From assembly GCA_027486895.1 (NCBI GenBank), contig JAIXOE010000054.1:1-64000 (forward strand): a stretch of 64,000 bases of DNA, written 5' to 3'. The DNA comes from Sphingomonadales bacterium (GTDB lineage: Bacteria > Pseudomonadota > Alphaproteobacteria > Sphingomonadales > Sphingomonadaceae). The position numbers and the translations under genes are program-made. This document shows, piece after piece, positions 1 through 64,000 of this stretch. Numbering within the stretch: position 1 is the first letter of the stretch; every line of letters starts with the position of its first letter. Below the pieces are notes generated by a model that saw only the letters and a program-made list of their open reading frames with translations, searched no databases and had not been told where the DNA came from.

Positions 1-597
1 CAGACTGCAAAGCTCTGGTCCGACGTTAACCCGTCGCTGCCTAAATTGCCGATCTCGGTTTATGGCCCGCCAACAACTTCGGGTACGCGCGATTCTTTCC
101 ATGAGCTGATCATGGAAGCTGGCTGCAAGTCCGACGCTGCAATGAAGGCGTTGAAGGACAGTGACGAAGACAAGTATAAAGCAATTTGCACTGAAGTGCG
201 CACCGATGGTGCCTTCAAAGAGCAAGGCGAAAACGACAACCTGATCGTTCAAAAGCTCGATTCCAACCCCAATATGGTTGGTATCTTCGGATACAGCTAT
301 ATGGAAGAAAATGCATCAAAAGTGCACGGCATTGTGATGGACGGCGTCAGCCCAACAATCGCCACCATTTCGGACGGAAGCTATCCCGGTGCGCGCAAGA
401 TGTTTATTTACGTCAAGAAGGCGCACATCGACAAAATTCCCGGCATCAAGGAATTTATTGCCGAGTTTCTTAAAGGCGGCGCAGTTGGCGGATATCTGAC
501 CAAATTGGGCATGATTGCATCCACCGATGCGGACTATAAAGCGGCGACTGAAGCTGCAAATAGCCTCAATGCCATGACGGGCGCAGATTTGAAATAA
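1..597 (+). CDS. pstS: Phosphate ABC transporter substrate-binding protein PstS, 5' truncated by window edge
   Basis: Frame open from base 1; C-terminal PstS-like sequence (SVYGPPTTSGTRDSFHELIMEAGC); directly upstream of pstCAB. Confidence 0.9.
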   Translation, partial: QTAKLWSDVNPSLPKLPISVYGPPTTSGTRDSFHELIMEAGCKSDAAMKALKDSDEDKYKAICTEVRTDGAFKEQGENDNLIVQKLDSNPNMVGIFGYSYMEENASKVHGIVMDGVSPTIATISDGSYPGARKMFIYVKKAHIDKIPGIKEFIAEFLKGGAVGGYLTKLGMIASTDADYKAATEAANSLNAMTGADLK

Positions 598-619
598 ATC
601 TGCAACAATCATCGCGTCT

Positions 620-657
620 ATGGGCCTGGATCGAATCTCTGTTTGATCCAGGCCCAT
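620..657 (+). terminator. 13-bp perfect stem-loop between pstS and pstC (attenuator / mRNA stabiliser)
   Basis: ATGGGCCTGGATC...GATCCAGGCCCAT followed by a short T-rich run. Confidence 0.65.
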
Positions 658-724
658 CGCTATTTTGGGTTTTGTTTTTGGCGGAATTCCGCCAGTTTGG
701 GTTCAAGGGGGCAACGTTAAGTTT

Positions 725-2113
725 ATGACCGGAACGGCTTTGCTCTTCCTTGTCCTCGGTCTCGGCCTCATTGGCTGGATCTTTGGTCGTGCCCGGGCTT
801 CGGGTTTCGTCCGCAAGGCAAAAGGCGGGCCTCGCGGTGCCGTGAACAGCCTACCTTATTATCATGGCTGGTTTGTTGCGATTTGCGCGGTTGCACCTGC
901 ACTGTTGTTCATGGTCATCTGGCAATCGGTTTCGCCATCGCTTGTTACCAACATGGTGCTATCGGCGCCCATTGCCGCTGAATTGCCGCAAGACACGTTC
1001 GCCCGTGCCGCCATATTATCTGAAGCCCGCGCCATTGCGCAGGGTTTCCAAACAACCGCATTTCAGGACATGAGCGACAAGCTTGTTCCTTTATACAAAG
1101 GTGCCTTGTCTTATTATAAATGGCTGGGCGTAGCCGCGACGTTGCTGTTGTTTTTTGCGGGCGGAGCTTATGCGTTTACCCGACTGAAGCCGGATTTTCG
1201 CGCGCGCAGTAAAGTAGAACGCGTCATCATGTTCGGGCTGCTGCTCGCATCACTCATTGCGATTATCACCACGCTTGGAATATTCGCTTCGTTGATATTC
1301 GAATCTTGGCGCTTCTTTTCGATGGTATCGCCATTTGAATTTCTGTTTGGCACCGACTGGAACCCCAAATCGGTTGTCACGCCGGGTGAGGCAAATGGCT
1401 ATGGCGCCATTCCATTATTCTGGGGCACCATTTTCATTGGTGCGATCATTGCAATGATTGTTGCCATCCCGCTTGGCCTCATGAGCGCGATATTCCTCAC
1501 GCAATATGCGTCCTCAACCGTCCGTAAATGGATGAAGCCCATTCTTGAAATCCTCGCCGGCGTGCCAACAGTGGTTTATGGCTATTTTGCGGCCTTAACC
1601 GTAGCTCCGGCTGTGCGCGATTTTGCGGTCATGCTAGGTGTCAGCAACGCGGCCTCCGACAACGCGCTTGCTGCGGGGATCGTTATGGGCGTTATGATTA
1701 TCCCGCTCGTGTCGTCCATGTCCGATGACAGCATTGCCGCTGTACCAAATGCCATGCGCGATGGCAGCTTGGCGATGGGTGCGACCAAGAGCGAAACCAT
1801 TAAACAGGTGCTCTTGCCAGCCGCACTTCCAGGCGTGGTCGGCGGGATATTGCTCGCCGTCAGCCGTGCCATTGGCGAAACGATGATTGTGGTCATGGCG
1901 GCAGGCTATACCGCAAACCTGACCGCAAATCCTTTTGACACGATCACAACGGTTACGGTTCAGATTGTCGCGCTATTGACTGGTGATCAGGATTTTGGAA
2001 GCCCGCACACGCTTGCCGCGTTTGCGCTTGGTCTGACACTGTTCGTGACAACCTTCTTCCTCAACTACGCCGCGCTCCGGGTCGTGAAGAAATATCGGGA
2101 AGCATATGAATAA
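725..2113 (+). CDS. pstC: Phosphate ABC transporter permease PstC (long alphaproteobacterial form)
   Basis: Multiple TM segments, permease motif region (AAALPGVVGGILLAVSRAIGETM); pst operon order; ATG at 725 preferred over 665. Confidence 0.9.
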   Translation: MTGTALLFLVLGLGLIGWIFGRARASGFVRKAKGGPRGAVNSLPYYHGWFVAICAVAPALLFMVIWQSVSPSLVTNMVLSAPIAAELPQDTFARAAILSEARAIAQGFQTTAFQDMSDKLVPLYKGALSYYKWLGVAATLLLFFAGGAYAFTRLKPDFRARSKVERVIMFGLLLASLIAIITTLGIFASLIFESWRFFSMVSPFEFLFGTDWNPKSVVTPGEANGYGAIPLFWGTIFIGAIIAMIVAIPLGLMSAIFLTQYASSTVRKWMKPILEILAGVPTVVYGYFAALTVAPAVRDFAVMLGVSNAASDNALAAGIVMGVMIIPLVSSMSDDSIAAVPNAMRDGSLAMGATKSETIKQVLLPAALPGVVGGILLAVSRAIGETMIVVMAAGYTANLTANPFDTITTVTVQIVALLTGDQDFGSPHTLAAFALGLTLFVTTFFLNYAALRVVKKYREAYE

Positions 2114-3371
2114 CGCCGCCATCGACCTAAGCCCAACCGACTGGAACGGGAAAATCATGCAAAAGCGGATTGCCAGCCGCTATGCAGCTGAGCGACGTTT
2201 TAAAGCGATGGGCTTTATTGCAGTCGCATTGTCGACGCTGTTCCTTGCCTTTCTGCTGTTCACGATGCTGGGCCAAGGTCTGCGTGGTTTCCAGCGCACG
2301 GAAATTGCGGTGGAGTTCGATTTCCCCGCATTGACTTCTGGCGCGACAGCAGCGTCCGTAACCGGTCCCAATGCCGATGCGGCGCTTAATTCGATGGACA
2401 TTCCAGGGCTGGTCGAACTTGCCATAGGGCAGCAATATGCAGGCATGGGCGACAGCTTGCTGACGTCCGCTGCAGCGGCGAATGTACGTCAGATGCTGGC
2501 AGACGATCCTGATTTGGTGACCTCTAAACACATCCTCTGGTTGCCTGCGGACTCGCGATTGGATGTCGCGTTCAAACGCACTGGCGAGCCGATCGCTGAA
2601 AAGACGGTTGCCGCGCTCTCGGAACGAGATGCTTTGCGTACTGGGTTTAACTGGACGTTTCTGACGGGTGCCGATGCAACGGACCCATCTGCGGTAGGTA
2701 TCTGGGCGGCGTTCAAGGGGTCGCTGATGACGATGGCCATTACCCTATTACTGGCCTTTCCAGTGGGCGTGCTGGCAGCTTTATATCTCGAAGAATATGC
2801 GTCGAAAAACAGGCTGACGGACCTCATTGAGGTTTCGATCAACAACCTGGCCGCAGTCCCCTCGATCATCTTTGGCTTGCTTGGCCTTGCCGTGTTTTTG
2901 ACCATGTTTGGAATGCCGCGGTCGTCGGCATTGGTTGGCGGCTTGACGCTTGCGCTGATGACGATGCCGGTCATTGTCATTGCCGGCCGCAACGCAGTCA
3001 AATCCGTTCCACCATCTATTCGCGAAGCAGCCTTGGGCATCGGCGCGTCTCCTGTGCAGGTCGTTTTCCACCATGTATTGCCACTTGCGCTTCCGGGCAT
3101 ATTGACGGGGACTATCATCGGTATGGCACGGGCGCTTGGTGAGACTGCGCCACTGCTGATGATCGGTATGCGCGCCTTCATTCCTGCTGCGCCGGAAGGC
3201 TTTACGGATGCAGCTACGGCCCTTCCCGTGCAGATTTATCTGTGGTCGGATGAAGTCAATCAGGGCTTTGTTGAAAAAACCAGTGCAGCAATCATCGTGT
3301 TGCTGATATTCCTGTTGGGAATGAACGCGTTGGCCATTTATCTTCGCAACCGCTTTGAAACGCGGTGGTGA
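2106..3371 (+). CDS. pstA: Phosphate ABC transporter permease PstA (long form with N-terminal periplasmic insertion)
   Basis: ALPLALPGILTGTIIGMARALGETAPLLMIG permease motif; overlaps pstC end by 8 nt. Confidence 0.9.
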   Translation: MNNAAIDLSPTDWNGKIMQKRIASRYAAERRFKAMGFIAVALSTLFLAFLLFTMLGQGLRGFQRTEIAVEFDFPALTSGATAASVTGPNADAALNSMDIPGLVELAIGQQYAGMGDSLLTSAAAANVRQMLADDPDLVTSKHILWLPADSRLDVAFKRTGEPIAEKTVAALSERDALRTGFNWTFLTGADATDPSAVGIWAAFKGSLMTMAITLLLAFPVGVLAALYLEEYASKNRLTDLIEVSINNLAAVPSIIFGLLGLAVFLTMFGMPRSSALVGGLTLALMTMPVIVIAGRNAVKSVPPSIREAALGIGASPVQVVFHHVLPLALPGILTGTIIGMARALGETAPLLMIGMRAFIPAAPEGFTDAATALPVQIYLWSDEVNQGFVEKTSAAIIVLLIFLLGMNALAIYLRNRFETRW

Positions 3372-3374
3372 TTT

Positions 3375-4169
3375 ATGAACAAAAAGGACGTTAATGTGGG
3401 CGCAAACCCCGAAAATCCGAAAATATCCACGCGTAATGTGAATGTTTTTTATGGCGATAAACAAGCGATAAACAACGTATCCATCGACGTCGATCGCGAA
3501 AATGTAACTGCCTTCATTGGTCCGTCGGGTTGCGGCAAATCGACATTTTTGCGCACCCTCAATCGGATGAACGACACCGTAGTTGGTGCGCGCGTCGAGG
3601 GCGAAATCATGCTTGATGGGCAGGATATCTACGCATCGTCGATGGACGTCGTTCAACTGCGCGCACGCGTTGGCATGGTTTTCCAGAAGCCAAATCCGTT
3701 TCCGAAATCCATTTATGACAATGTCGCTTACGGGCCCCGGATTCACGGCCTCGCAAGCGGTAAGGCAGAGCTTGACCAGATTGTCGAAGGTTCGCTGACA
3801 CGTGCCGGGTTATGGACTGAAGTCAAGGATCGGCTCAACGAGAGCGGCACGGCGCTGTCTGGTGGCCAGCAGCAGCGTTTATGTATCGCCCGCGCCATTG
3901 CCGTTGATCCCGAAGTTATTCTGATGGACGAACCTTGTTCGGCACTTGATCCCATCGCGACGGCGCGGATTGAGGAATTAATCCACGACCTGCGCGGGAA
4001 ATATGCGATCATCATCGTAACGCATAATATGCAGCAGGCAGCGCGTGTGTCGCAACGCACGGCATTCTTCCATTTGGGCAATCTCATCGAGTTTGGTGAG
4101 ACATCCGAAATATTCACCAATCCGCGTGAAGACCGCACCGAGGATTATATTACGGGCCGCTACGGTTAG
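3375..4169 (+). CDS. pstB: Phosphate ABC transporter ATPase PstB
   Basis: Walker [10 protein letters not shown], signature [14 protein letters not shown], Walker B VILMDEP. Confidence 0.96.
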
Positions 4170-4180
4170 GAATTGATAGC

Positions 4181-4852
4181 ATGAGCACAGGCACAAGGCA
4201 CACAATCACAGCATTTGATGATGACATGGACGAAATCCGTGGTCTCATCGCCGAGATGGGTGCGCGCGCCGAATCTGCGGTCGTTGCGGCCATGAAGGCG
4301 CTGTCGGAGCATGACGTGGAACTGGCGGCATCGATCCGCGCAGAAGACAAAGTGATCGACAGTCTCGAAACCGACGTCGAGCGATTGGTTGTGCGTACCA
4401 TAGCATTGCGTGCACCGATGGCCGACGATTTGCGCGAACTGATTGCAGCACTCAAGATGTCTGCCGTGATCGAGCGGATTGGCGATTACGCAAAAAATAT
4501 CGCTAAACGTGTTCCCCAAATGAGCGGCAAAATTCCTTCGACAGCCATGGTTCAACTTGGCGGGATGGGCGAAATCGTGGTGGAAATGATCCGCACTGCC
4601 ATGGACGCTTATGCAAAGCGCGACGTTGATCTTGCCCGCGCAGTGACCGTGCGCGATGATGTTGTGGACCAGTTGAACAAGGATCTGTTCGTCGACTTCG
4701 TCGCTTATGTTGTGAAAAATCCCGAGAATGCGACTGAAGTCGCCCATTTGCTTTTCACAGCAAAAAATTTGGAACGTATCGGTGATCACACCACCAATGT
4801 TGCCCAAATGATTTATTTTACCGAAACGGGTGAAAACCTTCCTGACGCTTAA
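4181..4852 (+). CDS. phoU: Phosphate transport regulator PhoU
   Basis: Tandem PhoU helical repeats (RIGDYAKNIAKRV, RIGDHTTNVAQMI). Confidence 0.95.
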   Translation: MSTGTRHTITAFDDDMDEIRGLIAEMGARAESAVVAAMKALSEHDVELAASIRAEDKVIDSLETDVERLVVRTIALRAPMADDLRELIAALKMSAVIERIGDYAKNIAKRVPQMSGKIPSTAMVQLGGMGEIVVEMIRTAMDAYAKRDVDLARAVTVRDDVVDQLNKDLFVDFVAYVVKNPENATEVAHLLFTAKNLERIGDHTTNVAQMIYFTETGENLPDA

Positions 4853-4865
4853 CGCGGAGAAACAT

Positions 4866-5561
4866 ATGCCCAAGGCGCAATTGCTTTTGGTTGAAGACGA
4901 TAGCGCTCTGGCCGAGCTGGTACGCTGGCATTTCGAACGCGAGGAGTTCGACGTTCAGCATACCGGAGATGGTGAAGAAGCGCTTCTGATGGCCAAAGAA
5001 CGCACACCCGATCTTGTGCTGCTCGATTGGATGTTGGAGAACCTGTCAGGTATCGAAGTGTGCCGTCAGCTTCGCAAGGCGGACAACACCGCCAATGTGC
5101 CAATCATAATGCTCACGGCGCGCGGCGAAGAAGATGACCGCATTCGCGGATTGGAAATCGGCGCTGATGACTATGTCACTAAACCATTTTCGCCCCGCGA
5201 ATTGGTGGCCCGTGCAAAGGCCGTCCTGCGCCGTGTCCGTCCAGCGCTTGCTGGAGAGGCACTGCGATTTGGTGACGTCGAAATGGATACCGTCGCGCAT
5301 AAGGTAAAGCGTGGCGGAAAGCAGGTTCCGCTTGGGCCAACCGAATATCGGTTGCTAAAGCATTTCCTCGAATATCCAGGCCATGTGTTCTCGCGCGAAC
5401 GCCTTCTTGATAGCGTCTGGGGCCATGACAGCGACATCGAAATCCGCACCGTTGACGTCCACATCCGCCGCTTGCGCAAAGCGCTAAATGAAGGCTTTGA
5501 CAGTGATATTATCCGGACTGTGCGGTCCGCAGGCTATTCGCTCGATCAGGACGCCGTCTGA
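4866..5561 (+). CDS. phoB: Phosphate regulon response regulator PhoB
   Basis: Receiver domain (LVEDD, LLDWML, KPFSPREL) plus OmpR-type winged helix; follows phoU. Confidence 0.93.
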   Translation: MPKAQLLLVEDDSALAELVRWHFEREEFDVQHTGDGEEALLMAKERTPDLVLLDWMLENLSGIEVCRQLRKADNTANVPIIMLTARGEEDDRIRGLEIGADDYVTKPFSPRELVARAKAVLRRVRPALAGEALRFGDVEMDTVAHKVKRGGKQVPLGPTEYRLLKHFLEYPGHVFSRERLLDSVWGHDSDIEIRTVDVHIRRLRKALNEGFDSDIIRTVRSAGYSLDQDAV

Positions 5562-5714
5562 GACTATCTATGTAAATCATTGTAAGTTTTTACGTGTTGC
5601 TAGGAAGTTGGTAACTATCAAGCGGTTAATATGCCCGACAACGGTGTTAGGCATATCTTTTCATGATGACATTTAGCGCTGTTGAGACCCAAAATTCAGC
5701 GCGAGATTGAGACC

Positions 5715-5873
5715 ATGAAATTTCTGCACAAACTTACGAAAGACCAAAAGGGCGCCACGGCAATCGAGTATGGCTTGATTGCCGCGCTTATCGCAGTTGC
5801 TGCTATCACCGCCATGACTGGTGTCGGTACGAAACTGACGAACACATTTACCAAAGTTAGCAACAAGCTGTAA
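5715..5873 (+). CDS. Flp/Fap-type pilin subunit (orphan; no tad locus in window)
   Basis: Small protein with G-ATAIEYGLIAALIAV class III pilin motif. Confidence 0.9.
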   Translation: MKFLHKLTKDQKGATAIEYGLIAALIAVAAITAMTGVGTKLTNTFTKVSNKL

Positions 5874-5895
5874 CGCACTAACGGCGGCAGTTGTT

Positions 5896-5933
5896 ACAAT
5901 AAAGGCACCGCAGAAATGCGGTGCCTTTATTGT
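5896..5933. terminator. Bidirectional terminator, 17-bp perfect stem, GAAA loop
   Basis: ACAATAAAGGCACCGCA-GAAA-TGCGGTGCCTTTATTGT between convergent genes. Confidence 0.9.
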
Positions 5934-5952
5934 ACCCTATTGCGTTGCCGGG

Positions 5953-7185
5953 TTAGAACGAAAGCTGGCCTCGTACAGCTATTACATTAACGCTGTAGTT
6001 GCGATTACCCGAAAGATGAATGTCGGCATCAGTATAATTCAGCTTCGCATATTGCCCCATGAGACGGAAATTTTCAACCGGCGTCCAGATAAGGGAAGCG
6101 AGATAGCCATTTTGCACGCCGCCCGTAATCGCGGAGTTGTTGAGGTCTAAAAAATCATAGCGTAAATTCAATTGCAGCGCGCCGATGCCGCCCCCTCCAA
6201 CGGGATTGCTTGGCTTGATGGCACCAAACAAACCTCCCTTCAAAGGGCGGCTATCTTTGGTCAAGAAAACGCCGACCTCAGCATAGGCCCCAAAAAAAAT
6301 TGGGTCATTAAGGCCGTCACGTTGCGCCTTTAACCAATGTGCCTCAGATGCCACATGAAACCGGCCATGGACAGCCGCAGCCTCCAACCCAAAGCGTTGC
6401 TCCTTCGCAACAGACAATGCCGGTGTTCCAATATAACGCGTGTCAGTGATACGAAGCGCTGGGCGGCTGCGGTAGCGTAAGGGCGTATCTGCGACGTCGT
6501 TAAGGTCACGAAGGTGATATGACGCCCCAAGATGAGCATGGGTTTTTAGCCATTGCGGCGACCAATAGCTCCGAAAATCGACCGAAATGCTGTTCTCGGC
6601 CACATCATTCAATGCAATCAACGGATCGGTATAGATGCCGCCAGTCACCGTCCAATCGCCAGCGGTATAGTGCCCAGATATGCCGGTACGCCTCGTGTAT
6701 GCGAATGCAGCCACAAAAGCCGCACGTTCCAGAAAGCTCGTGTTGAGATTTCCTGTATCCTCGTCGAGCGGGAGTTGCGGCTTCTGCTGCCCTAAGATGA
6801 CCTTAAAACGGCTGTTACTCCATTGCAGATAGGCATCTGTCAGCTCGATCGGGTCCGTTGTCAGTTCCGTCTCTAGCCGGGCGGCAAAACCATATGGCAT
6901 TTTGAGGTCCACGCCGACCCGTGCCCGCCTGATATCCTGCAAATTGCCAATGCCCACCAACCCCTGGGGCCCATCCAGCGCCGCGACATCATATTGCACG
7001 CGCCAGCGCGGCTTTAACTGCCACTCTGGTTCAGCGTCTGCCTTTATGGACACAGGTGGTGTTATTTCCGCCAAAGTGCCTTCAGACGCTGATCCAGTGT
7101 TGACCAACGTTTCGGCAGATGCAGGAACTGCCAAAACAAAAGACACTAAAGTCACGAATGCAGCAGCGAAGCGGCCGGAGTACAT
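5953..7185 (-). CDS. Porin, phosphate-selective OprO/OprP-like
   Basis: Signal peptide, beta-barrel pattern, aromatic C-terminus (VRGQLSF); next to pst/pho genes. Confidence 0.7.
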   Translation of the reverse strand: MYSGRFAAAFVTLVSFVLAVPASAETLVNTGSASEGTLAEITPPVSIKADAEPEWQLKPRWRVQYDVAALDGPQGLVGIGNLQDIRRARVGVDLKMPYGFAARLETELTTDPIELTDAYLQWSNSRFKVILGQQKPQLPLDEDTGNLNTSFLERAAFVAAFAYTRRTGISGHYTAGDWTVTGGIYTDPLIALNDVAENSISVDFRSYWSPQWLKTHAHLGASYHLRDLNDVADTPLRYRSRPALRITDTRYIGTPALSVAKEQRFGLEAAAVHGRFHVASEAHWLKAQRDGLNDPIFFGAYAEVGVFLTKDSRPLKGGLFGAIKPSNPVGGGGIGALQLNLRYDFLDLNNSAITGGVQNGYLASLIWTPVENFRLMGQYAKLNYTDADIHLSGNRNYSVNVIAVRGQLSF

Positions 7186-7373
7186 ACTTTTTTCCTCTGA
7201 GGCATTCTTAATCAGTTTCGCCCGGCCATGAGCTATATGTCTTAAACGTGTCTACATCATTCTCTTTTGTGACGCAGCCCGCGCCTTGCTTTACGCTTGC
7301 GTCAAGTGGCGCGCCATGCCAAGGCTCAGCGCGTTTCGGCGGCTTGGCTCGCCTCTGATTATGGAGATATGAC

Positions 7374-8276
7374 ATGACCATCAGTTTTAAAGACAAAGTC
7401 GCTATTGTGACCGGTGCAGGCGGTGGATTGGGTAAAGCCTATGCGCTTGAACTCGCCAAGCGTGGCGCAAAAGTGGTGGTCAATGACTTAGGCGGCGCGC
7501 GCGATGGCACGGGCACATCCGACGCAGCAGCTCAAGTTGTCGAGCAAATCAAGTCTGCTGGCGGCGAAGCCATGGCCAATGGCGGCAGCGTTACCGAATA
7601 TGAGCAAATGGTCGAAATGGTCGCCAAGGCGAAAGAAGCATGGGGCGGCGTGCATGTGTTGATCAACAATGCCGGCATTCTGCGCGACAAGAGCTTTGCC
7701 AAGATGGACATGCCCGATTTCAATCTGGTGCTTCAGGTTCATGTCATGGGCTCAGCTAACTGCACAAAGGCAGTTTGGGATACGATGCGCGATCAGGCCT
7801 ATGGCCGTATTTTGATGACGACATCGTCAACGGGTCTGTACGGAAACTTCGGCCAGGCAAATTATGGCGCGGCTAAGCTTGGTTTGGCTGGATTTACCAA
7901 GACGCTTCACCTTGAAGGCGCCAAATATAATGTGCGCGTCAACTCGCTCGCACCCGTTGCGGGCACGCGCATGACCGAGGATATTTTCCCAGAAGGCCTG
8001 TTCGAACAGTTCACGCCTGAAAACGTCGTTCCAGCCGCGTTGTATTTGGTCAGCGAAGATGCTCCAACCAACATGATTATCGGCGCAGGGGGCGGAGGTT
8101 ACCACGCAGCCTATGTCACCATGACCCCGGGCGTTGCCCTTCGTCAGGAAGACCGCAATGTCGAAGGCTTTGCTGCAGCATGGGACAAGATCATCGACCG
8201 CACGGGTGAAACCGTTCCGCAGTCAGGCGGCGAACAGTCAATCGCAGTGATGAAGGCGCTTCAAGCGCTCGGCTAA
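7374..8276 (+). CDS. SDR family NAD(P)-dependent oxidoreductase (MFE-2 hydroxyacyl-CoA dehydrogenase-like)
   Basis: TGAGGGLGKAYAL, NNAG, YGAAK motifs. Confidence 0.88.
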   Translation: MTISFKDKVAIVTGAGGGLGKAYALELAKRGAKVVVNDLGGARDGTGTSDAAAQVVEQIKSAGGEAMANGGSVTEYEQMVEMVAKAKEAWGGVHVLINNAGILRDKSFAKMDMPDFNLVLQVHVMGSANCTKAVWDTMRDQAYGRILMTTSSTGLYGNFGQANYGAAKLGLAGFTKTLHLEGAKYNVRVNSLAPVAGTRMTEDIFPEGLFEQFTPENVVPAALYLVSEDAPTNMIIGAGGGGYHAAYVTMTPGVALRQEDRNVEGFAAAWDKIIDRTGETVPQSGGEQSIAVMKALQALG

Positions 8277-8299
8277 CTGCCTTCACAATGTTTCGAAAG

Positions 8300-8325
8300 A
8301 GCCCGGTCTTTGGCCGGGCTTTTTT
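8300..8325 (+). terminator. Rho-independent terminator
   Basis: AGCCCGG...CCGGGCT followed by T run. Confidence 0.85.
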
Positions 8326-8668
8326 ATGCGTCGACGAGCTTCATTAACTTTCGTTCGACAGGCGCGAGAACGGGGCCCAAGTCATGGCCGCGTTTCAAAA
8401 TTGCGCCGCCTTCGCCCACCAATGCCCACATGCCTTGACGGTTACGCAAGGCTGGTCGTTTCTCGATCCGGTACTCCGGGCGCTCCGTCGCGCGCCGGAA
8501 AGCACTGAAAACCGCAGCGTCGCGGCCAAGATCGATGGCATAATCGCGCCAATTTCCAGCTGCGACCATCCGGCCGTAAAGATTGAGTATCTGGGTTAAC
8601 TCGCCTTTTTCGAAACCGACCTGATTTAGGCGGTTGGTTACGGGAAAAGGCGTTATGATTGCGCTCAA
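8324..8668 (-). CDS. DUF2794-like protein
   Basis: Sequence style [41 protein letters not shown]; overlaps start of cysE operon. Confidence 0.7.
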
Positions 8669-9387
8669 CTCGCCTTGCTTCCCTTATTCGCGCGGCGCTT
8701 GACCGGCGTCGCGGCAGGCGTTCCATCACGCTCGGACATCAGCTCGGCAATACGTTTGCGCATAGTTTCAATTTCGCACTGAAGAATCTCGAGGCTTTGC
8801 GTCGCTGGGTCAAACATCTCGCGGCACGGCGTGCCATAAGGCATGAAATCGCGTGCATAGGTTTCGGCCTGAACGAGCGTTGAGCGAGCCTTCTGGCCAA
8901 TCATCGTTGCGCCAGCTGGAACATCGTCCGTCACCACGGCGGCAGCGCCAATGCGCGCGCGTTCGCCGACGGTGATGGGACCAAGGATCTGCGCGCCCGA
9001 GCCAATGATGACATTGTCCAATATCGTCGGATGCCTTTTGCCAGCCTTCCCGTTCGTCGGGTTGGTGCCACCTAAGGTGACGTTCTGGTACATCGTGACG
9101 TTGTCCCCGATTTCGGCTGTTTCACCGATCACGCTAAAGCCATGATCGAGAAAGAAATTGCTCCCGATCTTGGCGCCTGGGTGAATATCAATGCCCGTCA
9201 AAAATCGGGCAAAATGGTTCACCAGCCGCGCCAGAAAGAACATGTGGCCAAGGAATAGCCAATGCGCGATTCGGTGATAGCCCACGGCCCATACGCCAGG
9301 ATAAAGCAGAACTTCCCAACGTGAGCGTGGCGCAGGATCGCGTTCTTTAATCGAGTCGAGATATTCGATGAGATTTGAAATGAACAT
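8665..9387 (-). CDS. cysE: Serine O-acetyltransferase
   Basis: Hexapeptide-repeat LbH domain, [30 protein letters not shown]. Confidence 0.9.
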
Positions 9388-9541
9388 AAATGACCCTGTC
9401 GTCCCTTGTGGGACCTTTGATTACCTAAGCTAAGACTTTCAAACCGGCATTTCCAGCGATGTCTGCCTATTTTCGTTAAATATTGCTAGAATCATCGCTA
9501 AAAACGATTATATGCCCCATAATAATAAACGGGGTCGATTT

Positions 9542-10447
9542 ATGAGCACCTATCTTCCAACATTGAAACAGCTGCAATATCTGGTCGCGCTTCAGGAGCA
9601 CGGCCATTTCGGTAAAGCTGCGGAATCATGCTTTGTGACACAGTCCACGCTGTCCGCAGGTATCCGCGAGTTGGAATCGCTGCTTGGACTTATGCTCGTG
9701 GAACGCACACGCCGTGTCGTCCGCTTTACGCCGTTGGGCAACAAGATGGTGACGAAGGCGCACCGGATCTTACGTGAGGCGGAAGAGCTCGCGGAAATGG
9801 CCCGTTCCGCAGGCAAACCACTGGCGGATGATTTGCGCATGAGCGTCATCCCAACGATTGCGCCGTTCCTGTTGCCGAAATTGCTGCCGGCATTGCGCAA
9901 GAAATATCCCGATTTGAAGTTATACCTTCGTGAGGAAGCAAGCGCGGCGGCTGTCGAAGCATTGCATCATGGTCAGGTCGATTGTGTCCTACTCGCGCTT
10001 CCTTTCCCGGCCGGCGATGTCGAAAAGGCGCACCTGTTTGACGACGCATTGTATGTTGCCTTTCCCTTGGATGACCCGCGTGATCCACCCGAAAGCATTG
10101 AACCTGCGCTGATCGATGAAAACAGGCTTTTGCTACTGGTCGATGGCCATTGCTTGAAGGACCATGCGCTGGCTGCCTGTAACAGGCCGGAGCTACGGGC
10201 CTCGGCTATGATGCTGGGCACGTCGCTGCACACGCTGGTACAGATGGTGGACAATGGCTTGGGCCTGACCATCATTCCCGAAATTGCCGTAAAGGCCGGT
10301 CTCTTGAATGGAACCGACGTTCAAGCTCGGCCATTGAATGCTGACCACGCGACCCGCGAAATTGCGCTTATCTGGCGGACCAACAGCCCGCGCCGTGAGG
10401 AGTTCGAGTTGCTCGCAGAATCGCTAAGGGAATTGCACACGCAGTAA
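9542..10447 (+). CDS. oxyR: LysR-type peroxide sensor OxyR
   Basis: LysR HTH; GHCLKDHALAAC retains two redox cysteines at the OxyR spacing. Confidence 0.88.
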   Translation: MSTYLPTLKQLQYLVALQEHGHFGKAAESCFVTQSTLSAGIRELESLLGLMLVERTRRVVRFTPLGNKMVTKAHRILREAEELAEMARSAGKPLADDLRMSVIPTIAPFLLPKLLPALRKKYPDLKLYLREEASAAAVEALHHGQVDCVLLALPFPAGDVEKAHLFDDALYVAFPLDDPRDPPESIEPALIDENRLLLLVDGHCLKDHALAACNRPELRASAMMLGTSLHTLVQMVDNGLGLTIIPEIAVKAGLLNGTDVQARPLNADHATREIALIWRTNSPRREEFELLAESLRELHTQ

Positions 10448-10470
10448 GCGATTGCCCGAATAAAGCGCTG

Positions 10471-10911
10471 CTAAGTCCAGCGCGCAGACCTGTCATTATC
10501 GGTGGCTTTAGCGTCAACCCAGACGGAGGTTCCGTCGGAATAATGCTCTTTCTTCCAAAACGGGGCGTCTGTTTTTAGCCGATCGATGAGAAACGCGGTC
10601 GCCTCAAGCGCATCTGCCCTATGACGTGATGCTGCGCCAACCACGACCACTTGTTCGCCTACCGCAACGCGCCCCACCCGGTGCACGATGGCCGCACCGA
10701 GCAACGCCCAGCGGGCAAAGGCTTCATCGATTAACCGCAACAGGCTTGCTTCAGTCATGCCGCAATAATGCTCAAGCTCAATCGCAGTCACGCCGCCATC
10801 GTCCCGCGATATGCCGGTAAAACTCGACACAGCGCCGCCCCCCAAATCACTCAGCCCCGCGAGTGCAACCTCCGCGCTGATCGGCTCGCTGCTGACAATG
10901 ACGCGCTTCAT
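10471..10911 (-). CDS. moaE: Molybdopterin synthase catalytic subunit MoaE
   Basis: GAVSSFTGISRD, HRVGRVAVGEQVVVVGAASRHR, PFWKKE. Confidence 0.92.
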   Translation of the reverse strand: MKRVIVSSEPISAEVALAGLSDLGGGAVSSFTGISRDDGGVTAIELEHYCGMTEASLLRLIDEAFARWALLGAAIVHRVGRVAVGEQVVVVGAASRHRADALEATAFLIDRLKTDAPFWKKEHYSDGTSVWVDAKATDNDRSARWT

Positions 10912-11159
10912 CCGCCGGTTACTGGCGGGAATATCGCAAGCTCACCTGCATCGCCAAGGGCGGAATCCGCTGGCACCATTTCTTGGTCTAGAGCGAACCG
11001 AAGCCTTGCCTTGTCTTGAAAGGCCAACGCGTGGCCGGATGACTGAGCGGCCAGCCAGTCAATGGCATCTTCAATGGTGCGCAGATGTGTCGGCAGATCA
11101 AGATCTTCAAATGCTATACCTATGGCCTCGCGCACGGCCGCGAAATAAACCAGCCTCAT
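10908..11159 (-). CDS. moaD: Molybdopterin synthase sulfur carrier subunit MoaD
   Basis: Ubiquitin-like fold pattern, C-terminal PPVTGG; overlaps moaE by 4 nt. Confidence 0.9.
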   Translation of the reverse strand: MRLVYFAAVREAIGIAFEDLDLPTHLRTIEDAIDWLAAQSSGHALAFQDKARLRFALDQEMVPADSALGDAGELAIFPPVTGG

Positions 11160-11163
11160 ATGC

Positions 11164-11739
11164 TCAATCCATATGCTTTATGCCGACGCGCAGATAATCC
11201 CAGCCGGTAATCATAGTCAGCACGGCGGCAATCCAAAGCAGCGCCAGTGCGGCTTGCTTCAGCAATATCCAATCAGGCAAAGCGCCCGCCAAAATGATGC
11301 CGCCAAGCGATACCAGCTGGAAAGTCGTCTTCCATTTGGCAAGTTTTGAAACAGGCACCGAAATTTGCAGGCCCGCCAAAAACTCACGCAAGCCCGATAC
11401 AATCATTTCACGCAACAAAATGATCAGGGCCGCAATGACATGCCAGCCGTCGACATCACGCGTGAACACCAGCATCAAAATGACTGCGGCAACCATGATT
11501 TTATCCGCGATCGGATCAAGGAAAACGCCCAGTTTTGAGACTGTCCCCTGCGCACGTGCCAGGTAGCCATCGAAATAATCGGTAATCCCCATCAGGCAGT
11601 ACAATATGAATGCAAAGCCATAATCAAGTGGCACCGGCTGAATGCCAATGTCCTTGGTCCCGGGCCAAAGCAAAAAGACAAGAATAGGGACCGCAAGAAT
11701 GCGCGACAGGGTCAGGATGTTTGGTAAGCTAAGCATCAT
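11164..11739 (-). CDS. pgsA: CDP-diacylglycerol--glycerol-3-phosphate 3-phosphatidyltransferase
   Basis: CDP-alcohol phosphotransferase motif DYFDGYLARAQGTVSKLGVFLDPIADK. Confidence 0.93.
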   Translation of the reverse strand: MMLSLPNILTLSRILAVPILVFLLWPGTKDIGIQPVPLDYGFAFILYCLMGITDYFDGYLARAQGTVSKLGVFLDPIADKIMVAAVILMLVFTRDVDGWHVIAALIILLREMIVSGLREFLAGLQISVPVSKLAKWKTTFQLVSLGGIILAGALPDWILLKQAALALLWIAAVLTMITGWDYLRVGIKHMD

Positions 11740-11846
11740 GCAGCGATAGCGCGATGTGCCAGCAAAATCACGCGGCTATTTAACCGTCACATGAAATGCA
11801 CTTTGCCATGATAGGACCGGAAGGCTAAGGCTCCGAAACCGTCCGC

Positions 11847-13148
11847 ATGGGAACAGCGAAAATAATGGCCACGACAATGTCACTGTTGAACAAGCGCAGA
11901 TTTTTGCCGCTTTTTGTCACCCAGTTCCTGAATGCCTTCAACGACAATTTTTACAAGATGGCCATGGTCATTTTGGTTACGTACGAAATCTATTCCGATC
12001 CCACCCAAGAAGCGAATTTCAACGCCATTGCAGGCGCGCTGTTCATCTTGCCCTTTTTCCTGTTTTCCGCACTGGCGGGGCAACTTGCCGATACCATTGA
12101 AAAGACTCGAGTCATTCGCATGGTGAAGACAGCCGAGATTTTCATCATGATCTTCGGCGCAGCAGGTATCTATCTACACAATATACCGCTCATGCTGGCC
12201 GCGCTGTTTGCCATGGGCGTGCATTCCACTTTCTTTGGCCCAATCAAATACGCGATACTGCCACAGCATCTTGAACAAGACGAGGTTCTAGGTGGGACTG
12301 GGTTAGTCGAAGCGGGAACCTATCTCGCAATCTTGGGTGGCACGATTGCCGGAGGCATCATCCCAGGAAAGATTGCCGGCATCGGCATCATCATCGTCGC
12401 CATTATTGGACGATTCACAGCGCAGTCCGTTCCCTTCGCGCCGCCGGAAAGTGATGCACCAACGGCAAAAATGGACTGGAACATATTCCGCAGTAGCTGG
12501 CGGCTGGTGCGCGACACGATGCACATTCCACGCCTGTTCCTGGCCATCATGGCGATCAGCTTTTTCTGGGGTGTAGGGGCCGTACTTGGGTCGATTTTCC
12601 CGCCTATGGTCAAAAACGCCATCGGCGGCGACAATACCGTCGCTACCTTGTTCACTGCGTTTTTCTCTATCGGCATAGCCATCGGCTCAGTGGCGATAAA
12701 CCGCCTGTTGAATGGCACAGTATCCGCCAAATACGCGCCGGCTTCAGTTATCGTAATGGGCCTGTTCGTCCTAGACCTCTGGTGGACGGTCAGCCACTGG
12801 CAACCAACAGGGCCAGAACTGATGGATTGGTGGCAATTTCTGATGCTCGGTTACGGCGAACGCATGATTGTCGATCTTCTAGGCATTTCCATCGCCGGGG
12901 GTATGTTCGTTGTCCCGCTTTACGCATTTCTGACAACGACAGTCGCAAAGTCCCAGACTGCCAGAACCATTGCCGCGAACAACATCGTCAATTCCGGCGC
13001 GATGGTGATCGGCGCTGTCATCTACAGCCTTCTGGTCAGTGCAGGGGTCAGCATTGCCGATACGCTCTTCATGATTGCTGCGGCCTGCCTTGTCTCGGCA
13101 TGGATCTCGTGGAAGCTGCACAAAGCCTGCGATCCTGTGACCGCTTAA
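11847..13148 (+). CDS. MFS transporter, lysophospholipid-transporter (LplT)-like; start may be 11877
   Basis: Multiple TM segments; RRFLPLFVTQFLNAFNDNFYKMA N-terminus typical of the Aas/LplT-type MFS family. Confidence 0.8.
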   Translation: MGTAKIMATTMSLLNKRRFLPLFVTQFLNAFNDNFYKMAMVILVTYEIYSDPTQEANFNAIAGALFILPFFLFSALAGQLADTIEKTRVIRMVKTAEIFIMIFGAAGIYLHNIPLMLAALFAMGVHSTFFGPIKYAILPQHLEQDEVLGGTGLVEAGTYLAILGGTIAGGIIPGKIAGIGIIIVAIIGRFTAQSVPFAPPESDAPTAKMDWNIFRSSWRLVRDTMHIPRLFLAIMAISFFWGVGAVLGSIFPPMVKNAIGGDNTVATLFTAFFSIGIAIGSVAINRLLNGTVSAKYAPASVIVMGLFVLDLWWTVSHWQPTGPELMDWWQFLMLGYGERMIVDLLGISIAGGMFVVPLYAFLTTTVAKSQTARTIAANNIVNSGAMVIGAVIYSLLVSAGVSIADTLFMIAAACLVSAWISWKLHKACDPVTA

Positions 13149-13149
13149 A

Positions 13150-13341
13150 TCACGCTATAAAGCTGGTTATCGCGACGAAGAACGCACTGAAGCTGAGCAT
13201 AAACAAATGCGTATCTTCATTGCGCCACCACGACTTTGGGCGTGGCGCAGTGGCCGCATGTGTCATTTGCGGAGGGGGAAGCATACGCCGAAATGGATGA
13301 CGGGCAGCTTCGTTGCGACAGACTAATCTTCTTTTCAACAT
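13150..13341 (-). CDS. Small single-TM hypothetical protein
   Basis: 63-aa ORF ending in a TM segment (HLFMLSFSAFFVAITSFIA); not overlapped by another gene. Confidence 0.45.
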   Translation of the reverse strand: MLKRRLVCRNEAARHPFRRMLPPPQMTHAATAPRPKSWWRNEDTHLFMLSFSAFFVAITSFIA

Positions 13342-13433
13342 AGCAAGAGGTTAACGTTTCATTAGGCATAATGGCCACGCAAAAAGATGGTTAATACCCA
13401 CCCCAACCGGACTGTCCCGATCTGCGACAGTCG

Positions 13434-13449
13434 TTAACGCTTTTTTAAC
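13434..13449 (+). promoter_or_regulatory. CtrA-type binding-site match TTAAC-N6-TTAAC
   Basis: TTAACGCTTTTTTAAC, matching the alphaproteobacterial CtrA consensus TTAA-N7-TTAA; about 75 nt upstream of the ORF at 13524. Confidence 0.5.
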
Positions 13450-13523
13450 CATATTTGCAGGCGTGGGTTGGCGGTCTCACGCCACCTCTGATAAGACGCA
13501 GCCAATCAACAGGAGTCCTCCCG

Positions 13524-14498
13524 ATGGAAAGAGCAGCAAGCATTAGGCAAACCGGTGGCCCGGACGTAATTGAATGGATGGACGTTGAACTGGCCGCGCC
13601 CGGACCTGGCGAAGTGCGGATGCGCAATCTGGCCGTGGGCCTGAACTTCATTGATACCTATCACCGTGGCGGCCTGTATCCGATGGCCCTCCCGTCAGGC
13701 CTTGGCATGGAGGCTGCTGGCGTAATTGAAGCCGTAGGAGAAGGCGTCACCGACTGGCGCATCGGCGACCGCGTAGCCACCTTTGGTCCAAGCATCGGAG
13801 CCTATACTACCGCGCGCAATATCCCCGCCAATTGCCTGTTTTTGGTACCAGACGACATCACGGACGAAGTCGCGGCGGCTGGCTTGCTCAAGGGCTGCAC
13901 AACCGAGTTCCTTGTTGAGCGCTGTGCCAAGGTTCAGCCCAAATGGGACATATTGGTGCACGCAGCCGCAGGCGGTGTCGGGCTATTGCTTGTTCAGTGG
14001 CTGAAGCATGTTGGTGCCCGCGTCATCGGGACAGTCAGCACCGAGGAGAAAGCCGCGCTGGCGCGCACGGCGGGTGCCGACCATATCATTCTTTATGGCA
14101 AAGAAAACGTAGCAGCACAGGTACGTGAACTCACCGACGGCAAAGGTGTCGAAGTGACATTTGACGGCGTTGGTCTCGACACATGGGAAACGTCGTTAAA
14201 TGCGACGGCACGACGGGGCCTTATCGTCAGCTATGGCAATGCCAGCGGTCCGGTGACGGGTCTCAACCTTGGAACTTTGGCCCAAAAAGGCTCGCTATAT
14301 GTGTCGCGCCCGACCTTGTTCGATTATTATCATAACGCAGCCGAACGGGCAGCGGGCGCGGAATATGTGTTCGACATGTTCCGGCAGGGCATTATCGATA
14401 TCACGATCGGCAACCGTTATGCGCTTGAAGACGCTGCACAGGCGCACCGCGACCTTGAAGGACGAAAGACAGTTGGTTCTTCGATATTGATTCCCTGA
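13524..14498 (+). CDS. NADPH:quinone oxidoreductase (zinc-independent MDR family)
   Basis: AAGGVGLLLVQWLKHVGARVIGTVST cofactor fold; RBS AGGAG before ATG 13524. Confidence 0.88.
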   Translation: MERAASIRQTGGPDVIEWMDVELAAPGPGEVRMRNLAVGLNFIDTYHRGGLYPMALPSGLGMEAAGVIEAVGEGVTDWRIGDRVATFGPSIGAYTTARNIPANCLFLVPDDITDEVAAAGLLKGCTTEFLVERCAKVQPKWDILVHAAAGGVGLLLVQWLKHVGARVIGTVSTEEKAALARTAGADHIILYGKENVAAQVRELTDGKGVEVTFDGVGLDTWETSLNATARRGLIVSYGNASGPVTGLNLGTLAQKGSLYVSRPTLFDYYHNAAERAAGAEYVFDMFRQGIIDITIGNRYALEDAAQAHRDLEGRKTVGSSILIP

Positions 14499-14542
14499 AT
14501 ATTCAGGGCAACACGGATTTAGCAAAATATTGAGGGGGATTT

Positions 14543-15265
14543 ATGGAGCTTAAAGGTAAGACCGCATTGGTCACGGGCGGAACCGATGGCATCGGTCTGG
14601 AAATCGCACGCCAAATGATGGCGAAGGGCGTCGCTGTCATCGTCTGTGGTCGCCGCGACGACTTGCTCGGCAGAGCACGTGAAGAAGGAATGGAGGCCAT
14701 AAGGGCAGACCTTTCCACCGCACCGGGCTGCGCTGACCTCGCTGCCGCTCTCGCAGGGCGGGAACTGGACATTCTTATCAACAATGCAGGGATGAGCGGT
14801 AATTTCGGTCCCGGCGAGCCTCTTGATCTGGCGCTCACCGATCAGGCGATCTTTTTGAACCTCAACGCGCCACTGCACCTGATTGGGCAGTTATTGCCCG
14901 GCTTGCTTCAGCGGCCTGAAGCTTCAATTGTGAATGTCACCTCAGGCCTTGCCATAGCCCCGCGCGCAGGCGGTCCAGTCTATTGCGCATCGAAGGCGGC
15001 GCTTAGAAGCTTCACGCAATCGCTGCGGCACAATCTGCGCGATACCAAGGTTCATGTTATTGAAGCGTTGCCGCCTGTCGTCGACACCGCGATGACGCGC
15101 GGCCGAGTGGGCGGCAAAAAAATGTCAGCAAAGGAATGTGCTGCAGAAATCGTCGATGCCATTGCGACCAACGCGCCCGAAGCGAATGTCGGTATGGTGA
15201 AACTGCTTCGACTTGCTTACTCGATCTCACCTGCACTCGCCCGGCGGATCATGATCAGATTCTGA
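14543..15265 (+). CDS. SDR family oxidoreductase (DltE/YdfG-like)
   Basis: TGGTDGIGLEIA, NNAG, YCASK. Confidence 0.85.
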   Translation: MELKGKTALVTGGTDGIGLEIARQMMAKGVAVIVCGRRDDLLGRAREEGMEAIRADLSTAPGCADLAAALAGRELDILINNAGMSGNFGPGEPLDLALTDQAIFLNLNAPLHLIGQLLPGLLQRPEASIVNVTSGLAIAPRAGGPVYCASKAALRSFTQSLRHNLRDTKVHVIEALPPVVDTAMTRGRVGGKKMSAKECAAEIVDAIATNAPEANVGMVKLLRLAYSISPALARRIMIRF

Positions 15266-15326
15266 TCGTCAGCAATACCGCATCTCACTGCGGCCAAGCA
15301 TGTTTCACGAAGTCTGAGAATTAAGG

Positions 15327-15410
15327 TGGTGCCCCAGGCCCGACTCGAACGGGCACTCCTTTCGGAACAGGATTTTGAATCCAGCGCGTCTACCATTCCA
15401 CCACTGGGGC
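15327..15410 (-). tRNA. tRNA-Leu (anticodon CAA), CCA encoded
   Basis: Cloverleaf on minus strand: acceptor GCCCCAG/CTGGGGC, loop TTCAAAA, long variable arm, T-loop GTTCGAGTC, 3' ACCA. Confidence 0.95.
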
Positions 15411-15483
15411 ACATGCTCATCGGGCGAACCCGTTGAAGCGGAGGCCCCTCTAACCGAGCCTCCGCCTCGATGCAAGTGCATCC

Positions 15484-16905
15484 TTATTTCTTAAGTTCCT
15501 TGGCGAGTGTCTTCAGCGTCGCCTTACCATAAGGTGCCTTGAATCCGCCAATGCCGGCAACATCGACTCCAGTCTGACGATACACCGCGCGCATATGGCT
15601 GAAGGTTTTGAACCCGTCCGCGCCGTGATAATTCCCCATACCCGATGGCCCGACTCCACCAAATGGCAGGTCTTCCATCGCATTATGGAATACCACGTCG
15701 TTAATGGTAACACCGCCAGAGACCGTCCGCGACAGCACGCGTTCCTCCTCGGCTTTGTCGGATCCGAAATAATACAGACCAAGCGGGCGGTCATGTGCAT
15801 TCACATAATCAATCGCCTCGTCCATCGACGAATAGGTCATGACGGGCAGAATCGGTCCGAAGATTTCTTCCTGCATCACCTTCATGTCGTCGGTTACGTT
15901 TCGAACAATCGTCAGCGGCATTTTGTTGCCGTTGGATCCTGCAAAATCCTCGCCCGCAGGATTGATTTCGATCAGTTCCGCGCCCTTTTCGCGCGCATCC
16001 GCCAGATAGCCCTGAAGGCGTTCATAATTGCGGCCGTTCACAACTGACGTATAATCGTCATTGTGGAGCAGCTTGGGATATTGCGCGGTCACGCCGGCCT
16101 TCACTGCTTCAATCATGTCATGTTCTTGGTCGCTGGGGACCAGTAAATAATCAGGCGCGAGGCATATCTGGCCCGCATTCATCATCTTGCCCAAGGCAAT
16201 GCGCTCGCCAGCCTTTTTCTTATCCGCGCTGCGGCTGACGATGGTTGGTGACTTGCCACCCAACTCAAGCGTTACCGGCACCAGATTGTCCGCCGCGGCG
16301 CGCATGATATGCTTGCCAACGCCAGTCGCACCCGTGAATATCATATGGTCAAAGGCCAGCTTCGAAAAGGCCATGCCGACTTCAGCGCCGCCCGTGAAAA
16401 CGGCCATTTCCTCTTCAGCGAAATATTTGGGCACGACCTCTTCAAACAATGCCGACACGCGCTCGGTGAATTCGGACGGCTTGATCATGGCGCGGTTACC
16501 AGCGGCCAGAATGCCAGCCATCGGGACCATAACCATGCCAACCGGGAAGTTCCACGGTGCAACAACGCCGACTACGCCCTTTGGCTGATAGACGACTTCG
16601 GCCTTGGCGCCGAGTAGACCGAGCGGGAACGTCGCCTTACGCTTTTCGCCTTTGGCCCAGCTTTCAAAGTGCTTCTTGGCATGCTTCATCGCACTCACAG
16701 ATGGCATGATATCCGTCAACAGCGTCTGTTCGCGGCTGCGATGGCCGAAATCAGCCGAAACGGCCTTTGCGAAATCTTCGGCGTGGTCAATCAACATAGC
16801 AATCGCGCGGTCGATACGGTCACGGCGTACCGCCATCGATTCTGGCATAGCTGCGGTGAACGCTGCGCGCTGCTTTTCGAGCACGGTCTGCATATTTGCG
16901 GTCAT
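15484..16905 (-). CDS. Coniferyl aldehyde dehydrogenase-like ALDH
   Basis: VTLELGGKSPTIV, NAGQICLAPDY catalytic Cys motif; RBS upstream of ATG 16905. Confidence 0.88.
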   Translation of the reverse strand: MTANMQTVLEKQRAAFTAAMPESMAVRRDRIDRAIAMLIDHAEDFAKAVSADFGHRSREQTLLTDIMPSVSAMKHAKKHFESWAKGEKRKATFPLGLLGAKAEVVYQPKGVVGVVAPWNFPVGMVMVPMAGILAAGNRAMIKPSEFTERVSALFEEVVPKYFAEEEMAVFTGGAEVGMAFSKLAFDHMIFTGATGVGKHIMRAAADNLVPVTLELGGKSPTIVSRSADKKKAGERIALGKMMNAGQICLAPDYLLVPSDQEHDMIEAVKAGVTAQYPKLLHNDDYTSVVNGRNYERLQGYLADAREKGAELIEINPAGEDFAGSNGNKMPLTIVRNVTDDMKVMQEEIFGPILPVMTYSSMDEAIDYVNAHDRPLGLYYFGSDKAEEERVLSRTVSGGVTINDVVFHNAMEDLPFGGVGPSGMGNYHGADGFKTFSHMRAVYRQTGVDVAGIGGFKAPYGKATLKTLAKELKK

Positions 16906-17024
16906 TTTCTCTCTCCGTTTAATCAGTTGATGAATTGCTAGCGTGAAGCGTTGCACATTGAAACCATTTTGGCGTATCGAGTCTGCAAACATGCGCAAAG
17001 CATGCCGATTGGATTGGAGAGAAG

Positions 17025-18761
17025 ATGATCGAGGCCGGTAAAAAGTGGACGCCACCTGCTGGTTGGCCCGTTATAACGCGTGACCAAGTGAAAGCCGCTT
17101 TGTGCGCGCCGGGCATGCCGTTCGAAATGGAAACTGCCGAGATTGAAGGTGTGCCAACGCGCGTCTGGAAACACGCTCTGCCGAACCTCGCCGTCCTTGC
17201 TGCCCATGCAAAGGCAGCGTTCGGTGACCGCGAATTTGTAGTCTATGAAGATGAGCGCGTCACTTATGCGGCATGGCATCGCGCCGTGGCCACGCTTGCC
17301 CATGCGCTGCAGGAACGCGGCGTGAAAAAGGGCGACCGAGTTGCCCTCGCAATGCGCAACCTGCCCGAATGGCCAGTTGCTTTTTTTGCCGCCGCAGTCA
17401 CAGGCGCGATTGTTGTGCCGTTGAACGCATGGTGGACGGGCGAAGAACTGGCCTTTGGGTTGGCCGATTCCGGTGCTGCGGTTCTGATTTGCGATGCAGA
17501 ACGTTGGGACCGCATTTCGCCTTTTAAAGCAGAGATGCCAGCGCTTGAGCATGTGATGGTGACACGCGCCAGTTCAGCAGCACTGACCGAGCCAGCCATT
17601 GCCCTCGAAAGCATCATAAGCGGTCCGAAAAATTACGCCGATTTGGCGGACTTACCGTTGCCCGACGTCGCGATTGCGCCAGATGATGCTGCGACCATTT
17701 TCTACACCAGCGGGACCACCGGTAAGCCCAAGGGCGCATTAGGATCACACCGCAACCTGCTCACCAATGGCCTTTCCAGCGCCTATTCCGGTGCTGCGAC
17801 CGTATTGCGCCGTGGCGATCCTCTGCCCGAACCAAGCGTTCGAGCTGCCTTAGTTGTGATTCCAATGTTCCATGTCACCGCATGTTCGGCATCGATGATC
17901 CCCACGATTCAAGCAGGGCACAAGATCGTGTTTCTGCACAAATGGGATACCGTGAAGGCATTCGAAATTATCGAACGCGAAAAGATCAACGCCACTGGTG
18001 GTGTGCCGTTTATTGCGTGGCAATTGATCGAGCATCCGGACCGTGAAAAATATGACCTCAGCTCTATCGATGCGATAAGCTATGGCGGTGCGCCGTCGGC
18101 GCCAGAGCTTGTCAGCAAGATCCACGAGATATTTGGCGCGTTCCCGGGGAACGGCTGGGGCATGACTGAGACCATGGCGACAGTCACCTCGCATGTCGCC
18201 GAAGACTATTTGAACCGTCCCGACAGCTGTGGTCCTGCCGTTGCGGTCTCGGATTTGAAAATCATGTCAGAGGATGGCCAGACCGAGTTGCCTGTTGGCG
18301 AAGTCGGTGAATTGTGGGCGCGTGGTCCGCAAATCGTCAAAGGCTATTGGAACCGTCCTGATGCCACGGCAGAGACATTTGTGGATGGTTGGGTGCGCAC
18401 CGGTGACCTTGCACGCGTAGATGAAGAAGGGTTTTGTTTCATCGTCGACCGCGCGAAAGACATGATCATTCGTGGCGGCGAGAACATTTATTCGTCTGAA
18501 GTCGAAAACATCTTGTACGAACATCCTGCGGTCACCGATGCCGCACTGATTGGCATTCCGCACCAGACGCTCGGCGAAGAACCCGCCGCGGTCGTCCATC
18601 TGGCGCCCGGCATGACCGTCAGCGAAGATGAACTTCGCGAATATGTCAGCGAGCGATTGGCAAAGTTCAAAGTGCCCGTGAAGATCGTCTTCACCCAGGA
18701 TACCCTACCGCGCAACGCGAATGGCAAGATCCTGAAACGCGACTTGAAAGCATTGTTCTAA
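17025..18761 (+). CDS. Class I adenylate-forming acyl-CoA synthetase
   Basis: IFYTSGTTGKPKGA, GWGMTET, RTGDLARVDEEGFCFIVDRAKDMIIRGGENI. Confidence 0.92.
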   Translation: MIEAGKKWTPPAGWPVITRDQVKAALCAPGMPFEMETAEIEGVPTRVWKHALPNLAVLAAHAKAAFGDREFVVYEDERVTYAAWHRAVATLAHALQERGVKKGDRVALAMRNLPEWPVAFFAAAVTGAIVVPLNAWWTGEELAFGLADSGAAVLICDAERWDRISPFKAEMPALEHVMVTRASSAALTEPAIALESIISGPKNYADLADLPLPDVAIAPDDAATIFYTSGTTGKPKGALGSHRNLLTNGLSSAYSGAATVLRRGDPLPEPSVRAALVVIPMFHVTACSASMIPTIQAGHKIVFLHKWDTVKAFEIIEREKINATGGVPFIAWQLIEHPDREKYDLSSIDAISYGGAPSAPELVSKIHEIFGAFPGNGWGMTETMATVTSHVAEDYLNRPDSCGPAVAVSDLKIMSEDGQTELPVGEVGELWARGPQIVKGYWNRPDATAETFVDGWVRTGDLARVDEEGFCFIVDRAKDMIIRGGENIYSSEVENILYEHPAVTDAALIGIPHQTLGEEPAAVVHLAPGMTVSEDELREYVSERLAKFKVPVKIVFTQDTLPRNANGKILKRDLKALF

Positions 18762-18844
18762 CGTAGGGAACAGCGCGGATTCACATTTGTTTTTGATGCT
18801 GCGTCACCCTATAAGGTGGCAAATTGAAATCAAAGGAATCTCCC

Positions 18845-20032
18845 ATGAGCAACGCCGATCCTGTCGTAATACTATCCTACGCCCGCACGCCAATGGGGGC
18901 GATGCAAGGTGCGTTGGCCGACGTTGCCGCGACGGATCTTGGCGCGACGGCTGTGAAAGCAGCCGTTGCGCGTTCTGGCGTCGATGGCGCGGCGATTGAG
19001 CGCATCTACATGGGTTGTGTGTTACCAGCGGGCTTGGGTCAGGCCCCTGCCCGTCAGGCCGCAATAAAGGCTGGCCTCCCAAAATCGGTGCAGGCAACCA
19101 CGGTGAACAAGGTGTGCGGCTCAGGCATGCAGACCGTCATCATGGGCAGTGAGGCACTCGCCGCTGGCTCCGTCGATTATGTCATCGCGGGCGGCATGGA
19201 AAGCATGACCAACGCGCCCTATTTGCTGAAAAAGCACCGCAGTGGCGCACGCATTGGACATGACACCGCCTACGACCATATGTTCCTCGATGGACTTGAA
19301 GACGCATATGAGGCGGGCCGCGCCATGGGTACCTTCGCGCAGGACACAGCAAATGAATATCAGCTGACGCGCGAAGCACAGGACGCTTACGCCATTGAAT
19401 CGCTTCGCCGCGCGCAAAGTGCGATTGCAGACGGCGCGTTCAAGGCGGAAATCGTTGCCGTCACCGTTGCCACACGCAAGGGCGACGTCATCGTCGATAC
19501 AGACGAACAACCCGGCAAAGGCATGCCCGACAAAATTCCAACGCTCAAGCCAGCCTTTGCGAAGGACGGAACGATCACGGCCGCAACCAGCTCGTCGATT
19601 TCAGATGGTGCTGCAGCGCTTGTCCTGACCCGTCAATCTGTTGCCGACGCTAATGGCCAAACGCCGATTGCCCGTATCGTCGCGCACGCCGCGCACGCGC
19701 AGGAGCCATCGGCGTTCACCACAGCGCCTGTTGGTGCGATCAACAAATGTCTGGAAAAAGCTGGCTGGACCATAAGCGATGTTGACCTGTTCGAAGTGAA
19801 CGAGGCGTTCGCCTGCGTCGCGATGTTTGCGATGCACGATCTTGGCATTTCGCATGACAAGATTAACGTTCATGGCGGCGCGACAGCATTGGGGCACCCC
19901 ATTGGTGCGTCGGGTGCACGGATCATCACGACCTTGGTTGCTGCGCTTCAACGGCATGGCAAGAAACGCGGTCTAGCATCGCTCTGCATTGGCGGCGGCG
20001 AAGCGACTGCACTGGCTATCGAGATCATCTAA
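18845..20032 (+). CDS. Acetyl-CoA C-acetyltransferase (thiolase)
   Basis: NKVCGSGMQ, NVHGGATALGHPIGASGAR, CIGGGEATA. Confidence 0.94.
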   Translation: MSNADPVVILSYARTPMGAMQGALADVAATDLGATAVKAAVARSGVDGAAIERIYMGCVLPAGLGQAPARQAAIKAGLPKSVQATTVNKVCGSGMQTVIMGSEALAAGSVDYVIAGGMESMTNAPYLLKKHRSGARIGHDTAYDHMFLDGLEDAYEAGRAMGTFAQDTANEYQLTREAQDAYAIESLRRAQSAIADGAFKAEIVAVTVATRKGDVIVDTDEQPGKGMPDKIPTLKPAFAKDGTITAATSSSISDGAAALVLTRQSVADANGQTPIARIVAHAAHAQEPSAFTTAPVGAINKCLEKAGWTISDVDLFEVNEAFACVAMFAMHDLGISHDKINVHGGATALGHPIGASGARIITTLVAALQRHGKKRGLASLCIGGGEATALAIEII

Positions 20033-20162
20033 CCGATACAATTTGCGACAGTTATGTCCGATTTCTGAACAGCTTATTCGACGCCCATTCACGGCCCGAA
20101 GTCCATCTAGGGAACGTCGACGCAGTTAGTGCGTTTACGTTGAGAGAAAAGGACAGAAGACC

Positions 20163-20633
20163 ATGAAGACCAAATTTTTGATCGCAGCGGTCATCGCCAC
20201 CACCTTAACACCGATGGCGGCGCAGGCGCAGACACGCGAACTAAATCGTGACCGTCAGGAGGTCCGTCAGGAAAAGCGCGAGGTGCAGGACGCACGTCGT
20301 TATGGCGACCGTCAGGATGTCCGCGAAGAGCGTCGTGATGTGCGTGAAGCCCGTCAGGAGTATAAGGAAGATTGGCGCGAATATCGGCAGAAAAACCGTC
20401 GTGCTTTTCAGGCCACCCGCTTTAACGCGCCATTCCGTTATCGGACATTCAACACCGGCGTAAGCATTGGCGCAAGCTATTATGCACCGCGCTATCGTGT
20501 GAGCAATTATGCGAATTACCGCCTGCCAAATCCGGGCCGTTATCAAACATATGTACGTCACTACAACGACGTGCTGCTGGTGAACACACGCACCGGCCGA
20601 GTCATTAGAGCCTATCGCGGCTTTTACCTCTAA
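20163..20633 (+). CDS. RcnB-like periplasmic protein with charged DRQ/VRE heptad-like repeats
   Basis: Signal peptide, coiled charged segment, C-terminal YNDVLLVNTRTGRVIRAYRGFYL. Confidence 0.65.
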   Translation: MKTKFLIAAVIATTLTPMAAQAQTRELNRDRQEVRQEKREVQDARRYGDRQDVREERRDVREARQEYKEDWREYRQKNRRAFQATRFNAPFRYRTFNTGVSIGASYYAPRYRVSNYANYRLPNPGRYQTYVRHYNDVLLVNTRTGRVIRAYRGFYL

Positions 20634-20659
20634 AGCGTTCAATCCTCCCTGAACGCTTT

Positions 20660-20695
20660 GGGCCGTCGGAGAAATCCGGCGGCCCTTTGTTTTTT
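20660..20695 (+). terminator. Rho-independent terminator
   Basis: GGGCCGTCGG-AGAAAT-CCGGCGGCCC then TTTGTTTTTT. Confidence 0.85.
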
Positions 20696-20720
20696 GCCGC
20701 GCGCAGGCTAAGCATGTGGC

Positions 20721-21386
20721 ATGAATATCGTCTTCGTTCTCTTCGACAATGTCACGCAACTCGATTTTACGGGGCCCGTGCAATTCCTCTCGCGCTTGCC
20801 GGGCGCGGATGTGCATGTTGTCAGCAAAACCGGCGCGGCGGTTAGCACCGATAGCGGCTTTTCCATTCTCCCTAGGTCCAGCTTCGAAGACTGCCCGCAG
20901 GCGGACATCATTTGCGTTCCTGGCGGGCATGGCGTCCGTGATGCGATTGCAGACCCGGAAATCGTCGATTTTGTCCGGGCTCAAGCAAACGGTGCGCAAT
21001 ATATCACAAGCGTGTGCACCGGTGCATTCATTCTCGGGGCTGCCGATTTGCTCCGTGGCAAGGAAGCGACCTGCCACTGGGCTTACACTCATCTGCTGCC
21101 GATGTTTGGTGCAGCGCATCGCCCCGCACGCGTTGTCCGCGATGGCAATTTGGTTACCGCAGGCGGCGTAACATCTGGCATCGACTTTGCGCTTGAACTG
21201 ATTTCAGACATTGCAGGTGAGGATGTTGCGCGGTCTATCCAACTTGCGCTCGAATATGATCCTGTCCCACCATTTAGCGGCGGAACGCCTGCAAATGCCC
21301 CGGATGCAATAGTCTCAAACCTCCGCGCGCGCGTTTATGAAAAGGCCGCAACCGAAATGGAAATCGCGATCAAAAAGATAATTTAA
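20721..21386 (+). CDS. DJ-1/PfpI family protein
   Basis: ITSVCTGAFILGAADLLRGKEATCHW nucleophile-elbow motif. Confidence 0.9.
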   Translation: MNIVFVLFDNVTQLDFTGPVQFLSRLPGADVHVVSKTGAAVSTDSGFSILPRSSFEDCPQADIICVPGGHGVRDAIADPEIVDFVRAQANGAQYITSVCTGAFILGAADLLRGKEATCHWAYTHLLPMFGAAHRPARVVRDGNLVTAGGVTSGIDFALELISDIAGEDVARSIQLALEYDPVPPFSGGTPANAPDAIVSNLRARVYEKAATEMEIAIKKII

Positions 21387-21457
21387 CTCGCCAGTTAAAT
21401 TCCCACTGGACGAAGTCTGTTCATGGGCATAGCGTCTCCGCTCGGGAGAGAGAAATT

Positions 21458-23650
21458 ATGACGAATAAGCTTTGGTTGGCGGCCGCAATTGCTGGCGCGA
21501 CACTGTTTCTGGGTTCATGCCAAAAGGTAGCCGGACCGACTGACGTACCTGCGTTCGCCGCGATTGACGGTGATTATCTGAAAACCGGCGGCGATGGTTC
21601 CAACTGGGCGATGACCGGTTTCAATTATAATGAGCAGCGGCACAGCCCACTTACCCTGATCAACGACAGCAATGTGCAGGATCTGGGCATTGCCTGGTTT
21701 GCGGACTTGCCTGATGCCCGCGGCCAGGAAGCAACCCCAGTGGTTGTCGACGGCAAAATGTTCATTTCAACCGCGTGGTCAAAGGTATTCGCCTATGATG
21801 CCAAAACCGGCAAGCCACTGTGGAACTTCGATCCTGAAGTCGACAAAGCGCGCGGGGTCAAAGCCTGCTGCGACGTTGTTAACCGCGGCGTCGCTTTCTG
21901 GAAGGGTAGCGTTTTTGTCGGAACCATCGACGGACGGCTAATTTCGTTGGATGCAACCACCGGCAAGCAATTGTGGAGTGTCCAAACACTTGATCTCGAA
22001 TCCAACGGGACGATTACGGGTGTTCCACGGGTCGTAAAGGACAAGGTGGTTATTGGCTTTGGCGGCGCAGAGTTCGGCGCGCGCGGATATGTGACCGCTT
22101 ATGACGCTGCGACCGGCGAACAGGCATGGCGTTTTTACACCACGCCCAATCCTAAGGGAGAGCCTGACAACGCTGCAAGCGATGAAATTTTGAAGACTGC
22201 GGCCACGAGCACATGGAGTACAAAACCCAAAAAGGGTGACTGGCGCGAAAGTGGCGGCGGCGGCACGGTATGGGACGCAATCGTTTATGATGCCGAGCTT
22301 GATCAACTATATCTGGGCGTCGGCAACGGAAACCCGTGGAACCATGGCATCCGGTCAAACGGAGAAGGCGACAATCTGTTCCTGTCATCCATCGTCGCAC
22401 TTAAGCCCGATACCGGGGAGTATGTCTGGCACTATCAAGAAACACCGGCTGAAAGCTGGGATTACACCGCAACACAGCCGATCATTTTGGCAACAGAAAC
22501 CCGCGACGGCAAAGAACGCAAGGTGCTTTATCACGCGCCGAAGAATGGATTTTTCTTCACCATTGACCGCTTGAACGGCAAAATGTTGTCGGCCAACCCG
22601 TTCATCGACGGCATCACCTGGGCAACTGGCTATGACGTGAAGACCGGGCGGCCAATCGAAAATCCCGAAGCGCGCTATGAAAAAACGGGCAAGCTTTACA
22701 TGGCTAACCCATCGGCACTTGGTGCACATAACTGGCACCCAATGAGCTTTAACCCGGCCACTGGATTGGTCTACATTCCAGCCCTTTACATTGGCGGCGC
22801 GTATCTGCCGCCGGTTGCGCCAAATGAACAGGACCGCAAGGCGCTAGGTTTCAATACTGGCGGCGCGATGGCGACGGCGGACCTTCCGGATGACACCAAT
22901 TTCGTGAAGGCTGTAAAAGCGGCCACGACCGGAAAGCTAGTTGCATTCGACCCGAAGACCGGAAAGGCAAAATGGACGGTTGACCACCCCGCTTCATGGA
23001 ATGGCGGAACGATGACCACAGCCGGAAATCTGGTTTTCCAAGGCACTGCCATGGGCGAGTTCCGTGCTTACGCTGCGGATACCGGCAAGCAACTGTTGAA
23101 CCTCAACGTACAGTCGGGCGTGTTGTCTGGCGCATCGACCTATACGGTCGACGGCGAGCAATATGTCGCCTTCCTGACCAGCAAAGGCGGCGCGTTTCCG
23201 CTCGTATCCGGTTATGCAGGCGCCACCAGCGCCGCGGTTCCCAATATACCCCGCCTGATCGTTCTCAAGCTGGGCGGGAAAACAGCATTGCCAGCCGTAC
23301 CTGAGGCGCCGGAATATGTTTGGGCACCACCAGCCCAATTCGGCACGCCAGCAGATATCGCTGCGGGCGGGTCAAACTTCCAACGCTATTGCCTTGTCTG
23401 CCACGGCCCCGGGGCCGTCGGGAACGGTGTGCTGCCTGACTTGCGTAAATCTGGTGTGATTGCGGATGCGGCAACTTGGAAATCAGTTGTCATTGACGGC
23501 ATCCTTAAGGGCAATGGCATGGTCAGCTTTGGCAGCGTGTTAACGCCCAAAGAGGCCGAGCAAATGCGCGCCTATGTTGTCAGCCGCGCACATTATGCAA
23601 AGGCAAATGATGCAGCATTGGGCGGTAGTGCAAAAAAGGCAGCAAAGTAA
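21458..23650 (+). CDS. PQQ-dependent quinohemoprotein alcohol dehydrogenase (Ca-type prediction), lipoprotein-like N-terminus
   Basis: Beta-propeller W-motifs, vicinal Cys (KACCDVVNRG), AESWDYTATQP active site, C-terminal cytochrome c CLVCHGPG. Confidence 0.9.
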   Translation: MTNKLWLAAAIAGATLFLGSCQKVAGPTDVPAFAAIDGDYLKTGGDGSNWAMTGFNYNEQRHSPLTLINDSNVQDLGIAWFADLPDARGQEATPVVVDGKMFISTAWSKVFAYDAKTGKPLWNFDPEVDKARGVKACCDVVNRGVAFWKGSVFVGTIDGRLISLDATTGKQLWSVQTLDLESNGTITGVPRVVKDKVVIGFGGAEFGARGYVTAYDAATGEQAWRFYTTPNPKGEPDNAASDEILKTAATSTWSTKPKKGDWRESGGGGTVWDAIVYDAELDQLYLGVGNGNPWNHGIRSNGEGDNLFLSSIVALKPDTGEYVWHYQETPAESWDYTATQPIILATETRDGKERKVLYHAPKNGFFFTIDRLNGKMLSANPFIDGITWATGYDVKTGRPIENPEARYEKTGKLYMANPSALGAHNWHPMSFNPATGLVYIPALYIGGAYLPPVAPNEQDRKALGFNTGGAMATADLPDDTNFVKAVKAATTGKLVAFDPKTGKAKWTVDHPASWNGGTMTTAGNLVFQGTAMGEFRAYAADTGKQLLNLNVQSGVLSGASTYTVDGEQYVAFLTSKGGAFPLVSGYAGATSAAVPNIPRLIVLKLGGKTALPAVPEAPEYVWAPPAQFGTPADIAAGGSNFQRYCLVCHGPGAVGNGVLPDLRKSGVIADAATWKSVVIDGILKGNGMVSFGSVLTPKEAEQMRAYVVSRAHYAKANDAALGGSAKKAAK

Positions 23651-23668
23651 AAAACTGCTGCCCATGAA

Positions 23669-23703
23669 TCTGGCATCTGCTTAAAATTTAGGCAGATGCC
23701 AGA
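23669..23703 (+). terminator. 12-bp perfect stem-loop terminator
   Basis: TCTGGCATCTGC...GCAGATGCCAGA. Confidence 0.75.
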
Positions 23704-23745
23704 GCCCTTTTGACCCAAAATAACGCGTTTAGGCGTTGGTCAATT

Positions 23746-24163
<418 letters not shown>

Positions 24164-24209
24164 AAAATCCAAAATATCCAAAAAAGACAAGCGAAAGAAG
24201 GAAAGCAAC

Positions 24210-25622
24210 ATGGGTACCTCAGCCAAGGACATTATCAAGCGCATTAAGGATGAGGAGATCGAGTGGGTCGATGTCCGCTTCACTGATCCCAAGGGCAAAT
24301 GGCAGCATCTGACCATGTGCGCTGGTGTAATCGGCGAAGACGAGTTGGAAGACGGCTTGATGTTTGACGGTTCGTCCATCGAAGGCTGGAAGGCCATCAA
24401 TGAATCCGACATGATCCTGAAGCCAGATTTGGATGCCGTGTACGTAGATCCATTCTCCGCAACACCAATGATGATCATCTTCTGTGATATCGTTGAGCCA
24501 TCAACCGGCGAGCTTTACAGCCGTGACCCGCGCTCGACCGCAAAGCGCGCCGAAGCATATTTGAAAACCACAGGCATCGGCGACACCGTATATGTCGGTC
24601 CAGAAGCCGAGTTTTTCATGTTTGACGATGTGCGTTTCGAAAACAGCTACAACACGTCATATTACAAAATCGACGATATCGAGCTGCCAACAAATACAGG
24701 CACAAAATATGAAAGCGGCAACATGGGCCATCGCCCCCGCGCAAAGGGTGGTTATTTCCCAGTTGCGCCCGTCGACAGCGCGATGGACATCCGTGGCGAA
24801 ATGGTCTCGACCATGCTCGAAATGGGCCTGCCTTGCGACAAGCATCACCATGAAGTCGCCGCTGCCCAGCATGAACTTGGCCTGACTTTCGGTACGCTAA
24901 CACAGACCGCTGACCGTATGCAGATCTACAAATATGTCGTGCATCAGGTCGCACATGCATATGGCAAGACCGCAACGTTCATGCCGAAGCCAATCAAGGA
25001 AGACAATGGTTCGGGTATGCATACCCACCTGTCCATCTGGGAAGGCAAAACGCCGCTTTTCGCAGGCGACGGCTATGCTGGTCTTTCGGACATGTGCCTG
25101 TATTTCATCGGTGGCATCATCAAGCATGCCAAGGCGGTGAACGCATTCACAAACCCGACCACCAACAGCTACAAGCGCCTGGTTCCCGGTTACGAAGCAC
25201 CTGTTTTGCTTGCATATTCCGCGCGCAACCGTTCAGCTTCATGCCGAATTCCATATGGTGCGGGCGCGAAGGCCAAGCGCGTTGAAGTCCGCTTCCCTGA
25301 CGCAATGGCCAACCCGTATCTGTGCTATGCAGCGTTGTTCATGGCTGGTCTCGACGGCATCCAGAACAAGATTCACCCTGGCGATGCCATGGACAAGAAC
25401 TTGTACGACTTGCCACCAGCAGAGCTCGCTGAAGTACCAACCGTAGCCGGTTCGCTGCGTGAGGCTTTGGATTGTCTGGCTGCCGATCACGACTTCCTGT
25501 TGAAGGGCGACGTGTTCTCGAAGGACCAGATTGACAGCTATATCGAATTGAAGATGGAAGACGTCGCCCGTTGGGAAATGACGCCAAGCCCAGTCGAATT
25601 CGACATGTACTATAGCTACTGA
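24210..25622 (+). CDS. glnA: Glutamine synthetase type I
   Basis: [38 protein letters not shown]; start reset from 24006 to ATG 24210. Confidence 0.97.
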
Positions 25623-25646
25623 TCCTACGCATCGGATCAGTGGTTT

Positions 25647-25680
25647 AAGGCCCGGCGGTTGGGGGACTGCCGGGCCTTTT
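25647..25680 (+). terminator. Rho-independent terminator of glnA
   Basis: AAGGCCCGGC...GCCGGGCCTTTT. Confidence 0.88.
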
Positions 25681-25690
25681 CATTTCGGGC

Positions 25691-26749
25691 TTAGTAGTTG
25701 CGTGTCCGACGCCATGTCTTGTCGAGGCGGCTTGTTAGGCGGTCCAAACGACGATCAATATTCTGTTGCTCACGCTGCGTGAAACGCCCGTCGCGATTGA
25801 ACATACGGTTCTGGCTATCAATGGCCGTCAATTCGCGCCTTGCATATTGTGCCTCGACCCGGCTGATACGCCGCGATTGCAACGCCGTGCGGACATATTC
25901 GCGCATCCAGCTCATCCGGTTGGGAATATCGCTCGGCATTTGGCTCAGATCATACTGACCTGTACCTGGACGATATTGGTTATCCGGACGATTGTCGTTG
26001 GTCGGATACGCATCATTACGCGTTGAGATCCAGCGGCCACGGGCATCATAATAGCCATAAGCGCGGCCAACCTGCCAACGACCGTTTGAGTCATAATATC
26101 CCGATTGTTCGACAGCATTCCAGTTGCCGTTGCTTTCGCTGGCATAAGCGGTGTCGCCGGCAATCCAACGGCCACGTGCGTCGTAACGTCCGCGTGTAGA
26201 GCCTGCGATCCAACGACCATTATTGTCATAATAGCCCGTGGCGGTACCAGCTACCCAACGGTTGTTCCGGTCATAATAGCCCGCCGATGATGCCGGAACC
26301 CAATAGCCATCACGGTCAACATATCCCGAACTGTTGCTGTCGCCATTTGCACTGACCCAACGGCCATTGTCATAATAGCCATTTGGTTGACCGTCGACCC
26401 AACGACCGTCCCGGTCATAATAGCCCCGCGCGTCCGACGTGTTCACACCGGTTGCGTGCCAGCGACCTTGCTGGTCGTAGTAGCCATATGCGCTGCGGCA
26501 ATCGCCACGGTCCGATTTCGAGACCTGATTGCCGATTACTGCGCCAATGATGCCGCCAATAATCGTGCCTTCGGTCTTGTCGCCGCGTCTAGCGATTACA
26601 TTGCCCAGCACGCCACCGGCTCCAGCGCCCACGGCTGTTCCAATGATCCGGCCGCTGCTGTCGCGGCGGCAACCATCATCCTGCGCCATGGCAATAGACG
26701 GTGTTAAGATGGAGAGCGCAACGCCCGCCAGAAATAAGCGACTTTTCAT
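25691..26749 (-). CDS. Glycine-zipper protein with about nine YYDxxGRWxxG tandem repeats
   Basis: Signal peptide, GAGAGGVLGNVIARRGDKTEGTIIGGIIGAVIGNQ zipper, repeats of G-Y-Y-D-x-x-G-R-W. Confidence 0.8.
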   Translation of the reverse strand: MKSRLFLAGVALSILTPSIAMAQDDGCRRDSSGRIIGTAVGAGAGGVLGNVIARRGDKTEGTIIGGIIGAVIGNQVSKSDRGDCRSAYGYYDQQGRWHATGVNTSDARGYYDRDGRWVDGQPNGYYDNGRWVSANGDSNSSGYVDRDGYWVPASSAGYYDRNNRWVAGTATGYYDNNGRWIAGSTRGRYDARGRWIAGDTAYASESNGNWNAVEQSGYYDSNGRWQVGRAYGYYDARGRWISTRNDAYPTNDNRPDNQYRPGTGQYDLSQMPSDIPNRMSWMREYVRTALQSRRISRVEAQYARRELTAIDSQNRMFNRDGRFTQREQQNIDRRLDRLTSRLDKTWRRTRNY

Positions 26750-26854
26750 AAGTTTCTCTTTTCACGTAAATTGTTCGTGAATCGATAACTGTCTGAAAGT
26801 GCGAATGTTCCTCTTCTGGCCTAGAGTCGCCGAAGACTTGAGCTTAGGCTGCGC

Positions 26855-27469
26855 CTATAACCCGGCCTCTACCGCAATGCGGATAGCATCAGCGGTCGTC
26901 GCGGCGCCCAAACGGTCCATCAACAGCGCGCGGTGCATCTTGACCGTCTGCTCGCTAAGGCCAAGCCGGAATGCGATCTGCTTGTTAAGGTGGCCGAGCG
27001 CCATTTCGGCCAAAACCTCCCGCTGGCGGCGCGATAGTTGTTTGACAGCTAAAGCCGCCGCCTCGCGACGGTTTTCGTGCGTTGCTGGAGCACTTGGTTC
27101 AAGTTCAACTTGAGAGCCAAGAAAGAACTCAAGCGCCCCTTCCTCATCGAATATCGGCGCAACGAGGACGGCATTGCGAAACGGCGCACCATCCCGTTTA
27201 TAATTTAGTATCTCGACGAGCACGGGGGCGTGTCGCTCGACGCCGTTGCGGATCGCTTCCGTCAGCCACGGCTCGGTCGCTGGACCGGCCAAGAATTTGC
27301 AGTTCCGGCCAATGATTTCATGTTCCGCATAACCCGTCAGTTCAATAAACGCTGCGTTACAGGCTATAATTGGATTTTCTTTTTGGCGCGGGTCGCTGAT
27401 CACCGACGCTATCGGGCTATTTGCGATCAGAGCATCCAGTCGCTCGTTATTGCGGTCCAGAACAACCAA
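26855..27469 (-). CDS. LOV-domain LuxR-type transcriptional regulator (EL222-like architecture)
   Basis: LOV adduct motif [30 protein letters not shown]-terminal Lux[39 protein letters not shown]. Confidence 0.9.
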
Positions 27470-27653
27470 ATTGCATTGCCTCCTACGTAACCCGTCGGCG
27501 CATTCTTGTGTGCGCCTTCATACCTTTCACTTGCTGACCGTCTGCGGCAATATCGGCAAAACATGGTACAAAGGATAGGTTGCTGCTCCTAGGCCATAGT
27601 TTATCCATTAGCCACCCGATATCCGTAACGGGGTCGCCAAAAGGGGGAACGAC

Positions 27654-28415
27654 ATGGAAAATCTAACATTTGGCCAATATTCATTGGTCTACAACGCATT
27701 CTCATTCACATTTGCAACGATGGCTGCAGCCACGCTGTTTTTGTGGTTCGGCCGTTCACAAGTGGGCCCAGCCTACAAAACGGCACTCACCATTTCTGGC
27801 CTGGTTTGCGCCATTGCCGCATATCACTATTTCCGCATTTTCGAAAGCTGGGAAGGCGCATATTCCATCGAAGGCGGCGTTGTGTCCGCAAGCGGTTATG
27901 CATTTAACGACGCCTATCGCTATGTCGATTGGTTGTTGACCGTGCCATTGCTGCTCATCGAACTCATTCTCGTGATGCGTTTGAGCCAGGAAGAAACGGT
28001 ATCGAAGTCGTTCAAGCTCGGCGGTGCCGCTGCATTGATGATCGTCTTGGGCTACCCAGGCGAAATCGCAACCGACATTCCAACACGCGTATTGTGGGGC
28101 ACATTGTCGGCGATTCCTTTCGTATACATCATGTGGCAGTTGTTTGCGGGCCTCGGCGCGTCGATCAACAATCAGCCTGAAAATGTACGTGAACTGGTGA
28201 AGAAGGCGCGTTTGCTGACCTTCGCATCATGGGGTTTCTACCCAATCGTATACATGATCCCGTACACCAACCTAAGTGGCTCGGACGTCACCGTGGGCGT
28301 ACAGGTCGGCTACACAATTGCTGACTTGATCGCAAAGGCAGGCGTCGGCGTATTGATCTACATGATCGCTGTACGCAAGTCGCAGGCCGAATATGGCGAC
28401 AAGGCCTTCGGTTAA
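27654..28415 (+). CDS. Xanthorhodopsin-type light-driven proton pump
   Basis: Seven TM; H58 (helix B), RYVDWLLTVPLLLIE giving D92/T96/E103 (DTE pump motif), Schiff-base K228 in IADLIAK. Confidence 0.95.
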   Translation: MENLTFGQYSLVYNAFSFTFATMAAATLFLWFGRSQVGPAYKTALTISGLVCAIAAYHYFRIFESWEGAYSIEGGVVSASGYAFNDAYRYVDWLLTVPLLLIELILVMRLSQEETVSKSFKLGGAAALMIVLGYPGEIATDIPTRVLWGTLSAIPFVYIMWQLFAGLGASINNQPENVRELVKKARLLTFASWGFYPIVYMIPYTNLSGSDVTVGVQVGYTIADLIAKAGVGVLIYMIAVRKSQAEYGDKAFG

Positions 28416-28454
28416 GTACTGGACGTGCGCCGCACCGGTGGCGTACATTCCTTT

Positions 28455-29363
28455 ATGAATATAATTTCATATCCGCACATTGCAGGCGCAACATTTTCGA
28501 AAATGTTGCGCCTGTTTGCGTTACCGGCGGCCACACTGCTGCTCATCATTATAGACCGCGTTCTGGGCGGTATGAGCGGCGTTGCGGCGAATATGGTTGC
28601 AGCAATAGCCATTGTGCTGGCGGGCATCCCACACGGCACGCTGGACGTCGAAATCGCCGCTGCGCATTTCGGGCAAAAGGGGATCGCGGGAAAGGCCACG
28701 ATCATCGCCGGCTATATAGGCTGCGCCGCGTTCATGATACTTTTATGGATCCAGCTTCCCGAACTTGCGCTCATTTCATTCTTGCTCATCTCAATCGTAC
28801 ATTTCAGCCGCGATTGGCGCGGCGGCGTGGACCCATTTCTGGCCATGATGGTCGGATGGGCTTTGGTCGCCTTGCCGGCACTGGCCAGCCCCGACGATGT
28901 CGCAATGATATTTGCGGCGCTGACGGGCAGCCAAAACGGCACAGTGATCGCCGCACTGCTTGGCGCGGCATCAGTCCCCGCTGCGCTGGGAAGCCTTGTC
29001 TTTGCCTATTGGGCATTCCGGCATAACGACACGCAAAGCGCACTTGAGGTGTTGGCCTGCATAACCGCAGCTTTGTTCCTGCCGCCACTGATTGCATTTG
29101 CTATATTCTTTTGCGGGCTGCACTCACCGCGTCATATGGCCGACGCGTTAAGAGAAACCGGGGCGCTTTCTCCGCTTAAAAAGGCTGCGATTATCACTGC
29201 GGTGTTCACGCTTTCGCTCGGACTGGGCGTATTGATGTTCGTGTATCAGGGCGAAGTTCCTGCGGACATGGGCATCATCCGTTCGGCATTCATTCTGATA
29301 TCCACGCTCACTGTGCCGCATTTCATCCTCGAGCATATTCTCGCCAAAACGCAGGCTGCATAA
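28455..29363 (+). CDS. blh: Brp/Blh-type beta-carotene 15,15'-dioxygenase; alternative starts GTG 28425 or ATG 28503
   Basis: Multi-TM protein with IPHGTLDVEIA and VHFSRDW / LHSPRHM His motifs; follows rhodopsin gene. Confidence 0.88.
   Translation: MNIISYPHIAGATFSKMLRLFALPAATLLLIIIDRVLGGMSGVAANMVAAIAIVLAGIPHGTLDVEIAAAHFGQKGIAGKATIIAGYIGCAAFMILLWIQLPELALISFLLISIVHFSRDWRGGVDPFLAMMVGWALVALPALASPDDVAMIFAALTGSQNGTVIAALLGAASVPAALGSLVFAYWAFRHNDTQSALEVLACITAALFLPPLIAFAIFFCGLHSPRHMADALRETGALSPLKKAAIITAVFTLSLGLGVLMFVYQGEVPADMGIIRSAFILISTLTVPHFILEHILAKTQAA
28483..28514. repeat. 32-bp perfect palindrome at rhodopsin-blh junction
   Basis: CAGGCGCAACATTTTCGAAAATGTTGCGCCTG is identical to its reverse complement. 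Confidence 0.95.
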
Positions 29364-29435
29364 ACCCGACATCAATGCCCTTGCCCGACGGCACAAAGCG
29401 CGGCACATCATGGCCATAGTCTTCAGGAGTATGTC

Positions 29436-30746
29436 ATGAAATTCGAAACCCTGTCTTTGATGAGCAGCGTTGCGCTCTTGGCGCTTTCGACGCCCGCTTT
29501 TGCCGATCTTTCAAAACCAGAAGCCAAGATGGCGGCCACCGTTGATGCAGAATATGAACGCTCGATCGCCCTGCTTGAACGGATGGTCAACCAGAACTCG
29601 GGCACGATGAATTTCGCAGGGGTTAAGACCGTCGGCGATATGATGCGCGCTGAACTGGAACCGCTCGGCTTCAAGGTTGCATGGCTCGATATGGCCAAGG
29701 CAGGGCGCTCCGGACATCTGGTAGCGACCAAGACCGGCAAGAAGAGCGCAAAGAAGCTTTTGCTCATTGCGCATCTCGACACTGTTTTTGAGGCCGATAG
29801 CCCATTCCAGAAATTCGTGCGCAATGGTGATCAAGCTATTGGCCCTGGCGCTGGTGACGACAAGGGCGGGATGGTTGTCATCGTGTCAGCGCTGCGTGCA
29901 ATGCAGGCCGCAGGCACGCTGAAGGACGCACACATCGAAATTCACATGACGGGCGACGAGGAGGATGCGGGCGACCCAATCGAGATTACCCGCGCGCCAT
30001 TGATTGCCGCCGGTAAGTTGGCCGATGTGGCCCTCGATTTCGAAGGGCTGTCAATGGAGGATGGCAAGGACATGGGCGTGATCGCCCGCCGCTCATCCAA
30101 CAGCTGGAAGCTTGAGGTTTCCGGCGTCACTGGGCACAGCTCGCTGATCTTTGATTCCACCTATGGTGATGGCGCGGCGTTTGAATTGGCCCGGATAATG
30201 CATGAATTTCGCACCGAACTGCCCGAACCAAACCTGACGTTCAACGTAGGGTTGATTGCGGCGGGGCAAGAGGCGATCTTCGACAATGACGGTGTCCGGG
30301 CAAGCGCCAAAGGTAAGACCAATATCATCCCGGGCATTGCAATTGCGCGCGGTGACTTCCGGACTTTATCGGAAGATCAAAGCGCACGGGTTCGTCAAAA
30401 GATGCAAGCTATCGTTGCTGCGTCGGCGCCAAAGACCAGCGCTAAGATAAGCTTCGATCCGGGAGGCTACCCCGCCATGGCGCCAACGGAGGGTAACAAG
30501 GCTCTGCTGGTAAAGCTTAATGATGTTAATCAGGATTTGGGACTGGATGCCCAACTTCCGCTTGATCCGTTGAAGCGCGGCGCGGGCGACATCAGCTTCG
30601 TTGCTAATGATGTAGATGGTCTCGTTGGCCTTGGCGTCTACAGCAAGGGCGATCATGCCCCGGGCGAAACGGTCGATCTTGCCAGCATCAAGCGCCAGGC
30701 AAAACGCGCAGCTATCCTCATGACACGGCTATCAACGGGACAATAG
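29436..30746 (+). CDS. M20 family metallopeptidase, secreted
   Basis: Signal peptide; LIAHLDTVFE, GAGDDKGGMV, TGDEEDAG metal-ligand motifs. Confidence 0.9.
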   Translation: MKFETLSLMSSVALLALSTPAFADLSKPEAKMAATVDAEYERSIALLERMVNQNSGTMNFAGVKTVGDMMRAELEPLGFKVAWLDMAKAGRSGHLVATKTGKKSAKKLLLIAHLDTVFEADSPFQKFVRNGDQAIGPGAGDDKGGMVVIVSALRAMQAAGTLKDAHIEIHMTGDEEDAGDPIEITRAPLIAAGKLADVALDFEGLSMEDGKDMGVIARRSSNSWKLEVSGVTGHSSLIFDSTYGDGAAFELARIMHEFRTELPEPNLTFNVGLIAAGQEAIFDNDGVRASAKGKTNIIPGIAIARGDFRTLSEDQSARVRQKMQAIVAASAPKTSAKISFDPGGYPAMAPTEGNKALLVKLNDVNQDLGLDAQLPLDPLKRGAGDISFVANDVDGLVGLGVYSKGDHAPGETVDLASIKRQAKRAAILMTRLSTGQ

Positions 30747-30800
30747 CGGCACATCAAAACGCAGTCAGAGTGCAACTCAGGTCAACTGATCCGCACAGCA

Positions 30801-30846
30801 GACAATAAAAAAGGCGGTGCATTTCTGCACCGCCTTTTTTATTGTC
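30801..30846. terminator. Bidirectional terminator, 21-bp perfect stem
   Basis: GACAATAAAAAAGGCGGTGCA-TTTC-TGCACCGCCTTTTTTATTGTC between convergent genes. Confidence 0.93.
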
Positions 30847-30868
30847 TATTTAACTGAAGGTTCGGAGA

Positions 30869-31324
30869 CTACCGACCCTCACGCGCGGCCTTGCCGAAGA
30901 CGCGGTATTGTTCGTTGCCGACAAAACCGAATTTCGTGATGCCACTGCGCTTCACCGAAACCAGTGCCTTATCAACGACGTCATAGGGCGCCGTTGGGGC
31001 TGGTTGGAACTGGAGTTCAGGTTCAGGGTTCATTGACGTCGTCCGGACCAGATACTGTTCCATCTGCTGCAATGATACCGGCGTACCATTCCACTGGATA
31101 GTGCTGTTGGGAAGAATGATGATCTTGTTAATAACAGGATCGATCGGAACTTCCGGGGGTGGCGCATTTGGATCATTAACCGGAAGGTCAATGTTTACGG
31201 CGTGCGAAACCGGGGGGATGGTGATCATCAGCATGATGAGGAGAACGAGCATAACGTCGATTAACGGCGTTGTGTTCATTTCCATCATCGGCTGGCCATC
31301 ATCGTTACCGCCACTCATTGCCAT
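30869..31324 (-). CDS. exbD: ExbD/TolR biopolymer transporter (copy 2)
   Basis: MNTTPLIDVMLVLLIMLMITIP. Confidence 0.92.
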   Translation of the reverse strand: MAMSGGNDDGQPMMEMNTTPLIDVMLVLLIMLMITIPPVSHAVNIDLPVNDPNAPPPEVPIDPVINKIIILPNSTIQWNGTPVSLQQMEQYLVRTTSMNPEPELQFQPAPTAPYDVVDKALVSVKRSGITKFGFVGNEQYRVFGKAAREGR

Positions 31325-31345
31325 GATGATTGCTCCTTAAATTAC

Positions 31346-31888
31346 TTACTGCACGTTCGCATTTTCGAACGGCGATGAAATGAAGCCAACACGCGCGAAA
31401 CCGGCCATCTGCATGGTGTAAATTGCACCACCGATACAACGATAAGGTGTGTTGATATCACCACGGATGTGCGCCTCTGGCAGCATGTCCGGCTCGATAA
31501 GTCCGGCTGCGGCAGCTTGTTCGCCACCCAGCTTTTCAAATTCAGCCTTCAAATGCTTCGCTGCACGGTCCACCAACTCGGTTGAATCGACTGGCGTTAC
31601 GTTCCAGTAAATGCGGCACTCGCCATTCGGGTTTGCACCTTCATAAGCGGGGTCACCTGGATCACGACCGCCTGCATCAGTTGTCGTCACCGACAGAAGA
31701 ACGTTTTCACGCTTTGCCTTCGTTGGTTCAAACTTGATGACCGGAATGTCCATTTTCACTGTCTGGATAGCGACCGGAATTGCGATGAGGAATACGATGA
31801 GGAGCACCAACATGACGTCGACGAGCGGCGTCGTGTTGATGTCAGACATTGGCGCATCATTGCCGCCGCCTCCTGAACTGATTGCCAT
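31346..31888 (-). CDS. exbD: ExbD/TolR biopolymer transporter (copy 1)
   Basis: INTTPLVDVMLVLLIVFLIAIP. Confidence 0.92.
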   Translation of the reverse strand: MAISSGGGGNDAPMSDINTTPLVDVMLVLLIVFLIAIPVAIQTVKMDIPVIKFEPTKAKRENVLLSVTTTDAGGRDPGDPAYEGANPNGECRIYWNVTPVDSTELVDRAAKHLKAEFEKLGGEQAAAAGLIEPDMLPEAHIRGDINTPYRCIGGAIYTMQMAGFARVGFISSPFENANVQ

Positions 31889-31980
31889 TGGCCAATCCTC
31901 TCTAACTAAATTGGGTCAAAAATCGAGCGCCAGCGGTTGCTGGCGGATGGACCGCGCCGAGGCGCGGCCCTCACCCAATA

Positions 31981-32742
31981 TTACTTCTTAGCTGCAGCAG
32001 GTGCTGGCTTGCCAGCAGGCGCAGCGGCAGAGACAGCAGGCTTAACGCGGCCGCCCGAAGAGATGTAACCAAGCACATCGTTCGAGAAGGTTGCAAGGCT
32101 ACGTGCGATTGTCTTGTTACGTGCCTGAAGCCAGTTGTACGCAAGAACGGCAGGAACAGCAACGAACAGACCAATTGCGGTCATAATCAATGCTTCACCA
32201 ACTGGACCAGCGATCTTGCCGATGTCGGCCTGACCAGCGATGCCGATTTTAATCAGCGCCGAGTAGATGCCGATAACCGTACCGAGCAGACCAACGAAGG
32301 GAGCAGTTGCACCAACGGTTGCGAGAAACGGCAGGCCACTTGCGAGCTTGTTGTTGATAGAATCTTCCGAACGAGCCATCGCGCCATGGAGCCAGTCATG
32401 TGCCTCGACTGGGTCAGTCAAAAGGCTGTGCTGCTTTTGTGCCGAAATGCCGTCGTCAACGACCTGACGATATGCGCTGTTCTTATCAAGCTTTGCAGCA
32501 CCTTCTTCAAGCGTGGTTGCACGCCAAAATTGTGCACGGACCTCTTTATACTGGTTCAATACCTTCTGCTGTTCGAACAGCTTCGTGAACATGATGTAGA
32601 AGGAGAATACCGACATGATGACCATCACAGAGAAAATCGCGATGGAGATTGGTCCGCCTTCTTTCAGCGCGGGGATGAGACCGAATTGTGCGGCCACATC
32701 TGGGTTTGCGGCACCTGCCGCGGTCAGAAACAAAATCGACAT
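31981..32742 (-). CDS. exbB: MotA/TolQ/ExbB proton channel family protein
   Basis: LPFLATVGATAPFVGLLGTVIGI motif; operon with exbD and tonB. Confidence 0.93.
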   Translation of the reverse strand: MSILFLTAAGAANPDVAAQFGLIPALKEGGPISIAIFSVMVIMSVFSFYIMFTKLFEQQKVLNQYKEVRAQFWRATTLEEGAAKLDKNSAYRQVVDDGISAQKQHSLLTDPVEAHDWLHGAMARSEDSINNKLASGLPFLATVGATAPFVGLLGTVIGIYSALIKIGIAGQADIGKIAGPVGEALIMTAIGLFVAVPAVLAYNWLQARNKTIARSLATFSNDVLGYISSGGRVKPAVSAAAPAGKPAPAAAKK

Positions 32743-32821
32743 TTTAACTACCTCTCAAAAAATATTACTTGCTAGCAAATAAGGCCCAGAGCCAAGGCTC
32801 CCCCTATACCGGGCCAGAAAA

Positions 32822-33475
32822 TTATTTCGGTATCTGCCACCGCACGCGGTTTGAGTACGAACCTTGAACCTTTTCGCCATTGCGGACGGCCGGGTCAAAG
32901 CGTGCACGACGCTTCACGTTGGTGCAGGTTGCCGCATCAAGGTCAGGATGTCCGCTTGACTGCGTAATCTGGCAATCAATGACGCGGCCATCTGCTCCGA
33001 TGGTAACACGGAACCCGGTGGTGCCTTCACGCTCCTGCTGCAAAGCACGCGACGGATAGTCATTCGTGTTTGCCCAGTTACCTGGATTGCCCCGTGGCTT
33101 CGCTTCAGCAGTAGGACCTGCTGGCGGTGGCGGCGCGGCTGGCGCTGGTGGCGCTGCCGTGGGTACAATTGGAGCCGCAGGTGGCGGCGTATCGACTGTA
33201 CGAACCGTTGGCGGCGGAGTCACCGTCTTCACAAGCGGCGGAGGCGAAACAACCGGAGGTTCGATCTGCTTCTCAGGCTCGGGTGGTGGCTCTTCTTCTT
33301 CGGGTGGCTCTTCTTCTTTCACGTCGACCACGGTCATCTTTTCCTTGATCGCGACGACCGCATCATATGCGAGGCCAGTCACCAAGGCATAACCTAGGAA
33401 GGCGTGAAGAAGGAGTACAATGATGACAGAAACCAAACGGTTTGTGCTCATCCCATCTTGATCAGCATATGCCAT
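32822..33475 (-). CDS. tonB: TonB energy transducer
   Basis: Single TM, Pro/Glu-rich spacer, C-terminal domain YPSRALQQEREGTTGFRVTIGADGRV. Confidence 0.92.
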   Translation of the reverse strand: MAYADQDGMSTNRLVSVIIVLLLHAFLGYALVTGLAYDAVVAIKEKMTVVDVKEEEPPEEEEPPPEPEKQIEPPVVSPPPLVKTVTPPPTVRTVDTPPPAAPIVPTAAPPAPAAPPPPAGPTAEAKPRGNPGNWANTNDYPSRALQQEREGTTGFRVTIGADGRVIDCQITQSSGHPDLDAATCTNVKRRARFDPAVRNGEKVQGSYSNRVRWQIPK

Positions 33476-33730
33476 GCGGAAACAACTCTCCTACCTTCAA
33501 AACAAAACAGTACGCTAGGGACGCAAGCTTTACCATGCCCCCTAAGTACCCCCGCGATATCGAATTCTGTGTTCTTTTTTGCTCGATTCACCGATGCATT
33601 AGCCAACCCTAACAGGCCAAGCAATCCGGATTCTGCGATTCAGACGCAATTCATGGACAGGTTCACATTATGCTACAATATGATACACGCAAAACTGGCG
33701 TCTGACGCCGGCGTGAGAAAAGGATGATTA

Positions 33731-34585
33731 ATGCGATTTGTGCGGACAAAAGCCACTTTATGCTTGGTTTTGATGGGCTTGAGTAGCGCCGTAATTGCGC
33801 AGCCCGCCCCGTCCCTGCCGCCAGCATTCGCCATCGAGGCAGAAACCGGCAGCTATGCCGATATTGCCGATTTGGTAGTAATATCACCTCTGATCATCGA
33901 TGTAACGGTGCGCAACGCAAGTAAAGTTGCTCCCGAACAGGCGATAGGCGTGCCCGTATCACTCCAGCGCATGCTGATTGAAGCTGACGTCATGGCGTTG
34001 ATTCGCGGTGAAGGTGGCATCGCTTCTCGCGTCCGTTTCGTGCTGGATGTGCCCAAGGATGCCAAGGGCAAAGTGCCCAAATTGAAAAAGCAGCGGTTGT
34101 TTCTATTTGGCAGCCCAGTGTCAGGGCGCTCAGGCGAAATCCGATTGGCTCGGCCCAACGCGCTTGCTTATTTCAGCCCGGCAAATGATGCCCTCGTCCG
34201 CCGCATCACTCAAGAGGCTGTTCTGATTGATGCTCCGCAACGCATTACCAGCGTCGCCAGCGCTTTCCATAGCGCCGGGACCGTACTCGGTGAGGGCGAG
34301 ACGCAGATTTTCCTAAAAACCGAAAAGGACCAGCCAGTGTCACTGACGGTTCTTAGCCGACCGAACCAACAAAAGCAGTGGGCGGTATCCACCGCTGAAG
34401 TTATTGATTCCTCGGCCACCGCGCCTGAACGCTTCACGTTGTTATGGTATCGCCTCGCCTGCGGCCTGCCACGCAGCCTCCCCACCGACCGTATCGAAGC
34501 AGCCCGCGATGAAGATGCCGCGCGCGCGCAAGCTGACTATAAATTTGTGATCGACGCGCTCGGGCCGTGTGGCCGCAAGCGCTAG
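33731..34585 (+). CDS. Hypothetical secreted protein
   Basis: Signal peptide (LCLVLMGLSSAVIAQPAP), long coding-biased ORF. Confidence 0.65.
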   Translation: MRFVRTKATLCLVLMGLSSAVIAQPAPSLPPAFAIEAETGSYADIADLVVISPLIIDVTVRNASKVAPEQAIGVPVSLQRMLIEADVMALIRGEGGIASRVRFVLDVPKDAKGKVPKLKKQRLFLFGSPVSGRSGEIRLARPNALAYFSPANDALVRRITQEAVLIDAPQRITSVASAFHSAGTVLGEGETQIFLKTEKDQPVSLTVLSRPNQQKQWAVSTAEVIDSSATAPERFTLLWYRLACGLPRSLPTDRIEAARDEDAARAQADYKFVIDALGPCGRKR

Positions 34586-34742
34586 GGGGCTGCGCATAAG
34601 GGCGCAGCTGCCGCAAGGACCAGTGTAAACCAGTTGTTGGCATCGGGCTTGGATTGCACAGCGGCATAAGCATCACACAATGGTGCAGCAGGATCGGCCG
34701 TTAACTTGCGCTTGGCAGAAAAACGGCTTTTCAGATCTGTCG

Positions 34743-35324
34743 TCACCGCGATGCGCCGGGCACCCACATGATATCACCACCGCGGGTCGAATTGATCAGC
34801 CGACACAGGACGAAAAGATAGTCTGACAGACGATTGATGTAGTTTAACGCCTGTGGATTTATCGAAACGTCCAGCGACGCAGCGACCAGTGCCCGTTCAG
34901 CACGGCGCGAGATGGCACGTGCCATATGCATATGCGCCGCTGCCAAGCTGCCGCCCGGAAGTATGAAGCTCGTCAATGGCGGAAGCTGATCGTTTGCTTT
35001 ATCAATTGCAGCCTCAAGCCATTCGACTTGGGACGAGACAATCCGCAATTCCATCGGCGATGGTTCAAAGCTTTCGCCCGGCGTCGCGATATCGGCACCA
35101 AGATCAAACAAGTCATTTTGGATACGCCGCAACTCGGCAACCAAAGGCGTTTCGCCTTCATCGGCCGCAAGCGCCTGAAGCGCTACGCCAAGTGCGCTAT
35201 TGGTTTCGTCTATTTCGCCAATGGCGTGTAAGCGCGCGTTGGTTTTGGAGACGCGTGAGCCATCGACCAGCCCAGTGGTTCCGTCGTCACCAGTGCGCGT
35301 GTAAATCTTGTTGAGCTTTACCAT
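34743..35324 (-). CDS. Cob(I)yrinic acid a,c-diamide adenosyltransferase, PduO type
   Basis: MVKLNKIYTRTGDDGTTGLVDGSRVSK, HMHMARAISRRAERAL. Confidence 0.92.
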   Translation of the reverse strand: MVKLNKIYTRTGDDGTTGLVDGSRVSKTNARLHAIGEIDETNSALGVALQALAADEGETPLVAELRRIQNDLFDLGADIATPGESFEPSPMELRIVSSQVEWLEAAIDKANDQLPPLTSFILPGGSLAAAHMHMARAISRRAERALVAASLDVSINPQALNYINRLSDYLFVLCRLINSTRGGDIMWVPGASR

Positions 35325-35340
35325 GTCTGACGCCGCCCGC

Positions 35341-35568
35341 TTATTGCGAACCGGCGACCAAGACGAGCACAGCCAGCAAAGCGATGGTAATGGCCTGCCA
35401 TTTGACGCGGGCAAACATCATCTTGTTCTGCACTGCGAGCGATTTGGGCATTCCCGCTTCATCCACATCGGTTGGTCGCAAATTGGCAAACGCGTGAAGC
35501 CCACGGATAAGTGCAAATGCCACGGCACCAGCAGCGCCAATGATGAGGAGAACCAGCAAAATAGTCAT
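35341..35568 (-). CDS. Small twin-transmembrane protein
   Basis: Two TM segments flanking a basic loop; immediately upstream of the adenosyltransferase gene. Confidence 0.7.
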   Translation of the reverse strand: MTILLVLLIIGAAGAVAFALIRGLHAFANLRPTDVDEAGMPKSLAVQNKMMFARVKWQAITIALLAVLVLVAGSQ

Positions 35569-35611
35569 CGGGAGAAATCCTTGTCCGGGGCCAATACCCC
35601 GCGGCGCCTAT

Positions 35612-36493
35612 TTAGGCATGGGATAACGAGATTCCAAGCGGTAGCGTTGCGTGACGCAAATTATTAATAAGTCCAATGCCGCTTTCGCCCGCCGACCGCT
35701 GGTCCGACAGCGCAGGCGACGATTTGCTTTTCGCGAGCTTTTCGCCGCTGGTGTCCAACAACAACGGGTGATGCCAATATATCGGCTCAGGCAAATTCAA
35801 CAGTTGCTGCAACAGTCGGTGGATGGCGGTATATCCGAATAGATCTTGTCCGCGCACGACATGCGACACATTATCGGCGGCGTCATCAATCGTCGCGGCA
35901 AGATGGTAAGATGCCGGCGCATCTTTGCGCCACAGAACAACATCGCCAAATGCCATTGGGTCCGCAAATTGCTGCCCTGCGGCCAAATCAACCCATCGCA
36001 GCAGCCCAGACTGCACGACCGCTTTGGGCATATCAATCCGCAAGTTATGCGGAACGGAGGGGTCAATGTCGCGGTCCCTGCAAGTTCCTGGATAATGGGG
36101 GCCATCTGGACCATGCGGGACCGGCTTGTTCTTCAGCGCATTGGCAATGTCGCTTCGCGTGCAGGTGCAACGGTATAGCAACCCGTCCGCGATCAACCGG
36201 TCGCGCGCAGCTTCATATCTGGCAATGTTCTGCGATTGAAATTGCACGGGGCCATCATGATGCAGTCCAAGCCACTCCATATCGGACCGTATCGCCGCGA
36301 TATGCTCTGCGCGGCTGCGTGTCCCGTCAATATCTTCGATCCGCAGGTGGAACTGACCGCCCAAAGAACGCGCAAAATCATGCGCACACAACGCCGAAAA
36401 GGCATGTCCAAGGTGCAACCGGCCATTGGGACTCGGCGCAAATCTGGTGACGGCTGCGCCATCATATTCCGGCGGCGCAGGCAGATATTGCAT
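35612..36493 (-). CDS. gluQ: Glutamyl-Q tRNA(Asp) synthetase (ORF extends to 36541)
   Basis: TRFAPSPNGRLHLGHAFSAL, FHLRIEDIDGTRS, EKLAKSKSS; shorter than GltX. Confidence 0.87.
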   Translation of the reverse strand: MQYLPAPPEYDGAAVTRFAPSPNGRLHLGHAFSALCAHDFARSLGGQFHLRIEDIDGTRSRAEHIAAIRSDMEWLGLHHDGPVQFQSQNIARYEAARDRLIADGLLYRCTCTRSDIANALKNKPVPHGPDGPHYPGTCRDRDIDPSVPHNLRIDMPKAVVQSGLLRWVDLAAGQQFADPMAFGDVVLWRKDAPASYHLAATIDDAADNVSHVVRGQDLFGYTAIHRLLQQLLNLPEPIYWHHPLLLDTSGEKLAKSKSSPALSDQRSAGESGIGLINNLRHATLPLGISLSHA

Positions 36494-36660
36494 CAGAAAG
36501 TCGTCGGCACGCAAAAAAACATATCCCCAAAAAAATACCATATCCGGTGTGTTTGCCCCCTTGACGTCACCATATGTGCAAATAGGTTGGCAAGTGTCAG
36601 AATGCTGTAACGCTAATACGCTTAAAGCATGTATGACATAAAGGGAGTAGGGTTCGACTT

Positions 36661-37245
36661 ATGTTGCATACCGGAACTTTCGAGGCAGCGGGCCGGGCAA
36701 GGCACCCGGAGAACTGCCCGGCATTGGTGCTGAACGCGGATTACACGCCGTTGAGCTATTATCCATTGAGCCTATGGCCGTGGCAAACCGCGATTAAGGC
36801 GGTATTCCTCGACAAGGTTGATATTGTTTCCAACTACGACCGGCATGTCCACAGCCCAAGCCTCGACATGAAAATCCCGTCGGTTATCGCGCTGCGGCAA
36901 TATGTGAAGCCGTCGGAATATCCGGCATTTACCCGCTTCAACCTGTTCCTGCGTGACAAGTTTGAATGTCAATATTGTGGGTCGGGCGACAATCTGACCT
37001 TTGACCATATCGTTCCCAGGCGTTTGGGCGGAATTACCAGCTGGGAAAATGTCACAACGGCTTGCTTGCACTGCAACCTGAAAAAAGGTGGTCGCACACC
37101 CAAACAGGCACATATGCAGCTTAACATGGCCGCGATCCGCCCCACCAGCTGGCAACTGCAAGACAGAGGCCGTGCTTTCCCGCCGAACCATCTACACGAA
37201 ACATGGCACGACTGGTTGTACTGGGATATTGAGCTGCAGGGTTAA
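36661..37245 (+). CDS. HNH endonuclease
   Basis: CQYCGSGDNLTFDHIVPRRLGGITSWENVTTACLHCNLKKGG. Confidence 0.92.
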   Translation: MLHTGTFEAAGRARHPENCPALVLNADYTPLSYYPLSLWPWQTAIKAVFLDKVDIVSNYDRHVHSPSLDMKIPSVIALRQYVKPSEYPAFTRFNLFLRDKFECQYCGSGDNLTFDHIVPRRLGGITSWENVTTACLHCNLKKGGRTPKQAHMQLNMAAIRPTSWQLQDRGRAFPPNHLHETWHDWLYWDIELQG

Positions 37246-37247
37246 GC

Positions 37248-37787
37248 TTATTCGGTAACCGTCAGAGCAGGAACCGCCCTCGCCGCATCCTCGGGCGTTA
37301 TCCCCGGTGGAGGCGCAGCAGCGATACGCTCTTCGCCGCGCATGACGCGTCCAGCCCGTTTAATTGCATCTCGTAGGCGTGGATAGACGCCGCAACGGCA
37401 CAAGTTTGTGATCGCTGCATCGATTTCTGCATCAGTCGGGTTGCTGCTTTTCTTAAGCAAGACCGCCCCAGCCATGATGATACCCGGGATGCAAAAGCCG
37501 CATTGCGAAACATTGCTGGCGACAAATGCCTGTTGCAACGGATGGCTACGATCACGGCTGAGCCCTTCAATCGTCGTGACAAAGCGTCCTTCGGCTTCAG
37601 CGATCGTGACGAGGCAGGACCGTATCGCTTCGCCATCGATTTCCACCATGCACGCGCCGCAATCGCCATTACCGCAACCATATTTGGTTCCGGTCAGGTT
37701 CGATGCATCGCGCAACGCCCACAATAATGGCGTTTGCGGGTCCATTTTATACTGGACCGGGCGATCGTTGACGGTGAATTTGGTCAT
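37248..37787 (-). CDS. (2Fe-2S)-binding small subunit of xanthine dehydrogenase / isoquinoline oxidoreductase family (orphan)
   Basis: GCGNGDCGACMV, CGFCIPG, CRCGVYPR. Confidence 0.92.
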   Translation of the reverse strand: MTKFTVNDRPVQYKMDPQTPLLWALRDASNLTGTKYGCGNGDCGACMVEIDGEAIRSCLVTIAEAEGRFVTTIEGLSRDRSHPLQQAFVASNVSQCGFCIPGIIMAGAVLLKKSSNPTDAEIDAAITNLCRCGVYPRLRDAIKRAGRVMRGEERIAAAPPPGITPEDAARAVPALTVTE

Positions 37788-37818
37788 GTAGCGGCGCTAG
37801 ACACTCTTGGCGCCGCGA

Positions 37819-38583
37819 TCAATCCCGCCAGCTTTTGTCGATCTGGTCAACCTTGCGCACCATGGCATCAAATTCAACACGGCCCGATCCGCCGGGGGGC
37901 GATGCCATATACAAATCGCGCTGGTGCACCGCGATCACCTCTGGCGACACCGTGATCGGTGTGCCCATTTGCATCGTTGCGATTTGTTGTTCGCATGCGC
38001 GCTGCAACGCCCAATATTTGATGAACGCATCTGTCAATGTCTTGCCCATGACGACAGGGCCGTGATTTTTCAGCATCAATATCCGCTTATCGCCGAGATT
38101 TTGGACCAAACGCGTCCCTTCTTCTTCACGCACCGTAACGCCTTCGAAATCATGATAGGCCAGCTGGCCCATGAAGTTGCAGGCGTAGAAATTGACTGGC
38201 TGTAATCCGCCCTCAAGGCTGCATACCGCGACGGTTGCGGTTGTGTGCGTGTGGATGATGGCATGGGCATCGGGCAAAGTGCGATGGAAAAGGCTGTGCT
38301 GGACGAAGCCGGCCTTATTCACATGCCACGGGTTGTCGACATCGATCTTGTTACCGTCAATGTCGATCTTAATCAGGCTGGATGCGGTGATTTCACCGAA
38401 GTGCATACCATAAGGGTTGATGAGGAAGGCGCCTTCCTCATCCGGCACCTTCACAGTGATGTGGTTGAACACCAGTTCGTCCCAACCGAACATCGAGAAA
38501 ATGCGGTAGCAGGCAGCAAGCTCCTGACGCGCGGTCCATTCGGCTTCGCTATATTTGCTGTTCGACATTAACTGTGTGGCCAT
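37819..38583 (-). CDS. Class II aldolase/adducin family protein
   Basis: HTHTTATVAVC and MLKNHGPVVMG motifs. Confidence 0.9.
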   Translation of the reverse strand: MATQLMSNSKYSEAEWTARQELAACYRIFSMFGWDELVFNHITVKVPDEEGAFLINPYGMHFGEITASSLIKIDIDGNKIDVDNPWHVNKAGFVQHSLFHRTLPDAHAIIHTHTTATVAVCSLEGGLQPVNFYACNFMGQLAYHDFEGVTVREEEGTRLVQNLGDKRILMLKNHGPVVMGKTLTDAFIKYWALQRACEQQIATMQMGTPITVSPEVIAVHQRDLYMASPPGGSGRVEFDAMVRKVDQIDKSWRD

Positions 38584-38748
38584 GCGCGCTCTCCTGCTCC
38601 TTCGTTGCGTTGCATTATGAAACGAACATTGTGCAAGAGCAAGGCCTTGGGAGCAGCAAAAAGGCCAACGAATTTCTCCTTCCTCGTGGTTAAAAGCGCC
38701 ATTTTCGCTTGATATTTGGGGACGACCTAGTTAGGGGCCACCTCAACA

Positions 38749-38780
38749 CGCCGCCTGTGAACGCGGCGATTTTCGTTTTT
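38749..38780 (+). promoter_or_regulatory. Stem-loop in rpsU 5' region (attenuator-like)
   Basis: CGCCGC-CTGTGAAC-GCGGCG-ATTTTCGTTTTT about 60 nt before ATG 38841. Confidence 0.45.
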
Positions 38781-38840
38781 AGCCTTTCAAAGTGGCCGTT
38801 TTAAGCCATTTTGCCGATTCGATCCGGAGTTGAGTTTTTT

Positions 38841-39047
38841 ATGCAGATCATGGTTCGCGACAATAATGTTGATCAAGCCCTACGCGCGCTTAAGAAAAAG
38901 CTGCAGCGTGAAGGCGTGTATCGCGAAATGAAGTTGCGTCGTCACTTTGAAAAGCCGTCGGAAAAGCGCGCGCGTGAAAAGGCAGCCGCTGTTCGTCGTG
39001 CCCGCAAGATGGAGCGCAAGCAGCAGGAACGTGACGGCGCGAAATAG
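38841..39047 (+). CDS. rpsU: 30S ribosomal protein bS21
   Basis: [47 protein letters not shown]. Confidence 0.96.
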
Positions 39048-39072
39048 GCGTCTGCGACCAGCAACAAGGAAG

Positions 39073-39096
39073 GCGCCTTTTACGGCGCTTTTTTTG
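39073..39096 (+). terminator. Rho-independent terminator of rpsU
   Basis: GCGCCTTTTACGGCGC followed by TTTTTTT. Confidence 0.85.
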
Positions 39097-39157
39097 TGTC
39101 TGGAATCCGCGCTGGTTTCTGCTAGTCAGCGCGCAACTTAGCCAACAGGAAATGTGT

Positions 39158-39817
39158 ATGTCCGTAACTGCTGTCCCGATTCTCCCGCTCAAAAAAGGCA
39201 CGATGACCAAATATTGGGCAGCGATTGCGCTGGTACTCGCCGCAGGTGGCGGTTTGGCATATTGGGGCACAAGCGACGTGCGGCAGGAATTTGGTGATGT
39301 GACGACAACGGCATCGGGCTTACGCTACAAGATTATAGAAGCTGGTGAAGGCCCGAACCCTACTGACAATGATGTCGTGCTCGTCAGCTATAAGGGCATG
39401 TTGAAAGACGGAACCGTCTTTGACCAAAACCCGCAGGCTGGTTTTCCAGTCACGGGCGTTGTGCCCGGTTTTTCTGAAGGTCTGAAAATCATGCAGCGCG
39501 GCGGTAAGTATCGCCTGTGGATTCCTGCAGAGCTTGGCTATGGCCCCGAAGATCAGCGTAACCCGCAAACAGGCCAGGTCGCCATTCCCGGCGGTAGCGA
39601 GCTTACTTTTGACGTTGAACTGCTTGAGTTTAAATCACGCGCCGAAATCGAGGCCATGCAAAAGCAGATGCAGGAAATGCAGAAGCAGCAAGGTGGCGCA
39701 GCGGGCGGCCCACAAGGCGGCCAGGCCAGCGGCGCACCGCAAGGCCTACCACCCGAAATCCAAGCGCAAATTGATGCACAGATGCAAGCGCAGCAAGGGC
39801 AAGCCCCGGCGCAATAA
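39158..39817 (+). CDS. FKBP-type peptidyl-prolyl isomerase with Gln/Ala-rich tail
   Basis: DNDVVLVSYKGMLKDGTVFDQN, FSEGLKIMQRGGKYRLWIPAELGYG; N-terminal TM anchor. Confidence 0.92.
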   Translation: MSVTAVPILPLKKGTMTKYWAAIALVLAAGGGLAYWGTSDVRQEFGDVTTTASGLRYKIIEAGEGPNPTDNDVVLVSYKGMLKDGTVFDQNPQAGFPVTGVVPGFSEGLKIMQRGGKYRLWIPAELGYGPEDQRNPQTGQVAIPGGSELTFDVELLEFKSRAEIEAMQKQMQEMQKQQGGAAGGPQGGQASGAPQGLPPEIQAQIDAQMQAQQGQAPAQ

Positions 39818-40030
39818 TCCGGTGCAAAGCGGTTTGCGCTGGCGTCGACATCATGCTGGTTCGATTGAATGGTCCGATTGCAACCGTTAGCAAATGCGCA
39901 ATGCTATACAGAAATTGTTCATATAATTCCGCGTAACCGGCATAGTGCAAGTCGTTCGTAACGGTTTTCAGACGACAGCCTTCCATTGGAGAGGCATTCG
40001 CACATCGGGTAGCATCGGGAGGAGCCGAAC

Positions 40031-41116
40031 TTGAGCATTACCAATATTGTGGCTATCGCCATGCTCTCCGGATCGCCGCAGTGCCCAACAGTAAGCGATC
40101 TAGTTCCCAACATAGAAATCGTAAGCGCCTCACCAGCGGTTAACGCACCGAGAGAGCAGCCGCTTGAAAATCATGCTGGTGATATCCCCGATGGTCCTGC
40201 GGCAACCAGCCCCGACGCCATAAACACGGCAACGCCATCGGCAACGGCCGCAGCGCAACCAACTTCGGCAACGGCAAAAGAGATAGCCCTTACGCAGGCC
40301 CCGCCAGCGGAGCCACCAGCCACAACCGATATCGCATCGCCGCCCGCCATCGACCCTGCTACCATCATAGTTACCGCAAGGCAGGGGCCGCCACGTAGCG
40401 ACCCGATTGCAGTTGTGAACGAGGTGTCATTTGAAGCCGTGCAAGCCGTCGATGAAGCCATTATTGCACCCATCGCTGGCGGGTATCAAAAAGGCTTGCC
40501 TGAACCGATCCGCGACGGAATACATAATGCCTTGAATAATCTCGACGAACCCATCGTGTTCGTGAACTTCCTGTTGCAGCTCAAAATTGGCAAGGCGCTA
40601 GAGACTGTGGGCCGCTTCGCTATCAACTCAACGGTCGGTGTTGCCGGCCTCTTCGACGTTGCGGAGAAAAAGCCTTTCAAACTGCCGCGCCGTTCCAATG
40701 GTCTTGCAGACACTCTCGGTTATTATGGCGTCGGTCCGGGGCCATATCTATTCCTGCCTTTTATCGGATCCACTACCGTGCGTGATCTTCTGGGACGCGT
40801 CGCTGACCTTTCGCTTTTGCCTACAGCCGTCGGCAAACCGTTTACCAATCCAATTGTCTCGGCAACCAAAGGCGCGCTTTCCTCGATTGACGACCGCGTC
40901 GAGAATGATGAAATCCTGACCCGCGTACAGCAAAGCGGCAATCCTTATGCCGCTATGCGCGAATATTATCTGAAGAAACGTCAGGCAGAGATTGATGTTC
41001 TTAAAGGCAAAAGATGCGATGCGAACATCGACCTCAACGAACTGGAGTTCCTAGATTCGTTACCAGCACCGACGAATGAACCAGCCAAACAATCGCCCGT
41101 ACCTAAAACCTCATAA
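40031..41116 (+). CDS. mlaA: MlaA/VacJ family protein with long Ala/Pro-rich N-terminus (alternative start)
   Basis: LNNLDEPIVFVNFLLQ, RFAINSTVGVAGLFDVA, LGYYGVGPGPYLFLPFIGSTTVRD. Confidence 0.9.
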   Translation: MSITNIVAIAMLSGSPQCPTVSDLVPNIEIVSASPAVNAPREQPLENHAGDIPDGPAATSPDAINTATPSATAAAQPTSATAKEIALTQAPPAEPPATTDIASPPAIDPATIIVTARQGPPRSDPIAVVNEVSFEAVQAVDEAIIAPIAGGYQKGLPEPIRDGIHNALNNLDEPIVFVNFLLQLKIGKALETVGRFAINSTVGVAGLFDVAEKKPFKLPRRSNGLADTLGYYGVGPGPYLFLPFIGSTTVRDLLGRVADLSLLPTAVGKPFTNPIVSATKGALSSIDDRVENDEILTRVQQSGNPYAAMREYYLKKRQAEIDVLKGKRCDANIDLNELEFLDSLPAPTNEPAKQSPVPKTS

Positions 41117-41138
41117 TATCAGGCGCGCCATCGCTTTC

Positions 41139-42422
41139 CTAAAGTGTGGCGAAGAACACAATCGTTGCAACAGCCATTACCCCGGTCGCAATCCAGCCGG
41201 TTATGGTCGCGCGGCGTCCCAATGTTAGCCGCCCCATCGCGCGCGGGTTGCGAACGATGAGCATCATCATCACCATCAACGGCGCGGCCAGCACACCGTT
41301 GACGACAGCAGCCCAATAGAGCGCTCGTGCAGGGTCAATGCCGACATATTGTAACGACACGCCAAACAAGGTTGTCACCGCTATCGTCCCGTAAAACAGA
41401 CGTGCCTTGGTGGGCTTGGCATCAAGGCTACCTGCGATACCGAACATTTCCGTCACGGCATAAGCTGCCGACCCCGCAAGCACAGGCACCGCGAGCAGGC
41501 CAGTCCCGATGATACCCAGCGCGAACAATGCAAAGGCGAAATCGCCGGCAATGGGCCGCAACGCTTCGGCCGCCTGCGCCGACGTTTCGATATCGCGGAT
41601 GCCATTGGCATGCAGCGTCGCTGCCGTTGCAAATACGATGGCCAGCGAGACGATCGAGCTGAACGCCATGCCGGTAAGCGTATCGATCCGGATGCGCTTG
41701 AGTTCAGGTCCGGCGTCTTTGGGCGTAATGCACAATGGCTTTACCTTGTGGCGCTTCTGTTCCTCAATTTCTTGGCCCGCCTGCCAAAAAAACAAATAGG
41801 GGCTGATTGTCGTTCCCAAGATCGCCACAACGGCAGTGGCATAAGCGCCGGTCCATTCGATACGCGGGACGACTAACGAGGTCAGTGCCTCCCCCCAAGG
41901 AACCTGCGCCACAACGACGACGGCAACATAAGCGAAGAGCGATAGGGTCGCCCATTTCAGTACCGAGGCGTATCGCTCATAAGACAGGCCTATCTCAACG
42001 ACGATGCAGAAGATACCAAACAGCAACGTGTAAAGCCCTATTGGCCCTCCGATCAGCAGCCCTACCGCAGCACCCATCGCGGCAAGGTCAGCCCCTAAAT
42101 TGACGATATTGGCAATGAGCAGCAGGCCGACCATAAGCACAAGCAGCGGCCGAGGATAATGGCGGCGCATGTTACGCGCAATGCCTGCCCCAGTAACACG
42201 TCCGATCTCCGCAGCCACTTCTTGAATGGCGACCATCAACGGGAAGCTGAACAAGAAAGTCCAGCTCAACCCATAACCAAATTGCGCGCCAACTTGGCTG
42301 TGCGTGCCGATTCCTGACGGATCGTCATCCGCCGCACCAGTTACTAGGCCGGGACCGAGGCGTGAGAGGAAACTGGTGCTCGGTTTTTCATCGGTTCGCA
42401 TTGCGAGCGATAACAGGCCCAC
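41139..42422 (-). CDS. Nramp family divalent metal transporter
   Basis: GPGLVTGAADDDPSGIGTHSQVGAQFG. Confidence 0.88.
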   Translation of the reverse strand: MGLLSLAMRTDEKPSTSFLSRLGPGLVTGAADDDPSGIGTHSQVGAQFGYGLSWTFLFSFPLMVAIQEVAAEIGRVTGAGIARNMRRHYPRPLLVLMVGLLLIANIVNLGADLAAMGAAVGLLIGGPIGLYTLLFGIFCIVVEIGLSYERYASVLKWATLSLFAYVAVVVVAQVPWGEALTSLVVPRIEWTGAYATAVVAILGTTISPYLFFWQAGQEIEEQKRHKVKPLCITPKDAGPELKRIRIDTLTGMAFSSIVSLAIVFATAATLHANGIRDIETSAQAAEALRPIAGDFAFALFALGIIGTGLLAVPVLAGSAAYAVTEMFGIAGSLDAKPTKARLFYGTIAVTTLFGVSLQYVGIDPARALYWAAVVNGVLAAPLMVMMMLIVRNPRAMGRLTLGRRATITGWIATGVMAVATIVFFATL

Positions 42423-42499
42423 ATGAGGTCAATGTCAACAACGCTACATGATGACGAAGGTTGAAGTGTACCTGGTCGGAACTTCTCGTTTTTGGAACG

Positions 42500-44026
42500 C
42501 TAGCCCGCGTTCTCCAAAAGTCCCTCGTCCTTGATCCGCTTTTGCCAAAAGGCAGGAGCCAGTTGATGCACATTATTGCCGTCGCTGTCGACTGCGACGG
42601 TGACGGGGAAATCCTGCACTTCAAACTCGTAAATCGCTTCCATGCCGAGGTCTTCGAAACCGACGACCTTGCTGCCCTTGATGGCGCGCGCCACGAGATA
42701 GGCTGCGCCGCCGACGGCCATGAGGTATGCGCTCTTATGCTTGGCAATCGCCTGCCTCGCCGCAGGACCGCGTTCAGCCTTACCCACGCACGCCAGCAAG
42801 CCCTGCTCAAGCATCATGTCCATGAACTTATCCATGCGCGTAGCGGTCGTCGGGCCAGCGGGACCAACAATCTCCTCGCCTACCGGATCGACGGGGCCGA
42901 CATAATAGATCATCCGGCCTTTGAAGCTGACGGGAAGTTCTTCACCCTTGGCCAGCATGTCCGCGATGCGCTTATGCGCCGCATCTCGTCCGGTCAGCAT
43001 CTTGCCGTTCAGCAACAAGCGGTCGCCCTGTTTCCAGCTGGCAACGGTTTCAGGGGTCAGCGAATCGAGATCAACGCGGATAGCGGCGGCGTCGGGCTGC
43101 CAATCCACCTTTGGCCACTCAGCGAGCTTAGGCGCTTCCAGATAGGCAGGGCCTGAACCATCGAGCGTGAAATGCGCGTGACGTGTTGCCGCGCAATTGG
43201 GGATCATCGCAACCGGCTTTCCGGCGGCATGACATGGTGCATCCATGATTTTCACATCAAGGATGGTCGAAAGCCCGCCAAGTCCTTGCGCGCCAATGCC
43301 AAGCGCGTTGACCTTGTCAAAGATTTCGATGCGCATGGCTTCAATATCATTTTGGGCACCGCGCGCCTTCAATGGACCCATGTCGATTGGTTCCATCAGC
43401 GCTTTTTTCGCGAGCAAGACGCAATGTTCGGCCGTGCCGCCAATACCAATGCCCAACATGCCGGGCGGGCACCAGCCAGCACCCATTTGCGGCAGCATTT
43501 CGACGACCCAATCGACAATATTGTCCGACGGGTTCATCATTTTGAACTTTGACTTGTTCTCGCTGCCGCCGCCCTTCGCCGCGACATCAACCGAAACCTT
43601 CGAACCTGCGACCATTTCCACATGAAGGACGCAAGGCGTGTTATCCTTGGTATTGCGCCGCGTGAATGCGGGGTCGGCCAGCACCGACGCGCGCAGCTTG
43701 TTTTCGGGGTGCAGATAGGCGCGCCGCACGCCTTCGTCGATAACCTCCTGAAGCGAAGCAGACGTGTCCTCAAGCCGGCAATCCATCCCCCATTTGACAA
43801 AGACGTTGACGATGCCTGTGTCCTGACAAAGGGGTCGATGCCCTTCTGCACACATGCGGCTATTGGTCAGTATCTGGGCGATTGCGTCCTTTGCGGCAGG
43901 TGATTTTTCCGCCTCATAGGCGTCCCCTAAAGCACGGATATAATCCATCGGGTGGAAATAGCTGATATATTGTAGCGCGTCGGCAACGCTATCAATCAAG
44001 TCACCTGTGCGGATGGTTACGGTCAT
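42500..44026 (-). CDS. Class I fumarate hydratase
   Basis: CQDTGIVNVFVKWG, Fe-S Cys pattern, VGGAAYLVARAIKGSKVVGFEDLGMEAIYEFEVQDFPVTVAVDSDG. Confidence 0.93.
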   Translation of the reverse strand: MTVTIRTGDLIDSVADALQYISYFHPMDYIRALGDAYEAEKSPAAKDAIAQILTNSRMCAEGHRPLCQDTGIVNVFVKWGMDCRLEDTSASLQEVIDEGVRRAYLHPENKLRASVLADPAFTRRNTKDNTPCVLHVEMVAGSKVSVDVAAKGGGSENKSKFKMMNPSDNIVDWVVEMLPQMGAGWCPPGMLGIGIGGTAEHCVLLAKKALMEPIDMGPLKARGAQNDIEAMRIEIFDKVNALGIGAQGLGGLSTILDVKIMDAPCHAAGKPVAMIPNCAATRHAHFTLDGSGPAYLEAPKLAEWPKVDWQPDAAAIRVDLDSLTPETVASWKQGDRLLLNGKMLTGRDAAHKRIADMLAKGEELPVSFKGRMIYYVGPVDPVGEEIVGPAGPTTATRMDKFMDMMLEQGLLACVGKAERGPAARQAIAKHKSAYLMAVGGAAYLVARAIKGSKVVGFEDLGMEAIYEFEVQDFPVTVAVDSDGNNVHQLAPAFWQKRIKDEGLLENAG

Positions 44027-44127
44027 GTGTTTGTCCTGTGGCAAAGTTGTTGCCACTGCCCATAGCGCGGCATCAGGCCGATTCAAGCGCGATAACAACT
44101 CGTAGCTTGGTCGAATCGTCTGCCGCG

Positions 44128-44168
44128 GTTCATCTAAAGTTAAAACTCGTTCATCTGGCGTTAAACTC
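44128..44168. repeat. Two-copy imperfect tandem repeat (about 20 bp) upstream of fumarase gene
   Basis: GTTCATCTAAAGTTAAAACTC / GTTCATCTGGCGTTAAACTC. Confidence 0.7.
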
Positions 44169-44389
44169 AATCACACCCGCTTAATCTCGACACATCGGAA
44201 TTATTAATCTGTTTTCCGATAAGTCGATTATATAGATGTGATGAGTTGAAAATTATAGATTTTTTATGTTTTTATCATGAAACATATCGTCCATTTCTAT
44301 ATTTAAGTTCAGGATGTTGATTGTTCCTGATCATTATTTATTACTGAGAACAATCATCTCTGCACTTATTCAAAGAGATGGAGATATTT

Positions 44390-44815
44390 ATGTTACGCAC
44401 TCTTACCGCATCCAGCCTTCTGGCCCTCGCGTCGACATCCGCTATGGCACAAATGACGCCAATGGATATGCCGACCGCGCCGCAGACGGAAACTTCCGCA
44501 GAATCTGCAACTTCGACAACCGCTAACGATCCGCAATCTGCACCCTCAGCCCCTTTAGCAGAGCCGAAAGAATTGACTGTGCAGAAGTTGGTAGACGCCG
44601 AATTCCCGACTTATGACGCAAACAAGAATGACGCACTTGAGCCATTGGAATTCCGCGCATGGGTATTGGCACTGCATGATGCAGCCGGTGAGGCGAATGC
44701 CGCAAAGGATCCGGCAGCAAAAGCCAAATGGGCGAACGCAGCATTTGCTACAGCCGACACCGACAAAAGTAAAAAGGTCACCAAGGCAGAAATGAACAGG
44801 TTCCTTCTAGGCTGA
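44390..44815 (+). CDS. Secreted EF-hand protein
   Basis: Signal peptide; loops DANKNDALEPLEF and DTDKSKKVTKAEM. Confidence 0.85.
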   Translation: MLRTLTASSLLALASTSAMAQMTPMDMPTAPQTETSAESATSTTANDPQSAPSAPLAEPKELTVQKLVDAEFPTYDANKNDALEPLEFRAWVLALHDAAGEANAAKDPAAKAKWANAAFATADTDKSKKVTKAEMNRFLLG

Positions 44816-45374
44816 TTCCCTATCCCCTGGACTGGTCGCACCCTGACTAGATGTGACGAGTCAATCTCGCCGGGTTCGGACATGTTTCGGACCCGGCTTT
44901 TTGTATGGAATCGTCAAATATCCAATAGGTCCACTTTGAGTGTATAAAAATTGGTGGAGCGCCATTTTCCATCTTGCGCCCAAAAAAACGCTTAGCAGGT
45001 CCACGCGTCGCTGCGTTGCAACACACCTAAGGGTGCGACGAATGGAATCACATTAGCGACGAATTGAAGGGTTAATTTGCAATTTACCCTCTTGCGTCTG
45101 AAAATGATTGAGGCACTATAGGTAGCGGTTGGCCACAGGGGGCATCACCACAAATTGTGCTTTAAGCTGCGGACGCGATTCTGCCGCCGGGGAAGTTTTT
45201 TCCGTCGATAAGCTGGGGACAAGTGAAATTATACCCCCTGACCTGGTCAAAAAATGCTAACAGGGAGTTTCGCGCCCTGAGTCGAACAATATGGGAACAC
45301 GCGTTCCCGACAGATATTTGAACTGGTCGCTGGCCGCCGGAAAACCGGCATCTGGTTTCGGGTCGCCGCAATGA

Positions 45375-47339
45375 ATGGAGCAATGGGTTAAGATGGATTT
45401 CAGGGACACTGGCCAAGGGGCCGATGATATGACCGCAATGATGACTGATATGCTTGAAAAAGTTGCTACCGAGGCTGTTAAGGTTGAGGCCGAGACCAAG
45501 CCGGCTGACGATAAGAAAGTCATGTCGAGCAAGACCGTCGACGAGCGCCGTTTCAATGTCGTGACGGATTCGTCGCGTGATGTCCTGCTGACCGAATTTG
45601 GCAAGGATACGCTGCAGGACCGCTATCTGCTTCCGGGCGAGAGCTATCAGGACCTGTTTGCCCGCGTTGCGTCTGCATATGCGGACAATCAGGATCATGC
45701 GCAGCGGCTCTATGATTATATTTCGCGGCTTTGGTTCATGCCAGCTACCCCAGTTCTGTCAAACGGCGGGACTGGCCGTGGTCTTCCCATCAGCTGCTAT
45801 TTGAACAGCGTTGACGATAGCCTGGAGGGTATCGTCAACACATGGAACGAAAATGTTTGGCTCGCATCACGTGGCGGCGGCATCGGCACCTATTGGGGCA
45901 ATGTCCGCGGCATCGGCGAACCTGTTGGATTGAACGGCAAGACCAGCGGTATCATTCCGTTTGTCCGCGTCATGGACAGCCTTACACTCGCCATTTCGCA
46001 AGGCTCGCTGCGTCGTGGTTCGGCTGCCTGCTACCTTGATGTCTCGCATCCTGAAATCGAAGAGTTCCTCGAAATCCGCAAGCCATCGGGCGACTTCAAC
46101 CGCAAGGCGTTGAACCTGCACCATGGCGTGCTGCTGACAGACGAGTTCATGGAAGCTGTGCGTAGCGGCGACGAGTTCAACCTTCGTTCGCCCAAGACCG
46201 GCGAAATCCGCAGCACAATCGATGCGCGCGCTTTGTTCCAGAAGCTGGTTGAAACCCGCCTTGCCACTGGTGAGCCTTACATCATCTTCAGCGACACCGT
46301 GAACAACAGCATGCCAAAGCATCACCGCGATCTTGGTCTGAAAGTGTCGACGTCCAATCTTTGCAGCGAAATCACTTTGCCCACGGGTCGCGACCATTTG
46401 GGTAATGACCGTACTGCGGTCTGCTGCCTTTCATCGCTCAATCTCGAAACTTGGGATGAGTGGAACGGCGACAAGGTCTTCATCGAAGACGTCATGCGCA
46501 TGCTCGACAATGTGCTTCAGGACTTCATTGATCGCGCGCCGGATGAAATGTCGCGCGCCAAATATTCGGCAGGTCGTGAGCGCTCGGTCGGTTTGGGCGT
46601 CATGGGCTATCACAGCTTCCTGCAGTCACGCGGCGTCGGCTTTGAAAGCGCGCTCGCCAAATCGTGGAACATGAAGTTCTTCAAGCACATCCGGGCGCAG
46701 GTTGATGAGGCGTCGATGATGCTCGCCAATGAGCGCGGGGCCTGCCCCGATGCTGAGGAAATGGGCGTAATGGAGCGCTTTTCCTGCAAGATGGCGATTG
46801 CGCCGACCGCGTCGATTTCGATCATCTGCGGCGGCACCAGCGCGTGCATCGAGCCGATCCCGGCCAACATCTACACGCACAAGACGCTCTCGGGCAGCTT
46901 CATCGTGAAGAACCCGTATCTTGAGAAGCTGCTTCAGGAAAAGTCGAAGGATTCGACCAATATCTGGAACAGCATCCTAGAAAAGGGCGGCTCGGTCCAA
47001 CATCTCGACTTCCTCAGCGCTGAGGAAAAGGACACGTTCAAGACCAGCTTTGAAATCGACCAGCGTTGGTTGATCGAACTGGCCGCGGACCGCACGCCTT
47101 ATATCGATCAGGCGACCTCGCTGAACCTGTACATCCCTGCCGATGTGGAAAAATGGGACCTTCTCATGCTCCACTTCCGCGCTTGGGAATTGGGCGTGAA
47201 GTCGCTATATTATCTGCGTTCGAAGAGCATCCAGCGCGCTGGCTTTGCTGGCGGCGTAGAGGCGGACAACACCGCGGAATTGCCCGTGATGGAGCTCGCC
47301 GCGCAAACCGATTATGAAGAGTGCCTCGCCTGCCAATAA
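45375..47339 (+). CDS. nrdA: Class I ribonucleotide reductase large subunit, apparently lacking an N-terminal ATP-cone
   Basis: MPATPVLSNGG, NLCSEI, IAPTASIS, C-terminal ECLACQ redox cysteines. Confidence 0.94.
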   Translation: MEQWVKMDFRDTGQGADDMTAMMTDMLEKVATEAVKVEAETKPADDKKVMSSKTVDERRFNVVTDSSRDVLLTEFGKDTLQDRYLLPGESYQDLFARVASAYADNQDHAQRLYDYISRLWFMPATPVLSNGGTGRGLPISCYLNSVDDSLEGIVNTWNENVWLASRGGGIGTYWGNVRGIGEPVGLNGKTSGIIPFVRVMDSLTLAISQGSLRRGSAACYLDVSHPEIEEFLEIRKPSGDFNRKALNLHHGVLLTDEFMEAVRSGDEFNLRSPKTGEIRSTIDARALFQKLVETRLATGEPYIIFSDTVNNSMPKHHRDLGLKVSTSNLCSEITLPTGRDHLGNDRTAVCCLSSLNLETWDEWNGDKVFIEDVMRMLDNVLQDFIDRAPDEMSRAKYSAGRERSVGLGVMGYHSFLQSRGVGFESALAKSWNMKFFKHIRAQVDEASMMLANERGACPDAEEMGVMERFSCKMAIAPTASISIICGGTSACIEPIPANIYTHKTLSGSFIVKNPYLEKLLQEKSKDSTNIWNSILEKGGSVQHLDFLSAEEKDTFKTSFEIDQRWLIELAADRTPYIDQATSLNLYIPADVEKWDLLMLHFRAWELGVKSLYYLRSKSIQRAGFAGGVEADNTAELPVMELAAQTDYEECLACQ

Positions 47340-47397
47340 GGCATCCCGAGACACGCAATCACCCTATTTGAACAGTTAAAGACCCAAGGAAACCGAC

Positions 47398-48450
47398 ATG
47401 TCATTGTTAGAAGCACGCAACAGCTACAAGCCCTTTGAATATCCTTGGGCCTATGACTTCTGGAAACGCCAGCAGCAGATCCATTGGTTGCCCGAAGAAG
47501 TGCCATTGGGCGAAGATTGCCGCGATTGGGCGCAGAAGCTTTCGGACCACGAACGCAATCTGCTGACGCAAATCTTCCGCTTCTTCACGCAAGCCGATAT
47601 CGAGGTGCAGAATTGCTACCACGAAAATTACGGCCGCGTGTTCAAGCCGACTGAAGTCAAGATGATGCTGACCGCGTTCTCCAACATGGAAACCGTCCAT
47701 GTCGCGGCGTACAGCCACTTGCTCGACACCATCGGCATGCCCGAAAGCGAATATAGCGCCTTCCTCGAATATGAAGAAATGGCGGCGAAGGTCGATTATA
47801 TCCACCAGTTCGGCGTCGATACCGACGAAGACATTGCCCGCACATTGGCGATGTTCGGCGGCTTTACCGAAGGCTTGCAGCTGTTCGCATCCTTCGCGAT
47901 GCTGATGAACTTCCCGCGCTTCAACAAGATGAAGGGCATGGGGCAAATCGTATCCTGGTCGGTCCGCGATGAATCGCTGCACTGCGAAGGCATCACCAAG
48001 CTGTTCCACGCATTCTGTGCAGAGCGCGGTTGCCTCACCAAGTCGGTGAAGGAAGACATTATCGATTGCTGCCAGAAGGTCGTCCGTCTGGAAGACGCGT
48101 TCATCGACCTCGCGTTCGAAATGGGCCCCGTCCCCGGCATGACCGCCAAGGAAATCAAGCGCTACATCCGCTACATCGCCGATTGGCGTCTGGGCCAGCT
48201 GGGCCTGCCCGCAATCTACATGGTCGAAGACCACCCGCTGCCATGGCTCGCGCCATTGTTGAACGGTGTCGAGCACGCCAACTTCTTCGAAACCCGCGCG
48301 ACCGAGTACAGCAAGGCGTCGACACGTGGCGATTGGGGCCAAGTGTGGAACAGCTTCGACAACCGCAAAAAGAAGATCATCGGCATCGAACCCGCCGCCG
48401 AAAATGACGGCGTGGATATGTTCGAACAAGCTGGGGTTGCTGCGGAATAG
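47398..48450 (+). CDS. nrdB: Class I ribonucleotide reductase small subunit
   Basis: SNMETVHVAAYSHLL radical Tyr region, SVRDESLHCEG metal ligands. Confidence 0.95.
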   Translation: MSLLEARNSYKPFEYPWAYDFWKRQQQIHWLPEEVPLGEDCRDWAQKLSDHERNLLTQIFRFFTQADIEVQNCYHENYGRVFKPTEVKMMLTAFSNMETVHVAAYSHLLDTIGMPESEYSAFLEYEEMAAKVDYIHQFGVDTDEDIARTLAMFGGFTEGLQLFASFAMLMNFPRFNKMKGMGQIVSWSVRDESLHCEGITKLFHAFCAERGCLTKSVKEDIIDCCQKVVRLEDAFIDLAFEMGPVPGMTAKEIKRYIRYIADWRLGQLGLPAIYMVEDHPLPWLAPLLNGVEHANFFETRATEYSKASTRGDWGQVWNSFDNRKKKIIGIEPAAENDGVDMFEQAGVAAE

Positions 48451-48496
48451 TATTATTCGAGGCGCACGCTGTTCTAATGAGAACTATATAATTTTG

Positions 48497-48533
48497 GAGG
48501 GTTCCAAGCACAAAATCTGCGCTTGGAGCCCTC
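48497..48533 (+). terminator. Stem-loop terminator after nrdB
   Basis: GAGGGTTCCAAGC...GCTTGGAGCCCTC then CTTGTT. Confidence 0.75.
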
Positions 48534-48685
48534 TCTTGTTATTGCTGCCGATAAAATCGGTCTAGCTTGTACAAGATGATAAGGGAGATTTCCTTACCTA
48601 CACCGCAATCTTTGATCTGGCGCAATGTGCGACGGGTCCATTTGGCGCACAACATGGTTATCCCGTTTGAAAAGGAACCATATCG

Positions 48686-48931
48686 ATGTCGCATACACCC
48701 CATGACCTTCATTCTGAATTCCCTGACGCCACCGAAGCGCTGCGCACGCTGAAAACGGACAATGAGCATTTCGGCAAGCTGGCCGCACAATATCATGAGG
48801 TGAACCGCGAAATTCACCGCATCGACAGCGGCATTGAGCCAGCGTCCGATGACCGTACCGAGGAGCTGAAGAAAGAACGGCTGTCGATTCTCGATCAGGT
48901 TGCGGTGATGATCAAGGATGTCACGCCGTGA
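48686..48931 (+). CDS. YdcH/DUF465 family small protein
   Basis: HFGKLAAQYHEVNREIHRIDSGIEP...ELKKERLSILDQV. Confidence 0.85.
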   Translation: MSHTPHDLHSEFPDATEALRTLKTDNEHFGKLAAQYHEVNREIHRIDSGIEPASDDRTEELKKERLSILDQVAVMIKDVTP

Positions 48932-49248
48932 CCGACACGCCAGCGATCAAGACCGAGCTGCTGCGCAGGCTGACTGAACTGGAGGAACGCGCGGTCCGGA
49001 TTGAAACCGACATGACCGCGCCGATGGCTGCCGATTCCGAGGAGCAAGCAACCGAGGCGGCGGACGATGAACCGCTGACCACCGAAGATGCGATGGTCGG
49101 GCGGGAAATCGCCGCGATCCGCGCTGCCATCGGGCGCATTGACGCCGGGCATTATGGCACGTGCCTGAACTGCGGCGCAAAAATCCCCCCTGCCCGCCTT
49201 GCCGCGATGCCAGAGGCAACATTGTGTATGGATTGCGCCACATCCTAG
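48928..49248 (+). CDS. DksA/TraR-type zinc-finger protein
   Basis: AIGRIDAGHYGTCLNCGAKIPPARLAAMPEATLCMDC; overlaps upstream gene by 4 nt. Confidence 0.9.
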   Translation: MTDTPAIKTELLRRLTELEERAVRIETDMTAPMAADSEEQATEAADDEPLTTEDAMVGREIAAIRAAIGRIDAGHYGTCLNCGAKIPPARLAAMPEATLCMDCATS

Positions 49249-49270
49249 CAACAGGGTGCTTTGACGCCCT

Positions 49271-49720
49271 GTGCGCTTTGTGCAAGATTTGGCCATGATC
49301 ATTCAGCTTGTCGTTTCGACCATCATGGTGCTGGTCACCGTTGTCATTCACGGCGGCGGGCTTGCGATCCTTGGCCATATGTTGCGCGGCGAGGTTCAGG
49401 TGGAGCGCGCGCATCATGGGCCGGGGCTTTCGCCGCGCACCATGGGATTTACGCTGGCGCTGGTGTGCGCGTTGTTCGTGCTGCACGGTATTGAAATCTG
49501 GCTCTACGCATTTCTGTACGAAGGCATTGGCGCAGTAAAAGACCTTGAAACCGCGGTCTATTTTTCCACGATCAGCTATGCCGGTATTGGTTTTGACGAC
49601 CGCTATATTGACCCCGCATGGCGCCTCGTCGCCGCGATTGAGGGGATTAACGGGCTGTTGTTGCTGGGATGGTCAACCGCGTTCTTTGTGACGATTGTCG
49701 CGCGTCTGGGCCGGCGTTAG
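49271..49720 (+). CDS. Two-TM ion-channel-like protein with variant filter (start may be 49295)
   Basis: TM-pore loop-TM layout with TISYAGIGFDD in the pore position. Confidence 0.65.
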   Translation: MRFVQDLAMIIQLVVSTIMVLVTVVIHGGGLAILGHMLRGEVQVERAHHGPGLSPRTMGFTLALVCALFVLHGIEIWLYAFLYEGIGAVKDLETAVYFSTISYAGIGFDDRYIDPAWRLVAAIEGINGLLLLGWSTAFFVTIVARLGRR

Positions 49721-49797
49721 CACCAGGGACGCCGACCGCTTTCTATTTTGGCAAAAACATGTCAGCTTGTCGCAGTTGAGTTTGGCAGGAGGGTAAG

Positions 49798-49944
49798 ATG
49801 GAAAAGTTCGACAAACGCTTTTTGGGTGCCGGAATTGCTATGGGCGTTGGATATGGTGTCGCCACGGATAACCTTGCAATTGGGCTCGCGCTTGGCGTTG
49901 CCTTGGGCCTTGCGATCGGGCGTTGGCGCGGGTCAAAGCGTTAG
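49798..49944 (+). CDS. 48-aa glycine-rich small membrane protein, not in the ORF track
   Basis: ATG 49798 with AGGAGGG RBS, stop TAG at 49944: MEKFDKRFLGAGIAMGVGYGVATDNLAIGLALGVALGLAIGRWRGSKR. Confidence 0.7.
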   Translation: MEKFDKRFLGAGIAMGVGYGVATDNLAIGLALGVALGLAIGRWRGSKR

Positions 49945-50588
49945 CACCAGGGCCGCCGGCCGCCTTCATAATAACGCGCAAGGCCTTCATGCACGAGCAC
50001 AGCGCCAAGGCTTTCCCCGCCGCGCGTTAATATACGCAGCTTGCGTCCGTAGCGGTCTTCGTCGCGGTTGATCGATTGCAGTGTGAACGGTCCGGCATTC
50101 ACAAGCTCCTGCAAGCGCCGTGTCGCGGCCGCGCCCAACTCAGCCTCCGAAGGGCATCGGGGCGGGTGTGTTTCGGGTGTGTCGATGTCGGCAATGCGGA
50201 TTTTGACGCCCCGATAATGCAGCGTGTCGCCATCAACGACGCAATTGGTGCCTCCGCCGCTGTGGCACAGGCCAAAGGCCGCAGATTCGGTATCGGTGGC
50301 GCTGGCGCTGGCGGCAAATGTCGCAACTGATGCCGGAATAGCGACGTCGGGCGCCATTGCCTTCCACACGATCCAAAAACCGAACAGCGGCGTGGTCAGC
50401 ATCAGCAACACAAAGCGCGTATCAAAACTAGGCGCGCTTCTGAAGCGGCGGGCCTTTGGCTTAACATAAGCCGTCCGCTGGACCCATGCCGGCGTGCCAT
50501 AGCGGATCGACGATGGCTCGCGCGGCTCGTCCAGCCCGTCCTTGCGCCGCCCGCGGCCACCTTCAATGATCCGAAAATGTTTTCCCAT
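49941..50588 (-). CDS. SNase/thermonuclease-family protein, membrane anchored
   Basis: VDGDTLHYRGVKIRIADIDTPET, NRDEDRYGRKLRI, C-terminal GGRRPWC. Confidence 0.9.
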   Translation of the reverse strand: MGKHFRIIEGGRGRRKDGLDEPREPSSIRYGTPAWVQRTAYVKPKARRFRSAPSFDTRFVLLMLTTPLFGFWIVWKAMAPDVAIPASVATFAASASATDTESAAFGLCHSGGGTNCVVDGDTLHYRGVKIRIADIDTPETHPPRCPSEAELGAAATRRLQELVNAGPFTLQSINRDEDRYGRKLRILTRGGESLGAVLVHEGLARYYEGGRRPWC

Positions 50589-50746
50589 GATACCATGGTT
50601 TACATTTTAGTCCGAACAACCGGTTAATGTCGCGGCGAGTTGATTCAATTTTGGATGCATTACCCAGCAGCGCGCATCAAAAGACCGCCGGGATTGCGCC
50701 CGACGGTCCAAGAATTGATCCGCAGAAGCGGGTCTATTGCGGCGAA

Positions 50747-51358
50747 CTAGAAACGAACGCCCACGCCAACCACGGCTTGATGACGGTCAACGTCGATTTC
50801 ACGGTCGAAATCATCCTGGCCAATGTCGAGATTCTTATAATTCGAATAACGATATTCAGCCTTGATGAAGCCGCTTGGTCCAAACAGGTTAAACTTCTGT
50901 TCAATCCCGGCGCCCAAACGGTAGCCGTCGGCAGTTACGCCATTGTTGAAGATCGTGCCTGCGCCATTATCGAAACGGCCTTCGAACTTCGCATTGGTGT
51001 ATCCACCCTTTGCGTAGATCATGGTCGTTGGTGTCACGGCAAAACCAAGACGCGCGCCGATATACAGATCACGGTCGGTGTTCAGACGGAAGGAATCTCC
51101 AACCGTCACAAGGTCATTCGCGGTTCCCTTAACGTCGGAATCGGCGAATGCACCTTCGATACCGGCAATAACGCCGCCAAGTTGAAAATCATATCCCGCC
51201 GCGATGCCATACATCAAATCGCCTTTGCCTTCGCTGACATCATCATAGCCAACGAGGCCTTCGATATGTGGTCCGGTAAAGGGTGCGGATTCCTGCGCGA
51301 ATGCAGGGGTGGCAAGTGCAGTGGAGAGGAGTGCTGCACCGATTAAAAGTTTACGCAT
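50747..51358 (-). CDS. Outer membrane beta-barrel (Omp25/OprF-like) protein
   Basis: Signal peptide, alternating barrel strands, C-terminal VGVGVRF. Confidence 0.85.
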   Translation of the reverse strand: MRKLLIGAALLSTALATPAFAQESAPFTGPHIEGLVGYDDVSEGKGDLMYGIAAGYDFQLGGVIAGIEGAFADSDVKGTANDLVTVGDSFRLNTDRDLYIGARLGFAVTPTTMIYAKGGYTNAKFEGRFDNGAGTIFNNGVTADGYRLGAGIEQKFNLFGPSGFIKAEYRYSNYKNLDIGQDDFDREIDVDRHQAVVGVGVRF

Positions 51359-51538
51359 TTTTTGTATCCATTTTCAATCAAACTGACGCCATCATTGTAG
51401 CGCCACTCAACAAACCGAACCGCTGCGGGGATAGTTTCATGAATATAAAACAACGAAGCGCTGTGGTATAATCGCCACAGCAGGCGGGTACACGCCCACG
51501 GCCTTGCCTCCACCAGTGCTTTTCGGCATGGGCTGAAC

Positions 51539-51871
51539 ATGTCCGAACAACAATATCCCGACACCGCCTTCAAAATACTCACAGCCGCGCAATGGGCGCA
51601 GTTTCAAGCGGACGGAGTCTTTCATGGCGCACCTGTCGACCTGGCAGATGGGTATATTCACTTGTCGGCCAAGGATCAGTTGCAAGCGACCTTGGAGAAG
51701 CATTTTGCCGGACAGGCGGACCTGATTATTGCAGAGGTCAATCTGGCATTTCTCGGCGATACCATCATTTGGGAAGTATCGCGCGGTGACGCTCTTTTCC
51801 CGCACATATACGGCCCGTTACCCATCGAAGCGGTCATCGGCCATTTTGACTCAGATCAAAGCATGAAGTGA
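51539..51871 (+). CDS. DUF952 family protein
   Basis: KILTAAQWAQFQADGVFHGAPVDLADGYIHLSAKDQLQATLEKHF. Confidence 0.9.
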   Translation: MSEQQYPDTAFKILTAAQWAQFQADGVFHGAPVDLADGYIHLSAKDQLQATLEKHFAGQADLIIAEVNLAFLGDTIIWEVSRGDALFPHIYGPLPIEAVIGHFDSDQSMK

Positions 51872-51912
51872 TTTCGCCGCGCATAAGGGTCTCCTCAACG
51901 AAGGAGCCTGTT

Positions 51913-52017
51913 ATGGACGTTTTTCAAATTCCCGCCGTCGCGTTGTTTACTGGAATGATGATATCCTTTGCTGCGGTGATGATCTTCGTCACCGTCGGAG
52001 ATGCGATTAAACATTAA
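51913..52017 (+). CDS. 34-aa single-TM microprotein, not in the ORF track
   Basis: AAGGAG RBS, ATG 51913 to TAA 52017: MDVFQIPAVALFTGMMISFAAVMIFVTVGDAIKH; followed by GC hairpin. Confidence 0.55.
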   Translation: MDVFQIPAVALFTGMMISFAAVMIFVTVGDAIKH

Positions 52018-52097
52018 GACCCGCCCCCCTTTCAGGGGACGGGTCCTCCGCTCCTTGATGCAGCGATACCGCTGCCTCAGGAAAACTGGGTTAGGGG

Positions 52098-52541
52098 TCA
52101 GTCCTGACCGCGCGACCGGTTGCCATGGCTATCGACATCGTCGGGCTCAAGCGCAGCTTCGCCCAATGTTTCGGGTTCATCGTCGTCGCTGCGTTCGCCG
52201 CGATAGGCGTCCATATCAATCTGTCCGCTGCGTTCCATCTGGTTCATATGGTCGACAACGTCCTGAGTGTCGTCGGCATATATCTGCGCAGGGTTGGTCG
52301 TGCCGCCATGTTCGGACTCACCATTTGGTATGTTGCGCATGGCATCATCCGACACAGTCTGGGCCTGCGCAGCTTCGTCATCCTGTTCGCTGTTAAAATT
52401 CTCGGGCGCTTCCTGCGAGCGATCAACCGGCCGTTCATCGGCATGATCATTGTCGATATCGACACCTGTTGCCGTGACGGCGGCGTCTGTCATAAGCGTG
52501 TTGCCTTTAGGGCGGCTATTGTCGGTTTGGGTCACGGGCAC
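52098..52541 (-). CDS. Acidic hypothetical protein
   Basis: Asp/Glu-rich ORF; moderate coding signal. Confidence 0.5.
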   Translation of the reverse strand: MPVTQTDNSRPKGNTLMTDAAVTATGVDIDNDHADERPVDRSQEAPENFNSEQDDEAAQAQTVSDDAMRNIPNGESEHGGTTNPAQIYADDTQDVVDHMNQMERSGQIDMDAYRGERSDDDEPETLGEAALEPDDVDSHGNRSRGQD

Positions 52542-52601
52542 ATCCTTTCCTCGGTGGGAAGATGCAAACGCCGCTATCGATGTGCTGTTCCAACCAATGG
52601 G

Positions 52602-53306
52602 TCAGACGGGCCAATCAAATGTGAAACGGTTCTCGCGTGCAAAGTTACCATCGCGGTCAAATCGCCGTTCCATGATGACCCCTCCACCCTCGTGGTCAAC
52701 GGCAACCAAGGTACTGCAGCGGGTCCCATAAATGTTGTTGCGGATGAAAATCGGTGGATCGCCGGAAACAGGACATTCCTCGTCCAAAAGAACATCGAAC
52801 AGGTCGACCGGATTGCGCCCTTCACCTTCAAACCAAGCCGCAAGCGCGCTGTTCAATCGATCCTTGCGCGGCCACGGCGCTCCCGCCTCCGCATTGGATA
52901 ATCCATAGATGCCGCTGGGCCGTCTTTCCTGCACCGCATTGGGCCGGTTCGCAATATGCGTCAGGCCTTCCTCATCGGCGAGCACGAGATTGAACGGGCT
53001 AAATGCCTCTACGTTGGTCGGAAGTGCCCCACTTTTTAGCCAGTCCGTGACAAGCGCACCCCGCGACTTTTTGGCAGGGTCCGGGCCATCAGGGTTGCGT
53101 ATGTTGGTGACGACACCAAAACGACCATCGGTGTGCACACCCATCCATGTGCCGCGGGACAATAAATCGCGCCCAGCCAGAATCGATGGCGTATCCGCCC
53201 ATGGGCTTAACGGATCGGAAGCGCGGTCGTGAAATTCATCGCGGTTGCCAATGGCTATAAGCTTCCAACGCGGATGCGTCTCCCATGCAACCGATACTAC
53301 GCACAT
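52602..53306 (-). CDS. NRDE/TANGO2 family protein
   Basis: MCVVSVAWETHPRWKLIAIGNRDEF with N-terminal Cys2 and NRDE motif; start reset to 53306. Confidence 0.9.
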   Translation of the reverse strand: MCVVSVAWETHPRWKLIAIGNRDEFHDRASDPLSPWADTPSILAGRDLLSRGTWMGVHTDGRFGVVTNIRNPDGPDPAKKSRGALVTDWLKSGALPTNVEAFSPFNLVLADEEGLTHIANRPNAVQERRPSGIYGLSNAEAGAPWPRKDRLNSALAAWFEGEGRNPVDLFDVLLDEECPVSGDPPIFIRNNIYGTRCSTLVAVDHEGGGVIMERRFDRDGNFARENRFTFDWPV

Positions 53307-53857
53307 GTCGTGGGTTCCTTTTGGGTGGGCACGACGAGGCGAGAAGCCTCTTTCCAATCTGCAGTCAGCCACATTTGCTGCTGCGCGCTGTCCAGAATGA
53401 GCGGCGTGCTGCGCTTTTTCGCGGCATCTGATTCATCATCAACGGTGATCATGGCAAAAACCGGCATATCGGTCAGGTCACGCCAAATGCCCGCCATCGC
53501 AAATATGGCTGCGGGACCGCTTTCAGACATCGTTGGTATCTGGCTGCCGATCGACGTCGCCGGAACAAGGCAGCGTAATTCGATATGCCGCAAATTGCCG
53601 ATCCAGAACGGGCTCGCCACATTGCGTACGGAAGTCACCCATTGCACATCGCCCGCTGGCGTCAGGCTGTTGGGGGCGGGATAACCCCACACCATTGGCC
53701 GAATGAAGCGCCGCGAGGTTTTGGAGGAGCGAACAATGACCGGCGCGAATGTACCCGGTCTCGGTTCGCCGCCACCCCATGGGTCAGGACCTTGGTCTGC
53801 AGACAGAGCGTCGGCGATATCGCGGGAGTGCGCGTCAAGACGATATGCGCGCGTCAC
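53297..53857 (-). CDS. SRAP (YedK/HMCES)-like protein lacking canonical catalytic residues; GTG start
   Basis: IRPMVWGYPAP, FWIGNLRHIELRCLVPAT, AMAGIWRDL, PLILD track the SRAP fold; overlaps NRDE gene by 10 nt. Confidence 0.7.
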   Translation of the reverse strand: MTRAYRLDAHSRDIADALSADQGPDPWGGGEPRPGTFAPVIVRSSKTSRRFIRPMVWGYPAPNSLTPAGDVQWVTSVRNVASPFWIGNLRHIELRCLVPATSIGSQIPTMSESGPAAIFAMAGIWRDLTDMPVFAMITVDDESDAAKKRSTPLILDSAQQQMWLTADWKEASRLVVPTQKEPTTCA

Positions 53858-53881
53858 GCCTGCATTTTTCCGCGCACGCCG

Positions 53882-55033
53882 TCAAAGTTGCTTTTCGTAG
53901 ATGCGGTACACCTTGTTGATTTCGCCATTAATCGCCTCACCGACCGAGCGCATCGGGCCATTATCATCAAGGACCCAGCCAAATTCGCCACGGCTTGCGC
54001 CAAATTTGCTGGTGGACGCGTCACGAATAAGGGAGACCAGCATGAAGGCCAGCTGGCTTGCCATTCGCGTGGACTGCAGTTTTTTCATCACGCCCATCAA
54101 CGGCACGCGCATCGTGCGGACCTTTGGTGCGCGCAGCCACCAAAGAAGTTTCGCCCAGTTGAACGGGAGCAAGTTTCCGCCAAATCCAGCGATCTTTTCG
54201 TTGATGTCTGGCCATGTCATCATGAACGCGACGGGTTCACCATCGACCTCCGCAATCCGGATAAGGTCGTTAAAAACGATTGGCTTTAGCTGCTTTCCGG
54301 TATGCGCAACTTCGGCGTCGGTGATGGGCACAAAGCCCCAATTTCCGCTCCATGCGTCATTCAAAATAGACAGGATCAAGGCCGCTTCAGCGTCAAAATT
54401 ATCTTTGTTCACCTTGCGAATGACGATGCGTTCATTGCGCACACCAGAGGCGACAATGCGTTCAACCAGCGGCGGAAAAGGCACATCAATCGGGATTTGA
54501 TAGGTGTAGAGATCTTTGACGCCCGCATATCCGGCGGCTTCAATCCACGCGCCATAAGCGGCATTATGATAGCCCATCAATATCGTTGGCGGATGATCGT
54601 GGCCATCAATTAGCAGCCCGGGTTCTTCCCAAATAGAAAGGCTCAGCGGCCCAAGCGAGCGCACCATTTTTTTGTCGCGTAGCCAATTTTCAGCAGCCAA
54701 TATCAGCAATTTGGCTATAGCTTCATCTTCAGCTTCAAAAAATCCCCAGTTGCCGACGCCGGGGCCCATGCCCTGCTCTGGTGGCTGATTTAGCGCGAGA
54801 AAATCCAAATGTGCGGATATCCGGCCAACAACTTTTCCGCCTCTTTCCGCCAGAAAAAGCTGCGCCTCACCATGTTCGAACCACGGGTTCTTGCCGGGCG
54901 TAATGGTCGCCATGACATCACCCTTCAATGGCGGCACCCAGTTGGGATCATTCGCGTAAAGCCGGAATGGCAGGTCAATAAAAGCCCGTTTGTCTGCCTT
55001 GGTCAAAACCGGCCGAATGTTGATGTCTGTCAT
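53882..55033 (-). CDS. GNAT-like acyltransferase (bacterial ceramide synthase candidate)
   Basis: GNAT-like core (AQLFLAERGGKVVGRISAHLD); long form; clustered with sphingolipid genes. Confidence 0.65.
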   Translation of the reverse strand: MTDINIRPVLTKADKRAFIDLPFRLYANDPNWVPPLKGDVMATITPGKNPWFEHGEAQLFLAERGGKVVGRISAHLDFLALNQPPEQGMGPGVGNWGFFEAEDEAIAKLLILAAENWLRDKKMVRSLGPLSLSIWEEPGLLIDGHDHPPTILMGYHNAAYGAWIEAAGYAGVKDLYTYQIPIDVPFPPLVERIVASGVRNERIVIRKVNKDNFDAEAALILSILNDAWSGNWGFVPITDAEVAHTGKQLKPIVFNDLIRIAEVDGEPVAFMMTWPDINEKIAGFGGNLLPFNWAKLLWWLRAPKVRTMRVPLMGVMKKLQSTRMASQLAFMLVSLIRDASTSKFGASRGEFGWVLDDNGPMRSVGEAINGEINKVYRIYEKQL

Positions 55034-55099
55034 AGTGATTCCCCGAGATCTTCTTTAAACTGCTGGCCGAACTTCCCCGGCCTAAGCGCCGCCGTCGGC

Positions 55100-56188
55100 T
55101 CATTCTTCCGTGCGGACGAGCACCGTTTCGCCGATTAGCAAAAAGAGCAGAAATGGTCCCCATGCGGCAATCCAAGGGGGATAGGCACCCAGATTACCCA
55201 TCGCCAAGGCAAAGTTATCGGCAACGAAATATGCAAAGCCGAGCGCCATGCCAATCACCGCGCGCAGGAACAATGCGCCCGAGCGCGCGAGACCAAAGGC
55301 AGCGACCGCACCGAGCAATGGCATCAGCAAGGTCGACAAGGGTCCTGACAATTTGTGCCACAATATGCCTTCAAGATTATCGGTGCGGCGGCCGGCGGCA
55401 CTCAGTTCGTCAATTGCGCGCATCAGCGGCATAAACCCAAGGCTGTCACCGTCGACCTTCACGAGATTGAACCTATCGGGCGTGATGCCTTTGCCGATGG
55501 TCAGATTGGTCGCTTTCTTCTCTTCTGTCGTCGCGACGTCGAAGGTTTCGGCATTTTCAAGCCGCCATGCACCGCCAACATAGCGCGCATTCGGTGCGGT
55601 AATGACCTGACGCAACCCGCCATTGGCGCGCAAATAAATGCGGACATTTTCGAGGACGATATTGTCTCCCGACCCACGCACTCTGCCTGCATTTATCAGG
55701 TCGCCGCCTTCGCGGACCCAGACATTATTCCGCGCGTCACTATCGGGCGCAATGACGCCATATTCGGCGTCCTGCCAAAGCTTGAGCCGCTGCGTGTTAG
55801 GAGCAACAACGACATCGTTAAACACAAACGAAATGAGCGCTACGCCCAGGCTTGCAACGAACATGGGTGCAAGAATTTGGTGCGCGGACAATCCCGCTGC
55901 CTTCATCGCCACCACTTCACTGTTCTGGCTGAGGGTAGCGAATGTGATCAACGTCCCCAACAATACCGAGAAGGGCAGAAATCTGGCAATAATTTGCGGT
56001 GCACGCATCGTCACATAACGCAACACATCGCCCTGATCATTTCCGGGCACGGCCAGTATCTTGCCACTTTCACCCAACAGATCGAGTGTCATCAGGACCA
56101 GCACAAGCATCATCAACACAGCAAAGCTGCGCACGACAAACAGCCGGGCCATGTACATCGTGATGTTGCGCGAGGGGAAAAAATTCAT
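55100..56188 (-). CDS. lptG: LptG-family export permease
   Basis: YjgP/YjgQ family pattern: six TM plus jellyroll; paired with LptF. Confidence 0.85.
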   Translation of the reverse strand: MNFFPSRNITMYMARLFVVRSFAVLMMLVLVLMTLDLLGESGKILAVPGNDQGDVLRYVTMRAPQIIARFLPFSVLLGTLITFATLSQNSEVVAMKAAGLSAHQILAPMFVASLGVALISFVFNDVVVAPNTQRLKLWQDAEYGVIAPDSDARNNVWVREGGDLINAGRVRGSGDNIVLENVRIYLRANGGLRQVITAPNARYVGGAWRLENAETFDVATTEEKKATNLTIGKGITPDRFNLVKVDGDSLGFMPLMRAIDELSAAGRRTDNLEGILWHKLSGPLSTLLMPLLGAVAAFGLARSGALFLRAVIGMALGFAYFVADNFALAMGNLGAYPPWIAAWGPFLLFLLIGETVLVRTEE

Positions 56189-56191
56189 GGG

Positions 56192-57430
56192 TTAAGCCCC
56201 CTCTTGCGGCGCGGGCATGCCAATGGTGGCTAGCCGAGATTTTCGGCCCCAGCGGAACAGTTTCTTGAACCATTTGCCGGCCTTCGCCGCAAACACTTCG
56301 AGTGCGCCGATAGGCTGACCGCCGGGGACATGGGCAATCACATGATACATCCAGATGATAAGCGCGGCGAATAGCAAAAACGGCGCCCATAATGCGATAA
56401 ACGGGTCAACGACGCCCATTGCGCCGACGCTTTCGGCATATTCGTTTATCTTATGATATGTCACGACCATCACGATGGATAGAAAGACGCCAAGCGCGGA
56501 TGTCGACCGCTTCGGCGGTATCGCCAGCGCCAATGCAAGCAAAGGCAGCAAAAGCATCATGCCAACTTCGACAAGCCGGAAATGGAAATTTGCCCACGCA
56601 CTGTCGCGTTCCACCGCTGGCTTTTGCGTATCATTGCCAATCTGCACCAGTTCCGTGATCAGATATTCGCGATCTTTCCCGCCGCGTGTCCTGAAACTTT
56701 CGATTTGCGGTAGCGGAATGGGGACGTCATGGCTGGTAAAGCTGAGCACGCGCGGTGATTTATAACTGGGCGCGTCGTGCACGAGCGTGCCCTTTTCCAA
56801 TCGCAGCAATATCGTGTCCGGATCGTCGGTGCGCAGAAACTGCCCCTTTTCGGCGGTCACTGCGATGGACTGCCCATTTTTGCTTTGCGCGTACACAAAC
56901 ATGCCAGACAGCTCGTTGCCATTGTTGCGGCTTTCATCGATGCGAACGGTCAAATTCTTGCCGACATTGTTGAATTCGCCAACCCTGACCTTTGCGCCAA
57001 AGGCACCAGACCGCAGCTCGAACCGGAGTTCTTCGTAGAGATAACGCGCGCTGGGTTGCAGAAAGCCAACAATGGCAAAATTGACAGCGGCAAGTGCGAT
57101 CGCCAGCAAGAAAGGTACGCGCAACAGCCGAAAATAGCTCATGCCCACCGCTCGAAAAATGTCGAGTTCGGACGATGTGGCGAGTTTGCGAAACGCCAGC
57201 AATATGCCAAGCAAAAGCCCAATGGGAATGCCAAGCGAGAGATATTCGGGCATCAGATTTGCGAGCATGCGCCAAACTACGCTGACTGGCCCGCCCTCTG
57301 CGGCAACAAAGTCAAACAGGTTCAACATCTTGTCCAGCAGCAACAAGGATGCCGCGATTACCAGCGTCGCCAGCAACGGCAACATGACTAGCCGGAAGAT
57401 ATAACGGTCGGTGGCAGTAATAAATTTCAA
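56192..57430 (-). CDS. lptF: LptF-family export permease
   Basis: YjgP/YjgQ family pattern (MLNLFDFVAAEGGPVSVVWRMLANLMPEYLSLGIPIGLLLGILLAFRKLATSSELDIFRAVGMS). Confidence 0.87.
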   Translation of the reverse strand: MKFITATDRYIFRLVMLPLLATLVIAASLLLLDKMLNLFDFVAAEGGPVSVVWRMLANLMPEYLSLGIPIGLLLGILLAFRKLATSSELDIFRAVGMSYFRLLRVPFLLAIALAAVNFAIVGFLQPSARYLYEELRFELRSGAFGAKVRVGEFNNVGKNLTVRIDESRNNGNELSGMFVYAQSKNGQSIAVTAEKGQFLRTDDPDTILLRLEKGTLVHDAPSYKSPRVLSFTSHDVPIPLPQIESFRTRGGKDREYLITELVQIGNDTQKPAVERDSAWANFHFRLVEVGMMLLLPLLALALAIPPKRSTSALGVFLSIVMVVTYHKINEYAESVGAMGVVDPFIALWAPFLLFAALIIWMYHVIAHVPGGQPIGALEVFAAKAGKWFKKLFRWGRKSRLATIGMPAPQEGA

Positions 57431-57557
57431 CTTATGGTCGCCCTGTCACCCTAATTTGGCCGCAAACTGACCCGATAGACGCTTACAGGTTCAGGGGCAA
57501 TATATCGATGGTATCCTTGTTAAGTGATACCGGACTTGCTGTTCCAGGAGTTTTGAG

Positions 57558-58034
57558 ATGAATAAATATTTGGTCCTTATATCTGCCACAGCATTGGCGC
57601 TCGTATCGGGCACGGCTGCAGCAGGCGAGGAAGTGGACAATGATCTGTCGCGCTGCGCCGCGGGCAAAGGCCCCGCTGTGCTGGTTAGCGTGCGCGGCGT
57701 GAAGGAAGCAAAAGGCGTCGTTCGCGTTCAGTCTTATTCGGCAACGGCTGGATCTTGGCTGGCCAAAGGCCGCTGGCTCAACCGCATTGAAAGCCGGGCA
57801 AATGCTGGCAATATGAGCTTTTGCGTACCCGTACCCTCCGAAGGAAAATACGGCATCGCTGTTCGTCATGACCGCAATGGCAATGGTAAAACCGACATTA
57901 CGCAGGACGGCGGCGGTTTTTCCAACAACCCCAGCGTGAGCATATTGAATTTGGGCAAGCCATCGGTCGGCAAGGTCGCATTCGACGCTGGACCAGGCGT
58001 TACGCGGATCACCATCAACCTGCGATATATGTGA
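57558..58034 (+). CDS. DUF2141 family secreted protein
   Basis: Signal peptide; YGIAVRHDRNGNGKTD, GFSNNPSV. Confidence 0.85.
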   Translation: MNKYLVLISATALALVSGTAAAGEEVDNDLSRCAAGKGPAVLVSVRGVKEAKGVVRVQSYSATAGSWLAKGRWLNRIESRANAGNMSFCVPVPSEGKYGIAVRHDRNGNGKTDITQDGGGFSNNPSVSILNLGKPSVGKVAFDAGPGVTRITINLRYM

Positions 58035-58044
58035 AGGTAATTGT

Positions 58045-59016
58045 TTGGCTTTAGTAGCGCTTCTTTCGAATCCAAATTCAACCGGCAACAGATCCTTGTT
58101 GCCGGCGGTTCGAAACTATTGCGCGAAAAATGCCGATATATTCCATTACGAAGTCGAAGAGATTGGCCAGATCGCCAAAGCGCTTGAAATGATTGCCCGC
58201 GTCAAGCCAAAGGTACTTGTTATCAATGGCGGCGACGGCACCGTTCAATCCGCTTTAACGGAACTCTATCACGGTGGACATTTTGAGGGCTCACCGCCCC
58301 CAGTCGCGGTCCTGCCCAATGGCAAGACCAACCTGATTGCACTTGATCTGGGCGCTGAAGGTGACCCGCTGGAGGCATTGGCGCGCATTATCGAAGTCGC
58401 AAAGGGCGATCTTTCGGAACATATTGTTGTCCGCGAACTGATTGCGTTGAGCGATGGCAGCGAAGGCGCGCGTCCGGTTCTTGGCATGTTTCTGGGCGGC
58501 GCAGGCCTTGCCGAAACGATCTTGTACTGCCGCCATAAAATCTATCCCTTGGGACTGCCCAATGGCTTAAGCCATTTTCTGACGTTCATTGCTGTGATGT
58601 TTTCGGCCTTCATCCGGGTGAAGGCGAGTTTTCTGCCTGAACAGTCAAAACCCGTCAGCATTTCGTTCATCCGCAACGGGGAATTGCAAGGCACGTTCGC
58701 GATTTTGATTGTCACCACCCTCGAAAAGCTTTTGCTTGGCGGGCAAGCAGGAACGACAAAGCAGCGTGGCTTGATGAAGTTTATGGCCGTCGACCAAACG
58801 CCATGGGCAATGCTCAAAATGATTGCTGCGTCGCTACGCGGCAAATTGGGCCAAACGCCCACGAGCGGCGTCCACTTCCAACAAGGCGACGTTATCCGCA
58901 TCGACAGCGAGCAAAGCAGCGTCGTGCTGGATGGCGAAGTGTTCGAAGCGCATCGTGGCAGCCCCATCGTCCTTCGGTCGACGCCGCCTGTACCATTTCT
59001 GAAACTCGCCGCTTAA
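58045..59016 (+). CDS. Diacylglycerol kinase catalytic-domain lipid kinase (ceramide kinase candidate); TTG start
   Basis: LLSNPNSTGN, VINGGDGTVQSAL, AVLPNGKTNLIALDLG. Confidence 0.87.
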   Translation: MALVALLSNPNSTGNRSLLPAVRNYCAKNADIFHYEVEEIGQIAKALEMIARVKPKVLVINGGDGTVQSALTELYHGGHFEGSPPPVAVLPNGKTNLIALDLGAEGDPLEALARIIEVAKGDLSEHIVVRELIALSDGSEGARPVLGMFLGGAGLAETILYCRHKIYPLGLPNGLSHFLTFIAVMFSAFIRVKASFLPEQSKPVSISFIRNGELQGTFAILIVTTLEKLLLGGQAGTTKQRGLMKFMAVDQTPWAMLKMIAASLRGKLGQTPTSGVHFQQGDVIRIDSEQSSVVLDGEVFEAHRGSPIVLRSTPPVPFLKLAA

Positions 59017-59048
59017 CAAGCGGCACCTGAAACGGCTACGGCACCCAT

Positions 59049-59972
59049 ATGCTTTCGCTGACCCAGCTTGTGGCCGAAGAACTGGCCGTTCCCACGCAAA
59101 AGGGCGCCAGCGAGTTCGCTGCGCATATCGCCGCGCAATATGGCGCAGCCGCACGCGCTGTTTTGTTCTACGGATCGTGCTTGCGGTCGGAACAGCTTCA
59201 GGGCGAAATGCTCGATTTCTACCTCATCGTGTCCGATTATGAATCAGCTTATGGTAATGGCTGGCTCGCCACATGGAACCGCCGCCTGCCGCCCAATGTG
59301 TTCCCGTTTCAATATGGCGATCTGGTGGCAAAAGTCGCCGTCCTGAGTGAAGAGGATTTTCACCATCTGAACCGGCCAACCGCGTCAGCCGTTTCGGTTT
59401 GGGCCCGCTTTGCCCAACCTTCCCGCCTCGTCTGGTGCGCCGATGACGACGCCAGGCAATCCGCAGTCATGGCGATTTCAGGCGCAGCGCCCACATTGCT
59501 GAACGCAGCATTGGCGTTTGCCGAACGCGAGGGTGACGTGCTCGACCTTTGGCAGTCTGGATTCCAGATGACATACAGCGCCGAATTGCGCGCGGAACGC
59601 AAAGACAGACCGTCTTCAGTTATTGCATTCGACCCCAATCGCTATGCGCGTTTTGGCCGGGCGGCGTTACATCACACGATGATTCCCAATGAAGTGCGCG
59701 GCGACAAAATACATATCTTGCCTGACCCCGAACGCCGGATCATTCAGGAAAAGCGCCGCTGGCCTGCATTGCGCCGACGTGGAAAGCTGCTGACCATCGC
59801 ACGGCTGGCAAAGGCGGCATTCACTTATGCGGGCGGAATTGACTATCTGGCGTGGAAGATAAACCGGCACGCCGGCACACAAATCGAAGTGCGCCCCTGG
59901 CAACGCAAATGGCCATTGGTCGCAGCGGTGTTTCTGGTGCCAAAGCTTTTGGCGAAAGGCGCCGTGCGTTAA
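59049..59972 (+). CDS. Nucleotidyltransferase-fold-like protein
   Basis: LFYGSCLRSEQLQGEMLDFYLIV resembles the GS-x(n)-DxD NTase motif with second acidic residue replaced. Confidence 0.55.
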   Translation: MLSLTQLVAEELAVPTQKGASEFAAHIAAQYGAAARAVLFYGSCLRSEQLQGEMLDFYLIVSDYESAYGNGWLATWNRRLPPNVFPFQYGDLVAKVAVLSEEDFHHLNRPTASAVSVWARFAQPSRLVWCADDDARQSAVMAISGAAPTLLNAALAFAEREGDVLDLWQSGFQMTYSAELRAERKDRPSSVIAFDPNRYARFGRAALHHTMIPNEVRGDKIHILPDPERRIIQEKRRWPALRRRGKLLTIARLAKAAFTYAGGIDYLAWKINRHAGTQIEVRPWQRKWPLVAAVFLVPKLLAKGAVR

Positions 59973-60619
59973 ACCGCACTCTTGCGCGGAACGAACAGCG
60001 CGAACGCAAAAACCCCGGCATATGCAGCAGGCAGCCACAGGCTTTTCAGCCCGAAATGGCTAAACATCAGCGCGCCGATAATGGCACCGCTGACCAGACC
60101 CATCCAAAGTAACAAGTAAGGCAACCATTCCAAACGCGCGCCACCGCTGATAAGCGTCGCAATGCCTTGGCCGATCTTCACAAGCGCACCTGTCATATAG
60201 GTGAGGCCGAACGATACCGATCCTTCGCGTTCAAACAGGGTGTTTTCCATCCCCATGCAAAAGGCCGCAAAGCACAAAGCAACGGGCAGCAATCCGGCAT
60301 CAGCGACAAAAGGCGCGGCAAATAGCAAAAGCGAAATCGCTGACAGGATGACCGCCTGCCGATGGTGCGGACCAAGTATGTTTTGGCGGCCGACAAGCGA
60401 CCCGGCGACGACACCGCCGACAAAGCTGGCGAGTAACACGGCGACCAACCCGACATAGGCCGCACCCTCGACAACGCCGACGCTCAGCCGCGTGGAATTA
60501 CCACTCATAAACGACAGGAAAAATCCGCCGCTTGCCATAAATCCGATGGCGTCCACCATGCCGGCCATTGCCGCAAAGCCAGTCGCCAATAAGCGTGCGT
60601 TGCGGTCAAGCCTGTTCAT
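59969..60619 (-). CDS. DUF1275 (YoaK-like) membrane protein
   Basis: GMVDAIGFMASGGFFLSFMSGNSTRLSVG. Confidence 0.87.
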   Translation of the reverse strand: MNRLDRNARLLATGFAAMAGMVDAIGFMASGGFFLSFMSGNSTRLSVGVVEGAAYVGLVAVLLASFVGGVVAGSLVGRQNILGPHHRQAVILSAISLLLFAAPFVADAGLLPVALCFAAFCMGMENTLFEREGSVSFGLTYMTGALVKIGQGIATLISGGARLEWLPYLLLWMGLVSGAIIGALMFSHFGLKSLWLPAAYAGVFAFALFVPRKSAV

Positions 60620-60629
60620 GGTCTGACGG

Positions 60630-61829
60630 TCAAATGATCCCGACCGCCTTGCCTGCGCGTTCAAAACGGCTGAGAATATCGGCAACCTGTTCGCTGCTAT
60701 GTTCCGCACATAATGAGCAACGCAGCAGCGTCATCCCCGCTGGCGTTGCGGGCGGACGGGCAAGGTTTACATATAGGCCGTTCTCAAGAAGCGCAGCCCA
60801 CATCATCGCGCCCTTTTCCAGATCGGGCATGATGACCGCGATGATCGCGCTTTGCGCATCAGGCGTTCCAAGCTTGAAACCAAGGTCGCGCAGGCCCTTA
60901 TGCAGATTTCTGGAGTTTTCCCATAAATGCGCACGCTTGTTCCCATTGTGCATCAACTTGCGAATGCTGGCGGCCGAGCACGCTACCACCGCTGGCGGCA
61001 GCGACGCCGTGAACACATAAGGACGGCAGACAAGCCGCATGATTTCAAACTTCGGATGGTTTGATACGCAGAAACCGCCGACTGTGCCGACGGATTTGGA
61101 GAATGTACCAATGACGAAATCGACATCGTCCAACACGCCCTGCTCTTCGGCAACGCCGCGGCCATTTTCGCCGATGAAGCCCATCGAGTGCGCTTCGTCG
61201 ACAAGGATCATCGCGCCGGCTTCTTTCGAAACGCGGATCATTTCCTTCAACGGCGCAACATCGCCGAGCATGGAATAGACGCCCTCAAGCACGACCAGCT
61301 TGCCAGCGTCAGAAGGCAGACGCTTGAGCCGTTTTTCGAGCGCTTCGACATCGTTATGGCGGAAGGCGACGATTTCGGCATCACCCATTTTACAGCCGTC
61401 ATAGATCGACGCATGGCTGTCGATATCCAAAATGATATAATCGCCCTTGCCCGCAATCGTGCTGATGATGCCAAGGTTCGCCTGATATCCCGTGGAAAAG
61501 ACCATCGCATGGTCCATTCCGTAGAATTCCTTCAGCGCGTCTTCGCATTCCTTATGGCCCTGAAATGTGCCGTTCAAAACGCGGCTTCCGGTTGTACCTG
61601 CGCCGAATTCGTCCAAAGCCTGTTTGCCCGCCGCGATGACGTCATCATCGAAGGTCATGCCCATATAATTATAGGTACCAAGCAAGATCGTTTCCTTGCC
61701 GTTGACGACAGCAACAGTAGGCGATTTCACCTCTTCCATCACAAGGCTGAACGGGTCTTTCACGCCAGTGGCGAGCAAGCCTTCACGTTGTGCAATCAGG
61801 GCATCAAATTTGGAGAATAAATCAGTCAT
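60630..61829 (-). CDS. spt: Serine palmitoyltransferase (alpha-oxoamine synthase family)
   Basis: NYMGMTFDDDV, GTGTGSRVLNGT-like GAGTTGSRVLNGTFQGH, PLP motif GTFSKSVGTVGG. Confidence 0.9.
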   Translation of the reverse strand: MTDLFSKFDALIAQREGLLATGVKDPFSLVMEEVKSPTVAVVNGKETILLGTYNYMGMTFDDDVIAAGKQALDEFGAGTTGSRVLNGTFQGHKECEDALKEFYGMDHAMVFSTGYQANLGIISTIAGKGDYIILDIDSHASIYDGCKMGDAEIVAFRHNDVEALEKRLKRLPSDAGKLVVLEGVYSMLGDVAPLKEMIRVSKEAGAMILVDEAHSMGFIGENGRGVAEEQGVLDDVDFVIGTFSKSVGTVGGFCVSNHPKFEIMRLVCRPYVFTASLPPAVVACSAASIRKLMHNGNKRAHLWENSRNLHKGLRDLGFKLGTPDAQSAIIAVIMPDLEKGAMMWAALLENGLYVNLARPPATPAGMTLLRCSLCAEHSSEQVADILSRFERAGKAVGII

Positions 61830-61864
61830 TCACGTCTTCCGTTAAAATCAGGCGTCCGATTGTA

Positions 61865-62110
61865 TCAGGCTGCGGTCAGCTTGGTCACGGCGTCGACCAA
61901 TTGGCCTACATTTTCGATTTCAGCCTGCAAATTCATGCTGATGATGATGTCAAAGCTATCTTCGACCTCAGCCACAAAATCCATGACGGTCAGGCTGTCC
62001 CATTCCAAATCACCTGCAAAAGTGGTGGTCTCGCTGACCTCAACACCTTTTTTGTTAAATGGTTCAATCAGGCCCTTCAGGCGATCAAGCATTTCACTGC
62101 GTTCAGTCAT
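61865..62110 (-). CDS. Acyl carrier protein (sphingolipid-cluster ACP)
   Basis: LEWDSLTVMDFVAEVEDSFDI phosphopantetheine Ser motif. Confidence 0.92.
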   Translation of the reverse strand: MTERSEMLDRLKGLIEPFNKKGVEVSETTTFAGDLEWDSLTVMDFVAEVEDSFDIIISMNLQAEIENVGQLVDAVTKLTAA

Positions 62111-62200
62111 TCGTAAATCCTCAAATTATGTGACGGGCAATGCGCCGCATTGGCGCCCTATGGCAAGGGAATAAGGCGGCAAGAGGGCAAAGCAGTTCGC

Positions 62201-63109
62201 CTACATCCAGCCCTGTTCGCGATACCAGATTACGGTGTCTTTTAGCCCCTTGGGCGTCGGTATTTCCGGCGTCCAAAGCTGGGACGCTGGCGTGGCGTCG
62301 GGGTTGATGGTCCAGTCGGGATGCGCCAGATAATTGGCACGATCCGGCGTCAGCTTTGCATTTGCACCGCGAACCGCGCGGTCCGCCCATCCAGCAAATT
62401 TCAAAAGAAACGCAGGCGCGTGGAGCGTCGTAACCTCACGCCCGACGGCAGCACCGATGGCTTTGGCAAAGCCGGCGTGGCTCCACCCGCCTGCCGTCCC
62501 GTCATCCGCCTCGAACACACATTTCGAAACATCGTCCGCCGACAGCAAAGCCACTAACAAGCGGGCCAAGTCGTCGACATGAATGACCGAGACCTTCCCG
62601 CGCGGCGGCAGCAATGCCCAACCCTTGGCAGCAATGCGGAACATATCGAACATTTCGGTGTCACCAGGGCCGTAAACACCGGGCGGGCGAATGACGGTCC
62701 AGTCGAGCGATGATGTGCGCACAAGGGCTTCTGCCCTCGCCTTGCTTGCCCCGTACATCGAAAGCTCCGGATGGCGCGCAGCAAGCGAGGAGACGCAGAC
62801 AAAACGGTCTATTCCAGCCAATTGGGCGGCGCCGAGGATATTCGCTGTGCCGGTAACATTCCCGCTTTCGAAACCGGCGGCATCAGGCGCGTTTACGACG
62901 CCTGCAATATGCAAGACCGCATCGGCCTCTTTGCATAATTCATTGAGGCTTGCGGTATCACCAAGGCTGCCATGAACCCAAGTCACTCCAGCTTTCTTGG
63001 GCTGGTCCCGCCGCGTGAGCGCCCGCACATGCCAGCCAGCGGCAATCAGTCGATCAAGCGTAATGCGCCCGACAAAGCCGGTCGCTCCGGTCAGCGCGAC
63101 TGTCTTCAC
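62201..63109 (-). CDS. NAD-dependent epimerase/dehydratase (ceramide reductase candidate); GTG start
   Basis: VALTGATGFVGRITLDRLIAAGWHVRALTR Rossmann; YGASKARAE; adjacent to Spt/ACP. Confidence 0.85.
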   Translation of the reverse strand: MKTVALTGATGFVGRITLDRLIAAGWHVRALTRRDQPKKAGVTWVHGSLGDTASLNELCKEADAVLHIAGVVNAPDAAGFESGNVTGTANILGAAQLAGIDRFVCVSSLAARHPELSMYGASKARAEALVRTSSLDWTVIRPPGVYGPGDTEMFDMFRIAAKGWALLPPRGKVSVIHVDDLARLLVALLSADDVSKCVFEADDGTAGGWSHAGFAKAIGAAVGREVTTLHAPAFLLKFAGWADRAVRGANAKLTPDRANYLAHPDWTINPDATPASQLWTPEIPTPKGLKDTVIWYREQGWM

Positions 63110-64000
63110 AAAAGGACCAACTGATCGCGATGCACAAGGACGGAACGGGGAACGGTCCCCAAGATATCCGCCAACTCGCTCGAGCGATGGCCGCAAATGC
63201 GTGCTGCATCAACAGCATCATATTCAGACAATCCGCGCGCGACCGCAACGCCGTCATCATCACTGATGTCGATTACGTCACCGCGTTTAAACTCGCCCTC
63301 GACTGACAAGGCGCCTGCGGGCAACAAGCTGCTACCCGACATCAGCGCTTGAATTGCGCCAGCATCGACGCGGATGCGTCCCTTGACGGTCAGCCGACCA
63401 CCCAGCCAGCTCTTGCGTGCTGACCCACCTTCGCGCGGTGCAAAAAAGGTGGAAGGCGCGCCTGTTTCGAGCGCGGCAAGCGGGTGATCGCGAAGTCCGG
63501 AGGCAATGACCAAGCCAATGCCGGCCCTTGTCGCAATATCAGCGGCATCCAACTTCGACGCCATACCGCCCGACCCCATGCCAGAGGACGATCCCTCCGC
63601 CACCATGATGCGCACGCGGCCATCGATTTTCTCGATTGTGGGCAACAATACAGCACCGGGCAAATGCGGGGCGCGGTCGAAAAGGCCATCTACGTCCGAC
63701 AGCAAAATGACGCCGTTGGCACCAGCGGCCTGCGCAACGCGCGCGGCAAGCCGGTCGTTATCACCAAAGCGGATTTCTTCAGTGGCGACGCTGTCATTTT
63801 CATTGATAACGGGAACCGCCCCTGCACCCAAAAGGCGATCCAGCGTGGCGGCGATGTTCAGATAGCGGCGGCGATCCTCAAGATCATCAAGCGTCACGAG
63901 CATTTGTGCGGCAGCGAGCGATTGGGCGTCCAGCAACTCGGCCCAGATGCCCGACAGCACGATTTGCCCCACAGATGCTGCGGCCTGCGCATCGGCAAGG
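63106..64000 (-). CDS. proB: Glutamate 5-kinase, 5' truncated by window edge
   Basis: PVINENDSVATEEIRFGDNDRLAARVA, GMGSGGMASKLDAA, C-terminal PUA domain. Confidence 0.94.
   Translation of the reverse strand, partial: LADAQAAASVGQIVLSGIWAELLDAQSLAAAQMLVTLDDLEDRRRYLNIAATLDRLLGAGAVPVINENDSVATEEIRFGDNDRLAARVAQAAGANGVILLSDVDGLFDRAPHLPGAVLLPTIEKIDGRVRIMVAEGSSSGMGSGGMASKLDAADIATRAGIGLVIASGLRDHPLAALETGAPSTFFAPREGGSARKSWLGGRLTVKGRIRVDAGAIQALMSGSSLLPAGALSVEGEFKRGDVIDISDDDGVAVARGLSEYDAVDAARICGHRSSELADILGTVPRSVLVHRDQLVLL

Follow-up and report, generated by a model that had tools for sequence, protein, structure and literature searches.

The timing of rhodopsin production in bacteria is poorly understood, and to our knowledge few dedicated photoreceptor regulators of rhodopsin genes have been described. 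The linkage of an XR gene to a photoreceptor gene in Sphingomonas has been on record since Kopejtka et al. 2020 (PMC7762795), where the neighbour of XR is called a histidine kinase. The best comparison for the regulator is EL222 of Erythrobacter litoralis, whose consensus site consists of two RGNCY half-sites with two A/T positions between them (PMC4428443). The EL222-type LOV-HTH proteins share a GxNCRFLQ-like consensus around the photo-adduct Cys (PMC4428443), and a defined operator, C120, is available for EL222 (PMC10521638). In synthetic promoters activated by EL222, the operator is placed upstream of the -35 element (PMC9614035). A search of the open-access literature found no paper on LOV-rhodopsin regulation or on an EL222-linked sRNA. 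The locus described here lies in a stretch of 64,000 nucleotides from a Sphingomonadales genome (the window) and combines a one-component regulator with an operator and a promoter that are both predicted, an arrangement that is directly testable.

The LOV-LuxR, rhodopsin and blh genes

The minus strand of the window encodes an EL222-type LOV-LuxR (GerE) transcription factor of 204 amino acids (26855..27469). The ORF begins with TTG, with GGAGG 5' of the start. Both its PAS_9 and GerE domains exceed the Pfam cut-offs; the GerE HTH (PF00196), with 58 bits against a cut-off of 23.5, follows directly after the LOV domain, and the top PDB match is EL222 (residues 14-204, E 5e-73). The photo-adduct Cys lies in GRNCKFLAG, which fits the motif of EL222-type regulators. 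Exactly 184 bp away, in divergent orientation on the plus strand, is a xanthorhodopsin-type gene (27654..28415; PF01036). Both the LOV-LuxR protein with its photo-adduct Cys and the microbial rhodopsin at this distance had been noted in an earlier sequence-only reading, and coordinates, domains and spacing all check out.

The PDB chains closest to the rhodopsin are psXR, Gloeobacter rhodopsin and xanthorhodopsin. Its pump residues D92, T96, E103 and K228 are invariant across 22 aligned sequences; L100 occupies a further marked position, and G149 aligns with the glycine of the carotenoid antenna site, given as Gly156 in XR and Gly150 in AAP5 in PMC7762795. The protein is thus predicted to be a proton pump of the xanthorhodopsin type with an antenna site.

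The third gene (28425..29363, plus strand) encodes a Blh-type beta-carotene 15,15'-dioxygenase for retinal supply, with 153.6 bits to TIGR03753 against an NCBIfam cut-off of 95.25 and an additional match to PF15461. The oxygenase recognised in the earlier reading is therefore retained, while its GTG start at 28425 is replaced by ATG 28455 as the more likely one, because GTG 28425 lies within a hairpin and, of the two starts, close relatives retain only ATG 28455. Conservation of this intergenic hairpin (28421..28450, plus strand) extends over the Sphingorhabdus group: it lies between the end of rhodopsin and the blh start, often with a UUCG loop, in the window, L062-L066, L068, L069 and L074, and changes in its stem preserve pairing. 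It is possibly a processing or attenuation element that sets the ratio of pump to enzyme. The closest named relatives at the rhodopsin locus belong to Sphingorhabdus. A lycopene cyclase gene is found elsewhere in the 2.87-Mb window genome, which makes beta-carotene for retinal plausible.

Distribution and phylogeny of the linkage

Among 301 genomes of the family, 23 xanthorhodopsin-like genes (at least 64% identity; window's included) were identified, and 13 of them have an EL222-like gene within about 2 kb. By our own estimate, the chance of such proximity for a pair placed at random in about 3 Mb is roughly 0.2%. In 80 named rhodopsin loci the linkage is encountered also in Sphingomonas, Blastomonas, Brevundimonas, a Caulobacter MAG, Novosphingopyxis and Qipengyuania. 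A scan of related genomes for synteny of LOV-HTH and rhodopsin had been suggested as a check in the earlier reading, and it shows a linkage conserved far beyond the genus. Chance adjacency of the two genes is ruled out by this synteny over many genera.

In the rhodopsin tree, LOV linkage is limited to one alphaproteobacterial clade (100/100 support), 43 of whose 66 genes are LOV-linked. Three architectures occur in this clade, divergent, tandem and downstream, with the divergent form in the window's group and mostly the tandem form in the rest. More distant xanthorhodopsins of the tree show no LOV linkage, and no EL222-like gene is present anywhere in five genomes from other families that carry non-linked xanthorhodopsins (L099, L104, L111, L112 and L114). 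The linked genes are found in at least four places of the LOV tree: the divergent Sphingorhabdus group, which includes the window, a Brevundimonas-Blastomonas group, a Sphingomonas group, and one beside EL222 itself. The linkage label costs 7 changes on this tree, compared with 28 after shuffling. With at least four LOV clades represented among the linked genes, repeated formation or re-formation of the pairing is probable, although the number of re-pairings is uncertain because the deep LOV nodes are weak (66/64). Adjacency persists while orientation, side and LOV lineage all vary, and LOV-rhodopsin-blh is a real, recurrent genetic unit.

The domain structure of the neighbour bears on a different reading, suggested for Sphingomonas AAP5, in which the rhodopsin is a light sensor forming a signalling pair with the adjacent gene product. 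In Kopejtka 2020 (PMC7762795) the proposal was based on a presumed histidine kinase encoded in the same operon, and Gloeobacter rhodopsin is known to bind an HTH regulator (PMC11217422). The neighbours in relatives with the same gene order as AAP5 (S. psychrolutea and others), however, possess PAS and GerE domains without a kinase domain, so a histidine-kinase partner is rejected for these relatives. A kinase domain after the LOV domain is likewise absent from the window protein and from the neighbours in L095, L090, L082 and L110, which are PAS+GerE only. An NCBIfam kinase model matches the LOV protein family through its LOV part only and far below the cut-off, which can explain the published label. 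This re-reading of the AAP5 neighbour is drawn from relatives with the same gene order; if right, it would remove one argument for sensor over pump. The rhodopsin moreover retains the D-T-E pump residues and is followed by blh, and the xanthorhodopsin of S. glacialis supports light-driven energy gain according to a 2025 review (PMC12306673). A sensor pair is accordingly considered extremely unlikely.

The palindromic box and its promoter register

The upstream regions of the tandem loci have in common a 20-bp palindrome, ATAYGGNCYWWRGNCCRTAT, which includes the published EL222 consensus RGNCY-WW-RGNCY; against that consensus alone, the rhodopsin promoters of relatives score mostly 11-12/12. 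Of 32 tandem loci, 26 have a palindrome score of at least 17/20, as do 4 of the 55 loci with no upstream LOV gene (Fisher p 1.6e-12, uncorrected for relatedness), while dinucleotide shuffles have a mean score of 13.6. The pattern was derived from the same tandem loci, and shuffles and non-linked loci serve as its controls. Brevundimonas loci match perfectly (20/20). In scans of 14 genomes of 3-5 Mb, matches with at most one mismatch were found in nine, one per genome and always at the rhodopsin promoter. These nine comprise eight of the ten LOV-linked genomes together with L083, whose LOV genes lie elsewhere; of the remaining linked genomes, L070 is a member of the divergent group, and in Blastomonas L096 the site at rhodopsin differs from the palindrome by two mismatches. 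The reversed pattern, used as a control at up to two mismatches, gave 10 matches in total in the 14 genomes.

The box is set in a fixed register with a promoter. A -10-like TA occurs at offset +22 from the box in 21 of 30 anchored loci and in at most three at any other offset, and G follows the box at +1 in 97% of the 30 anchored boxes, giving with the last T of the box a TnG -35-like element. The box thus abuts the -35 position, and its centre falls near -44, the position of a class-II activator, as estimated from the -10. The same palindrome lies 5-45 bp after the LOV stop codon in many loci, and a perfect palindrome can fold, as a transcription terminator hairpin would. It has no T-run, however, it is followed at fixed distance by a -10, it stands at the rhodopsin promoter in L101 and L083 even with no upstream LOV gene, and it contains the EL222 consensus; a terminator is therefore a very improbable reading, and the palindrome is treated here as a candidate operator.

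Second sites resembling the box (17-18/20) lie 3-5 kb from the rhodopsin box at L103:7869, L102:8226, L090:9909 and L095:8947. In L103, L102 and L090 the site precedes a gene for a FAD amine-oxidoreductase (in L090, after a fasciclin gene), which suggests another LOV target. At L107:1400 there is a perfect 20/20 box after the second LOV gene of the contig, which faces purN. The rhodopsin-linked LOV of L107 has a long branch and a differing upstream sequence, and LOV and box may possibly have diverged together.

The candidate operator and promoter in the window

In a motif-free alignment of the divergent group, the most conserved intergenic stretch of 21 bp is 27562-27582, CATGGTACAAAGGATAGGTTG. 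It ends in an invariant TTG, after which every relative has a 16-bp spacer, TAnnnn and 44-50 bp to the start codon. In the window, this maximum is overlapped by the candidate LOV operator ACATGGTACAAAGGATAGGT (27561..27580, plus strand), a diverged form of ATAYGGNCYWWRGNCCRTAT. It adjoins a putative -35, TTGCTG (27580..27585, plus strand), the TTG of which is invariant in 13 sequences of the group. Beyond the 16-bp spacer is a putative -10, TATCCA (27602..27607, plus strand), at 46 bp from the rhodopsin ATG; the homologous TA stands at a fixed distance in the tandem loci.

The match of the window operator to the palindrome or to C120 is, taken alone, not significant. It scores 14/20 against the general palindrome, which does not exceed the score of the best chance position, and 13/20 against the reverse complement of C120, where two relatives score 14/20; the C120 match is equalled by 17 of 300 shuffles for the window and by 3-4 of 300 for L069 and L003. 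What speaks for the site is instead its register, its conservation and the homology of the regulator linked to it. Against the RGNCY half-sites the window site reads GGTAC-AA-AGGAT (10/12), at the conserved position. When the 21-bp clade motif was run over the 2.87 Mb at up to 3 mismatches, the window operator was the single site and no second operator appeared; the 18-bp form gave one 3-mismatch match, which is at chance level. There is no box 3' of the window LOV stop like that of the tandem loci. A consensus sigma-70 scan of the window found no strong promoter toward the rhodopsin, as is expected if an activator is needed.

The inferred short 5' UTR (27614..27653, plus strand) carries a small hairpin before the ribosome-binding site AGGGGGA. 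Such a hairpin is seen in the window and in L062, L063, L064, L068, L003 and L069. In the group with decayed LOV genes, CUCUCCC-like bases of the 5' UTR can pair with the GGGGGAGAG ribosome-binding site, possibly as translational control.

Loss of the LOV gene in close relatives

The divergent LOV gene is reduced to a remnant with stops and missing parts in S. wooponensis (L062), in the EL138 MAGs L063 and L064, and in L068, while rhodopsin and blh are intact in all four. The promoters of these four relatives have a consensus TTGACA -35 and an altered left half of the box. L069, with an intact LOV gene, already has the TTGACA -35. These observations fit a path from activator-dependent to autonomous rhodopsin expression. 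As four relatives lost LOV and kept rhodopsin, LOV control is dispensable rather than obligatory. A second, distinct LOV-HTH is kept in all eight Sphingorhabdus-type genomes examined and also in the window genome (L153, G000:C43:9083-9652; 55% identity), where it is next to a murA-like gene. L153 has a weak box (15/20) and, downstream, a hairpin with a CCCUCC loop that folds no better than shuffled sequence.

The decay of LOV beside an intact rhodopsin, the diverged window box, the consensus -35 of L069 and the retained second LOV-HTH could all be expected if, in the window's group, LOV were a fading passenger, with rhodopsin expressed constitutively and LOV serving other targets or none. The window and eight relatives nonetheless have a conserved, intact LOV reading frame, and the operator block is the intergenic conservation maximum in the LOV-intact genomes, its left half being altered in 4/4 LOV-decayed ones. 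A fading passenger is thus regarded as unlikely.

Proposed control of the rhodopsin-blh operon

In the mechanism proposed, blue light would produce a Cys-FMN adduct in the LOV domain and release the LuxR-type HTH, and the protein would dimerise as EL222 does. The dimer would then bind the operator at 27561-27580 abutting the rhodopsin -35 and recruit RNA polymerase from a LuxR-like class-II position. Transcription of rhodopsin and blh would rise jointly, so that both pump and retinal would be produced in the presence of light. We consider it probable that the operon is under such a dedicated blue-light switch, with class-II activation by a LOV dimer. Gene content, recurrent linkage, the operator-like palindrome with its fixed promoter register in relatives, and the conserved block of the window are observations; binding by the window LOV protein, light dependence and activation over repression are the parts that we infer. 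XR expression in AAP5, reportedly light-dependent in a PNAS paper of 2022, is not counted as evidence here. The idea in the earlier reading that the divergent neighbour may be regulated by the LOV protein gains an anatomical basis from conserved synteny and from an EL222-type operator in class-II promoter position. Several points count against a dedicated switch: the window box matches the palindrome and C120 poorly, four close relatives have lost the LOV gene while keeping rhodopsin and blh, the second LOV-HTH conserved in the genus could share targets with the linked one, and Sphingomonas XR was almost silent under the conditions of Kopejtka 2020 (PMC7762795).

The LOV protein could also bind the operator but act in the opposite sense, blocking the -35 in blue light and thereby repressing rhodopsin, with the pump made in dim light or in the dark. 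EL222 is activator or repressor according to operator location (PMC9614035), and the box touches the -35. The box is placed, however, upstream of the -35, which is the activating placement with EL222, and not between -35 and -10 (PMC9614035). Furthermore, most linked -35s fit TTGACA poorly, as in activator-dependent promoters, while the LOV-decayed relatives have consensus TTGACA. Repression is judged quite improbable, and activation remains the preferred reading.

A candidate structured RNA downstream of the box

Many EL222-type genes in loci that have no rhodopsin carry the same box with a -10 directly behind their stop codon (L188, L107, L060, L054, L046, L039, L059, L190, L193, L197, L035, L042, L184 and L186). 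In small sequence sets, the approximately 110 nt 3' of the box fold far better than shuffled sequence where the box scores at least 16 (mean z -3.1), compared with -0.4 where it scores at most 14. Unpaired CUCC-rich copies number 3.1 and 0.5 in the same two sets. This region has a long basal stem and CCUCC anti-Shine-Dalgarno loops. Its stems show some compensating changes, and four relatives of the EL222 host group all have the loop UUUCCUCCUGUCCCUCCC unchanged. The leader between box and rhodopsin in Sphingomonas is also often structured. Rfam, at gathering threshold, gave no RNA family except tRNAs in 20 related loci and the window. The region looks like a candidate LOV-controlled small RNA with anti-Shine-Dalgarno loops.

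A wider reading is advanced tentatively, as somewhat more doubtful than not: alphaproteobacterial EL222-type LOV proteins may run a portable light-switch module, composed of the extended palindromic box and a class-II promoter. The target most often linked to it would be a small structured RNA with exposed anti-Shine-Dalgarno loops (CCUCC). Several lineages would have brought rhodopsin-blh under its control, either through tandem insertion or, as in the window, through a box located at a divergent rhodopsin promoter. If true, rhodopsin phototrophy would be under natural control by blue light, with a light-induced riboregulator operating beside it.

Comparison with known systems

Xanthorhodopsin and Gloeobacter rhodopsin are the nearest solved structures to the window rhodopsin, which shares the D-T-E residues and the antenna-site glycine; its pumping and antenna binding are predicted. 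The XR cluster of AAP5 (S. glacialis) is similar in its XR-blh operon, its adjacent blue-light photoreceptor gene and its synteny in some Sphingomonas, but there the neighbour is called a histidine kinase and the rhodopsin is proposed as a sensor (PMC7762795). The available text describes no operator or promoter and does not trace the linkage to Brevundimonas, Caulobacter or Sphingorhabdus. The Sphingomonas linkage itself was thus known; what is new here is that the neighbour is read as LOV-LuxR, that the linkage extends widely, and that a candidate operator stands in a defined promoter register.

The window regulator is a full-length homologue of EL222 with the same LOV and LuxR-HTH layout and photo-adduct Cys, and its relatives have the EL222 consensus at the predicted target promoter. 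It differs in that its gene is paired with rhodopsin-blh and its candidate operator deviates from the RGNCY half-sites. A natural target type is thereby proposed for EL222, a widely used optogenetic tool. The optogenetic promoters pBLind and BLAT have the EL222 site directly upstream of the -35, as the candidate box here; those promoters are engineered, whereas the arrangement described here is natural and conserved.
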